Shown piece by piece: positions 1 to 64,000 of a DNA stretch of 64,000 nt. The stretch covers positions 1-64,000 of the forward strand of contig JAQMWT010000106.1 of the NCBI GenBank assembly GCA_029834535.1. Reading direction: 5' to 3'. Made by a program: the position numbers and the translations under genes. This stretch comes from Chrysophaeum taylorii (Eukaryota > Sar > Pelagophyceae > Pelagomonadales > Pelagomonadaceae). Every line of letters starts with the position of its first letter. The stretch's first letter is position 1. The notes beneath the pieces are model-generated. The model saw only the letters and a list, made by a program, of their open reading frames with translations. It made no database searches and was not told where the DNA came from.

Positions 1-54
1 CCACATTCTTTTTAGGAGTTTGCGGTCACTTCCCGAAGATACCCTATATATCGA

Positions 55-1516
55 CTATGGAGGGATAGGTGATGAATCTTCCAGAGCCCAAAATGAGAAT
101 CCCTCATATGTAATCGAAAGAGTTGTCGGTGGCCTTGTAGTTAGGACAGCAGGCATCACGATGAGCGCATTCTGGACACGGAGGTTTTGTATGGCGGTGC
201 CATAGGTGGTAGCGGAGCCAACTTGGGGAAGGGCTTGGACTATCCACAAGTAACCCATAAACGGCTCCAGATATATGGACCTGTCCCGGTCGCGGGGAAT
301 GTCGGAAGCAGTGAACGTGTACGTGCTTCCAAAGGCGTTGATGGGAGTGGAATTTTTTGTGGTGGCGTTCTCTATGGTGAGGTCGCCGTCGGAATGGTGG
401 CCACCAGTTAAGAAGTAGGAGTTGTGTGATGTTGATGATGTTGTGAGTAATAACCTGTGTGACGGTCGGTTAGTTTCGAAAACGGTTATGTAATAAGACA
501 CAGGAGTGGGTGAGTTAGTATGTAAGCTTGCAAACACGTTATAGAGGATTGTAAAAATCTTGACGTGTATAGGATGTGTTGCATTGGGTAATGGCTCCAT
601 AGAGGAGCGTAGGAGCGTTTAAAGCACAACCTGATGATAAGTACACTCGGATTGAACAGAGTGAGTACGTTGCTCGTGAGCCTGTTGTGAGTGAAGGCGA
701 AGCAGTAACATATTGAGGGATTCAAGGTCAGCCATAGTAAGCTGAGCAGAACCTGTGCGAGAGTAAGGTGCAAACGTTTTAGGAACGGGGATATATGGAG
801 GATCGGGGAACACCCGGATCCAGTCTTTGGATATGTGGTTAGGTAGCCAAAGGCGCTTGGGAATAGCTTGTAGATCATCCACGATCTTTAGGAAGGGGCG
901 TGGATGGAGGATGGGCCACGATGATAGTTTAATTGGTCCAGTAGAATATCTGCGTGCGATGCATATCCACCTTCTCTAGATTGGTAGTCGCCACATAGGT
1001 AGGTCGGGAACCTATCAACAACATCGACACAGTAATCAAGGGTAGTATAGATAAGGTTGGCCACTGTGATGTGGTCTTGATGACAGTACTTATGCGGAGG
1101 CGTCATCTCAGCCAGTAGTACCAAGGGCTGGAGTAGCTTGATGACAGACAGCATGCTGTCGAAAAGAGAATCGTCCAGCAGGCTGTGTAAGTCTTCTGAC
1201 TTTGCTGTTTTAGTAAATTCCTGTTTGTGCAGGGAGGAGTGATCTCAATTATATCACAATAGAATGTGCGCCTTTCCTCTGGTGAGATTAGGTGAAGATG
1301 GTTAATAAAGGCGGGGAGAGATTCAAATAATAGTACAGTAGGAAAACGGTGGCGTAACATACGAACAAGCGTATCATCAGACTCAACAACAACTTTTACA
1401 TTGATATTTAAGCCTAAGTCATTAGTGGCTTGAGACAGGAACGCCGGAGTTGACAAACCAGAACAAAGTAACATGACAGAGGGTTTGCGGAGATTGGACT
1501 CTTGTGAGAGAAACAC
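55..1516 (-). pseudogene. Cytosine-5 DNA methyltransferase-like remnant of the left retroelement
   Basis: Three successive minus-strand frames carry pieces resembling the C5-MTase motif order. Near 1475-1445 is a motif-I-like MLLCSGLSTPAF, then VVVESD (motif II position), then EITPPC near 1245-1229 with a candidate catalytic Cys at 1229-1231 (motif IV). In the next frame LLAEMTPP (about 1118-1095) could be motif VI and DYQSREGG (about 989-966) motif VIII. In the third frame QLTMADLESL (about 744-715) fits motif IX. The piece at 55-600 follows in the same frame as 619-882 after a TAA. The glycine pattern of motif I is not canonical. The call rests on motif order and on the better-preserved MTase at 14979-15830, which has the same place after a protease. 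If real, the enzyme would transfer a methyl group from S-adenosylmethionine to cytosine C5. It is certainly inactive here. Confidence 0.55.
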
Positions 1517-1678
1517 TGGGCGTGAGAGTAGTCAAGTTAATGGCTGCGTATTTTGCTGAACAAATTTGTTCTGTTTCCGAAGATTGAGAACCAAAGGGCG
1601 AATCCACGGCCGATCTGGTAAAACTCGTTGGAGTAGGTAATTGTAGTATGCTAGTAGGTCCCTGTTTTCATGGTATCG

Positions 1679-4303
1679 CTAGAGGGGAAATGCAAGGGAG
1701 CGAAGTTCCAGCCGCTCGTCGTGCGCGATGTTGTAAGTGAGACAAGGGAGAGCGGGTAAATTAGCTGCTACATAGTGTGTGGGTATACGTACATCTTTGT
1801 CTATGCGGCTCGTGACAGCGCTGAGCTTTGGCTCAGCTCGATCATTGAACACGGTGGTAAGATTCGTCTGGTTCCACTCGAGCATGCTCAGGTTAGCGAG
1901 ATGTCGGTCATGCACTGGTTGAAGACATAAAGCGAAGTCCATCTTAACGTAGCCAACTTGTGGATGGTCTGGTAGGGGAATAACGATGTTGCGTGTTAAC
2001 ATCATGTGTGATGCCCGTTGTTGTCCTGTTGCCGTCTGAATAACAATCGGCGCGTATTTGGAGTCCAATGGAATTAGATGATTGGGTATTGCGAAATCGC
2101 AGGTGGACATCAATGAGATGGTAGCACAAGAGTCAAAATATAGAAAAGAGCAATGTGGAGGGACACTGTTTACCTTCATGTAGTTGGTGAGGAAGGCGTT
2201 TTCCGAATGTGGGCAAGTAGTGGAGAGGCTGGCTGTAAAGAAGTTCTTCAGCAATAACAGATTCGTTGGAATAATGATCGGTTGAACAGCTGGTGATGGT
2301 TCGTCAGCCTCATCAGCCATGCCGTGCTTTTCGTCAAATGACGATAGAGAAGTATGATCGGCATCCCTTTTGGTTTCGGCTTGTGATGGTAGGTTGAGGG
2401 CAGATTGGACCTGTGAAGATAGCGAGGACAATAATGCTGGTGGTAAAGCCGAGATGGCGGAAGCGGTAGAGAGGTTAGACACAGTGTTGGAAGGATTACC
2501 CTGCGTGTTTGTAGTAGGAGGAGTTGTTGTTGGGGTGGGAGCGGTAACGACAGCATGGTGTTGTGGCTCCACGTAGTTTAACGACTTTTCGGTCGAGGAT
2601 AGATGAGCGTCTACATCATAAATGATGTCTTCAGCGAACATGAGTTGTTCGTTTAGGCGAAGTAAGTCACTGTTGTCCTCAGTAGATGTCGTTGACAGAA
2701 TGTCAGCGGATTGCAATAGAGTCTCAAATAACTTGTTGATATTCTGTTGTAGCTGAGCCGTGGTATCATTATCTGTCACATGCTTCGTGAGTTCGCTACA
2801 CTGTTCTCGCAGGGTGTTTAAGGTGTGTTGTGTTCGATCTAATAATTTCATGTTAGACCGAGAGGACCTGTCAAAAGTGCGGGGGTAAATTGGACGGTCA
2901 TGGGACTGTCCGGCAGTTTTCTTGGTGACGTAAGAATCACCAGGACGATAATACGATAAATCGCTGCGAGAGAAAGGCTGGCGAGCATCATTAGAGTTAC
3001 GCAAGCGTCTAGCATTAAACGTGGAAGATGTACCAGGTTGGGACGAAGTGATGAAGGCGAGTGTGTTAGCAGTTTGAGTCAGACTTTTGTCTGATGAGTC
3101 CAAAGTATGTGTAAGTAGTAACTTTGGCTTTGGTTGAGATGATAAACCTTCGACATAGGGTTGCCAAGAAACAGGGCGTTCTAAGCGTCTTTTGTTCGAC
3201 CCATTTGATACGACATTGTAAAGGTCTAATGCGCATTCTAAAATGTAGCTAGGGTTGGTAGGGTGACACAATCGTTCAGCTTCTGGCACAGGTCGAGATG
3301 AAGATCGGGTTTCGTGCATATAACACCAATCTACCCAACCACGATCGTAGCGGTTGTTGCTGGTATTATCGGCATAATGCCGATGTATCTCTTCATAGGT
3401 TTTTCTGCAAAGAGTGCCAAAGTCGAATTGAAGGTCAGTCTCTTCCTGGTTAAGTTGGTAAGAGATTTGCGTAAATGCTAGGACAGCTTCGATAATTACA
3501 TGGACATACCAGTTCGGATTATAAACAACAGAGTTAAATTGCTGTTTCAAATAAGACACATCAGTAGTCGTAACAGACTCGTAGTGACTAAAGGCGATGA
3601 GCATAATAGCTCGAGCCTTGTTGGGTAAATAACTTTTGTTGTATACCTCATTGATGGCGGGCCAGGCAAGTGCCGGTTTTCCAACACTTTCAAGATTGAA
3701 GTAAGTATGCAAGAATGTAGCGTACGTGTTCTGGTAAGTGTGCCAGTCAGCTGCAGTCAACGAAAACATGGTAACCGGGGCACGAACACGAGTGTCGAAA
3801 GCTAGTGCCTTCGGGTGCGCGCGATTTAAGATTCGTTCCCCTTCTAAGAAACGAGCATCGATTTCAGGACGTAGTGCCTTGACTTCATAGTCGTAACAGA
3901 CAGTAGTTAGCTGAGCTACTTCTGCATCAGGTAGGTGGGGGAAAGCCTCGTTGGTGAAATGCCATTCCTGATACTCAGGGGGCAATTCATCAACAGCTTA
4001 ACGGAGATCGGCAGCCCTATCGGTCTTCCATTCTAGGAAAACGCGATCAAGAATTTGATTCCGGAGGATTTCGTAGTCCTTGCATGACCGAGTATATGCT
4101 TCATACGAGTCGTACTCGAGGAAAGCATCGGCATGACTGGACCGTAGTAATTGCTTGATATGCTTGATTTGCAAGGATACCTTGCGGTTCTGAAGCTGAA
4201 ATCGGTTTCCTTCATTAAGAAACTCAACTACAGGAGCTTCGAGCTTCAATATATCCGCACCTGTGATCGCCTTGGGTGCGGCTCGTGCTGCGTGTTCTGC
4301 CAT
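1679..4303 (-). pseudogene. Gag-protease polyprotein, copy 1 (in-frame TAA at 3998)
   Basis: The likely start is the ATG at 4303, where the protein aligns with the ATG of the sister copy at 6560. The reading frame is continuous to 1679 except for a TAA at 3998-4000; the sister copy reads through the matching position. Roughly 470 residues of Gag-like sequence with no known domain are followed by a Ser/Asn/Thr/Pro-rich stretch. Then comes a retropepsin-like site, LYFDSCATISLMS, with the Asp codon at 2132-2134. Most LTR-element proteases have Asp-Ser/Thr-Gly at this place; here a Cys replaces the Gly. In the family, such a protease would cut the polyprotein into Gag and Pol parts. The frame ends with TAG at 1679-1681 and the same frame leads on towards the MTase remnant. 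No CCHC zinc knuckle was seen. Confidence 0.7.
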
Positions 4304-5085
4304 AGCAGTTGACGGGGAACCTGTGGGTTCAGTCACGCAGTTGACACTGTCTAGACATTCTAAGGGGGTCTCTCTATCGGTGTCTATGTACACTCATCGT
4401 TTTCGATGGAAAATGTGTCTATATGACGACTGTGCAAGCTGTGAGTCCAGAGTAGTGTCGCTAAGCGTAGTCACTCAGGCAGCTGGTTAGTTTTGGTGCT
4501 CTCAAGGAGCTTGTTAAGTGCATTGCCATGGAATGTACGAGTGGACGTACCCAAAATATTCCATAACATGTGTGCAAGAGTACAGGTTAGCCAATTACAC
4601 ACACATCAACATTGACATGACAATACGATGCTATGAACAGGTGCACACAAGGTTACACGATCACGTGTGCAAAAAGATATTATATACAGCCCAATGGTAA
4701 TGGCGATATATTGACAAGCGTGTCACATGTCGAGGCTGAACTGGCGCGGTAACAGTTCAATACCCATAGGCTACGTGCATGTTGACACATGGTTTATCAG
4801 GGACCCGCCTGGGCCCATAACCTGCAGAGCATTTAGCAAACAGTGGTAAGTCACATGGGAAACCATCCCGCCTCATCGTGAACGTCTGGAAGGTTAATTC
4901 GGGGAATGAAAGGTTATGTTCCCTATATCCTCAGAACACGACAGGCGGCATATAGAACTACGCGAGAATGGTTAAGTGTATAGTGCTGCATACCTCGGGA
5001 CGCGCTAGCCCAGGATGATGAGCGTAGGCACAAATCAGAGGACTATTAGATTGTGTAGAAAGGAAGAAGAAGGGTAAGGAAGAGA
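4304..5085. other. Non-coding stretch upstream of copy 1, probable leader/LTR debris
   Basis: No convincing gene. It lies 5' of the copy-1 Gag and 3' of the truncated copy-2 Gag, so it probably contains untranslated or LTR sequence of the family. A 16-base string, ctgggcccataacctg, at about 4808-4823 recurs at about 9061-9076, and a gaagggtaaggaag string near 5070 recurs near 9356. This suggests both places hold related non-coding element sequence. No TG...CA bounded direct repeat could be defined by eye. Confidence 0.3.
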
Positions 5086-6560
5086 TCACGTTCTCAACGG
5101 ACGGATAAGGATAAGAGGCAGCAGATTTCTCTGCAGGTCCATAAGAGACATTTTAGAGCGTGCATTGCGGTTAGAGGAGTGTGAGTAGACAGGACGATCG
5201 AAGCTGGTACCTTTGACGTTATAATTTGAAGGTGGACGATAGTACGACGTGTCACGAGGTAAAATTGTCGATGCTTTATCTTTTGCATTACGAAGCTCAC
5301 GAGCATTGAAGCCAGACTGTCCAGCCACAGTAGCTAACAACGAGTAAGCATTGTTTAGAGAGTCGTGGGATTGATGAATAGTATCCATCTATAATACCTT
5401 AGGTGGCTTGGTAGCGGTAATACCAGGGATGCAAGGGATCCCTGTAGCGGGTTTATCCAAGCGTCGGTTAGAGGGAAACTTTGTTTCATTGTATATCTTT
5501 AACAGGAATCCAATAACGGACGAACGTCGTTAGGATCAACTAGCTTTAACAATTCAGGATCGTGAGTCGAGTTGTTCCCAGAGCCTGTCTCGTAGAGTTT
5601 ACACCACTCCAATAAATATTGAGAATAGCGCTCGTGATCCGAGTGATTAGCATATACACGGTAGATCTCCTCGTGAGCTTCGAGAGTGATTATGGAATCA
5701 TTAAATTGGATTGATGCTTCATCATTATTTAATTGCTTTGCCTGAGATTGGAAATCAAGGAGCTGTTCGACAAATACATGGGCATACCAATTAACATTTA
5801 AAGACATTCGATTAAACTGAGATTCAAGCTCAGTGACATCTGTACAAGACACTGTCTCATAGTAATGGTAAGCTAAAAGCATTACTGCACGTAGTTTATT
5901 AGGATGTGCAGTAAGTGCATGTATCTTCTTTAATTGAGGCCACATAGCGAGTGCGGGTTTTTCTTGTGATTCCAGATTAAAGAATGTGTACAAGAAACCA
6001 GCATAAGTTTCGCAGTGTTTGATCCAGTCGGCATTAGAGAGACCTGTAAAGGATATGTTTGTTAGAGATGAATCATACACAATTGATTTAGGGAATCGGG
6101 TATCTAATAAAGTGAGGACACGTTTAACATCCCCATTTAATTCGGGACGAACGAGATTGTATGACTCTCGGTAGTAGAGTCGTTCGAGATTATTACGAGC
6201 ATCAACTGATAGTTGATGTGATGAATTGACGTGCCAAGTTTTAAGATGACCAGGCAAGGCATCTTCATCAGGTAAGTGTAAATCATTCACTTGTTCAGCT
6301 TCCCATTGAGCGAAGATGATATCAACTTCTTGTTCAATAAGTTGGTTATACTCCGGAGCATTCCGGGTGTAAGCTTCATATGAATCGAAGCAGAAAAACG
6401 CGCCCACGTATGGACTTGTCATATGCCTGCGAAGCACCTCAATTTGTAAGCTCACCTTGGTTGAGTTGTCTTGGAAACGCAATCCCGCGTTGGTTTTATC
6501 AACGAGGATTTGTTCTTGTTTGTAGATATCCGTAGTGGATATTGGTTTTTGTTTTGACAT
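5086..6560 (-). pseudogene. Gag-like polyprotein, copy 2, truncated and frameshifted
   Basis: An ATG at 6560 opens a 353-residue frame to 5499. It matches copy 1 throughout; both share for example FDSYEAYTR/YDSYEAYTR, FFNLES/YFNLES and PNKARA/PNKLRA strings. At about 5505 the frame shifts. The next frame (including YNETKFPSNRRLDKP) continues the alignment, meets a TAG just before 5388, and goes on to 5086 with a piece matching the Arg/Asn/Ser-rich region of copy 1 (FNARELRN versus FNARRLRN; SYYRP in both). After 5086 the similarity ends, so protease and later domains are missing. A defective second member of the left retroelement family, in the same orientation. Confidence 0.7.
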
Positions 6561-7110
6561 GGTTGTGACCTATTAAAGAATAGGTTATAGGATCGATAGA
6601 CATATTCGACACATAAGAGTGAAGGGTTTCTCGAGTGCGGGTTATATGTACAGTACGCTATTTTAAGCGTGGGCTTATTTACAAGACCAAACAAATCAAC
6701 ATGCTATTTAAAAATAGGATGACTTGAGACAGAAGAAAGGATTAATTCTCGACCAGTCAGTCTTTTGTTGGGGAATAGGAGGAAACAAGTGCAGGCCAGT
6801 AAGTTCACCTAGTCCCAATCTCTAACCCTAGTAAGTTCACCTGGTCAGTAAGTTCACCTAGTCCAAATCTCTAACCCCAGTAAGTTCGGCGTAAACCCAC
6901 TCGTGCTCACACCACTTCTTCGAGCTCGTCGCTCTCGCCTCCGCCAATCTAAGCTGCTTTGATCCGCACACGCCGCTAACCTTTGAGTTTACTCTAAAAA
7001 CCCTTTACTCTAAAAACCCCAGTATGTTCCCCTGGTCCCAGTTTCACCTGGTCACTCAGCTCACCTAGTCCCAATCTCTAACCCCAGTAAGTTCACGTGG
7101 TCCCAGTAAG

Positions 7111-7740
7111 TTAACCTACAGTGCGCGTGTAGACGCCGGGAGGGGGCTTATCGGTATTGCGCAGCACGTGTGGGGTAGGGTGGAGTCGTCGACCCAGATG
7201 AGTATATCCTCGGAGATGCCGATCGACAGAGAGCCACGTAGAGCTGGACGTGGCAGAAGACGGGCTTGGGAAAGAGGACGCCGACCTCGCGGGGCGTCTG
7301 GCCCTGGCTCTTGTTGATCGTTTGGCGTAGGCGGGCCTTAAGCGATACAGGTTGGAGGAGCCTCGGTGACAACGACACGATCGATCATGTATCTGGTACC
7401 GTTGCAGTGGCCGTGCGACGGGTCGAGGTTGCGAAGACATTAAGCTCGCGATCAAAGTCAGCATGCCGTTGGTTGTCAGGGAGTTCAAAGCTCTACTGTA
7501 AAGAGCGAGGCGTCGTCTTCCGACCCAGCCTAGTCAGCCGAAAAGAACTCCGACGCCTCGTCTCCGGGAAAAAAAGGCCGCGGTCATGCGCGCGTTGTCA
7601 GCATCGACAACATCGTTTCGACGGGGCGTGAGAATGGCGCGCTGAAAGAGCCGCCGCGGGTCGTGGAAATAGTCTGCGAGGTCGCCGTAGACGGCTTGGA
7701 GGATCACTGTCTGGCTCTCGCGCCTACCTGATCCTTACTC
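7111..7740 (-). pseudogene. PIF1-like (Helitron-type) helicase C-terminal fragment, unit 1
   Basis: Reading the minus strand in successive frames gives the C-terminal hallmarks of PIF1-like helicases as found in Helitron Rep-helicase proteins. They are ILQAVYGDLADYF and RAILTPRRNDVVDADN at the upstream end, then LRNLDPSHGHCNGTRYM, then TINKSQGQTPREVGV with PVFCHVQLYVALCR. The family form of the last part is INK(S/A)QGQT...VGV...PVFSHGQLYVALSR. Frame changes between these pieces and several stops show decay. The end is a TAA at 7111-7113. No Rep (HUH) domain or N-terminal helicase motifs are present, so it is 5'-truncated. A free-standing PIF1 pseudogene is possible, but the tandem mobile-element setting favours Helitron. 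Confidence 0.7.
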
Positions 7741-8091
7741 TCGCGCCTACCTGATCCTTACCCTAAATCGAGGGACAAACAGACAGACAGACAAACATCT
7801 GTCGATTAGTAGTTACAAGTGCAGGCCAGTAAGTTCACCTACTCCCAATCTCTTACCCCAGTAAGTTCGGCGTAAACCCACTCGTGCTCACACCCACTCA
7901 CCCCACTCTCCTTTGAGCTCGTCGCTCTCACCCCCGCCAATCCAAGCTGCTTTGATCCGCACGCGCCGCCAACCCTTGAGTTTACTCTAAACACCCCAGT
8001 AAGTTCACCTGGTCCCAGTTAGTTCACCTGGTCCCAGTTAGTTCACCTGGTCACTCAGCTCACCTAGTCCCAATCTCAAACCCCAGTAAGT

Positions 8092-8734
8092 TCACCTGGT
8101 CCCAGTAAGTTCACCTACAGTGCGCGTGTAGACGCCGGGAGGGGGCTTATCGGTATTGCGCAGCACGTGTGGGGTAGGGTGGAGTCGTCGACCCAGATGA
8201 GTATATCCTCGGAGATGCCGATCGACAGAGAGCCACGTAGAGCTGGACGTGGCAGAAGACGGGCTTGGGAAAGAGGACGCCGACCTCGCGGGGCGTCTGG
8301 CCCTGGCTCTTGTTGATCGTTTGGCGTAGGCGGGCCTTAAGGGATACAGGTTGGAGGAGCCTCGGTGACAACGACACGATCGATCATGTATCTGGTACCG
8401 TTGCAGTGGCCGTGCGACGGGTCGAGGTTGCGAAGACTTTAAGCTCGCGATCAAAGTCAGCATGCCGTTGGTTGTCAGGGAGTTCAAAGCTCTACTGTAA
8501 AGAGCGAGGCGTCGTCTTCCGACCCAGCCTAGTCAGCCGAAAAGAACTCCGACGCCTCGTCTCCGGGAAAAAAAGGCCGCGGTCATGCGCGCGTTGTCAG
8601 CATCGACAACATCGTTTCGACGGGGCGTGAGAATGGCGCGCTGAAAGAGCCGCCGCGGGTCGTGGAAATAGTCTGCGAGGTCGCCGTAGACGGCTTGGAG
8701 GATCACTGTCTGGCTCTCGCGCCTACCTGATCCT
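8092..8734 (-). pseudogene. PIF1-like (Helitron-type) helicase C-terminal fragment, unit 2
   Basis: This is a nearly identical copy of the 7111-7740 fragment, offset by 999 bp, with the same helicase strings and the same frame breaks. The terminal codons differ: the TAA of unit 1 is replaced so that the frame runs six codons further to a TGA at 8092. Sharing the same frameshifts means the unit was already dead when it was duplicated. It is truncated at the same upstream point, next to a (ACAA/ACAG)n tract. Confidence 0.7.
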
Positions 8735-8749
8735 TACCCTAAATCGAGG

Positions 8750-8793
8750 GACAAACAGACAGACAAACAAACAAACAAACAAACAGACAAACA
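8750..8793. repeat. (ACAA/ACAG)n simple repeat
   Basis: A run of acag and acaa tetranucleotides ends Helitron-like unit 2. A shorter version ends unit 1 near 7785-7803, and a similar tract with the same following bases (acaaacatct) is at about 21195-21225. Confidence 0.8.
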
Positions 8794-8812
8794 TCTGTCG
8801 ATTAGTAGTTAG

Positions 8813-9489
8813 GAAACCCGTACAAGTTTCCGCGGCTTGTGTAGGAAAATTTTTAATTTTATTGGCTATGCGAGTGCATATGACCAGTGACCGACCCAAC
8901 TCGGTCACAAACCAAATTAACTGGTGGGCACATACCGTCACACAACAAATATGTACAGTAGACCACCGCCAGACACATTGTCGCATTGTACTCGTGATCA
9001 GGCGCAAATTGATCACTCCATTTATACGTACAACACAGTTGGGATGACACACCTACGCATCTGGGCCCATAACCTGGAGAGATTTGACCCTCACCGGGTA
9101 CATGGTAGAGACTGCGTGCAGTCTTGGGCGTGTACAGACCATTCCGCTTGTCACTCTACTACACAAGGTAGGGATTTAAGCCCTAACTCCTTAAGGACAT
9201 TAGGTCCCATAGAAGCGTTTACACTGACAACGAGGAACGAAGCCTCTGTTAATCAAACAGAAAACCCCGTACCTGACGGTACGCACCTGGAGGCCTACTC
9301 CATGTTGGAAAAGAGCTTCAGACTGGGATCTTCATAGTCATGAGTAAGTAATTGCGGAAGGGTAAGGAAGGATAGAGGGAAAGCCGTATTACGGAGAGAA
9401 AACCCTCTTGTAGAGATAGGTGTGAAATGTTCCAGTGTCGCACACATAATAGTGTAGCTCTCTGGAACACCATAAGACTGCTTAGTCAA
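8813..9489. other. Unassigned element-derived stretch
   Basis: No firm gene. A minus-strand frame at 9295-9489 (64 codons) shows only weak resemblance to the end of the copy-1 protease region (both have a Leu-Pro-x-Leu, Tyr/His-rich tail), so it may be another scrap of that family. The 16-base ctgggcccataacctg string shared with the 4.8-kb region lies here. The stretch stops sharply at 9489, where integrase-coding sequence on the plus strand begins. Confidence 0.25.
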
Positions 9490-10638
9490 TCCTCGAGTCT
9501 TTTGTCGCGAATATATTACTCAAAGGTTATCTACCTCAGAGGATTCGTACCGACAATGGGAAAGAGTTCGTCAACAAGTTGACGGAAGAGTTTCGTCATC
9601 TTTTCAATGTTCGGTATAGTACCACGCTTCTGTATCATGCTCAGGCTAATCCTGCGGAAAGGGTCGACCGCTTTATCAAGGCTTTCCTCCGTGCGTGCCT
9701 TCAAAACCGCAAGATCACGGAATGGCCTGAATTCGCGGAGTACATTGCTTTTTGCTACAATCGTAAGTTTATTCCGGGGACTCAGATCTCACCTTTCATG
9801 CTTCGTCTTAACCGGCAGCCTTTATTGCCAACCGATTACACGATCATGGATCTTGATGTCCGCCGCCTGCCGAAAACTCGCTCCGATGTTGTGGCAGAGA
9901 CTCGCGAGAGGTTGAAATTCTACACCGCTACGGTGAATGAAGCTCGCGAGAAGGCTCTTCGTAAACAACGTCTCGCTTATAAAGCGGACCATGTCGATGT
10001 GGAGTATGAAGAGGGTTCACATGTTCTGCTCTACATCCCTTTCTTCTGAACAAGCTTCGACCTGAATGGCGCGGTCCATTCGTTATTTTGGAACGTTTGT
10101 CCCCGGTCACTTACAGGATTGAGTCTCTTGATTCTCCTACTGAACGCCGCTGTGTTCATGTTAGCCAGATCACCCCTGTGATGGTTTCTCCAGTGGTCGA
10201 TCGAGCTGTGCCCAAGCCCAAGGAGAGACCTTTCGGGATGATTACAAGCATGGTAAGTTCGTTATCTTTCGGATTCCGGACAACAAACGGTCCGATTGGC
10301 GAAAGAAGATTCACGTCGCTGAAGTTTATGAGCCCTATGATTTTGTGAATGATCGAGTCGCTCTGCATTTCTATGCTGATCTTGGTCCCCATGACAAGGT
10401 TTCTTATTACGAGCCTACCTCACATCTCTCTACTCGCAAGCTTAAGCCGGAATACAAGGACGTGGACGGTCGCAGTTTCACCGACAAGACCAAGGTCAAC
10501 AACAGTACCACACCTTGTGTCACCGACTTCGCCCCGCATGAGATCGATGTGTTGATTCCTAAGTTCACTTTGCGTGGTGGACGCGTTCCTGAACCTGTCG
10601 TTGAACGTGTCTACAAGAAGATTCGTTCCCGAGGCGCT
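9490..10638 (+). pseudogene. Integrase C-terminal half of a Ty3/gypsy-like element, plus strand
   Basis: The plus-strand protein matches the integrase of the minus-strand element at 10955-12374. It covers the second catalytic Asp (RTDNGKEF), the Glu region (NPAERVDR), a shared YIAFCYNRKFIPGTQISPF stretch, the HVDVEY-EEGSHVLLYIPF segment and the C-terminal FAPHEIDVLIPKFTLR stretch. The first catalytic Asp is absent because the fragment starts mid-domain at 9490. Frame changes occur near 10045 and near 10240. The match stops at 10638, exactly where the left LTR of the minus-strand element begins. It looks like an older relative into which the minus-strand element inserted, or a rearrangement junction. 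Confidence 0.8.
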
Positions 10639-10914
10639 TGTGGCGTAAGGAGAATTTATGACTACCTGGCGTGCCTTCGAATCCTGGCTCGCCGCTCGTG
10701 TCCGTGCCCTTGATGGAGTCACTGGACGAGGATGGCCGTTCTCCTTCCACACAACCACACACAACTTCCGTGCCTGGTCCTCACAACTTGAGGATCGGCG
10801 GTTGCTTTATGATTAAGATATTATCGAAACACAGAAATCAGGGTGACACATGTCACGGACAAGGGGGGGCCCTAGAAGAGGGGTAAGACTTAGGAGGCGG
10901 GAGTTGCCGCCACA
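10639..10914 (-). repeat. 3' LTR (276 bp)
   Basis: It begins TGTGGCG and ends CGCCACA, a 7-bp perfect inverted pair, and aligns along its whole length with 20696-21025. It lies 40 bp beyond the end of the integrase frame. Just outside on the element side the minus strand reads CCAGGGGAGTCC, a weak polypurine-tract candidate. Confidence 0.8.
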
Positions 10915-10954
10915 GGACTCCCCTGGTAAGAATTCGAGCTGCCCCAGCGAGCTG

Positions 10955-12914
10955 CTAGCGCGAGGAGCGCGGTTTCGCCTTACGAGCATCTCGTGAACGA
11001 ATCTTCTGATAAACGCGGGTGATGATCGGCTCAGGAACTCGACCACTGCGTAAAGTAAACTTGGGGATCAACACATCAATCTCATGCGGAGCGAAATCCG
11101 TGACACAAGGAGTTGTGTTGGATGAGATCCGGGACTTGTCGGTGAAACTGCGACCTTCAACGTCCTTGAACTCGGGCTTGAGTTTGCGGTGCGAAAGGTG
11201 AGAGGTCGGCTTGAAATAAGCGACATCATCATTCGGACCCAAATCGGAGTAGGAATGTAGAGCAACACGATCATTTTGGTAATCGTAAGGCTCGTAAACT
11301 TCGGCAACATAAATCTTCTTGCGCCAATCAGAGCGCTTCCGGTCAGGAATCCGGAAAACAACAAACTTACCGTGCTGATAATCATCACGGAAGGTTTCTT
11401 CGGATTTGCGGATGGTTTGATCAACGATCGGCACCATCACAGGCGTGATCTGACTAACATGAGCACGTCGTTCTTCGGGCGGAGAGTCGAGAGACTCAAT
11501 CCTATAGGTGACCGGGAAAAGGCGTTCCTTGATAATAAACGGTCCTCGCCATTCCGGTCGAAGTTTGTTCTGAAGGAAAGGAATATAGAGCAAAACGTGC
11601 GATCCTTCCTTGTATTCAACATCAACATGATCGGCATTGTAAGCCAATCGTTGTTTCTTCAAAGATTTATCACGAGCATCGCGGACGATTTTCGTATAGT
11701 ACTTCAATCGTTCACGAGTTTCGGTGACTGCATCAGAGCGAGTCTTCGGCAACAACCGCGTATCAAAACCCATAAGCGTGTAGTCAGTAGGTAACATCGG
11801 CTGACAGTTCAGGCGCAGCATAAAGGGAGAAATCTGCGTGCCTGGAATAAACTTGCGGTTGTAACAAAACGCAATATAAATGAGCAAAGTCGGGCCAATC
11901 CGTGATGTTCCGGCCCTGAAGGCAGGCACGTAGGAAGGCCTTGATAAATCGGTTAACACGCTCAGCCGGGTTCGACTGGGCATGATAAGGAATCGTAGTT
12001 TGGTATCGTGTGTTAAAGAGATGGCAAAACTCGCGCATCAACTTGTTCACGAACTTTTTACCGTTGTCGGTACGAATCATCTGGGGCAAGTAGCCCTTCA
12101 GGAGGATGTTAATGACAAAAGACTCGAGAACGGACTCAGCAGCCTTATCGTTCAAAACATCCAGAATCAAGAAATGCGAGAGCGGATCAAAAAATACTAG
12201 AAGATACGTCTCGGGACCAGCGCTGGGCAAAGGTCCAAATAAATCCATGCAAAGAACAGCGCCATCACCATCGTAGACGGGCTGCTGCAAGATTCCAGCT
12301 CGTTTCGGCTCCGGCTTACGAGCTTGCTGGCAAACTAAACATTCAGCAATGAAGACTCCAACTTCGTTCGACATGTGGGGCCACCAAAATCGTTATTGGA
12401 TAGCCTGGACGGTACTGTGACGTCCCATATGACCACCGTTAACCAGAGTGTCATGGTAGAGTCGAATAATGCGCTTGCGCAACGTAGCAGGTGCAACAAT
12501 CATCGGGTGCAAATCAGCAGAAATGCGGTAAAGAACGTCTTTAACGACTTCGAATCGTTCGTTCGCTCGGGAACGTCGCGGCGTCTGACCTTGGGCCATT
12601 CGGTAGCGAATATCCTCGCAAGTAGCATCAGATTCTTGCTCACGTGCGATCTCAGCGAGCGTCATATTATCGGGTATCTTATCGATACAATCTTTGTAAG
12701 CGGCTGCGTCCTTGAAGATCTGTGGCTCATCGCGCGCACGGTTCTTCCGACGTTGTCTCGTAGCGTGAGACGTAGCCAATTTTATCGGATCCTTTTCAGG
12801 ATCTTCTTCCTCGTCTTCCGGCAGTTCGGTCGTAATAAACGACATTATGAAGTGGCAGCCGGAGGCGGGAATTCCTCGGTCATCAACAGGTCGGGGAAGC
12901 TCTTGGAACACCAA
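10955..12914 (-). pseudogene. Integrase of the MTase retrotransposon
   Basis: The integrase is spread over three pieces. The zinc-binding module has His residues in LYHDTLVNGGHMGRHSTVQAI and, after an in-frame TAA at 12393-12395, the CLVC pair. The catalytic core has Asp in LCMDLFGPLP, Asp in RTDNGKKF and Glu in NPAERVNR, about 35 residues after the second Asp, as usual for DDE retroviral-type integrases. A frameshift near 11880 moves into the last frame, which carries YIAFCYNRKF and a long C-terminal domain ending at 10955. The family role is strand transfer of the element cDNA into the genome. It is dead here. The plus-strand relative at 9490-10638 confirms the correct joining of the last two frames. 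Confidence 0.85.
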
Positions 12915-13528
12915 ACAACCAAATAAGCGTGGTTCAAAGGTTCTCCAAACTCGTCAGTCTCGATGACATGATCTATTGGGTTGCGGGAGAGACAGTCAGG
13001 GATACTCATTCCCGGTGACTTTCCCGGCTTGTAGCCAAGTTCAGGGTCAAAATTGGCGAGGCGCATCGCCCAACGAGCAAGCTGCCCAGACGAGTGCGTC
13101 GCCTTACGTAAAAACGTCAAATTTCGGTGATCGGTCTCCAAAACAGTACGGTGCCCTTCGATGTAGGCTCGAAAGTGCTCTAGAGAAAGTATAACAGCCA
13201 GCAGCTCTAGCCGACGGGGCTCGTAATTGCGCATCTCCTTCGGCACAGCTCGGCTCCAATATTCAATCACTCGTTCTTCTCGAGTCACTCTTCCGGCATC
13301 GTCCTTGACTTGGACAATCTGGAAGAGATATACTCCAAGTCCATCCTTGGAAGCATCGGATCGGATCTGAAAAGGCAGATCATAATCGGGGTGGTAGACT
13401 CCTCTGGAATCAACCAAAGCTTCAATAATCGTATCCCAAGCTTTCTGACACTCGGGCGTCCACTCGAACTTTACACCTTCGAGGCATAATCGTCTCAGCG
13501 GTTCCACGATCTTCGTTCCATCGCCCAC
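12845..13528 (-). pseudogene. RNase H domain of the MTase retrotransposon
   Basis: After the RT thumb/connection (GVKFEWTPECQKAWDTI) comes an RNase H of the Ty3/gypsy type. The four acidic active-site positions can be seen: Asp in RSDASKDGLGVYLFQ, Glu in RRLELLAVILSLEHF, Asp in LETDHRNLTFL and Asp in SIPDCLSRNP. The domain degrades the RNA strand of RNA-DNA hybrids during reverse transcription. The frame differs from that of the RT, so a small deletion near 13540 separates them. It overlaps the next frame by 70 bases. Confidence 0.85.
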
Positions 13529-14705
13529 ATATCGCCGGCATGCCGATGCCGATGAAAGAGCGTATCTGGGTCTTCGGGGAAGTATTCGGCAAAGTACCTG
13601 GAATCGGCATCTTCTGCAGTGCTTCCAGCGTCTTCGGATTCGGCTTCAAGCCTTCTGGGGTCGAAATGTGTCCCAGAAATTCTATATCATCCTTGAGAAG
13701 GTGGAACTTCGCGGTTCGACCGCTGTACCCTCTCTGTGCCAAATGACACATCACTTCGATCAAAACTTGTAAATGTCGATGAAGATCGTCGGATCCCATC
13801 ATAATATCGTCAACAAACGCAACCAAGTCTCGATACATCCATTTCGAAAGGTCGCTCGCCATTTGCTTGCAGAAAAGAGCTCCGGCCGTCTTCACACCTA
13901 GAGGTAATCGCAAGAAACTATGAGCGCCAAGTGGGCTAACCATCGTGACAGCGTCTTGCGCTGCCGGATCCAGACGAAGGTTGTGGTATCCCCATCTAAT
14001 ATCAATGCATGTCCGCCATCGTCGCATAGCGAGAAAAGCTAAAGCATCATCTTGTCGAATGTTCGGCCAACTGTCATTGACCAATTGATCGTTGAGCTGA
14101 CGTAAGTCAACTGCAGCACGGAACGCGTTTGACGTTCCAATCTCAGCTCCTTTCTTCGGAAGCATCAACACAGGAAAGCCCCAAGGTGAGTTGGCCGGAC
14201 GAATGACTCCATCCCGGCACCACTCGCTGATCTGCTTGCGGAGACAATCGAGCTTCGCAGGCGTCAATCGGTAGGGCGTCATCTTAATCGGTCGCGGATT
14301 CGCGTCTTTGAATCGTAGAGACACAGGAGGTGAGTCCACAGGTCTCATAATCGGGTCGAAAAAGGCCCAAGAATATTGCACACAGTGACGGAGCATCAGT
14401 TTCGCCTCGTCATCTAAGTGCGGATTGTCAGGAATTCCCAGCTCCTGAACAACCTTGTCAACTTCTTCCTTCGTAGGAATTTTAACTTTCATTGCTTCGT
14501 TATCCTTGACATGCTCAGGAGTTTGCGGCAGCGGTGCACCCTCAGCATCGCGCGGCGCATCTTTCCATGGCACATCGAACTTTTTCTCATATTTTAGTCT
14601 CACTTCCGGGTGGCTTTTGTTGATCCTCTCGCCTTTGACACGAACCTTCGGCTCGCTCTTAATCTTCGGTTCCCGATCTCGCTCAGGATCTGGCGGAACG
14701 TCCAA
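13422..14705 (-). pseudogene. Reverse transcriptase of the MTase retrotransposon
   Basis: About 150 charged residues at the start (linker after the MTase) lead into a Ty3/gypsy reverse transcriptase. The markers are MTPYRLTPAKLDCL, SPWGFPVLMLPKKG, the first catalytic Asp in CIDIRWGYHNLRL and the Asp pair in AFVDDIMMGS at residues about 296-305. IEFLGHI, typical of this group, follows. FVDD replaces the more common Y(V/I/L)DD. The frame is the same as that of the MTase frame and is parted from it by TGA at 14751-14753. After residue about 390 it goes out of frame; the correct continuation (RYVGDGTKIVEPL) is in the RNase H frame. Confidence 0.9.
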
Positions 14706-14750
14706 ATTTGGTTGTCGGGGGCAGCAGAAGAAGCATGAGACGCCCCGCTC

Positions 14751-16802
14751 TCATGTTGCAGGCGGAATCAACGGTACCTCTGGAGGTTTCCATTTGGTGC
14801 GATCTTGGAGATCATCAGTCGACACCCATCTTACGACACGTGTGCGCGTGTTTAACAGCGGAACTTGTACGTGACGAAGGGTGGTTTCATCAATTTGCAA
14901 ATAATAATCAAACGGTCGGTCTGCAGGACTCAACGCTGACGGCAAAGCTTCGCCGCTCAGGTGAAAATCCTTGGTCACAGAGTTGTGCAGATCGAGTACT
15001 AATAAGGTCATCGTGTCTGGTGGCACGACGGACGCCAAGTGTTTCAACGAGGTCGTCCTGGAGAAGCCGGCCCAATCAAAATCAAGGGGCATCGTCAGCA
15101 ACTCCGAAGTCATTTTCAGATTCAGAGATCTGTAATCGGAACGGTGCGGTCCTACGCGAAGCGGGACACGCGTAACGGTATAAGCTGCGTCTGTCGCGGC
15201 TCGTGATGATCCTAAATTGTTCATCTGAAGTAAATGTCGTTCGTCGGCGTAGCCAAGCGCGGCGGCGAACTCTTGCTGCATATTCTTGCAAGTCTTTGGA
15301 ACTGCGCGCAAATGGAGCGGATGGCTGGAAACCAACAATCGCACGCGACAGCTCATCAAACTGGGCGTTATGTCGTAAAAATTGACGACGTACACGTAAG
15401 GGTGCAAACGTGCAACGTAAGAAATAATCGAGGCCTCCTGCTCTATCAACCACATGAAGAAACCAGCCATCTTGCATAATTTCATCGTCCAGTGGGCAGC
15501 GGTGACTACCTTACCAACAACCCTGGAAGTCAAGTTGCACAGAGCGGAGTGTACGCAGGGTGGCGACGCGATACACATCGACGACGACCATTCCGCGTAG
15601 GGTAAATAAGATTCGATCAACCGTAAGGTTGTAACATAGCGACCACACAGTGTGTGCTGCACCACAGGAATGTTCGGAAAGTTCTTGTGGTGGATCTGGT
15701 TGGCGGTGTCCGACGCATCGAGTGCTAGCACGACTCGAAACGACGTCCCACACATTTCGTTGGCTCGTTGGAGACCTAAAGTACTGCCTCCGGCTCCACT
15801 GAACAGCATCACCACCTTGCGATAAGTGATTGGAAGCCATTGAACCTTTTCGTATCGGCGGCGGATCTCCGCTTCGGTGATCTCGCGGCACTTCTTTTCA
15901 TCTTCTTCCGACCTTCGAGCAAAATCGTCGTCGCCTTCGGGTCGTTTGAGGGAGGACTTGTCCGCCATAGCGGTCGTAGCGTCCTTCTGCGCCGTGCTCA
16001 GCAACATCGGCGGGGGAGACGCGTCGCAATGCGTCAAATGACTAGCGACGGAAACGGTGAAAGAAAGGTTCCCCTTGTCGTATCCTTCTTCACATTCTTT
16101 CGTAAGTTCGTTGATCGTAGAGACGTTCAACTCATCTTCGTACCGAACGATATCGCCAATCGCGAGGACTTCGCCTTGAGTGACGACCGTCGGCACTTCT
16201 TCCGCGGCAGTAACCGCAACCCGAGCAGCGGACCGGTCGTGCTCTTCGCAAGAAGAACACATTCCTTCGACAACTCCCAACTGCTCGTTCTCAGCAAACG
16301 TAGCGACGAAAACCTGTCCCATTTCCATAGGTTTCGACAAAATAACCGGTAGATTGTAAGTTCGACCGGGCTCGATTTGAAGCGTGCGCGCAGCGTAAGC
16401 CACTACTTCTCGCGCGTCTTCTCCCGGAGCTGGGGAGAATTTGGTCGTAGCATGTCCCCGCGTAGCCAAGGCTACCGTTCGTTCCGGCGGCGGGCTGCGG
16501 AGATCTTTAATCGTGCTCAAACGAGCGTAAACTCGAGTCTTGACCAGGTCGAGACTCTTCCGAAAGGCATCGTGTTGATGATTGTAAATCGGTACGGTTA
16601 TCGGGTCTCGATCGTAAATAGATCGAAAGGTCACGATGGGTGCATCGACTCGTTCATCCTTGACTTTAATCTTCTTGCGCCCGTAGACGACTTGGGTTCG
16701 ATAAAAAGAGATCCGATCGTGGGGGTAGTCCACGACGGCTCCTAAAACTCGTATATCGCGCCCTCCCAACCAGATAGTTCGCATCGGCCACAATAGCGAC
16801 AA
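14751..16802 (-). pseudogene. C5 DNA methyltransferase (with protease C-terminus upstream) inside the retrotransposon polyprotein
   Basis: The 683-codon frame begins with the end of the protease (IWLGGRDIRVLGAVVDY). From residue about 325 to 608 (15830-14979) it carries a cytosine-5 DNA methyltransferase with all main motifs in order. These are motif I VVMLFSGAGGSTLGLQ (S-adenosylmethionine binding), motif II VVLALDAS, motif IV ASPPC with catalytic Cys416 at 15555-15557, motif VI WLIEQEAS, motif VIII SLMSCRVRLLV, motif IX YRSLNLKMTSELLTM and motif X LASVVPPDTM. The target-recognition region between VIII and IX is short, about 70 residues. After it comes a 70-residue extension (DYYLQIDETTLRHVQVPLL). 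The MTase itself is in one uninterrupted frame although most of the element is broken. In the family such enzymes methylate cytosine in DNA; in an element this could mark its own copies. The TGA at 14751 ends the frame and the RT follows in the same frame. Confidence 0.88.
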
Positions 16803-17403
16803 TGGGGGCGGCGATGTTGTCGGCGAGAGAGACCCGAATCGCGATCCAACGAAAGATCGTCGTCGTATTCAACCCCGATCCGTACAGCTTGCGCTTAATC
16901 GGAAGTTCGCCTCCATCGACAATCAGCTTATCTTTGGCCAACTTTCTGACCATTTCTCGTCAAATATAAGAAACATATGCCATTCCATCGACACCGATGG
17001 TCGTCGAGAATTTCGGTCCGTCACAATTCCTGTAGATGTGACAGGCCATAAACGTAAGAGTACCCGTATCCAAACAACTGAGGGTAACCAAATCGTCTTC
17101 GATCGTCTTGCCATCTCGCGGCGTCAGCGCAGTGTGAGCACATTGGGCTCTGACTCGCTCATCTCCGGGGTTGGGCATCGATAACGCGGCTCGAGCTCTC
17201 GTATCATCTGTTGTTGGCGTCATCGACGCAGCGCTCGCGGCAGCCTCTTTATCTGGCGACTTCCGCTCTTCCTCCGTGACAATCTCGGAGGGAATCAGTG
17301 CTGGTAGAGGACCCTGATCTTCGGGGTTCTTGAAAGCAAAGGACCTCTCCGATAGCTCATCCATTTCGTCATTCCAGAATGTATCCGTAGATTCATTCGT
17401 CAT
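16725..17403 (-). pseudogene. Aspartic protease of the MTase retrotransposon
   Basis: The site LSCLDTGTLTFMA has the canonical Asp-Thr-Gly, Asp codon at 17068-17070. Downstream, LYGSGLNTTTIFRW and IRVSLADNIAAP fit the flap and body. After a frameshift near 16780, IWLGGRDIRVLGAVVDY fits the Leu-Gly-x-Asp end of retropepsins. An in-frame TGA (16960-16962) lies in the middle. The role would be processing of the Gag-Pol polyprotein, as a homodimer. The segment before the site (17403-17100) is acidic and low in conserved features. Confidence 0.75.
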
Positions 17404-17489
17404 CGGTTGATCGTCACCGTTGGTGCCGATCGGTTACGTGTCAGCTGCGGCTTCGAGTCCGTAGCTGAGCGGTTGTTCTGGTGGCTTCG

Positions 17490-18692
17490 TTAGCAGAAGT
17501 TCCGAGTTCTCGTCCACCAATCCTGCAGGTTCCACGTCGGCTCGTCTTCGTCCCCATCGAGAACGCTGCGAATCTTCTTCTTAAATCTATCCTTTTCTTC
17601 CGGCGGCGTGTCCGTGGCTCGATCCGTCGTAACCGAAACCGTTTCGGGGGGGTCCGCAGGAAAAGATGGCGTCGTCCCCGACGTCAACTCTATCGTAAGA
17701 TCGTCGTCTGCATCACTCGCTATGGTCATCGTCTCGTCCGTCGAATGATCACACGAGCTATCACTGCATAAATCCTTGTGTGGCTCACAGCCAGTTCGGT
17801 CGCCAAAGGTCGTCCCTGGAGGGTCCAAAGATAAGCCGATAGCGTCGAGTGCTTCCTCGTCAAAAACAAACGGTGCGTCGTCTGGGGGCGACTCGTCAAG
17901 TAACGTTATCGCTGACACTGGTCCACAAGGTGTAGATTCTTCATCTTCCGAGTCTGAATCGCCTTCCCAGTATCGTGGAGCTTCGAGGTCATCGCTCGAC
18001 TCTTCGAGTTCATCGCTCGACATCTCGTCATAATTCTGTGCCAAAGACCGACGACCGATCAGCACGTCGTTGGGTGGCTCGCCCATCGGCGGGCGAGCAA
18101 GATCGTCGAATGCGGCCGCGGCAAGGGCGTCGGCTGCGTTGTCGGTGCGGGTGTCCGTGTTCGGGTACACCATCACTCCTAATGGTAACTGTTGACCGCA
18201 AGGGGTCGTGAACGCGAACGTTGCAGACGAATGTCCCGAGTCTTCCCGGTAACGACCATAGTCCGAATTTCGATCGCGAGATCTTCGTCGCCGGCGTCGG
18301 CGTGAATGTCTGCTAGAGCTCCGGCTTTCTTTCCGTCGGCGCGGGCGCGAGCTGCTACGGCTCTTGTCGCGGCGTCGGGGGCTCCGGCTATCTCGACGGC
18401 CCGGTCGTGTCGAAGACGATCGGCCGTGTCCATCTTTCAAGTGCTTCACGGAATCCACAATCGTGGTCAGCAGCGTGCCCATATCGTTGAGTCTGTTCTG
18501 AATATCGTGAGCGGCGCTCGAACCTAGGGTGGCATTGGAACCGCCGTCATCAGGCGAATGATTATCTTTCTTTTGTCGGCTCTCCCATCGTCCCCGAGAG
18601 ATGGGCTTTTTTGCCGTCTTCGATGTACTTACACATCGCCACATAATAGTCATCAGGCTCGCGGTTGCAAATGATCCGGTTCCCATGTTCAT
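17490..18692 (-). pseudogene. RS-rich and acidic linker between Gag and protease
   Basis: This 400-codon frame overlaps the end of Gag by 131 bases in the +1 frame. The start of the frame is probably not used; meaningful sequence seems to begin after the Gag stop. At about 18422-18243 it has an Arg/Ser-rich block with many SRS, RSS and RRR runs, like RS domains of splicing factors. From about 18150 to 17500 it turns strongly acidic, with runs such as SSDELEESSDDLE and DGDEDEP. No known enzyme domain. Possible roles are nucleic-acid binding for the basic part and a spacer for the acidic part; both are inference. Confidence 0.55.
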
Positions 18693-20230
18693 CCTTTTCG
18701 TGGGTTGTTAAGAAAAACCCACAATCCTTGCATGTGCTCTCGAACCACTTTTTCGGATTCTCTTCTAGACGCAATGCTTCATATTTCGTCGTTTTATCTT
18801 TCGGTCCCGAGGCGAGCGCTCGTCCTCCGCGTCCAGACGGTGGCTTCTGCGGCTTCCCGCCCGACGGGTTCGGTGAATTTCGGCTGTTCCGCTCCGCCAT
18901 GGCGGTTGCGAAATCGTTCTCGAGCCGTGTAATCAATGACAACGTCGACGTAAACGTATTATACGTCGTCGGGTGCCCGCTGCGCATGGTTCGCACGCGG
19001 GATTTCAATTCGCTGGACTCCAGTCCACGTATCAAGTAAGAGATGATCTCCACGTCGTTGAGATCTCGGTTGGCCACAGAGCAGTACGCCATGGCCTCTT
19101 TCTGAAATTTGATGCAATAAGTATGCACGTGGCGTTCCCCAGATCGTTTTGGAACGGTCGCTTGGGTCGTGCCTTGCAGTTTTCGTAGCAATTCCTCTGC
19201 CGTCATCGGCAATGGGCAACTCTCTCGAAAATATCTCAAAATCTTGATGCAGTACTTCTCGTTCAGTCGTCGTAGTCGTCATACCACTGAACCGCACTCC
19301 TCATCGTCGATATCCCGTCGTAAATAAAAAGACGCTGGGTGATCGAGATCTTTACACACGTCTTCGTACTTCTTCAAGTGTTCTCTGAAAATCGGTGCGA
19401 CTGTGTCGCGCAGGCTCGCGGGCAGCAGGTACCGCAGCTTCTCCATGCTAAGATGGTCTTCGGCTAACGTACTCATCACCGCACCCGCATCTAAATCGAA
19501 ACTGGTTCTGATCGCGCCCATCAAGAACCAGTTTGAAAGTTTCGGTCTTTAATCCGGAGGTCGATCGCCGATCCTTGTTGCGATCGCGTTTGGCTAACGC
19601 GCTGGCGAACCGACCCGTGAAAGCCATCAAGAACTTTTGGTTGTCCATTCTTCCGTCGTCATGCGCCTCCTCCTTTTCTTCGTAATCGTCGTCTTCATAG
19701 CGCGGCTTCCTAGCTTTCGCGCGTGATCGTGTAGTTGGCGGCTCTTCCTCAGCTCGGGACCCCAGGCTGCTCGCTCGCCTCGATCGACTCGGCGTACGTA
19801 GCTCGTCCCTTTCTCGTGTCAATGAATTTACTTGATCTTGGAGGTCGTCTGCTCGAGCGTTGGCCTTCCGCACTTGCCCTCGTAAATCTTCGGCCTCCTT
19901 TCGCTGTAGCCGCTCCTTTCGATCGCTTTCTTCCGCTATTTGTCGTAAAAGTCGTTCCTGCGAACGTTCGTTTTCTTCCCGCAACGCACGCAAATGTGCC
20001 TCGTAGAACTCATTCATTCTCGTTGCGTCCGGGGTTCGTGCACGCGTTGACGGGGCTGTCGCTCGTCCTCCCGACGGTCTCTCCGCCGGTTCGCCGTTGT
20101 TGTAGTCTAGCTCTTCTCCCTCGTTGTCAACATCAGTATCATCATCATCGTTCCCCTCGCTCGTCTCATCCTGACAGCCTGGCGGTTCGTCATATCGCAT
20201 CTGCTCGTCGGCAGCATCATCGTCTCCCAT
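18562..20230 (-). pseudogene. Gag of the MTase retrotransposon
   Basis: An ATG at 20230 opens 260 codons: acidic N-terminus, then a coiled coil (about residues 70-145, many Arg/Glu with Leu spacing, HLRALREENERSQERLL). A frameshift near 19540 leads to a Gag-like helical core in the next frame. The core is crossed by TGA at 19279-19281 and continues in frame from RLRRLNEKYCIKIL to 18562. Near the end, CKDCGFFLTTHEKDEHGN plus IICN gives a possible Cys/His metal site, not a classic CCHC knuckle. Gag forms the particle that holds element RNA. An upstream frame at 20324-20644, in the same frame as the ATG, may be its true N-terminus. Confidence 0.7.
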
Positions 20231-20236
20231 ATCGGC

Positions 20237-20695
20237 TCAGGCTCGTTCTAATCGGCCGAGATCAGAGCGGGTCCAAAATGGTTGAGTCGTCGTCGTTCTC
20301 GTGCTCCTTCGACTCTGGGACTTCTAATCGTCCACGACACGCGTAATATCGTCGTTGCGTGCGTCTTCCACCGACAAATCTATCAGTCCGGTGGGCGGCA
20401 GAACTCGTCTCTGCCCGGCAATCAATGCCTTATCCGTGAGTTGCGATCTCACTCCGCTCGCCTGCGGCAGCCGTACCCGGGTTGCGCGTCGGCTAGAACC
20501 GAATCGCGCGTCGTCACCTCCGACGACTAACGTATCCGGCCGGGGAACTTCCCCACGGCAGTGGTCCTCCTGGAATTCTTCGTCGGCGCGCTTGATCAGG
20601 GCGCGCACGGCTTGTCCGGACCGTGTAGAGAATGCAAGATGCACTCGTCCGCTGCGACCGATATGGTCGCTCGAATATCGTATTCCTCCACCACC
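20237..20695 (-). other. Leader between 5' LTR and Gag, with possible Gag N-terminal codons
   Basis: A 106-codon frame (20324-20644) is in the same frame as the Gag ATG at 20230, separated only by TAG at 20324 and TGA at 20237-20239. It starts about 50 bases after the LTR, a plausible place for the original Gag start. No domain is recognised. Confidence 0.4.
20678..20693 (-). promoter_or_regulatory. Candidate primer-binding site
   Basis: Two bases inside the 5' LTR the minus strand reads TGGTGGAGGAATACGA, beginning with TGG as expected for pairing with the CCA end of a tRNA. The matching tRNA was not identified. Confidence 0.4.
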
Positions 20696-21025
20696 TGTGG
20701 CGTAAGGAGAATTTTAGGGGCTACCTGGCGTGCCTTCGAATCCTGGCTCGCCGCTCGCGTCCGTGCCCTTGATGGAGTCACTGGACGAGGATGGCCGTTC
20801 TCTCGCCACACAACCACAAACAACTTCCGTGCCTGGTCGTCACAACTTGAGGATCGGCTGTTGCTTTATGATTAAGTCTTTTAATTTAAGAACACTTGAA
20901 TCACAGAAATCAGGGAAGATGATGTCATAGAGAAAATTGACATCATCAGAACGGAGTAGGGTGCCCCTGATAAGGGGGGGGCCTAGAAGAGGGGTAAGCC
21001 TTAGGAGGCAGGAGTTGCCGCCACA
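20696..21025 (-). repeat. 5' LTR (330 bp)
   Basis: It has the same TGTGGCG...CGCCACA ends as 10639-10914 and is similar throughout, with about 54 extra bases in the middle (about 20880-20965) and numerous substitutions. In this orientation it should hold the element promoter; no obvious TATA box was fixed. Confidence 0.8.
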
Positions 21026-22116
21026 GGCGGGGCCCATCCTCTCTTCGCCTGCCCCACGACTCGGCGATGACCCCGACTAGGTCCCGCATACGTATCTACG
21101 CCCGTCAGGCACATCCCGCCTACCCCACAAAACCACCGACATCTTTCATGCGCCACACCCTCCCCCCCCCACTCATAGCAGTCGACCTTCAAAGACAGAC
21201 AAACAAACAGACAGACAAACATCTCCTTTTTAGAAGTTAGGACCCCCGCCGCAAACCCTCCATGCCCCCTCTCGAGGCAGCGACGCCGACATCTGCACCC
21301 ACACGTGGGAACTACTAGTCCGAGGACAAGAAAGCCCCTAGAAGTCTGCCGCTACGAGTTATAATTATGAGCCACGAAAGTGGCCCTTGTTTCGGGCGTC
21401 AGAGGCTGCCGAGATCGGCTATATTCGAGGGGAGGGTCACAAGAAGCCCGACCTTGTCTCTGGGGAGTGGCGACTAGGAACTTGTTTACAGGACAATTCG
21501 GAGTCATCAAAAGATCGCCGCCGAAGAAACCGGCGCTCTCGGCCAGGCTCGTCGTCGTCGTCGAAGAGGTCATCTATCTTTAGGGATGTTCGACTCTGGC
21601 GCGTCCGTCGCCGCGATGTTGCTACGCATTGTCGTTCGGTCCCGCCGAGGCGGAGCACGAGCACTCGCCTCGCACGAGTGAGCGTCTCTCTTCGCTTTCG
21701 GCGATGGCTCGGCCGCACTCTCCCACGCAGCGGCCACGAGATATTTTGATGCGCCACACATCATCGACTTAAACTTGCCGCGACTTGTTATTTTGATGCG
21801 CCACACATCATCGACTTAAACTTGCCGCGACTTGTGATGCGCTCCACCGCGGACTCGGGTTTTGAAACCCCCCCGAGACATTTCGCATCCTTGACCATAT
21901 GGCGACCGCGCGCACGGAGGGAGCGCCAAGGTCGTAATACACGCTGCTCGTCGATAGAGCTCGTAACACGAGAACTAACTTCGAAGCACTCTTCTCCCCC
22001 CTTTTACTGGCAAACGAACGCAGACCACTTATTATTAATTCGGGCAAGCAAGCACGGGGCGAACCTCGGAGTGGGCGCGGTGGGTTTCTGCGGTTTGCGA
22101 CCGGCTTCGGTGCTGG
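21026..22116. other. Intergenic stretch without a supported gene
   Basis: It contains an acagacaaacaaacagacag tract near 21195-21225 like those ending the Helitron-like units, and a 47-bp tandem duplication. A minus-strand frame at 21437-21757 (rich in Arg and Asp) is open for 106 codons but shows no recognisable feature. Nothing else can be supported. Confidence 0.4.
21742..21835. repeat. Perfect 47-bp tandem duplication
   Basis: The 47 bases starting tattttgatgcgcc at 21742-21788 are repeated exactly at 21789-21835. Confidence 0.95.
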
Positions 22117-24020
22117 CTAAGCGTCGTCCGTGTCGTCAGCGGCGGCGACGACGGGGGCGGCAAGGAACTCGATGAGCGCAGGCTCTTTGTCGGGCGTGTC
22201 GTCTTCGCAGCCATATCGACGCACGGCAGGAGGACGTCGCCGCCAAGCTTCTCTCGGTACATTGGATGAGGAAACGAAGGTTGGTGAAGAGGAGCTGTTT
22301 AACGGTCCTGGTGTGGATGGAGTGTCTGGCCTTGGTGTAGACGACCTTGTGGGCCTTACAGTAGTAGTGCTCGACATTGACGGACTGGACGGCGAGACGA
22401 TCACGTCGGAGGGCGATATAGGGGCGAGCAGGGGAATTGGGTATGGACGACCCAGTCGGAGGATTATCATTGGAAGTCATTTTCTTCTGCTTTCATATCT
22501 GGACGTCGACGACGGTGGCGAGCTTGGCGAAGACGCCCGCCGGCGGATCGAGGAGCTTCTGCTTGCGGTTGATGACCTCGCCGCAGGCGCCAGACCGGAG
22601 GACGTCTGGTTGAGCTCGGAGATGGCGGCATCAATAGTCTCGAGCTCGCTATAGAACTTATCGGCGACCGTCTTCCTGCGTTCGAGAGAGAGAGCCAAGT
22701 AGGCGGGAAGCTGCGCGCTGGTCGGCGTCGTGAATGAGTTAAGACCCAAGGCCATGATATGAGCCGGGTTCTTGAGGCCGACCTACCTACCTGGAGCCCA
22801 ACCCGAGCCAGCGACTGACTGACGACGGCGGCCTCGACAGCTTCGCGAGTCTCGGCGGAGAAGTAGCGAATTCTGGCGACGTTGACTTTTTTCCAGGGGC
22901 ACAGGCAAGCAGAGGCATGCTGTGTGACGGCAGAGACGAGCACGTAGAACCCGGACGCGCGCGCCGCCTGCCTCTTGGTGTGATGAATTGCAGAGTCAAA
23001 GGCGCCAAGAAGTTCGCGAAGGACAGCACCGCGGCTCCATCGCGTATCATCGACGTCTGCGCGGAACTGCTAGACCAGCGAGTCCGCGACCGATCTCGTG
23101 GCCTCGCCCCACTTCGGATCGTCAATGAGCGGCGACTTGAGATTCTCCTTGTTCTTGTAGCTGCGGATGATCGCGAGGTCGGCGGAGGCAGGTCTTCGGG
23201 GAGTGCTCTATTGAACACGAAGAACCGCCGCAGTCGCAGCCTTTGATGCTCTCGAAGGCCGACAAAACTATACCCTTGACAAACTTGGAGATAAACACGC
23301 AGGTATCGATGATGATGATGACCTTGATCTCTGGGGTAGTGGTAAAATCCTTCATCATCATCGGATATCGATGCACTGGGTGACGCAGCCGACGTGGAAC
23401 CTCGTAAACTCGACGAACCATGGCGAAGGCGGAGAGGTTGTAGCGGACGTTGTTCGCGACGATACCGGCGTTGACCTCCTCGACAGGCTTCTCGCCGGCG
23501 CCGGTCTTCAGCTGCTGATAAATGATAAGGTCCTTGTAGACATACGTGTCCTCCTCGTCCGTCGTTTGCTGGGATCAATCAACTCACGCCTTGAACTCTG
23601 TCGCAGCTCTTGGTGACGATGACGACATGGGTGCTGGCCTCGGTCTCGAGGCCGTCGAAGCCAACGGTTCGGGCGTAGTTGCCGGTGGCGATCCACATGT
23701 CGAGTTGATATGCTCTACAGTCTCTCCAAAAAATAAAAACCGCGGCACCAACGCGCGCGTCGAAAGGCCTCGGGCACGTGCTTCTTGACCGCGTTGAATA
23801 TTTACCAGTGCATGAGTGCGTGCTGCCGCATGCAGTGCATTTCAAATTCGAACGTGCTGTCGCTCTTTTGCGTTGTGGTCACGTAGTCGCCCACCATACT
23901 CTTGGGCCGCCCGCTCTTGGACGTGATTACTATAACCGCGGCGCGTGCAACGTCGAAAGTAGAGAGGGCAGCGAGCGCGCGGCACAGAAGAGAAAAAGCC
24001 CGCAAACTGACGTCCTGCAC
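22117..24020 (-). pseudogene. Decayed unrecognised coding region
   Basis: Six successive minus-strand frames look like pieces of one protein of about 600 residues. They are TSKSGRPKSMVGDYVTTTQK (from 24020), RDCRAYQLDMWIATGNYART, TYVYKDLIIYQQLKTGAGEK through IIIIDTCVFISKFVKGIVL, IIRSYKNKENLKSP with FDSAIHHTKRQAARASGFYV, MALGLNSFTTPTSAQLPAYL, and VEHYYCKAHKVVYTKARHS, ending with an acidic tail at 22117. Frame changes occur roughly every 100-200 codons, and a TAG lies near 23070. Introns could explain some changes, but the pieces abut without clear GT-AG boundaries. No known domain was recognised. It may be a transposon or viral relic or a dead host gene. Confidence 0.45.
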
Positions 24021-24686
24021 TTTTTTTCGAGCATTTATATGTCAAGTTCTTGTTTGGACGCGAATAAAAGTTTAGGACATGTTGAGTAAAACCAAAACCC
24101 CGAGGAAAAAGATCGTTTTTTAATGTGTCTGATGTCCGCAATTCTCGAGAAAAACTCAAAGCGCCATTTTTCGGATATGGAAAAGAAGAATCTGGAGACT
24201 CTGAGGATCTCTCCTTTCGTTGGAGCCCGGCGGCCACATTGCCGCGCATCCATGTTGTCCCCTGCCACGACGGGTACGTACGCGTGGGTGAAGCCTACGT
24301 TTTTTTCGTGTGAACCGAACGATCGCAGTGAGGCGGGAGGGGCCCTGAAGAAAAGTTCCGGTTTTCAGTCAGTCGACTCGCGGTCCCGGAGACGACAGGC
24401 CAAAATCCGGAAAGGACAGAAACAAAGAAAGGCCCTTCCCCCCCTATAAATGAATGAATCACTCGAGGTTGGGGGAACCACCGATGCCGTCCATCGAATG
24501 TAAGAACAACAACAACAACAACAACAACAACCTTCCGTTTCTTCTTCTTCTTCTTCTTCTCGCGGGTGGGTGTGGTCTCCTTTGTCTCCGGAAAAATGAA
24601 TAAATAAATTTATAACCAACTACGAAATGTGATGATATGGGGTCGTATTAAGAAAGGTGACACCCAAAGAGGCCATGATTAATTAA
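24021..24686. other. AT-richer intergenic stretch with simple repeats
   Basis: No supported gene. Frames on both strands at 24035-24268 and 24123-24449 are short and without features. It includes the trinucleotide repeats at 24505-24560 and the region 3' of the giant gene. Confidence 0.4.
24505..24560. repeat. (AAC)n and (CTT)n microsatellites
   Basis: About nine AAC units are followed, six bases later, by about seven CTT units. Confidence 0.9.
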
Positions 24687-24696
24687 TTTATTTATT
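24687..24696 (-). terminator. Candidate polyadenylation signals of the giant gene
   Basis: Two overlapping AATAAA hexamers on the minus strand lie about 47-56 bases after the stop codon at 24743. Confidence 0.4.
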
Positions 24697-24742
24697 TGTT
24701 CACCATCGTCTTCGTTCGTCGTAACGTAAGGAAGAAAACTTG

Positions 24743-27412
24743 CTACACCGTATCTTCGACGACTTCAACAAGGAAGATGCTGTCGTCGACGGCTCCGTCG
24801 GGCAGTCGAGTGGAGTTGTTGCCGCTGGATGATTGCTGCTCGAGAGAAGAAAACAAGCCGTCCTCGGATACGCGGGTCAAGACTTCTTCCGCGACGTCCA
24901 AGGTAACCTCGTCGTCGTCGGCGCCGGGGGGAAGCATTTGTTGTTCTGGAGGCGGCGTCCTCGGCACGAGCGGTGCGGACTCGAAGACGTCGTCGACCGT
25001 GGCATTCGGCAGGAAGGCCTCAGTGATCTCGACGATGTCGATGTCGTCCGAGTCGTGCGGTTGTAGAACCTCTGTCGTCGCAGCGTCCTCGCGCGGTCTC
25101 CACGGCTTGGCCAAGCTTGGCGCCCAGGAGATGGACTTGCGGTGGGCGGGCCTCGGTCGCGTATCACCAATATAAGGAGATTCGATGCCGTCGTCCTCCG
25201 AAGCAGCGGCGGCGAACATGTCGCGCTGGAGAGTCGCAATTTTCCCGCGATCGAGGCCGATATTTTTTGTGGCGCGCGGCATTTTTGGAAATGGTCTCGT
25301 AGATGCTGCCGGGAGGATGGGGTTGCGCGGCTGGGTCGACGGAAGTTCGTCAATTCCAAGAATGAGGTGGTCTTCGTACTCTGAGGTGCTGACGACGTCG
25401 CGGAGGTTTCTGGCGGCGAAGGCCCAGATCCCTCCGCGATAGAGCGTGAGGAGCGTGTACGCGAGGACGCCAAGATTCGTCGCGACGCCAACCGCGGTCG
25501 CGTAGTCCTCGCGGCTCCCGGCAGAAGCAAGAAAGGCAACCTTAGTCGCGAGGTGCAGGCCGGAGGACGCGACGGCGAGTGCCATCGCGCACAAATACAG
25601 ACGCGGGCTGCCAAACCCGTTGAGACGCGCGGTACGCGGGGACTGGTACCACGGGAGCAAGGCGAGGAGCCACGGCGTGAACAGCACGCTCGCGACCAGG
25701 ACGGAGCCGTAGACGGTTCCTTGGGTTGTCATCGCCTTCGCGTTGATGAATCTCTTCGCCGGGTCCGTCTCGGGAACGAGAAATCGACGGACGATTTTGC
25801 TCGCGCCGAACGAGCACGAGACGCGACACCCGACGATCGCGAGACCGACTTTGAAGAATAAAACCGTCGTCGACGACGAGTCCGCGCCGCGGAGGCACAC
25901 GAAGAGAGCATCACAGCCAGCATCGCACACGGCGAAAAAGAGAAAGAATGTTGTGGACGGTCTTTCCCTAAAGTGGTAGCGTATATCTCGGGTGATGAGT
26001 TTTCGATCGCGGAGCGCGGCCGCGACGACCACCCAACCGACGAGCGTAAGCGCCGCGACGAGGAGAAGACAGTCCTGTTTCTTCTCGACTTTGATCTCGT
26101 ATCCTGCCGAGGATTGGCGCGGGTACAGGTCCGTGCGCTGCAGGTAGAAGGTCGGTCGGCGCGTCGGCCCCGCCGACGGCGCGGGCGATACGGTGGGCGC
26201 GGGCGATACGGTGGGCGCGGGCGACGTCGTCGGGGCCCTCGACGGTGCCGGCGACGCGGTCGGACCTCCCGTCGAGCTGGTGGGGTGTCGAGTGAGGGTC
26301 GGCGCGCGCGATAACGACGCTGTTGTCGTTGGAGCCGCGGACGACGTCGGAGCCGGCGACGAGGTTGGGCAAGCTGTTGGCAACGCGGTCGGCAGCATCG
26401 AGCCCGTCGGGAAGCGAGTAGCCGTAGGCTGGAACGTGATCGTCGGCGCGTGCGAGTTCGTGGGAAACGTCGTGGGACCGGGCGGAGAGGGCGCGTCCGT
26501 GGTTGGCAACGCCGAACTCGTCGGGGTCGTCGTCGTCGTTGGCCGCGCCGACGCGGTTGGTGCCTTTGTCGACGTTGGCCGCTCGGACGTCGTCGGCGAG
26601 CGCGTCGCCGTGGGCATCGACGTGGTCGGCTCGCTCGTCGGGCTAAAAGACGTGGTCGGCCGCGGCGACAGCGTTGGCACGAGCGTGCTCGCGTTTCTTT
26701 TTGATACGCGACCAGCGTTCGTCGGCGCGAGCGTCGCCGTCACGCCCCTGAAGCCAATCGCGAACTCGCCGGTGTAAAACTCGTGCACCTTGCCGCTGGG
26801 TTCGATGCTCCCACTCGTCGAAGAAGCAAGAAGCGTGCGGCGGTGTCTTCTCGACGACGACGATAATGGCGTCGCGGCGACGTACGTTACGAAGCGGTAG
26901 TCCTCGCGCAAGCCGAGGGCCGGCGCTCGAAGCGTGTGGTTCGACACGACGATCGTTTCGCTCGACGCGTCGACGAAAGCCGTCAAGTTTGCTTCGACGA
27001 GATCAGAATATTCCCCGCACGGGCGGTCTGCGTCTCCGTTCGCGCACAAGTACGTCGTAATTTGAAGCTCGTGGGCTTCCGTCGTCGACGCGAACGCGTG
27101 CGACAGCGAGAACACTTCCCCGATGTAAAGGCGGGGGGTGTCGTTCGACGCGTCGAAGAAGTCGAGCTCTGCGTCGTCGCCGTCGAAGACGGCCATTCGT
27201 GTGAGCGCCAGGTCAAACGGCGCTGCAGCAGGCTCGCGCGTCGCCGCGGCCGTCGGCTCGCGCGTCGCCGCGGCCGTCGGCTCGCGCCTCGTCGGCACGG
27301 GCGTCGCGACAGGCGTCGGCTTTGACGTCGGGGGTCTCGTCGGCGTTCGCGTGCGGTAGGTAGGGTCGCATAGCGACGACCGCCCGCCGAACACAAAGTT
27401 CCGACCACTTGG
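24743..27412 (-). other. Exon 5: beta domain, Pro/Thr linker, six membrane segments, acidic tail
   Basis: It starts in phase 0 with PSGRNFVFGGRSSLCD, the same opening as exons 2-4, then leaves the module for a Pro/Arg/Thr stretch. A domain of about 170 residues contains LYIGEVFSLSHAF and HEFYTGEFAIGFRG. A PTxxPT linker of about 200 residues follows. Hydrophobic segments then include CLLLVAALTLVGWVVVAAAL, FFLFFAVCDAGCDALFVCL, VLFFKVGLAIVGCRVSCSF, SVLVASVLFTPWLLALLPW, LYLCAMALAVASSGLHLA and VGVATNLGVLAYTLLTLY. The last about 200 residues are acidic and end at a stop at 24743. Six segments here plus the N-terminal anchor would give seven. No known receptor family signature was seen. Confidence 0.75.
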
Positions 27413-30400
27413 CTGCGCGGTAATAATATTTTATAATGATTTTTGTTTGAAGAGAAAGATCTCACCTGGTCGTTGCAGTCTTCGCACTCGACTTGGAGCA
27501 CGAGAGAGAACTTGGACTGAGGACCAATGAAAGCGAGCGACACCGCGCGATCGGATTGGTCGATCGGAAAGTACGGACTGAGACGCTCCTGGTTCTCGGC
27601 GCACTGCTCGCATTGGTCGCACGTCACGACATCAAGCAACGAACTCGTGGGGTTATCGCACAAGAAGCCGGCCCTCGTTGAACTAAACACCACCGAGCTT
27701 CCCTCGCCTCCCGCGCACGACTCGGACTGCTTGGTGACGCGCAGCGTCGAAGTGTCTGAGAGAATGTACTCGTGATACTCGTCGTCGTCGATGCAAAAGC
27801 TTTCGCGTTGCACCGAAGGATCTGTTTGTTGGTCGACGTCATAAACCGTGATAACAAATTCCTCCAGTTCCACAACCTGGCCCGTGACGCTGTCGACGAA
27901 CGTAAAGTCCAAAAACGCTCGCGTGTTGTCTCGGACGTTCACCATCATGAAGTCGTGCCATCTTCCGTTGTACGACGCGTTGGCCACCTGATACGATTCG
28001 GTACCCTCGGTCACCGACACGACGAGGTCGACCGGATTCGCGTTATCAGGCGAATCTGGCACGATGTCAGCAAATTGGATCACCTCTTCGACATCATCTC
28101 TCGGACCGTTTCCGCCGAGATTGTTGCTCGTGACCGCAGACCCTTCGATTTCGAGGTTGTTCTGCACCTCGGCTTCGCAGATGTCCCAAACGCGCGGCTC
28201 GCAGAGCGACGAGCGCCCACCAAACAAAAAGTTTCGACCGCGAGGCTGCACGCGCGAAGTTAGCGCGACTTATATTATTATTATTATTATTAACGAGAAG
28301 AAGCACAAAATTGTTAGACACGACTCACCCGACCCTCGTTGGTAAGGCAGTCGTGATCGCACAGCGACTCGAGCATGATAGAAAACTTCTGCTGCGGCCC
28401 AGTGAAGGCAAGCGTGACGGCGCGCGCAGATTGGTCAATAGGGAAATACGGACTCAAGCGCTCGTAATCATCGAGGCACTGTTGGCACTCGTTACACGAA
28501 ACGGACTCTAGTGTCGAAGTCCCCGGATTGTCGCACAAGAAGCCAGCCTCGGTTGAACTGAACCTGACCGAGGAACCATCCCCCCCAGAGCACGATTCGG
28601 ACAGCTCTTCGACAAGCACGGAGGAGTCTTCCGACAAGATGTACTGGTAGAACTGGTCCGTATCAATGCAGAACCGCTCGCGCTGTCTCGCTGCGTCGAC
28701 TTGCTGGTCGAGGTCATAGACAGTAATGACAAAATTCTCGAGGTTGACGCCTCCACCGGTCACGCTATCGAAGAACGCAAAGTCCAGGAACGCTCGCGAG
28801 TTATCAAGCACGTTGATCTGCATGAACTGGTCCCATTTGCCGTTGAACGACGAGTTGGCTACTTGGTACGATTCGGTGCCATCGGTGACAGAAACAACTA
28901 AATCGACTGGATTCGCGCTGTCGGGCGATTCGGTCACAACTTCCTCGAATACGATCACGTCTAAAGGGTCATCGAATTTCGGACCTTGCCCCCCAAGATT
29001 ATTTGATTGGATCGCAGCGCCTTCAATTTCGAGGTTGTTCTGTATTTCTTCATCGCACACATCCCAGACGCGTGGCTCGCAGAGCGACGAACGCCCACCA
29101 AACAGAAAGTTTCGACCGCGAGGCTGCACACGCGAAGTTAGCGCGACTTATATTATTATTATTAACGAGAAGAAGAAGCACAAAATTGTTAAACACGACT
29201 CACCCGACCCTCGTTGGTGAGGCAGTCGTGATCGCACAGCGACTCGAGCATGATAGAAAACTTCTGCTGCGGCCCAGTGAAGGCAAGCGTGACGGCGCGC
29301 GCAGATTGGTCAATAGGGAAATACGGACTCAAGCGCTCGTAATCATCGAGGCACTGTTGGCACTCGTTACACGAAACGGACTCCAGTGTCGAAGTCCCCG
29401 GATTGTCGCACAAGAAGCCAGCCTCGGTTGAACTGAACCTGACCGAAGAACCAACCCCCCCAGAGCACGATTCGGACAGCTCTTCGACAAGCACGGACGA
29501 GTCTTCCGACAAGATGTACTGGTAGAATTGGTCCGTATCAATGCAGAATCGCTCGCGCTGTCTCGCTGCGTCGACTTGCTGGTCGAGGTCATAGACAGTA
29601 ATGACGAAATTCTCGAGGTTGACGCCTTCGCGGGTGACACTGTCGTAGAACGCAAAGTCCAGGAACGCTCGCGAGTTATCAAGCACATTGATCTGCATGA
29701 ACTGGTCCCATTTGCCGTTGAACGACGAGTTGGCCACTTGGTACGATTCGGTGCCATCGGTTACAGAAACAAGCAAATCGACTGGATTCGCGCTGTCGGG
29801 CGATTCGGTCACAACTTCCTCAAACAGGATCACGTCTAAAGGGTCATCGAATTTCGGACCTTGCCCTCCAAGATTATTATAGTAGATCGGAGCGCCTTCA
29901 ATTTCGAGGTTGTTCTGTATTTCTTCATTGCAAACGTCCCACACGCGAACATCGCAGAGCGTTGATTTTCCGCCAAGCCGAAAGTTACGACCACGAGCCT
30001 GTAAAAAGAAGAAAATATGAGCGTTTCATATTCACAAGTCTAGGAGAATCGGCTTACCTGACCGACGTTGCAGTCCTCGCACACAACCTCGAGCACGAGC
30101 GAAAATTTTGTTTGCGGGCCGGCGAACGCGAGCGTGACCGCGCGCGCGGATTGGTCAATGGGAAAGAATGGGCCCAAACGCTCCTCGTCCTCAAGACACT
30201 GCCGACATTCGTCACAGGTCACGATGTCCAACTTGGACGATGAAGGATTGTCGCACAAAAAGCCAGCTTCGGTGGAACTGAATCTTATCGAGCTACCTGG
30301 TTCGCCCGCACACGTCGAGGCCTGCTCTTCGACGAGTAAATTCGACGTATTCGACAGGATGTACTCGTAAAGATCATCGCTGTCGACGCAGAATTGCTCG

Positions 30401-33400
30401 CGCTGCTTTGAAGGCTCAATCTGCTGATCAACATCGTACACCGTAATAAAAAACTCTTCGAGCTCGACCGCATCGCCCGTTACGCTGTCATAAAACGAAA
30501 AATCGAGGAACGCTTGCGTATTATCCCTAACATTGATTTGCATGAACTCGGTCCACTTACCGTTGAACGAAGAGTTCGCTGGCAAATACGGATCAGCTGC
30601 GTTCTCGGACACCGACACGACGAGATCAACAGGGTTGCCCGTGATAGGCGAACTCGGAACGATGCCGGCAAACCGCATTACCGGGTCGACACCACTTTGC
30701 GGACCTTCGCCTCCAAGGTTATTCAACGTGATGTCCGACGCTTCAATTTCCAAGTTATTCAGAGTACCCGTTTCGCATATATCCCACGGAGCATTTGGCG
30801 CACTGCTCGGTGCCAGTCCAGATGATGCGCCGGCGGCGGAAACTGGGCTTATCGTTCGAGTAGTTGTAAGTGTTGGAATGCCGCTCGATGAAACAGCAGG
30901 TCTATTTGTGTACAAAACAGTTGGTGGATGCGTGGGCTCCAAAGAAGGAGCCAAGGACGGATCAAACGACGGTTCGAGCGATGGTGCTGACGTGGGCTCA
31001 AAGGATGTACTCGACGTTGGAGTCGGCGTTTCAGACCCGAACAAAGAGCCCAGTGGCAAAGCGGTGCTAGGGACGGACGATGGGTTGGGTTCACACGTAC
31101 ACTCGTACTCCCCGGCGTACCCTCGTCCATGGAGTTCGATGCCGTCGAAGTCGTTGCCGTCATACGACTTGGCGACGATGAAGCCGTCGACGTAGCCTAC
31201 GGCTTGATTTAGGAGCTCGACATGCGCAAATGGTGCGAGTACCGAAGGTCCAAACTGACGTCCTCCACCGTCCGTAAGAACGACATTCGCAGTCCCGAGG
31301 AATACCGCCAGTGTTTTTCCGTTGTCGCTGGGCTGTGCATTTTGGTCGCCAAAGTCAAACAGATCCCAGGTATCACCATCTTGCTGCGTAACAACGTAAA
31401 CATTGTCCGACGGCTCGATCGCAAGCGCGAGCGCCTCAATGTCATCCCAGTCGAACCATACAGGGAGATGCGTTGTATTGACCCCGCTTTGAAATCGTAC
31501 GTTGGACAGCGGAAGCCCGTTGGCAACATAGCTCGGCCCTTGATCCCTAAAGTTCGATGCGATTTCAATGCTGTGGCTCTTGTCGCTTCGCGATAGGTTC
31601 CCTCCGATAACAATTGGCCCGTAGATTACCTTTGCCGAGATATCCGCGTTGTCCCGCGTGATAAGAGAGTACTGCTGAAATTTGGTGATCAGCCTGCTGA
31701 AAACAGAATTCTCCTCGCATGAAAACGTGTCCAATGGGGACGAGCACAATGCAGTCGAGGGACTGAGCGTCGGCGCAAGAGAAGGCCGCAAGGTGGGCAA
31801 GGAAGTAGGTTCCGCGCCTGGTGTCTGAGTTGGTACACGAGATGGAAGAGAGGAGGGACTTTTAGTCGGCAACGTTGTGGGAGAGCTCGCTGGCAAACTT
31901 GATGGACTGCCAGTCGGGGCAGGATTGGGCGCCAAAGTCGGTAATAATGTCGGCACCGACGCTGGTGCTGAAGACGGAGCACTATTAGGACAAAAAGTGG
32001 GATGACCCGTGGGCGTCACAGTTGGTAAGCTCAACGGCGAACCTGAGGGACTCACACTCAGAGGTGAAGACGGTGCCGAGCTCGGCACGTGTGTTGGCGC
32101 CAAACTCGGTCCTTGAGACGGTGCACTACTCGGATGTTTTGAGGGAATACTCGTAGGCTGTGCAGTCGGCGAAGCCATTGGTGACAGGGAAGGACAAACA
32201 GTCGGCAACGGTGACGGCACCAAGGTCGGCGCCGGCGACGGCACCAATGTCGGCGCCGGGCTTGGCCTGCATTTCGCGAGCCTAGCACTGAAGCGATCCG
32301 ACGCTGTGAGCTCGTAGAGCTCCTCGATTTCCGATGTCGACAGCGCCGTGTCGAAAATCATGACATCGTCGATTGCGCCAACCCATCCAAGCGCGTCGCT
32401 GCTCGGTACATCTTCGACGTGACCGATGATGAAGTCCAGGTCGGAGCCCGTCAATACATCTTCCGGGGGCGTGTACGTCACCAGCAAGTCGCCATCGGCG
32501 TGAATAGAGACGTCGACGCCATCGAAGCGGACGCACATGAAATGCCAGTCGCCCGAATTCGAGACTTTCTCCGAAGGCTCCGAGAACTGCTCGTCGCAGC
32601 TGGAAGATCCGCTGCCAACCCAAGCAAGGCTACCATCGTCCTCGCTGAACTGCAGCTCGAACCTCGAGCACGTGTCGTTGCCTCCGGCGACTTCGTCTCC
32701 AGAATGGAAGAGCGCGTACCATGGCTCGTCGTCAGATGAAACGTCCGCGCGCGCCCAAGCGCAATACGTCCGCGGTTCGGCTCCGCCGATGGCGGCATCG
32801 TCGCAGAAGACGTTGCTCGAGCCGTTGAAGAAAAGCGCGCCGGCGGAGTCGCCGAGTCGATCGGTCGTTTCAGTTGCACCTCGGACCACGCAGGTCTCGC
32901 CGTTGCCAGTGTAGTCGACGGCCAGACCGTCCTCGAACGGGAAGTAGGCGACCAAGCCACCGAGATCAAAGCAAAACGTCGTCGGAGAGAAAGACGGCAC
33001 AGAGCTCGGTGCTGGCGACGGCACTCGCGTAGGAACAAATGACGGACTGCTCGAGGGACCAGCCGTCGGCGCCGGCGACGGCACCAATGTCGGCGCCGGG
33101 CTTGGCCTGCATTTCGCGAGCCTAGCACTGAAGCGATCCGACGCTGTGAGCTCGTAGAGCTCCTCGATTTCCGATGTCGACAGCGCCGTGTCGAAAATCA
33201 TGACATCGTCGATTGCGCCAACCCATCCAAGCGCGTCGCTGCTCGGTACATCTTCGACGTGACCGATGATGAAGTCCAGGTCGGAGCCCGTCAATACATC
33301 TTCCGGGGGCGTGTACGTCACCAGCAAGTCGCCATCGGCGTGAATAGAGACGTCGACGCCATCGAAGCGGACGCACATGAAATGCCAGTCGCCCGAATTC

Positions 33401-36400
33401 GAGACTTTCTCCGAAGGCTCCGAGAACTGCTCGTCGCAGCTGGAAGATCCGCTGCCAACCCAAGCAAGGCTACCATCGTCCTCGCTGAACTGCACCTCGA
33501 ACCTCGAGCACGTGTCGTTGCCTCCGGCGACTTCGTCTCCAGAATGGAAGAGCGCGTACCATGGCTCGTCGTCAGATGAAACGTCCGCGCGCGCCCAAGC
33601 GCAATACGTCCGCGGTTCGGCTCCGCCGATGGCGGCATCGTCGCAGAAGACGTTGCTCGAGCCGTTGAAGAAAAGCGCGCCGGCGGAGTCGCCGAGTCGA
33701 TCGGTCGTTTCAGTTGCACCTCGGACCACGCAGGTCTGACCGTTGCCAGTGTAGTCGACGGCCAGACCGTCCTCGAACGGGAAGTAGGCGACCAAGCCAC
33801 CGAGATCAAAGCAAAACGTCGTCGGAGAGAAAGACGGCACAGAGCTCGGTGCTGGCGACGGCACTCGCGTAGGAACAAATGACGGACTGCTCGAGGGACC
33901 AGCCGTCGGCGCCGGCGACGGCACCAATGTCGGCGCCGGGCTTGGCCTGCATTTCGCGAGCCTAGCACTGAAGCGATCCGACGCTGTGAGCTTGTAGAGC
34001 TCCTCGATTTCCGATGTCGACAGCGCCGTGTCGAAAATCATGACATCGTCGATTGCGCCAACCCATCCAAGCGCGTCGCTGCTCGGTACATCTTCGACGT
34101 GACCGATGATGAAGTCCAGGTCGGAGCCCGTCAATACATCTTCCGGGGGCGTGTACGTCACCAGCAAGTCGCCATCGGCGTGAATAGAGACGTCGACGCC
34201 ATCGAAGCGGACGCACATGAAATGCCAGTCGCCCGAATTCGAGACTTTCTCCGAAGGCTCCGAGAACTGCTCGTCGCAGCTGGAAGATCCGCTGCCAACC
34301 CAAGCAAGGCTACCATCGTCCTCGCTGAACTGCACCTCGAACCTCGAGCACGTGTCGTTGCCTCCGGCGACTTCGTCTCCAGAATGGAAGAGCGCGTACC
34401 ATGGCTCGTCGTCAGATGAAACGTCCGCGCGCGCCCAAGCGCAATACGTCCGCGGTTCGGCTCCGCCGATGGCGGCATCGTCGCAGAAGACGTTGCTCGA
34501 GCCGTTGAAGAAAAGCGCGCCGGCGGAGTCGCCGAGTCGATCGGTCGTTTCAGTTGCACCTCGGACCACGCAGGTCTCGCCGTTGCCAGTGTAGTCGACG
34601 GCCAGACCGTCCTCGAACGGGAAGTAGGCGACCAAGCCACCGAGATCAAAGCAAAACGTCGTCGGAGAGAAAGACGGCACAGAGCTCGGTGCTGGCGACG
34701 GCACTCGCGTAGGAACAAATGACGGACTGCTCGAGGGACCAGCCGTCGGCGCCGGCGACGGCACCAATGTCGGCGCCGGGCTTGGCCTGCATTTCGCGAG
34801 CCTAGCACTGAAGCGATCCGACGCTGTGAGCTCGTAGAGCTCCTCGATTTCCGATGTCGACAGCGCCGTGTCGAAAATCATGACATCGTCGATTGCGCCA
34901 ACCCATCCAAGCGCGTCGCTGCTCGGTACATCTTCGACGTGACCGATGATGAAGTCCAGGTCGGAGCCCGTCAATACATCTTCCGGGGGCGTGTACGTCA
35001 CCAGCAAGTCGCCATCGGCGTGAATAGAGACGTCGACGCCATCGAAGCGGACGCACATGAAATGCCAGTCGCCCGAATTCGAGACTTTCTCCGAAGGCTC
35101 CGAGAACTGCTCGTCGCAGCTGGAAGATCCGCTGCCAACCCAAGCAAGGCTACCATCGTCCTCGCTGAACTGCACCTCGAACCTCGAGCACGTGTCGTTG
35201 CCTCCGGCGACTTCGTCTCCAGAATGGAAGAGCGCGTACCATGGCTCGTCGTCAGATGAAACGTCCGCGCGCGCCCAAGCGCAATACGTCCGCGGTTCGG
35301 CTCCGCCGATGGCGGCATCGTCGCAGAAGACGTTGCTCGAGCCGTTGAAGAAAAGCGCGCCGGCGGAGTCGCCGAGTCGATCGGTCGTTTCAGTTGCACC
35401 TCGGACCACGCAGGTCTGCCGTTGCCAGTGTAGTCGACGGCCAGACCGTCCTCGAACGGGAAGTAGGCGACCAAGCCACCGAGATCAAAGCAAAACGTCG
35501 TCGGAGAGAAAGACGGCACAGAGCTCGGTGCTGGCGACGGCACTCGCGTAGGAACAAATGACGGACTGCTCGAGGGACCAGCCGTCGGCGCCGGCGACGG
35601 CACCAATGTCGGCGCCGGGCTTGGCCTGCATTTCGCGAGCCTAGCACTGAAGCGATCCGACGCTGTGAGCTTGTAGAGCTCCTCGATTTCCGATGTCGAC
35701 AGCGCCGTGTCGAAAATCATGACATCGTCGATTGCGCCAACCCATCCAAGCGCGTCGCTGCTCGGTACATCTTCGACGTGACCGATGATGAAGTCCAGGT
35801 CGGAGCCCGTCAATACATCTTCCGGGGGCGTGTACGTCACCAGCAAGTCGCCATCGGCGTGAATAGAGACGTCGACGCCATCGAAGCGGACGCACATGAA
35901 ATGCCAGTCGCCCGAATTCGAGACTTTCTCCGAAGGCTCCGAGAACTGCTCGTCGCAGCTGGAAGATCCGCTGCCAACCCAAGCAAGGCTACCATCGTCC
36001 TCGCTGAACTGCACCTCGAACCTCGAGCACGTGTCGTTGCCTCCGGCGACTTCGTCTCCAGAATGGAAGAGCGCGTACCATGGCTCGTCGTCAGATGAAA
36101 CGTCCGCGCGCGCCCAAGCGCAATACGTCCGCGGTTCGGCTCCGCCGATGGCGGCATCGTCGCAGAAGACGTTGCTCGAGCCGTTGAAGAAAAGCGCGCC
36201 GGCGGAGTCGCCGAGTCGATCGGTCGTTTCAGTTGCACCTCGGACCACGCAGGTCTCGCCGTTGCCAGTGTAGTCGACGGCCAGACCGTCCTCGAACGGG
36301 AAGTAGGCGACCAAGCCACCGAGATCAAAGCAAAACGTCGTCGGAGAGAAAGACGGCACAGAGCTCGGTGCTGGCGACGGCACTCGCGTAGGAACAAATG

Positions 36401-39400
36401 ACGGACTGCTCGAGGGACCAGCCGTCGGCGCCGGCGACGGCACCAATGTCGGCGCCGGGCTTGGCCTGCATTTCGCGAGCCTAGCACTGAAGCGATCCGA
36501 CGCTGTGAGCTTGTAGAGCTCCTCGATTTCCGATGTCGACAGCGCCGTGTCGAAAATCATGACATCGTCGATTGCGCCAACCCATCCAAGCGCGTCGCTG
36601 CTCGGTACATCTTCGACGTGACCGATGATGAAGTCCAGGTCGGAGCCCGTCAATACATCTTCCGGGGGCGTGTACGTCACCAGCAAGTCGCCATCGGCGT
36701 GAATAGAGACGTCGACGCCATCGAAGCGGACGCACATGAAATGCCAGTCGCCCGAATTCGAGACTTTCTCCGAAGGCTCCGAGAACTGCTCGTCGCAGCT
36801 GGAAGATCCGCTGCCAACCCAAGCAAGGCTACCATCGTCCTCGCTGAACTGCACCTCGAACCTCGAGCACGTGTCGTTGCCTCCGGCGACTTCGTCTCCA
36901 GAATGGAAGAGCGCGTACCATGGCTCGTCGTCAGATGAAACGTCCGCGCGCGCCCAAGCGCAATACGTCCGCGGTTCGGCTCCGCCGATGGCGGCATCGT
37001 CGCAGAAGACGTTGCTCGAGCCGTTGAAGAAAAGCGCGCCGGCGGAGTCGCCGAGTCGATCGGTCGTTTCAGTTGCACCTCGGACCACGCAGGTCTGACC
37101 GTTGCCAGTGTAGTCGACGGCCAGACCGTCCTCGAACGGGAAGTAGGCGACCAAGCCACCGAGATCAAAGCAAAACGTCGTCGGAGAGAAAGACGGCACA
37201 GAGCTCGGTGCTGGCGACGGCACTCGCGTAGGAACAAATGACGGACTGCTCGAGGGACCAGCCGTCGGCGCCGGCGACGGCACCAATGTCGGCGCCGGGC
37301 TTGGCCTGCATTTCGCGAGCCTAGCACTGAAGCGATCCGACGCTGTGAGCTTGTAGAGCTCCTCGATTTCCGATGTCGACAGCGCCGTGTCGAAAATCAT
37401 GACATCGTCGATTGCGCCAACCCATCCAAGCGCGTCGCTGCTCGGTACATCTTCGACGTGACCGATGATGAAGTCCAGGTCGGAGCCCGTCAATACATCT
37501 TCCGGGGGCGTGTACGTCACCAGCAAGTCGCCATCGGCGTGAATAGAGACGTCGACGCCATCGAAGCGGACGCACATGAAATGCCAGTCGCCCGAATTCG
37601 AGACTTTCTCCGAAGGCTCCGAGAACTGCTCGTCGCAGCTGGAAGATCCGCTGCCAACCCAAGCAAGGCTACCATCGTCCTCGCTGAACTGCACCTCGAA
37701 CCTCGAGCACGTGTCGTTGCCTCCGGCGACTTCGTCTCCAGAATGGAAGAGCGCGTACCATGGCTCGTCGTCAGATGAAACGTCCGCGCGCGCCCAAGCG
37801 CAATACGTCCGCGGTTCGGCTCCGCCGATGGCGGCATCGTCGCAGAAGACGTTGCTCGAGCCGTTGAAGAAAAGCGCGCCGGCGGAGTCGCCCAGCCGAT
37901 CGGTCGTTTCAGTTGCACCTCGGACCACGCAGGTCTCGCCGTTGCCAGTGTAGTCGACGGCCAGACCGTCCTCGAACGGGAAGTAGGCGACCAAGCCACC
38001 GAGATCAAAGCAAAACGTCGTCGGAGAGAAAGACGGCACAGAGCTCGGTGCAGGCGACGGCACTCGCGTAGGAACAAATGACGGACTGCTCGAGGGACCA
38101 GCCGTCGGCGCCGGCGACGGCACCAATGTCGGCGCCGGGCTTGGCCTGCATTTCGCGAGCCTAGCACTGAAGCGATCCGACTCTGTCAGCTTGTAGAGCT
38201 CCTCGATTTCCGATGTCGACAGCGCCGTGTCGAAAATCATGACATCGTCGATTGCGCCAACCCATCCAAGCGCGTCGCTGCTCGGTACATCTTCGACGTG
38301 ACCGATGATGAAGTCCAGGTCGGAGCCCGTCAATACATCTTCCGGGGGCGTGTACGTCACCAGCAAGTCGCCATCGGCGTGAATAGAGACGTCGACGCCA
38401 TCGAAGCGGACGCACATGAAATGCCAGTCGCCCGAATTCGAGACTTTCTCCGAAGGCTCCGAGAACTGCTCGTCGCAGCTGGAAGATCCGCTGCCAACCC
38501 AAGCAAGGCTACCATCGTCCTCGCTGAACTGCACCTCGAACCTCGAGCACGTGTCGTTGCCTCCGGCGACTTCGTCTCCAGAATGGAAGAGCGCGTACCA
38601 TGGCTCGTCGTCAGATGAAACGTCCGCGCGCGCCCAAGCGCAATACGTCCGCGGTTCGGCTCCGCCGATGGCGGCATCGTCGCAGAAGACGTTGCTCGAG
38701 CCGTTGAAGAAAAGCGCGCCGGCGGAGTCGCCCAGCCGATCGGTCGTTTCAGTTGCACCTCGGACCACGCAGGTCTGACCGTTGCCAGTGTAGTCGACGG
38801 CCAGACCGTCCTCGAACGGGAAGTAGGCGACCAAGCCACCGAGATCAAAGCAAAACGTCGTCGGAGAGAAAGACGGCACAGAGCTAGGTAAGGAAGTCGG
38901 CGCGCTTGTCGGGGTAGACGTGGGGATGCTCGTCGGCACCGACGTAGGCGTGCTGACCGGCGCACCCGAGGGCCTCACAGTCGGAGCTGGCGATGGCACC
39001 GACGATGGCACGGCCGTCGGCGCTGCACTCGGGCCAGCGGACGAGGCACCACTCGGCAAGGAGCTCGGCACGGCAGTTGGCACCAAGCTAGGTAAGGAAG
39101 TCGGCGCGCTTGTCGGGGCAGACGTGGGGATGCTCGTCGGCACCGACGTAGGCGTGCTGACCGGCGCACCCGAGGGCCTCACAGTCGGAGCTGGCGATGG
39201 CACCGACGATGGCACGGCCGTCGGCGCTGCACTCGGGCCAGCGGACGAGGCACCACTCGGCAAGGAGCTCGGCACGGCAGTTGGCACCAAGCTAGGTAAG
39301 GAAGTCGGCGCGCTTGTCGGGGCAGACGTGGGGATGCTCGTCGGCACCGACGTAGGCGTGCTGACCGGCGCACCCGAGGGCCTCACAGTCGGAGCTGGCG

Positions 39401-42400
39401 ATGGCACCGACGATGGCACGGCCGTCGGCGCTGCACTCGGGCCAGCGGACGAGGCACCACTCGGCATGGAGCTCGGCACGGCAGTCGGCACCAAGCTAGG
39501 TAAGGAAGTCGGCGCGCTTGTCGGGGTAGACGTGGGGATGCTCGTCGGCACCGACGTAGGCGTGCTGACCGGCGCACCCGAGGGCCTCACAGTCGGAGCT
39601 GGCGATGGCACCGACGATGGCACGGCCGTCGGCGCTGCACTCGGGCCAGCGGACGAGGCACCACTCGGCAAGGAGCTCGGCACGGCAGTCGGCACCAAGC
39701 TAGGTAAGGAAGTCGGCGCGCTTGTCGGGGTAGACGTGGGGATGCTCGTCGGCACCGACGTAGGCGTGCTGACCGGCGCACCCGAGGGCCTCACAGTCGG
39801 AGCTGGCGATGGCACCGACGATGGCACGGCCGTCGGCGCTGCACTCGGGCCAGCGGACGAGGCACCACTCGGCAAGGAGCTCGGCACGGCAGTCGGCACC
39901 AAGCTAGGTAAGGAAGTCGGCGCGCTTGTCGGGGTAGACGTGGGGATGCTCGTCGGCACCGACGTAGGCGTGCTGACCGGCGCACCCGAGGGCCTCACAG
40001 TCGGAGCTGGCGATGGCACCGACGATGGCACGGCCGTCGGCGCTGCACTCGGGCCAGCGGACGAGGCACCACTCGGCATGGAGCTCGGCACGGCAGTCGG
40101 CACCAAGCTAGGTAAGGAAGTCGGCGCGCTTGTCGGGGCAGACGTGGGGATGCTCGTCGGCACCGACGTAGGCGTGCTGACCGGCGCACCCGAGGGCCTC
40201 ACAGTCGGAGCTGGCGATGGCACCGACGATGGCACGGCCGTCGGCGCTGCACTCGGGCCAGCGGACGAGGCACCACTCGGCATGGAGCTCGGCACGGCAG
40301 TCGGCACCAAGCTAGGTAAGGAAGTCGGCGCGCTTGTCGGGGCAGACGTGGGGATGCTCGTCGGCACCGACGTAGGCGTGCTGACCGGCGCACCCGAGGG
40401 CCTCACAGTCGGAGCTGGCGATGGCACCGACGATGGCACGGCCGTCGGCGCTGCACTCGGGCCAGCGGACGAGGCACCACTCGGCAAGGAGCTCGGCACG
40501 GCAGTCGGCACCAAGCTAGGTAAGGAAGTCGGCGCGCTTGTCGGGGTAGACGTGGGGATGCTCGTCGGCACCGACGTAGGCGTGCTGACCGGCGCACCCG
40601 AGGGCCTCACAGTCGGAGCTGGCGATGGCACCGACGATGGCACGGCCGTCGGCGCTGCACTCGGGCCAGCGGACGAGGCACCACTCGGCATGGAGCTCGG
40701 CACGGCAGTCGGCACCAAGCTAGGTAAGGAAGTCGGCGCGCTTGTCGGGGCAGACGTGGGGATGCTCGTCGGCACCGACGTAGGCGTGCTGACCGGCGCA
40801 CCCGAGGGCCTCACAGTCGGAGCTGGCGATGGCACCGACGATGGCACGGCCGTCGGCGCTGCACTCGGGCCAGCGGACGAGGCACCACTCGGCAAGGAGC
40901 TCGGCACGGCAGTCGGCACCAAGCTAGGTAAGGAAGTCGGCGCGCTTGTCGGGGTAGACGTGGGGATGCTCGTCGGCACCGACGTAGGCGTGCTGACCGG
41001 CGCACCCGAGGGCCTCACAGTCGGAGCTGGCGATGGCACCGACGATGGCACGGCCGTCGGCGCTGCACTCGGGCCAGCGGACGAGGCACCACTCGGCAAG
41101 GAGCTCGGCAAGGCAGTCGGCACCAAGCTAGGTGAGGAAGTCGGCGCGCTTGTCGGGGCAGACGTGGGGATGCTCGTCGGCACCGACGTAGGCGTGCTGA
41201 CCGGCGCACCCGAGGGCCTCACAGTCGGAGCTGGCGATGGCACCGACGATGGCACGGCCGTCGGCGCTGCACTCGGGCCAGCGGACGAGGCACCACTCGG
41301 CAAAGAGCTCGGCACGGCAGTCGGCACCAAGCTAGGTAAGGAAGTCGGCGCGCTTGTCGGGGTAGACGTGGGGATGCTCGTCGGCACCGACGTAGGCGTG
41401 CTGACCGGCGCACCCGAGGGCCTCACAGTCGGAGCTGGCGATGGCACCGACGATGGCACGGCCGTCGGCGCTGCACTCGGGCCAGCGGACGAGGCACTAC
41501 TCGGCAAGGAGCTCGGCAAGCCAGTCGGCGCCGCGCTCGGTCCAGAAGAAGGCGCGCTCGTCGGGGCAGACGTGGGCGTGCTCGTTGGCAGCGACGTGGG
41601 CGCGCTCGCCGGCAAACCCGAGGGACTTACCGTCGGCACCGCAGAGGGCGACGACGATGGCGAGGCCGTCGGCGCCGCGCTCGGTCGCTTCGAAGGAGCG
41701 ACACTTGGAACGGATGAGGGAGTGCTCGACGGGAGCGCCGTGGGGGCGCTCGCGGGCAAACCCGAGGGACTGGCTGTCGGCCCCGACGTCGGCAACGACG
41801 TCGGCGCCGGACTTGGTCTGCATCTTTCCAGCCTAGCACTGAACCGATCCGACTCGGTCAGCTTGTAGAGCTCGTCGATCTCTCGTGTCGCGAGGGCCTG
41901 GTCGAAGACCATGACATCATCGATCGCGCCGACCCATCCCAGCAGGTCGCTGCTTGGCACGTTCTCGACGTGTCCGACGATGAGGTCTAGGTCGGGGCCC
42001 GTCGCGACATCTTCAGGAGGCGTGTACGTCACCAACAACTCGCCGTCGGCGTGGATAAACACGTCGACGCCATCATAGCTCACGCACAGAAAATGCCAAT
42101 CGCTCGGGTTGGCCACTGTCTCAGACGCGTTTAAGAATTGCTCGTCGCAGTTGGACGGCCCGCTGCCGACCCAGGATAGGCCGCCATCGTCGTCGCTGAA
42201 CCTGAGCTCGAACCTCGAGCACGTCGATCCGGCGACTTCATCTCCGGAATGGAACAGCGCGTACCACGGCTCGTCGTCCGACGAGACGTCGGCGCGTGCC
42301 CAGGCGCAATACGTCCGCGGGTCCGCGCCGCCGGCAGCCACATCGTCGCAAAGCACGTTGCTCGAGCCATCAAAAAGAAGCGCGCCGCTCGAGTCGCCGA

Positions 42401-45400
42401 GACGATCCGTCGTTGGGGTAGCACCTTGGACCACGCAGTTCTGGCCGCTGCCGGTGTAGTCGACGGCCGCGCCGTCCTCGAATGGGAAGTACGCGACCAT
42501 TCCCAGCCCGTCGAGATCGTAGCAAAACGTCGTCGGCAAGCCAGTCGGCGCCGCGCTCGGTCCAGAAGAAGGCGCGCTCGTCGGGGCAGACGTGGGCGTG
42601 CTCGTTGGCAGCGACGTGGGCGCGCTCGCCGGCAAACCCGAGGGACTTACCGTCGGCACCGCAGAGGGCGACGACGATGGCGAGGCCGTCGGCGCCGCGC
42701 TCGGTCGCTTCGAAGGAGCGACACTTGGAACGGATGAGGGAGTGCTCGACGGGAGCGCCGTGGGGGCGCTTGCGGGCAAACCCGAGGGACTGGCTGTCGG
42801 CCCCGACGTCGGCAACGACGTCGGCGCCGGACTTGGTCTGCATCTTTCCAGCCTAGCACTGAACCGATCCGACTCGGTCAGCTTGTAGAGCTCGTCGATC
42901 TCTCGTGTCGCGAGGGCCTGGTCGAAGACCATGACATCATCGATCGCGCCGACCCATCCCAGCAGGTCGCTGCTTGGCACGTTCTCGACGTGTCCGACGA
43001 TGAGGTCTAGGTCGGGGCCCGTCGCGACATCTTCAGGAGGCGTGTACGTCACCAACAACTCGCCGTCGGCGTGGATAAACACGTCGACGCCATCATAGCT
43101 CACGCACAGAAAATGCCAATCGCTCGGGTTGGCCACTGTCTCAGACGCGTTTAAGAATTGCTCGTCGCAGTTGGACGGCCCGCTGCCGACCCAGGATAGG
43201 CCGCCATCGTCGTCGCTGAACCTGAGCTCGAACCTCGAGCACGTCGATCCGGCGACTTCATCTCCGGAATGGAACAGCGCGTACCACGGCTCGTCGTCCG
43301 ACGAGACGTCGGCGCGTGCCCAGGCGCAATACGTCCGCGGGTCCGCGCCGCCGGCAGCCACATCGTCGCAAAGCACGTTGCTCGAGCCATCAAAAAGAAG
43401 CGCGCCGCTCGAGTCGCCGAGACGATCCGTCGTTGGGGTAGCACCTTGGACCACGCAGTTCTGGCCGCTGCCGGTGTAGTCGACGGCCGCGCCGTCCTCG
43501 AATGGGAAGTACGCGACCATTCCCAGCCCGTCGAGATCGTAGCAAAACGTCGTCGGCAAGCCAGTCGGCGCCGCGCTCGGTCCAGAAGAAGGCGCGCTCG
43601 TCGGGGCAGACGTGGGCGTGCTCGTTGGCAGCGACGTGGGCGCGCTCGCCGGCAAACCCGAGGGACTTACCGTCGGCACCGCAGAGGGCGACGACGATGG
43701 CGAGGCCGTCGGCGCCGCGCTCGGTCGCTTCGAAGGAGCGACACTTGGAACGGATGAGGGAGTGCTCGACGGGAGCGCCGTGGGGGCGCTTGCGGGCAAA
43801 CCCGAGGGACTGGCTGTCGGCCCCGACGTCGGCGCCGGACTTGGTCTGCATCTTTCCAGCCTAGCACTGAACCGATCCGACTCGGTCAGCTTGTAGAGCT
43901 CGTCGATCTCTCGTGTCGCGAGGGCCTGGTCGAAGACCATGACATCATCGATCGCGCCGACCCATCCCAGCAGGTCGCTGCTTGGCACGTTCTCGACGTG
44001 TCCGACGATGAGGTCTAGGTCGGGGCCCGTCGCGACATCTTCAGGAGGCGTGTACGTCACCAACAACTCGCCGTCGGCGTGGATAAACACGTCGACGCCG
44101 TCATAGCTCACGCACAGAAAATGCCAATCGCTCGGGTTGGCCACTGTCTCAGACGCGTTTAAGAATTGCTCGTCGCAGTTGGACGGCCCGCTGCCGACCC
44201 AGGATAGGCCGCCATCGTCGTCGCTGAACCTGAGCTCGAACCTCGAGCACGTCGATCCGGCGACTTCATCTCCGGAATGGAACAGCGCGTACCACGGCTC
44301 GTCGTCCGACGAGACGTCGGCGCGTGCCCAGGCGCAATACGTCCGCGGGTCCGCGCCGCCGGCAGCCACATCGTCGCAAAGCACGTTGCTCGAGCCATCA
44401 AAAAGAAGCGCGCCGCTCGAGTCGCCGAGACGATCCGTCGTTGGGGTAGCACCTTGGACCACGCAGTTCTGGCCGCTGCCGGTGTAGTCGACGGCCGCGC
44501 CGTCCTCGAATGGGAAGTACGCGACCATTCCCAGCCCGTCGAGATCGTAGCAAAACGTCGTCGGCAAGCCAGTCGGCGCCGCGCTCGGTCCAGAAGAAGG
44601 CGCGCTCGTCGGGGCAGACGAGGGCGTGCTCGTTGGCAGCGACGTGGGCGCGCTCGCCGGCAAACCCGAGGGACTTACCGTCGGCACCGCAGAGGGCGAC
44701 GACGATGGCGAGGCCGTCGGCGCCGCGCTCGGTCGCTTCGAAGGAGCGACACTTGGAACGGATGAGGGAGTGCTCGACGGGAGCGCCGTGGGGGCGCTGC
44801 GGGCAAACCCGAGGGACTGGCTGTCGGCCCCGACGTCGGCAACGACGTCGGCGCCGGACTTGGTCTGCATCTTTCCAGCCTAGCACTGAACCGATCCGAC
44901 TCGGTCAGCTTGTAGAGCTCGTCGATCTCTCGTGTCGCGAGGGCCTGGTCGAAGACCATGACGTCATCGATCGCGCCGACCCATCCCAGCAGGTCGCTGC
45001 TTGGCACGTTCTCGACGTGTCCGACGATGAGGTCTAGGTCGGGGCCCGTCGCGACATCTTCAGGAGGCGTGTACGTCACCAACAACTCGCCGTCGGCGTG
45101 GATAAACACGTCGACGCCATCATAGCTCACGCACAGAAAATGCCAATCGCTCGGGTTGGCCACTGTCTCAGACGCGTTTAAGAATTGCTCGTCGCAGTTG
45201 GACGGCCCGCTGCCGACCCAGGATAGGCCGCCATCGTCGTCGCTGAACCTGAGCTCGAACCTCGAGCACGTCGATCCGGCGACTTCATCTCCGGAATGGA
45301 ACAGCGCGTACCACGGCTCGTCGTCCGACGAGACGTCGGCGCGTGCCCAGGCGCAATACGTCCGCGGGTCCGCGCCGCCGGCAGCCACATCGTCGCAAAG

Positions 45401-48400
45401 CACGTTGCTCGAGCCATCAAAAAGAAGCGCGCCGCTCGAGTCGCCGAGACGATCCGTCGTTGGGGTAGCACCTTGGACCACGCAGTTCTGGCCGCTGCCG
45501 GTGTAGTCGACGGCCGCGCCGTCCTCGAATGGGAAGTACGCGACCATTCCCAGCCCGTCGAGATCGTAGCAAAACGTCGTCGGCAAGCCAGTCGGCGCCG
45601 CGCTCGGTCCAGAAGAAGGCGCGCTCGTCGGGGCAGACGAGGGCGTGCTCGTTGGCAGCGACGTGGGCGCGCTCGCCGGCAAACCCGAGGGACTTACCGT
45701 CGGCACCGCAGAGGGCGACGACGATGGCGAGGCCGTCGGCGCCGCGCTCGGTCGCTTCGAAGGAGCGACACTTGGAACGGATGAGGAGTGCTCGACGGGA
45801 GCGCCGTGGGGGCGCTCGCGGGCAAACCCGAGGGACTGGCTGTCGGCCCCGACGTCGGCAACGACGTCGGCGCCGGACTTGGTCTGCATCTTTCCAGCCT
45901 AGCACTGAACCGATCCGACTCGGTCAGCTTGTAGAGCTCGTCGATCTCGTGTCGCGAGGGCCTGGTCGAAGACCATGACATCATCGATCGCGCCGACCCA
46001 TCCCAGCAGGTCGCTGCTTGGCACGTTCTCGACGTGTCCGACGATGAGGTCTAGGTCGGGGCCCGTCGCGACATCTTCAGGAGGCGTGTACGTCACCAAC
46101 AACTCGCCGTCGGCGTGGATAAACACGTCGACGCCATCATAGCTCACGCACAGAAAATGCCAATCGCTCGGGTTGGCCACTGTCTCAGACGCGTTTAAGA
46201 ATTGCTCGTCGCAGTTGGACGGCCCGCTGCCGACCCAGGATAGGCCGCCATCGTCGTCGCTGAACCTGAGCTCGAACCTCGAGCACGTCGATCCGGCGAC
46301 TTCATCTCCGGAATGGAACAGCGCGTACCACGGCTCGTCGTCCGACGAGACGTCGGCGCGTGCCCAGGCGCAATACGTCCGCGGGTCCGCGCCGCCGGCA
46401 GCCACATCGTCGCAAAGCACGTTGCTCGAGCCATCAAAAAGAAGCGCGCCGCTCGAGTCGCCGAGACGATCCGTCGTTGGGGTAGCACCTTGGACCACGC
46501 AGTTCTGGCCGCTGCCGGTGTAGTCGACGGCCGCGCCGTCCTCGAATGGGAAGTACGCGACCATTCCCAGCCCGTCGAGATCGTAGCAAAACGTCGTCGG
46601 CAAGCCAGTCGGCGCCGCGCTCGGTCCAGAAGAAGGCGCGCTCGTCGGGGCAGACGTGGGCGTGCTCGTTGGCAGCGACGTGGGCGCGCTCGCCGGCAAA
46701 CCCGAGGGACTTACCGTCGGCACCGCAGAGGGCGACGACGATGGCGAGGCCGTCGGCGCCGCGCTCGGTCGCTTCGAAGGAGCGACACTTGGAACGGATG
46801 AGGGAGTGCTCGACGGGAGCGCCGTGGGGGCGCTCGCGGGCAAACCCGAGGGACTGGCTGTCGGCCCCGACGTCGGCAACGACGTCGGCGCCGGACTTGG
46901 TCTGCATCTTTCCAGCCTAGCACTGAACCGATCCGACTCGGTCAGCTTGTAGAGCTCGTCGATCTCTCGTGTCGCGAGGGCCTGGTCGAAGACCATGACA
47001 TCATCGATCGCGCCGACCCATCCCAGCAGGTCGCTGCTTGGCACGTTCTCGACGTGTCCGACGATGAGGTCTAGGTCGGGGCCCGTCGCGACATCTTCAG
47101 GAGGCGTGTACGTCACCAACAACTCGCCGTCGGCGTGGATAAACACGTCGACGCCATCATAGCTCACGCACAGAAAATGCCAATCGCTCGGGTTGGCCAC
47201 TGTCTCAGACGCGTTTAAGAATTGCTCGTCGCAGTTGGACGGCCCGCTGCCGACCCAGGATAGGCCGCCATCGTCGTCGCTGAACCTGAGCTCGAACCTC
47301 GAGCACGTCGATCCGGCGACTTCATCTCCGGAATGGAACAGCGCGTACCACGGCTCGTCGTCCGACGAGACGTCGGCGCGTGCCCAGGCGCAATACGTCC
47401 GCGGGTCCGCGCCGCCGGCAGCCACATCGTCGCAAAGCACGTTGCTCGAGCCATCAAAAAGAAGCGCGCCGCTCGAGTCGCCGAGACGATCCGTCGTTGG
47501 GGTAGCACCTTGGACCACGCAGTTCTGGCCGCTGCCGGTGTAGTCGACGGCCGCGCCGTCCTCGAATGGGAAGTACGCGACCATTCCCAGCCCGTCGAGA
47601 TCGTAGCAAAACGTCGTCGGCAAGCCAGTCGGCGCCGCGCTCGGTCCAGAAGAAGGCGCGCTCGTCGGGGCAGACGGGGCGTGCTCGTTGGCAGCGACGT
47701 GGGCGCGCTCGCCGGCAAACCCGAGGGACTTACCGTCGGCACCGCAGAGGGCGACGACGATGGCGAGGCCGTCGGCGCCGCGCTCGGTCGCTTCGAAGGA
47801 GCGACACTTGGAACGGATGAGGGAGTGCTCGACGGGAGCGCCGTGGGGGCGCTCGCGGGCAAACCCGAGGGACTGGCTGTCGGCCCCGACGTCGGCAACG
47901 ACGTCGGCGCCGGACTTGGTCTGCATCTTTCCAGCCTAGCACTGAACCGATCCGACTCGGTCAGCTTGTAGAGCTCGTCGATCTCTCGTGTCGCGAGGGC
48001 CTGGTCGAAGACCATGACATCATCGATCGCGCCGACCCATCCCAGCAGGTCGCTGCTTGGCACGTTCTCGACGTGTCCGACGATGAGGTCTAGGTCGGGG
48101 CCCGTCGCGACATCTTCAGGAGGCGTGTACGTCACCAACAACTCGCCGTCGGCGTGGATAAACACGTCGACGCCATCATAGCTCACGCACAGAAAATGCC
48201 AATCGCTCGGGTTGGCCACTGTCTCAGACGCGTTTAAGAATTGCTCGTCGCAGTTGGACGGCCCGCTGCCGACCCAGGATAGGCCGCCATCGTCGTCGCT
48301 GAACCTGAGCTCGAACCTCGAGCACGTCGATCCGGCGACTTCATCTCCGGAATGGAACAGCGCGTACCACGGCTCGTCGTCCGACGAGACGTCGGCGCGT

Positions 48401-51400
48401 GCCCAGGCGCAATACGTCCGCGGGTCCGCGCCGCCGGCAGCCACATCGTCGCAAAGCACGTTGCTCGAGCCATCAAAAAGAAGCGCGCCGCTCGAGTCGC
48501 CGAGACGATCCGTCGTTGGGGTAGCACCTTGGACCACGCAGTTCTGGCCGCTGCCGGTGTAGTCGACGGCCGCGCCGTCCTCGAATGGGAAGTACGCGAC
48601 CATTCCCAGCCCGTCGAGATCGTAGCAAAACGTCGTCGGCAAGCCAGTCGGCGCCGCGCTCGGTCCAGAAGAAGGCGCGCTCGTCGGGGCAGACGTGGGC
48701 GTGCTCGTTGGCAGCGACGTGGGCGCGCTCGCCGGCAAACCCGAGGGACTTACCGTCGGCACCGCAGAGGGCGACGACGATGGCGAGGCCGTCGGCGCCG
48801 CGCTCGGTCGCTTCGAAGGAGCGACACTTGGAACGGATGAGGGAGTGCTCGACGGGAGCGCCGTGGGGGCGCTTGCGGGCAAACCCGAGGGACTGGCTGT
48901 CGGCCCCGACGTCGGCAACGACGTCGGCGCCGGACTTGGTCTGCATCTTTCCAGCCTAGCACTGAACCGATCCGACTCGGTCAGCTTGTAGAGCTCGTCG
49001 ATCTCTCGTGTCGCGAGGGCCTGGTCGAAGACCATGACGTCATCGATCGCGCCGACCCATCCCAGCAGGTCGCTGCTTGGCACGTTCTCGACGTGTCCGA
49101 CGATGAGGTCTAGGTCGGGGCCCGTCGCGACATCTTCAGGAGGCGTGTACGTCACCAACAACTCGCCGTCGGCGTGGATAAACACGTCGACGCCATCATA
49201 GCTCACGCACAGAAAATGCCAATCGCTCGGGTTGGCCACTGTCTCAGACGCGTTTAAGAATTGCTCGTCGCAGTTGGACGGCCCGCTGCCGACCCAGGAT
49301 AGGCCGCCATCGTCGTCGCTGAACCTGAGCTCGAACCTCGAGCACGTCGATCCGGCGACTTCATCTCCGGAATGGAACAGCGCGTACCACGGCTCGTCGT
49401 CCGACGAGACGTCGGCGCGTGCCCAGGCGCAATACGTCCGCGGGTCCGCGCCGCCGGCAGCCACATCGTCGCAAAGCACGTTGCTCGAGCCATCAAAAAG
49501 AAGCGCGCCGCTCGAGTCGCCGAGACGATCCGTCGTTGGGGTAGCACCTTGGACCACGCAGTTCTGGCCGCTGCCGGTGTAGTCGACGGCCGCGCCGTCC
49601 TCGAATGGGAAGTACGCGACCATTCCCAGCCCGTCGAGATCGTAGCAAAACGTCGTCGGCAAGCCAGTCGGCGCCGCGCTCGGTCCAGAAGAAGGCGCGC
49701 TCGTCGGGGCAGACGTGGGCGTGCTCGTTGGCAGCGACGTGGGCGCGCTCGCCGGCAAACCCGAGGGACTTACCGTCGGCACCGCAGAGGGCGACGACGA
49801 TGGCGAGGCCGTCGGCGCCGCGCTCGGTCGCTTCGAAGGAGCGACACTTGGAACGGATGAGGGAGTGCTCGACGGGAGCGCCGTGGGGGCGCTCGCGGGC
49901 AAACCCGAGGGACTGGCTGTCGGCCCCGACGTCGGCAACGACGTCGGCGCCGGACTTGGTCTGCATCTTTCCAGCCTAGCACTGAACCGATCCGACTCGG
50001 TCAGCTTGTAGAGCTCGTCGATCTCTCGTGTCGCGAGGGCCTGGTCGAAGACCATGACGTCATCGATCGCGCCGACCCATCCCAGCAGGTCGCTGCTTGG
50101 CACGTTCTCGACGTGTCCGACGATGAGGTCTAGGTCGGGGCCCGTCGCGACATCTTCAGGAGGCGTGTACGTCACCAACAACTCGCCGTCGGCGTGGATA
50201 AACACGTCGACGCCATCATAGCTCACGCACAGAAAATGCCAATCGCTCGGGTTGGCCACTGTCTCAGACGCGTTTAAGAATTGCTCGTCGCAGTTGGACG
50301 GCCCGCTGCCGACCCAGGATAGGCCGCCATCGTCGTCGCTGAACCTGAGCTCGAACCTCGAGCACGTCGATCCGGCGACTTCATCTCCGGAATGGAACAG
50401 CGCGTACCACGGCTCGTCGTCCGACGAGACGTCGGCGCGTGCCCAGGCGCAATACGTCCGCGGGTCCGCGCCGCCGGCAGCCACATCGTCGCAAAGCACG
50501 TTGCTCGAGCCATCAAAAAGAAGCGCGCCGCTCGAGTCGCCGAGACGATCCGTCGTTGGGGTAGCACCTTGGACCACGCAGTTCTGGCCGCTGCCGGTGT
50601 AGTCGACGGCCGCGCCGTCCTCGAATGGGAAGTACGCGACCATTCCCAGCCCGTCGAGATCGTAGCAAAACGTCGTCGGCAAGCCAGTCGGCGCCGCGCT
50701 CGGTCCAGAAGAAGGCGCGCTCGTCGGGGCAGACGTGGGCGTGCTCGTTGGCAGCGACGTGGGCGCGCTCGCCGGCAAACCCGAGGGACTTACCGTCGGC
50801 ACCGCAGAGGGCGACGACGATGGCGAGGCCGTCGGCGCCGCGCTCGGTCGCTTCGAAGGAGCGACACTTGGAACGGATGAGGAGTGCTCGACGGGAGCGC
50901 CGTGGGGGCGCTCGCGGGCAAACCCGAGGGACTGGCTGTCGGCCCCGACGTCGGCAACGACGTCGGCGCCGGACTTGGTCTGCATCTTTCCAGCCTAGCA
51001 CTGAACCGATCCGACTCGGTCAGCTTGTAGAGCTCGTCGATCTCTCGTGTCGCGAGGGCCTGGTCGAAGACCATGACGTCATCGATCGCGCCGACCCATC
51101 CCAGCAGGTCGCTGCTTGGCACGTTCTCGACGTGTCCGACGATGAGGTCTAGGTCGGGGCCCGTCGCGACATCTTCAGGAGGCGTGTACGTCACCAACAA
51201 CTCGCCGTCGGCGTGGATAAACACGTCGACGCCATCATAGCTCACGCACAGAAAATGCCAATCGCTCGGGTTGGCCACTGTCTCAGACGCGTTTAAGAAT
51301 TGCTCGTCGCAGTTGGACGGCCCGCTGCCGACCCAGGATAGGCCGCCATCGTCGTCGCTGAACCTGAGCTCGAACCTCGAGCACGTCGATCCGGCGACTT

Positions 51401-54400
51401 CATCTCCGGAATGGAACAGCGCGTACCACGGCTCGTCGTCCGACGAGACGTCGGCGCGTGCCCAGGCGCAATACGTCCGCGGGTCCGCGCCGCCGGCAGC
51501 CACATCGTCGCAAAGCACGTTGCTCGAGCCATCAAAAAGAAGCGCGCCGCTCGAGTCGCCGAGACGATCCGTCGTTGGGGTAGCACCTTGGACCACGCAG
51601 TTCTGGCCGCTGCCGGTGTAGTCGACGGCCGCGCCGTCCTCGAATGGGAAGTACGCGACCATTCCCAGCCCGTCGAGATCGTAGCAAAACGTCGTCGGCA
51701 AGCCAGTCGGCGCCGCGCTCGGTCCAGAAGAAGGCGCGCTCGTCGGGGCAGACGAGGGCGTGCTCGTTGGCAGCGACGTGGGCGCGCTCGCCGGCAAACC
51801 CGAGGGACTTACCGTCGGCACCGCAGAGGGCGACGACGATGGCGAGGCCGTCGGCGCCGCGCTCGGTCGCTTCGAAGGAGCGACACTTGGAACGGATGAG
51901 GGAGTGCTCGACGGGAGCGCCGTGGGGGCGCTCGCGGGCAAACCCGAGGGACTGGCTGTCGGCCCCGACGTCGGCAACGACGTCGGCGCCGGACTTGGTC
52001 TGCATCTTTCCAGCCTAGCACTGAACCGATCCGACTCGGTCAGCTTGTAGAGCTCGTCGATCTCTCGTGTCGCGAGGGCCTGGTCGAAGACCATGACGTC
52101 ATCGATCGCGCCGACCCATCCCAGCAGGTCGCTGCTTGGCACGTTCTCGACGTGTCCGACGATGAGGTCTAGGTCGGGGCCCGTCGCGACATCTTCAGGA
52201 GGCGTGTACGTCACCAACAACTCGCCGTCGGCGTGGATAAACACGTCGACGCCATCATAGCTCACGCACAGAAAATGCCAATCGCTCGGGTTGGCCACTG
52301 TCTCAGACGCGTTTAAGAATTGCTCGTCGCAGTTGGACGGCCCGCTGCCGACCCAGGATAGGCCGCCATCGTCGTCGCTGAACCTGAGCTCGAACCTCGA
52401 GCACGTCGATCCGGCGACTTCATCTCCGGAATGGAACAGCGCGTACCACGGCTCGTCGTCCGACGAGACGTCGGCGCGTGCCCAGGCGCAATACGTCCGC
52501 GGGTCCGCGCCGCCGGCAGCCACATCGTCGCAAAGCACGTTGCTCGAGCCATCAAAAAGAAGCGCGCCGCTCGAGTCGCCGAGACGATCCGTCGTTGGGG
52601 TAGCACCTTGGACCACGCAGTTCTGGCCGCTGCCGGTGTAGTCGACGGCCGCGCCGTCCTCGAATGGGAAGTACGCGACCATTCCCAGCCCGTCGAGATC
52701 GTAGCAAAACGTCGTCGGCAAGCCAGTCGGCGCCGCGCTCGGTCCAGAAGAAGGCGCGCTCGTCGGGGCAGACGAGGGCGTGCTCGTTGGCAGCGACGTG
52801 GGCGCGCTCGCCGGCAAACCCGAGGGACTTACCGTCGGCACCGCAGAGGGCGACGACGATGGCGAGGCCGTCGGCGCCGCGCTCGGTCGCTTCGAAGGAG
52901 CGACACTTGGAACGGATGAGGGAGTGCTCGACGGGAGCGCCGTGGGGGCGCTCGCGGGCAAACCCGAGGGACTGGCTGTCGGCCCCGACGTCGGCAACGA
53001 CGTCGGCGCCGGACTTGGTCTGCATCTTTCCAGCCTAGCACTGAACCGATCCGACTCGGTCAGCTTGTAGAGCTCGTCGATCTCTCGTGTCGCGAGGGCC
53101 TGGTCGAAGACCATGACGTCATCGATCGCGCCGACCCATCCCAGCAGGTCGCTGCTTGGCACGTTCTCGACGTGTCCGACGATGAGGTCTAGGTCGGGGC
53201 CCGTCGCGACATCTTCAGGAGGCGTGTACGTCACCAACAACTCGCCGTCGGCGTGGATAAACACGTCGACGCCATCATAGCTCACGCACAGAAAATGCCA
53301 ATCGCTCGGGTTGGCCACTGTCTCAGACGCGTTTAAGAATTGCTCGTCGCAGTTGGACGGCCCGCTGCCGACCCAGGATAGGCCGCCATCGTCGTCGCTG
53401 AACCTGAGCTCGAACCTCGAGCACGTCGATCCGGCGACTTCATCTCCGGAATGGAACAGCGCGTACCACGGCTCGTCGTCCGACGAGACGTCGGCGCGTG
53501 CCCAGGCGCAATACGTCCGCGGGTCCGCGCCGCCGGCAGCCACATCGTCGCAAAGCACGTTGCTCGAGCCATCAAAAAGAAGCGCGCCGCTCGAGTCGCC
53601 GAGACGATCCGTCGTTGGGGTAGCACCTTGGACCACGCAGTTCTGGCCGCTGCCGGTGTAGTCGACGGCCGCGCCGTCCTCGAATGGGAAGTACGCGACC
53701 ATTCCCAGCCCGTCGAGATCGTAGCAAAACGTCGTCGGCAAGCCAGTCGGCGCCGCGCTCGGTCCAGAAGAAGGCGCGCTCGTCGGGGCAGACGAGGGCG
53801 TGCTCGTTGGCAGCGACGTGGGCGCGCTCGCCGGCAAACCCGAGGGACTTACCGTCGGCACCGCAGAGGGCGACGACGATGGCGAGGCCGTCGGCGCCGC
53901 GCTCGGTCGCTTCGAAGGAGCGACACTTGGAACGGATGAGGGAGTGCTCGACGGGAGCGCCGTGGGGGCGCTTGCGGGCAAACCCGAGGGACTGGCTGTC
54001 GGCCCCGACGTCGGCAACGACGTCGGCGCCGGACTTGGTCTGCATCTTTCCAGCCTAGCACTGAACCGATCCGACTCGGTCAGCTTGTAGAGCTCGTCGA
54101 TCTCTCGTGTCGCGAGGGCCTGGTCGAAGACCATGACGTCATCGATCGCGCCGACCCATCCCAGCAGGTCGCTGCTTGGCACGTTCTCGACGTGTCCGAC
54201 GATGAGGTCTAGGTCGGGGCCCGTCGCGACATCTTCAGGAGGCGTGTACGTCACCAACAACTCGCCGTCGGCGTGGATAAACACGTCGACGCCATCATAG
54301 CTCACGCACAGAAAATGCCAATCGCTCGGGTTGGCCACTGTCTCAGACGCGTTTAAGAATTGCTCGTCGCAGTTGGACGGCCCGCTGCCGACCCAGGATA

Positions 54401-57400
54401 GGCCGCCATCGTCGTCGCTGAACCTGAGCTCGAACCTCGAGCACGTCGATCCGGCGACTTCATCTCCGGAATGGAACAGCGCGTACCACGGCTCGTCGTC
54501 CGACGAGACGTCGGCGCGTGCCCAGGCGCAATACGTCCGCGGGTCCGCGCCGCCGGCAGCCACATCGTCGCAAAGCACGTTGCTCGAGCCATCAAAAAGC
54601 GCGCCGCTCGAGTCGCCGAGACGATCCGTCGTTGGGGTAGCACCTTGGACCACGCAGTTCTGGCCGCTGCCGGTGTAGTCGACGGCCGCGCCGTCCTCGA
54701 ATGGGAAGTACGCGACCATTCCCAGCCCGTCGAGATCGTAGCAAAACGTCGTCGGCAAGCCAGTCGGCGCCGCGCTGGGGCCAGAAGTCGGTGTGCTCGT
54801 CGGGGCAAACGAGGATGTGCTCGTTGGCAGCGACGTCGGCGCGCTCGCCGGCAAACCCGAGGGACTTACCGTCGGCACCGCAGAGGGCGACGACGATGGC
54901 GAGGCCGTCGGCGCCGCGCTCGGTCGCTTCGAAGGAGCGACACTTGGAACGGATGAGGGAGTGCTCGACGGGAGCGCCGTGGGGGCGCTTGCGGGCAAAC
55001 CCGAGGGACTGGCTGTCGGCCCCGACGTCGGCAACGACGTCGGCGCCGGACTTGGTCTGCATCTTTCCAGCCTAGCACTGAACCGATCCGACTCGGTCAG
55101 CTTGTAGAGCTCGTCGATCTCTCGTGTCGCGAGGGCCTGGTCGAAGACCATGACGTCATCGATCGCGCCGACCCATCCCAGCAGGTCGCTGCTTGGCACG
55201 TTCTCGACGTGTCCGACGATGAGGTCTAGGTCGGGGCCCGTCGCGACATCTTCAGGAGGCGTGTACGTCACCAACAACTCGCCGTCGGCGTGGATAAACA
55301 CGTCGACGCCATCATAGCTCACGCACAGAAAATGCCAATCGCTCGGGTTGGCCACTGTCTCAGACGCGTTTAAGAATTGCTCGTCGCAGTTGGACGGCCC
55401 GCTGCCGACCCAGGATAGGCCGCCATCGTCGTCGCTGAACCTGAGCTCGAACCTCGAGCACGTCGATCCGGCGACTTCATCTCCGGAATGGAACAGCGCG
55501 TACCACGGCTCGTCGTCCGACGAGACGTCGGCGCGTGCCCAGGCGCAATACGTCCGCGGGTCCGCGCCGCCGGCAGCCACATCGTCGCAAAGCACGTTGC
55601 TCGAGCCATCAAAAAGAAGCGCGCCGCTCGAGTCGCCGAGACGATCCGTCGTTGGGGTAGCACCTTGGACCACGCAGTTCTGGCCGCTGCCGGTGTAGTC
55701 GACGGCCGCGCCGTCCTCGAATGGAAAGTACGCGACCATTCCCAGCCCGTCGAGATCGTAGCAAAACGTCGTCGGCAAGGCAGTCGGCGCCGCGCTGGGG
55801 CCAGAAGTCGGTGTGATCGTCGGGGCAAACGAGGACGTGCTCGTTGGCAGCGATGTCGGCGTGTCAACTGGGAGCGACGTTGGCGTACTCGCCGGCACAC
55901 TCGATGGAGTCGCGGTGGGAGCTGAAGTTGGCGCCAAGGTTGGTAAGCCGGTCGGCGTCGAGCTCGGTTGCTTTGAAGGAGCAGCACTCGGGACGGATGA
56001 CGGAACGCTCGTCGGGAGCGCTGACGGCGCGCTTCCAGGTAAGACGGATGGGCCAAAAGTAGGTACGGACGTAGGACTCGCATTCGGCGCAACGGTTGAT
56101 GCATCCGACGGGGCTCTCGTCGGGGTCGAAGATGGCGCGCTCGACGGTGCCTCTGTCGCGCGGATTGTGGGGTCGTTTGTAGGTAACCCTGTTGGAAAGC
56201 TCGAGGGCTTGTTGATTGGACTTCTGGATGGAGTAAGACTAGGAACCATCGTCGGTGCTTCGGTCGGGTCGCTAGACGGCGCGGCTGTTGGCGTTGGAGT
56301 CGTGGGCTCCGTAGACGGGCGTGGACTGGGGGCACGCGTTGGTGTGGTGGACGGTATCGTGGTGGGGAGGGCTGTCGGTGCGTACGTAGGCTCGGGTGGC
56401 CCACACACATACTCTTGATTATATCCGAAGCCGTGCAAGAGCACGCCGCTGAAATCGTTGCCGTCGTAAGACTTGGCCACCACAAAACCGTTGATGTATC
56501 CGATGCCGCTGTTCAAGGGTAAAACTTGTGCAAACGGCGCGAGAACCGATGGTCCGAACTGCCGACCCGCTCCGTCGGTGAGAACAACATCGGCTGTTCC
56601 CAAAAACACGACCAAAGTTTTACCGTTGTTGTTGGGCTGCGCGTCGTTACCTCCAAAGTCCCTGAGGTCCCAGACGTCGCCGTCTTGTTGCGTGACGACG
56701 TGGACGTTTTCCGACGGTTCGATTGCGAGAGCGAGAGCTTCGATGTCGTCCCAGTCGAACCACTTGGGGAAATTTGATGTCTCCAAGCCGCTTTGAAACG
56801 TGACGTCGGCGAGCGGGGTGCCGGCCGCGACGTAACTGGGTCCGTCGTTCGGATAATTTGCGGAAATTGAGATCGAGTGGCTCAAAAATGTCCTCGTCAA
56901 CGTCCCTCCTACCACAATCGCGCGGTACGTCGACGTCGCCGCGATGTACGCATCGTCGCGCGTTATGAGGGAATATTTCTGAAACGCGGTCGTCAAGTTC
57001 TCGTACGCTCGGACGTCGTTACACGGAAAGTTGAAAGTGGACGGCGCCGGAGACGAAGTCGGCGGCGCGGAAGAACCGGTGGTTGGGAGTACCGTCGGCA
57101 CACCAGTCGGGTTTGCCGCGGGAGAATCCGTTGGGGTAGCCGAGGGGCTCCGCGATGGGAGCGGGGAGGGCGCCGCGACGGGATGATCCGAGGGGCCGCC
57201 GGTCGGCTCGTAGGTGGGCCTCTCGCTCGGAGCGCTCGAAGGATGCCGAGACGGTCCCGCAGAGGGCTCGTCTGTCGGTCCCGCAGAGGGCTGGCTCGTC
57301 GGCATGGAGGATGGTGCGCTCGCCGGGATTGCGGAAGGCTCGTTCGAGGGTGCCGCAGACGGCGCCTTCGTAGGCCCAACCGAGGGCGTCGTAGTCGGTT

Positions 57401-58802
57401 TTTCGGAGGGCGAGAGACTAGGTACCTTCGTAGGACCGGCTGCCGGTACTTCCGAAGGTCCGGCAGACGGTACGGACGAAGGAAAGCGCGACGAGGGTGT
57501 AACCGACGAAAAGGCTGTCGGCACCGTCGTGGGGGTGCTCCGCGGTACGGTTGACGGCGTTCCGGTCACCACGGGCGCCGCCGTCGGAGGGTCCGACGGC
57601 GCTGGCATCGGTCCAATCGACGGCAATATTGTTGGGTCAAACGCACTGGGCGCGACGCTCGGCCCAGCGGAAGGTATCGCTGTTGGGCCCAGAGACGGAT
57701 TGTCGGAGGGCGCCGCCGACGGCGTGAACGACGGCGTATAAGAGGGCGCGAGCGTCGGGAGCGGGACGGGTCGCCGCGACGGCGCGCCCGAAGGGCCCCC
57801 CGTTGGGTCCAAGGAGGGCTCGGCGGAGGGAAAGGTCGTGGGCAACATCGAGGGGCCAACGGTAGGTCGAGTCGACGGCACTCCCGTCGGCGCTCCCGTC
57901 GGCGCTCCCGTCGGCCCTCCCGTCGGCCCTCCCGTCGGCCCTCCCGTAGGCCCGGCCGTCGGCCCGACCGACGGCCCGGCCGTCGGCCCAACCGATGGCA
58001 TTCCCGACGGCACGCCGCTCGGCTCGGGCGACAGACACTCGTACTCGTTGGAATACCCCTGGCCGTGGAGCTCGATGCCGTCGAAATCTTGGCCGTCGTA
58101 GCTCTTCGCGACTACAAACCCGTCGACGAATCCTATCTCCTGATTCTTGAGCACAACTTTGGCGAACGGCGCAAATACCGAGGGGCCAAAGGGCCGTCCG
58201 TCGCCGTCGGTCAAAATCACGTCGGCCGTCCCCAGAAACACAGCGAGCGTATTCCCAAAATCGTTACCCTGAGCGTCCGGCCCCCCAAAATCGAACAACG
58301 TCCACTCGTCGCCCTCTTCCTGCGTGACGATCTTCACGTTCTCCGACTCCTCGAGCGCGAGAGCGAGGGCTTCGACGTTCGACCAGTCCCGGAACCACGA
58401 CGGTAAGTGGGTCGTGTTGAGACCGCTCTGGAAGTTCACCTTCTCCAACGGCGTACCGTTCGCGACGTAGCTCGGCCCATCCCCCTGGTAGTTCGAAGCG
58501 ATTTCGATGCTATGGCCGTTCGTCGTCCTCTCCAACGTCCCGCCGACCAAAATCTTCCGGTACAACACCTTCGCGGTGATGTACGCGTCGTCGCGCGTCA
58601 CGAGCGCATACTTTGGAAATTCCTCCATCAACTCGGCGAACGCCGAGTTCTCGTCGCACGAATACTGAATCTGCAGTTTACGACGATGCTTGGCATCCTC
58701 ATCATCATCTGGCGTCGTGGTCTGACGCCGCCGGACGCCCACCCACGCCACCAGCACGCCCACGGCGGCGGCGGCGGCGGCGACCACCAAGCGGCGCCGC
58801 AT
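24743..58802 (-). CDS. Giant multi-LamG, Pro/Thr-rich membrane surface protein (about 11,260 residues if frame breaks are allowed for)
   Basis: One gene with five exons: 58802-30058, 29998-29204, 29123-28329, 28245-27466 and 27412-24743. The ATG at 58802 is chosen because the codons just upstream offer only GTG. Order of parts: signal-anchor segment (RRRLVVAAAAAAVGVLVAWV); choice-of-anchor-A-like domain; Pro/Thr/Ser linker; a second such domain; 14 LamG-like modules (type B); 13 repeats of 68 Pro/Ser/Thr-rich residues; 8 LamG-like modules (type A); linker; a third anchor-A domain; four beta-sandwich-like modules; linker; about six membrane segments; acidic tail. LamG/concanavalin folds bind sugars or proteins, so an adhesive or cell-covering role on the outer face is likely; no ligand can be inferred. 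Deletions near 35417, 44796, 45785, 45945 (2 bases), 47676 and 50880 break the frame and may be assembly errors. Confidence 0.8.
27413..27465 (-). other. Intron 4 (53 bp)
   Basis: GTGAGA donor, CGCAG acceptor, phase 0; removal joins the Gln codon ending exon 4 to Pro-Ser-Gly-Arg-Asn of exon 5. Confidence 0.85.
27466..28245 (-). other. Exon 4: one YDVDQ module (260 codons)
   Basis: A single module per exon: opening PRGRNFLFGGRSSLCEP, then VWDICEAEVQNNLEIEG, a central FLDFTFVDSVTG and VITVYDVDQQ, GFLCDNP, CDQCEQC, and closing FPIDQSDRAVSLAF with FSLVLQVECEDC. Conserved Cys pairs suggest an extracellular, disulfide-bonded domain. Fold and function are not recognised. Confidence 0.8.
28246..28328 (-). 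other. Intron 3 (83 bp) with (ATA)n tract
   Basis: GTGAGT donor, GTGCAG acceptor, phase 0. A run of aat/ata trinucleotides lies near the acceptor. Confidence 0.8.
28329..29123 (-). other. Exon 3: one YDVDQ module (265 codons)
   Basis: The same module as exon 4, nearly identical to exon 2 in protein (WDVCDEEIQNNLEIEGA; VITVYDLDQQVDAARQRERF). It ends SLCDHDCLTNEGR. Confidence 0.8.
29124..29203 (-). other. Intron 2 (80 bp) with (ATA)n tract
   Basis: It is closely similar in sequence to intron 3, including the donor GTGAGT and the trinucleotide run, so exon and intron were duplicated together. Confidence 0.8.
29204..29998 (-). other. Exon 2: one YDVDQ module (265 codons)
   Basis: It has the same length as exon 3 and most residues the same, but a divergent opening (ARGRNFRLGGKSTLCD) and VWDVCNEEIQNN. 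Phase 0 at both ends. Confidence 0.8.
29999..30057 (-). other. Intron 1 (59 bp)
   Basis: GTAAGC donor and TTTTTACAG acceptor, phase 0, joining the Gln that ends the long first exon to Ala-Arg-Gly-Arg-Asn. Its sequence is unlike introns 2 and 3. Confidence 0.85.
30058..30810 (-). other. First YDVDQ module, at the end of exon 1
   Basis: WDICETGTLNNLEIEASD opens it; FITVYDVDQQIEPSKQREQF and CDECRQC follow, and it ends with FSLVLEVVCEDC. It is the founder-like copy, fused directly to the Pro/Ser linker at about 30810. Confidence 0.75.
31090..31730 (-). other. Choice-of-anchor-A-like domain 3
   Basis: About 215 residues: CEENSVFSRLITKFQQYSLI, VIGGNLSRSDKSHSIEIAS, LAVFLGTANVVLTDGGGRQF, GPSVLAPFAHVELLNQ, GFIVAKSYDG, ELHGRGY. 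The order 'layer name, APFA, VAKS, E-x-H' fits the choice-of-anchor-A family of extracellular proteins. Confidence 0.6.
31735..32270 (-). other. Pro/Ser/Thr linker
   Basis: Irregular PTxxPSxxPS repeats join the last LamG module to anchor-A domain 3. Such linkers are usually extended and O-glycosylated outside the cell. Confidence 0.75.
32271..38883 (-). repeat. Eight type-A LamG-like modules (840-bp period)
   Basis: Eight units, nearly identical in DNA, each about 235 residues of LamG-like domain plus a 45-residue linker. Each module opens TTFCFDLGGLVAYFPFEDG, has RTYCAWARADVSSDDEPWYA, WHFMCVRFDGVDVSIHADG and ends GWVGAIDDVMIFDTALS. These match the LamG/concanavalin layout (Trp-His-x-x-Cys strand and the Ile-Asp-Asp strand). 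One period is 839 bp because of the base missing near 35417. Type A is clearly related to type B, yet each array is uniform inside itself. Confidence 0.9.
38884..41508 (-). repeat. Thirteen 204-bp units coding a Pro/Ser/Thr-rich 68-residue repeat
   Basis: Units follow at exact 204-bp steps (matching points at 38965, 39169 ... 41413). Each codes SSAGPSAAPTAVPSSVPSPA, PTVRPSGAPVSTPTSVPTS and the rest of a mucin-like stretch. Single-base variants (AAG or ATG; GTA or GCA) are shuffled among units. The repeat is also open on the opposite strand. It forms a spacer of about 880 residues between the two LamG arrays. Confidence 0.92.
41840..55790 (-). repeat. Fourteen type-B LamG-like modules (1,020-bp period)
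   Basis: Each unit has about 235 residues of LamG-like domain and a 105-residue Pro/Ser/Thr linker. The domain has TTFCYDLDGLGMVAYFPFED, YCAWARADVSSDDEPWYALF, WHFLCVSYDGVDVFIHADG and GWVGAIDDVMVFDQALATR. Periods between matching points are 1020, 1008, 1019, 1017, 1020, 1019, 1020, 1020, 1019, 1020, 1020, 1020 and 1017. The short ones mark deletions: 12 in-frame bases near 43828, single bases near 44796, 45785, 47676 and 50880, two near 45945, three in-frame near 54599. The first (N-terminal) linker copies differ most, as expected at the edge of an array. Confidence 0.92.
55790..56400 (-). other. Pro/Ser/Thr linker before the LamG array
   Basis: PTxxPSxxPS repeats, not tandemly uniform; they connect anchor-A domain 2 to the first type-B module. 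Confidence 0.7.
56400..57040 (-). other. Choice-of-anchor-A-like domain 2
   Basis: TTAFQKYSLITRDDAYIAAT, VVGGTLTRTFLSHSISISA, FLGTADVVLTDGAGRQFGP, SVLAPFAQVLPLN, GFVVAKSYDGNDFSG, LLHGFGY. Same layout as domains 1 and 3. Confidence 0.6.
57880..57990 (-). repeat. 12-bp minisatellite coding GPTG-type repeats
   Basis: Ggcgctcccgtc / ggccctcccgtc units repeat about eight times inside the first Pro/Thr linker (57040-58000), coding Gly-Pro/Ala-Thr-Gly. Confidence 0.85.
58001..58680 (-). other. Choice-of-anchor-A-like domain 1
   Basis: Follows the membrane anchor after about 30 charged residues. SAFAELMEEFPKYALVTRDD, ILVGGTLERTTNGHSIEIAS, VFLGTADVILTDGDGRPFGP, SVFAPFAKVVLKNQ, GFVVAKSYDGQDFDG, ELHGQGY. 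Confidence 0.6.
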
Positions 58803-59490
58803 AGTGGTGTTGTAAGTGATTGTCACTGCTGCTTTTTCCACGCCAGACCCTCGCTCGTGGCCGCAGGGGTCGGGGGCTTTCGAGTTGCACGATCCTCTAC
58901 TACAACTTGTGTAGAACCTATGCTGCAGTAAATGGCATTTTCGGAAGGCTTCCAGGAACGAGACAACAACACGAACTTCTTTCTCTATCTAAGCCGTACA
59001 TATCTTGTGGCAAACACCCATGTCTAACGACCGGCTAACGTCATCAAACGTCGTCGGAACCGGCTGTCGTCGTTTTGCTCTTGGTGTTGTGATTTGATTC
59101 GATATCGATCGATCGTACCGGGAACGTTCCATCGCCTTCGGCTCCTGAACTTTGCCATCTTCACCGAGTCGCCGCGGCACAACTTCCGACGCCAAGGCGT
59201 CGGTCGTCTTCCCCCGCGGGCTGGACTTGTTGATTGGTTCTTGCTATTTTTTCCGAAGATCGCCTTCGTCCACGCAATTTCGCCAGAAACAAAGAGCTGA
59301 CAACACCTCCTCCTCGCCGCCTTGCGTATCTTCTTCATCTTCTTCTTGAGAATACGTCGTAATTCTGGCCTCCGGGCGGCGACGCCTTGTTCCCGAACGG
59401 GTCGTCTCACTACAGCAAAATTTTTCTGACTGGAAACCGGCCCCCGACTACTCCTCCTCAGCGTGAGGGGGCCCTGCTTCTCGATCGACG
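58803..59490. other. Intergenic region between divergent genes
   Basis: It lies between the ATG of the giant gene (minus, 58802) and the plus-strand frame at 59491, so it should hold both promoters. A basic minus-strand frame at 59024-59410 has no supporting feature. No TATA box was fixed. Confidence 0.35.
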
Positions 59491-59868
59491 ATGTCCGGCA
59501 GCTTCTACTTGGTGAGAGTCTTTCCTCGGCCAGCGGGCTGGGACGTACGGTTTAACCATCTTCTGCGCGAGAGAGAAATTTTTTTTGTTGTGGCTTCGCG
59601 ATCGAAGAACGTCTTGATTCGCGAAACCCTCTTTGCCCAAGACCTTCTCGACTTCAACATCGCCTCTTCGGCGTATTTGCTGCCGATGTCGTTCGTGCCG
59701 CCTCTTCGCTACCGAATCGAGGACTGCAGCAAACTCGCACCCCCGTCGATCGACCGCGAACATCTCTATTACGTCGCCTCGATGCTGCGGGTTCGTGCGG
59801 AAGCCGAACGAAACGCGCGTGCGCTGCTGCAAAAGTCCGCGGCGCATGGTTGCGACGAGATCGTATAA
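59491..59868 (+). CDS. Small hypothetical protein (125 aa)
   Basis: An ATG (59491) opens 125 codons with ordinary protein composition: hydrophobic and charged residues alternate, no low complexity, and a helical C-terminal half (YYVASMLRVRAEAERNARAL). The opposite-strand frame over the same place is Arg-rich and looks like a shadow. No family is recognised. It is divergent from the giant gene. It might be one exon of a longer gene. Confidence 0.4.
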   Translation: MSGSFYLVRVFPRPAGWDVRFNHLLREREIFFVVASRSKNVLIRETLFAQDLLDFNIASSAYLLPMSFVPPLRYRIEDCSKLAPPSIDREHLYYVASMLRVRAEAERNARALLQKSAAHGCDEIV

Positions 59869-60736
59869 CCGCCCAGGCTAGTCTGCTGCTGGGGCTCGTT
59901 CTTCTTCGAGGAGCGTTTACGCGGTTAAGGCGTCGTCGTCGTTGTCGTCTGTAGCCTCCTCGAGGCGTGTGTACCACGAGCTTTCGCGCGTCTGCCCGAC
60001 GCGAACGCCAAGCGGACGCAAGTCGACGAAATTTGGCGCCAATGTCTCCGAGGTAAATCAATCGTGGCGGGACAGCTCAGCTGGTCGTACCGCGAGTGAG
60101 GCTGAACCATGTTGCCGCCTCGCGTACCTAGCTTAGGACTCCCGCGCATTCAAGGACGTCGCGCGTAGTATGGCCTGGGGCGCAACGCATGCGCCCGCGG
60201 GTTGCTCCTCTTTTTCTCTCGCACCCTACCCCTCGGCTCAGCGCTTCGGCGGAGTTTTTTTCGCCGCAAATATTGTGCCTGTTACCTCCACCCGCCCGTC
60301 TCTTGCCCAAGCACCCCCTAAGGCAGCCAGCAGCACTCGCGCTTCGGAGGGAAGATTCGTTGTTGTTGCCACCCTTTAAGTTAGGTATTGTTGACATATA
60401 GAGTGCTGTAGGCAAACGCAAACTGAGCACTCGAACGTCTCGAAGATTCATACCAAGCCCCCTGACGCGAACCCCAACAGCTCCGGGGAACTGCGAACGA
60501 GCCCCAAATCGGCTTCGGACTTAATCCATAGAGTCGAACGATCGTAAGCTGTCGAAAAGAAATATAGAACCGTGACTTTTGTCCCGGAAGGAGTGAGAAG
60601 GACAATGGAGAGTTGACGTTCTCAACGAACGGGAAAGAGGCAGGGGTGGGAGTGGAGTAGGCGTGCAAACTCTCTACACCCCCTCGATAAGAACCACGTC
60701 GTCAGCGCACATATTCAGCGCAATCAACCCACTCTC
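59869..60736. other. Intergenic stretch without a supported gene
   Basis: Short frames only. The 60380-60730 part precedes the plus-strand Pro-rich coding region and may be its leader. An acgttctcaacg string near 60619 also occurs at about 5090 in the left element family. Confidence 0.3.
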
Positions 60737-63700
60737 ATGACACCACCAATAAACATTACCCCCTTCACTCCACCAACCCCACCGGCGCCTCCACCTCCTT
60801 CACTGGAGCCTAACTCCCCACTATCGGCGACTCCCGCTACACCACCTATCCAAGTTCCCCAACATCCTCGTCAACCCCCTCGCCGCACCACTCATCTCCT
60901 TGATGATCATGCCACTTACGGCCATGCACTTACGGCCATGACGGCCCCGGCACCTTCATCCCTGACCAAGTCCCCGCCGCGGCTCAAGCTCATGCCGCCC
61001 CACTGTCGGATTCCCTTGTCCGATATCCATCATCTTCCGCAAGTCACTCTCCTCAGGACTTTCCTCTCCATCCACAAGACCATGCCACCTACGGCCACGA
61101 CGGCCCCAGCACTTCCATTTCGACCACAGCTCCTTCCGCGGCTCACGCTACTGCGGCCCAACCATCGGACCCTCCTGACAGACCTTCCTCGCCTTTCGAA
61201 AGTTGCTGTCCCCCCGATATGCACCTCCACCCGCGTGACTATGCATTCCACAACTACGACCATTCCTCCGTCCCCACTCAAGCAAGCACCCACCTCCTTT
61301 CTCAATGTTCCGATGCATCTCCGTCTGAGCTCCAACACGAGATGGCCACAACTAAGGCTGCACTCCGCTCCCAAAAACCGCTGAATTGGCCGCAACCAAG
61401 GCCACGCTCATTCGCAAGGATGACGCTTTGTCCTCCGCAGCCAACAAACTCACCACCACCGACGCCTCCCTGGCTTTCGCCACTACCCAGCTCGCCATCC
61501 AAGCCGACGAACTGGTCTCCACCCGCGCTGAACTCCATCTCACCCACACCCAGCTCAGGGCACTCGAAACAGACAACGCTGACATCCGCAACTCCCACCT
61601 TGAAACCAACGCCGTCCTCTAAACCACTCTTGCCTCATTGGATGCCACCAACCCCACCAAAGATGCTGCATCGCATCTTTCACCTCCTTTCACCATCAAC
61701 AACCAACCCTCATCCCCTTCCGAACCAACCTCCAATGCCTCTCCTCCAATTCTCCCCGAGTATCATCACCACCTCCGCGGATGCCCTGGACCCGGTTCTC
61801 CTGGTTCACCACCTACTCCGCCTCTCTATTCTCAACCCCCCGCCATCTCTGGCCCCTCCTCCTCTACCCACTCACTCTTCGCCCCATTGGCACCCCCTAA
61901 ACCCCTTTACACCCGCTCGCCTTATCAGCTACCTGGTTCATTCCAACTCGACCACATCCCCGCGTCCGAGTTGCGAGGGCGTACATTCAACACCGGCGAC
62001 CGTACCTCTAACACCAGCGACGATCTCCACGTGCAAAGTCCCACCAAGAAACAAGACCACCAACATAAAGAGCCGACAAGTTCCGAACTATCAAAAGACA
62101 GCTCTTTGCCTGATGGTCATGCTCACCATCATGCTGCCAAGACATGCATAAGGGCTTCTTCTCTCTTCGGGCACAACGGCCCAGGAAGCAATCTTGTCGA
62201 AGAAACACCAAGCTACCTCGTTCCCACTTTCGACAAGTTAAAGAACAAGACACCACGAGATGTTCCCGAGTATTACGCCTACATCGACTATGGCAACCAC
62301 ACCCAAGAACCTAAGGCTCCGCCGTAACCTACGCCCCAGGCACAAGAGCCGCAGGCCACTGACAACATCCCCTCTGATTCAGTCCCCTGGTATGATGCAT
62401 ACAGCGAAGCAGCAAGACCCACTTCACTAGTCTCGAAGCTGGTCTCCTCGACCATTCCATATCAGCCGCCTGATCCAAGCACCACCAATGACCCCGCAAT
62501 GCCGAATCCACAAGGACAAAGCACGCTGTCAACGGTCCCACGGTCAACATACTCGCAGGCACTCACCGCACCTGCAGGTATCAGCTCAGATTCACAAGGC
62601 ATTCCCGCCTTATTCAATATCTCTCGATCAGCAGCTCCCGATCACTTCAAAGCTGGTTCCGCCTCGCCGCCTCCCCTCCTCGAAGACAGGCGCGCACTGC
62701 CGCTCACCGGCGCTTGCTGCTGCACCCACCATCCACCTTCTCGGTTGGATGCACTGAATGACAATGCTCAGCAGGATGCATGGACCCATCTGCGACCACC
62801 GTGTAACGATTTGATGGTTATCTTCGCACGAGCACCAGTCGCAACACATGATCACCCGCTCCTCAACTCTCAGTCAGAGGACGCACTCCTTTTGACTGCC
62901 GATCCTTATGTCTCACCGCGACCAAGCCGCTGGAAACCTTTCCCCATGGCTGCAGCAACAGACACCGATTTAGAGAGTTCTGAACGACCCGATCAGCCGC
63001 AAACTATGCACGATTCCATTGCGACCACTTCGGTCCTGTGTGTCCCCTTGCATAGCTCTCTTCTGGACGCCACACGCTTGCGCTGCCTCCGGAAAATCGA
63101 CGTTGCGCTCTCAGGAAACATTCTCCGCGCACTATGCACAGACTCGCTTCAACTGAACCACTTCTGTAAGCATTTTCGCATCACTGGAATGCACGACAAA
63201 CGTTCCACGCCAGCTGCCGGCTCCACCACAAACATGCACCCAAGTCACGTACGTTGCCTCCCTCAAAAGCGTCTTATCGCTCAGCACGTCACTCCTCATT
63301 TGAGGGCGCATGTCACATGCCCGCACCTTCGAATGCTCTACACGCATAAGGGCAACCCTGGTCACTCCGGCACTCACCGCTCTGGTCCCAGCTTCTCCGC
63401 TATTGAGGACGCACCCAGCAGGACTGACCCTTACATCGCCCTTGGTTCAACTGCACTCTCCTTCGGCGACCCCTCTTTTCGAATTCCCGCACTGGACCCC
63501 AAGCATTTCAAGCCGGATACTCTCCACCACGGGACCTCAGCTCACGCGCCCATCTGCCCTGCCTTGCAGACAGGTCAGCCTCGAGCCACACTCCTTTTGG
63601 CACTGACTTCGGACCACCCGCATCACGCGCTTTTGCTCTTGGAGCATGACACGCTTTTTGATGCTCTCCGCGTCACCGCCTCTAACACCACGACACTCGT

Positions 63701-64000
63701 CATTTCCACCGACACTCCGCGCCACAACGTATCTCACGACCTTCAGATCACCAACATAAGTCGCTCGCGCCCGCACCACGTCGCGCACGCCTTACGAGGG
63801 CGTATTTCGATTGGTCTCCTCACAGGTCTTTCGATGCATTTTCCGACGTCCGACTTTGAACTTACGAGATACTTTATGGCAATCCCCAATGCCAAGACGT
63901 CTGAAGCTGCGCAATCATGTCTCTGGAACTCCAAAGCAACAGAAACTGCCAGACAAGAAACTCTCAACAGCTGCTCAACAGCTACCAATAATCTCGCACA
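60737..64000 (+). pseudogene. Long Pro-rich, coiled-coil polyprotein-like coding region, broken, runs off the right edge
   Basis: From an ATG at 60737 the protein is rich in Pro/Ser/Thr. A 14-bp tandem duplication (60913-60940) shifts the frame. The sense continues with TYGHDGPGTFIPDQ and a repeated ATYGHDGPST, up to a coiled coil whose two halves (SPSELQHEMATTKAALRSQ and AELAATKATLIRKDDALSS) are separated by a likely one-base indel in an A-run near 61376. In the following frame TAA occurs at 61620-61622 and 62325-62327. After the second, the frame stays open for about 555 codons to the window end. No RT, protease or zinc finger is seen. Coiled coil plus a long frame suggests a Gag-Pol-like product, but this is a guess. 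The plus strand is strongly C-rich and G-poor here, unlike its neighbours. Confidence 0.5.

Follow-up and report, generated by a model that had tools for sequence, protein, structure and literature searches.

The Chrysophaeum taylorii genome contains a large Ty3/gypsy family with a cytosine-5 DNA methyltransferase (C5-MTase)-type domain between protease (PR) and reverse transcriptase (RT). Our analysis supports this domain as a standing component of the family, in which it is under purifying selection. Such domains are carried by at least two Ty3/gypsy and probably two Ty1/copia lineages of the genome (one of the latter clear, the other probable), so the preliminary description of the locus understated the case. 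Taken jointly, the evidence suggests a selected Pol component, most likely an active C5-cytosine methyltransferase that would methylate the element's own cDNA, a reading to which we assign a probability of about 0.5.

The window element and its family

The window, i.e., the whole stretch of 64,000 nucleotides analysed (contig JAQMWT010000106.1), contains a degraded Ty3/gypsy element of approximately 10.4 kb on the minus strand at 10639-21025. The following features were identified:

10639-10914, minus: 3' LTR (276 bp, TGTGGCG at the start and CGCCACA at the finish; pieces 94% (170/181) and 93% (55/59) identical to 20696-21025)
20696-21025, minus: 5' LTR (330 bp; direct-repeat comparison with 10639-10914)
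16963-20236, minus: Gag region, broken (frames 19451-20236, 18565-19278, 17493-18707 and 16963-17433)
15900-17079, minus: protease region and linker (D-T-G at 17062-17070 in frame 16963-17433, the remainder in frame 14754-16868)
14754-15899, minus: C5-MTase-type domain, 382 aa (PF00145 8.6e-6; second-lineage homologue 1.1e-9 to 1.2e-8; invariant putative catalytic residues)
13425-14750, minus: reverse transcriptase (RVT_1 E 5.9e-13)
12848-13645, minus: RNase H (RT_RNaseH 2.2e-26)
11787-12392, minus: integrase (INT) zinc-binding region and core (rve 2.4e-11, Integrase_H2C2 1.4e-6)
10958-12037, minus: integrase C-terminus and Pol tail (Integrase_p58_C 0.0017, below cut-off)

The order RT-RNase H-INT, with RVT_1 and rve matches, is that of Ty3/gypsy elements, and the LTRs of the window copy are direct repeats with TG...CA ends. 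No target-site duplication was found at this copy, whose flanking sequences differ and which abuts a fragment of another element; as this concerns one degraded copy, the Ty3/gypsy assignment stands. The protease region of the window copy has no Pfam match, and its D-T-G is presumably the aspartic-protease motif. Gag is out of register with the protease/MTase frame, and frame changes split RT/RNase H and integrase. The domain lies in an open frame of 705 aa (14754-16868, minus), separated by a TGA at 14751-14753 from RT, which continues in the same frame. The preliminary description had placed the methyltransferase at 14979-15830 (residues 24-307 of the 382-aa piece) and the RT in frame behind one TGA; the latter is true of the window copy, while the stop is peculiar to it, MTase and RT forming one open frame in the related copy L039.

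Gag through RT form a single frame of 1868 aa in L039, with RVT_1 found, and RT to the Pol tail a single frame of 1209 aa in L040; the Gag residues that are broken in the window sit in long single frames in both. The domain order of the family is Gag-PR-MTase-RT-RNase H-INT. A 300-nt direct repeat (97% identical, spacing 8927) was found in L039, and no such repeat inside the fetched stretches of L040, L041 and L046.

A genome search for copies, which had been proposed at the outset, scored 108 places of 1110 candidates for the window domain, on many contigs and with 78-100% identity; 83 of the 108 rows have no stop inside the matched stretch, and long open frames are present (L039, L040). For RT, 95 places were scored of 1457 candidates. 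Eight RT copies without an MTase row were inspected, and all eight contain MTase sequence, either as both halves in two frames (L047, L048, L049, L051, L054) or in partial or rearranged form (L050, L052, L053).

Purifying selection was assessed by pairwise dN/dS, the duplicates L039, L040, L041 and L043 (of L010, L013, L018 and L029) being excluded. The median was 0.179 for the MTase (31 copies, 464/465 pairs; pooled 0.182), 0.137 for RT (26 copies, 317/325 pairs; pooled 0.321), 0.276 for the protease (22 copies, 231/231 pairs; pooled 0.398) and 0.341 for the linker (22 copies, 223/231 pairs; pooled 0.407). In the window family the MTase median thus lies near the RT median, although the pooled RT value is the higher of the two. 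The window copy and subfamily member L046 gave 0.071, and L079 and L081 of the second gypsy lineage described below gave 0.092. Values near or above 0.5 occurred in some pairs, namely 0.499 for L044-L045 and 1.018 for L079-L082, the latter a near-identical pair whose ratio rests on few changes.

Identity of the domain

A profile search of the frame had also been proposed, and PF00145 matched the 705-aa frame of the window with E 4.1e-5 and the 382-aa piece with E 8.6e-6 (25.8 bits, cut-off 22), the match on the window copy spanning motifs I-II only. All 21 members of alignment A1 (21 of the 32 MTase copies, two being excluded for stops and nine by choice) matched PF00145 at E <= 1, the best at 6.5e-6. 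Longer frames of relatives scored under the cut-off of 22 (L039 20.9, L046 19.2, L074 18.7, L073 17.8 bits), and the window's own domain is absent among the 57 matches listed in the genome-wide PF00145 search. Independent searches agreed with Pfam. TIGR00675 and phrog_116 matched the window domain with E 0.0016 and 1.1e-6. In tblastn against plasmids (E <= 10; 17 records), 12 of the 15 matches listed are annotated DNA cytosine methyltransferases and three are unannotated stretches; the best among those listed, from Rubrobacter marinus (E 1e-3), covers residues 5-126 including PPC. Against phages, three records were found (E 0.3 to 2), two annotated as DNA methyltransferase and one as hypothetical. 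Bacterial, archaeal and phage C5 MTases (R. marinus, a Sphingomonas plasmid, phrog_116/363) are thus the best sequence matches, mainly over residues ~5-126, but these enzymes are free-standing and, among the 15 plasmid matches listed, show 22-35% identity over 19-39% of the domain.

Homologues outside the genome were sought by word- or pattern-limited searches. None of 6666 candidates reached E <= 1e-3 in a protein search with the 382-aa piece; viral contigs scanned with A1, with A2 (the Ty1/copia alignment, see below) and with the host DNMT2-like protein yielded no confirmed relative; and only the Rubrobacter enzyme itself was recovered when genome contigs were searched with it. A Pol query outside the genome scored 29 proteins among 7991 candidates, each covering 13-24% of the query and having RT-type Pfam rows.

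The deciding evidence for C5-MTase-type identity is a second gypsy lineage in the same genome (L073, L074), found by sampling upstream of RNase H matches, with RT 58-59% identical to that of the window family. Its domain, open in L079, L081 and L082, is 36-37% identical to the window domain across its length and matches PF00145 with E 2.5e-9 (37.4 bits), 1.2e-8 (35.2 bits) and 1.1e-9 (38.6 bits), respectively, against the cut-off of 22, with two matched stretches in each. The best stretch shown is C-terminal in L079 and L081 (profile 257-321 and 260-321) and N-terminal in L082 (7-72). This lineage comprises 124 scored candidates (133 matches). The original proposal of a C5-MTase-type domain between the protease and RT of a Ty3/gypsy-like element is borne out both by the PF00145 match of the window copy and by this homologue.

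Five gypsy loci were examined for presence of the domain. It was found in L073, L074 and L075, while L076 is broken inside RT and uninformative. L072, whose RNase H sits in a 1256-aa open frame, lacks 1107 bases relative to L073 that coincide with the domain, the flanks being 98.8-98.9% identical. The gypsy family can therefore lose the domain, which may be dispensable or supplied in trans. Copies without the domain had been named in the preliminary description as a sign of chance insertion. One such copy does occur, but there the domain is missing precisely, and recently, by comparison with a relative that carries it, and this does not turn the domain of the window copy into a chance insertion. 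The idea of a chance insertion or an assembly artefact in a single copy draws only on the broken state of the window copy. Against it stand the 108 scored places, which are spread over many contigs and stop-free in 83 rows, and a diverged lineage of the same architecture; it is extremely improbable, and we rejected it on the strength of the scored places, the RT copies inspected and the second lineage.

The following motifs were located in the window copy:

15786-15803, minus: motif I, FSGAGG (PF00145, alignment)
15555-15563, minus: motif IV, PPC with the putative nucleophile C115 (tblastn, cross-lineage alignment)
15441-15443, minus: putative motif VI glutamate E153 (IEQE; invariant across lineages, strand end in a low-confidence model)
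15339-15347, minus: motif VIII-like R-V-R, R185 and R187 (invariant across lineages)
15018-15104, minus: motifs IX-X, E266 ... VPP 292-294 (PF00145 257-321 matched in the homologous lineage)

In alignment A3, comprising 11 sequences of both gypsy lineages (the broken L073, L074 and L080 excluded), G35, G37, G38, D61, P113, P114, C115, E153, R185, R187, E266, P293 and P294 are invariant. Eleven checked motif positions are identical in 32/32 copies (31 and L046, each match covering >90% of the domain), in a set where 238 of 375 columns are invariant regardless. The motif I glycines, the motif II acidic residue and the PC of motif IV are invariant both in A3 and in all 32 copies. Motifs I, II, IV and IX-X, listed from the outset, are thus confirmed by residues invariant in A3 and, for the C-terminal part, by the PF00145 stretch 257-321 matched in the second lineage. 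Several motifs of the window copy are unusual: EQE replaces ENV in motif VI, CRVR replaces QxRxR in motif VIII, and motif X reads AS in the window copy and GS in the second gypsy lineage where GN is expected. When motifs VI, VIII and X were scored in order, 20 of 400 shuffles did as well as the window copy, whose best chain put VI and VIII at positions other than those listed above; for L046 it was 1 of 400, motifs VI and VIII falling at residues 153 and 183. Motifs VI-X are weak when judged on the window copy alone, and become firmer given the PF00145 stretches of the second gypsy lineage and the shared invariant residues.

These deviations from the canonical letters in motifs VI, VIII and X, together with one relative lacking exactly this domain, could indicate a catalytically dead MTase fold, retained in Pol as a module for binding nucleic acid or for folding. 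We consider this unlikely, as the expected catalytic residues (PPC, E153, R185 and R187) are invariant across lineages and in 32/32 copies.

AlphaFold2 models were poor, with pLDDT of 31 for the first and 39.9 for the second, which was based on the two-lineage alignment. At low confidence, the strand order of the second model fits a C5-MTase, one strand finishing directly ahead of PPC and another at E153. In its structural comparison the nine best rows are C5 DNA MTases, with other MTases within one Z unit; ties in the list include an rRNA methylase and Trm4, and likewise DNMT1, DNMT3 and bacterial enzymes. Foldseek ranked DNMT2 first, followed by other MTases (FTSJ1, METTL16). PDB searches at E <= 1 with profile A1 gave four matches, two to DNMT2 chains (0.25, 0.27) and two to GGA1 (0.2, 0.54); the wider profile A3 gave rows for just two chains, both bearing the name cytosine-specific methyltransferase (0.21, 0.45). 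In hhalign, the window-type domain aligned with the host DNMT2-like protein at E 0.0017, with a probability of only 15.5%.

The DNMT2 chains, the first Foldseek rank, the hhalign result and the missing CpG transition excess reported below would suit a DNMT2-like activity on RNA (the genomic RNA or the primer tRNA) in place of DNA. However, all of these scores are weak and not specific within the fold; of the tblastn matches listed, the best is an annotated bacterial DNA cytosine methyltransferase, and the A3 rows are exclusively cytosine-specific methyltransferase chains. An RNA target therefore appears rather improbable.

Ty1/copia lineages and host-like genes

The PF00145 search of the whole genome gave 57 matches. 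Two of them resemble host genes by motifs, L001 being DNMT2-like and L002, which lies in a 2086-aa frame, DNMT5-like; DNMT5 and DNMT6 are reported as present in pelagophytes (PMC9998398). The plastid rbcL (L056, 488 aa) reaches 97% identity with database proteins, and Pelagococcus subviridis, at 93%, is the one organism named among the 120 rows listed, which tentatively places the host among ochrophyte algae close to the pelagophytes; COX1, found split into exons, was left out of this comparison. Six other matches that were read (L003-L008) belong to a retroelement distinct from the gypsy family, identified as Ty1/copia from L044 and L045, with the order PR, MTase, integrase, RVT_2. Pfam matches in L044 are PF00145 (1.1e-7), RVT_2 (1.6e-38) and, between those two, rve (0.0061, below cut-off). 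This first copia type has 107 candidates scored as copies (117 matches). Its alignment, A2, comprises three sequences; L006 and L007 were left out for stops, and L003, L005 and L008 are broken.

Among RVT_2 matches, 150 were scored of 1670 candidates, and two copia loci were picked from them (L077, L078). Both have another candidate MTase after the protease, with the motifs CSG, TPPC or TSPC, E-M replacing ENV, and a strikingly canonical motif VIII (QSRER/QARER). No Pfam MTase match was found in these two loci and phrog_116 matched weakly (E 0.38 and 0.013), hence this type is graded as probable, on motifs. The PDB search with it returned ribosomal protein uL16 alone (E 0.31 and 0.67). The second copia type has 121 scored candidates (124 matches). 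Probably, therefore, two Ty1/copia lineages carry C5-MTase-like domains after the protease, one clear and one probable.

A single MTase common to all families was considered and rejected: in hhalign, the gypsy type showed no relation to the first or the second copia type. The two copia types could be aligned to each other in one register along 184 columns, but with E no better than 0.09. These results favour, and do not prove, separate captures; extreme divergence is a possible alternative, and the profiles are shallow. The genome contains at least two, and probably three, mutually dissimilar MTases, all adjoining the protease.

The four MTase-bearing lineages together account for at least about 460 scored places, a sum in which fragments of one and the same copy, and apparently duplicated contigs, are also counted. 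Such a large load, beside host genes that are DNMT5-like and DNMT2-like by motifs, might point to a domain that acts in trans, with the host genome or rival elements as its target, and shifts host methylation in favour of the family. We regard this as doubtful, since placement in the polyprotein favours the element's own cDNA as the target and the copies have no CpG transition excess.

Possible role and relation to known systems

No excess of CpG transitions was found across 30 copies of the family, the rates per site being 0.0476 for CG, 0.0398 for CHG and 0.0443 for CHH; the transition test thus gives no sign of CpG methylation persisting on inserted copies. A transient mark, another sequence context or good repair would each be compatible with this result. 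The observed-to-expected ratio was 1.285 for CpG and 1.102 for TpG in the copies, vs. 1.402 and 0.829 at 24746-59000 of the window, with G+C differing as well (0.513 vs. 0.630). GGCC had the highest tetramer rate (0.13-0.15), to which no weight is given because few sites were counted in many pairs.

Methylation of the element's own cDNA is favoured by the place of the domain in Pol beside RT, by selection, and by the precedent of SymbioDIRS, whose enzymes methylate CG de novo in yeast (PMC5890265). The proposed course is as follows. The domain would have been kept by purifying selection since before the split of the two gypsy lineages (RTs 58-59% identical). A predicted active C5-cytosine methyltransferase would be produced as part of Pol and presumably packaged into the particle together with RT and integrase; it may methylate the double-stranded cDNA before or at integration. 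The new copy would reach the nucleus already marked, and the mark could serve to camouflage, protect or control it.

C5-MTase-bearing retroelements are already known, namely SymbioLINE-Dnmt, SymbioDIRS-Dnmt3 and KnitGypsy-Dnmt3 (PMC5890265). The preliminary description had named a charophyte and dinoflagellates as lineages with C5-MTases in LTR retrotransposons; the charophyte case stands as a Gypsy element, while the dinoflagellate elements described in that paper are LINE and DIRS. KnitGypsy-Dnmt3 of Klebsormidium nitens, the nearest analogue, resembles the present family in that a Gypsy element with LTRs encodes a C5-MTase within its Pol ORF (as in the 1868-aa frame of L039), in its conserved key residues, and in purifying selection (Ka/Ks < 0.2). 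Unlike the present family with its ordinary direct LTRs, it is described as having DIRS-type repeats and a Dnmt3-related enzyme (PMC5890265). In the yeast assay used for the SymbioDIRS enzymes, KnitGypsy-Dnmt3 showed no methylation, an outcome that the authors call inconclusive and that speaks against activity of the present domain. Our searches revealed no specific Dnmt3 affinity of the window domain, which is set apart from KnitGypsy-Dnmt3 by description only, so that the separate capture raised in the preliminary description is a conjecture; by the same kind of comparison, the C. taylorii genome differs in having two gypsy lineages as well as copia elements with other MTases. The Symbiodinium elements are likewise high-copy retroelements with C5-MTases, but belong to LINE and DIRS rather than to LTR/integrase elements (PMC5890265).

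DNMT3s in LTR Copia structures and in DIRS elements are mentioned in PMC12344493, which for streptophytes and dinoflagellates refers back to de Mendoza et al. 2018 (PMC5890265) and in whose main text the word stramenopile is absent. For Ty3/Gypsy and DIRS elements that encode Dam or Dcm, stramenopiles are named among the hosts, without detail (PMC6338049, 2019). Transposon-borne DNA modification with other enzymes and in other transposon classes is represented by DIRS elements with Dam-like N6-adenine MTases (PMC5890265) and, in the stramenopile Ectocarpus, by a Sola1 transposon that bears a ParB/N4-or-N6 MTase (PMC12477816). No report of C5-MTase LTR retrotransposons in ochrophytes was found among the best-ranked papers listed in the literature searches or in passages of PMC3145265, PMC9998398, PMC12477816, PMC12542154 and PMC12730594. 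Given the known retroelement C5-MTases and this lack of an ochrophyte report, what is new here is the host lineage, the copy load, and the presence of dissimilar MTases across both LTR superfamilies of one genome.

It may be that LTR retrotransposons of both superfamilies took up C5-MTases at least three times, always just after the protease, and that these domains now far outnumber the two host-like genes found; this would amount to a repeated, selected strategy of particle-borne cDNA methylation in the host lineage, a generalization that we offer tentatively, at somewhat less than even odds. Why retroelements would methylate is a long-standing question, now testable in a compact genome of ~71 Mb, and natural variants for tests of activity and specificity are at hand in the near-identical pair of L073 (MTase-bearing) and L072 (MTase-lacking) and in the diverged enzymes. 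Hosts usually turn cytosine methylation as a weapon on transposons; in this genome the parasites carry a writer-type domain of their own, and a selected MTase-type domain in hundreds of copies suggests that these elements chemically mark DNA in their life cycle.

Clear and candidate C5-MTase domains in Ty1/copia elements

Two Ty1/copia lineages carry a domain of this type, clear in the first and probable in the second:

L044, 3862-4914, and L045, 3993-5042: C5-MTase of the first copia family, between protease and integrase
L077, 652-1554, and L078, 3407-4396: third candidate C5-MTase, second copia lineage

The domain of the first family (motifs IIAGGLHQEGF, TLPCQ and ENV) differs from the gypsy type. 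The candidate of the second lineage has TPPC/TSPC and QSRER/QARER motifs, and no Pfam match was obtained for it, the sequence being too divergent. The genome contains at least 107 scored candidates of the first family and at least 121 of the second lineage. MTase copy counts are somewhat inflated, as the contig pairs C10/C297 and C25/C521, with MTase matches at almost identical coordinates, seem to be duplicated or haplotype contigs of the assembly.

Gypsy copies and their Gag

In the second gypsy lineage, copy L072 lacks 1107 bases relative to L073; the gap coincides with the MTase, and its flanking sequence is 98.8-98.9% identical between the two. L072 is a natural domain-minus derivative.

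In the window family, Gag (18565-19278, minus strand, and the L039 copy) shows the Cys/His pattern CKDCGFF...H...CNREP...CKY together with a stretch rich in RS; no obvious zinc knuckle was seen in either copy.

Other repeats in the window

6794-8773: direct duplication of about 1 kb (300-nt stretch 99% identical, spacing 999)
9486-10713, plus strand: 3' end of a further gypsy element, one of the window element's kind (inverted repeats I1-I3)
24746-58988, minus strand: very long frames (the longest, 3293 aa)

Simple-repeat tracts accompany the duplication. The gypsy 3' end adjoins the left (3') LTR of the window element in the opposite orientation. The long frames, which contain tandem units of about 840 nt and PSSAPS-like linkers, perhaps encode a large repetitive protein of the host.
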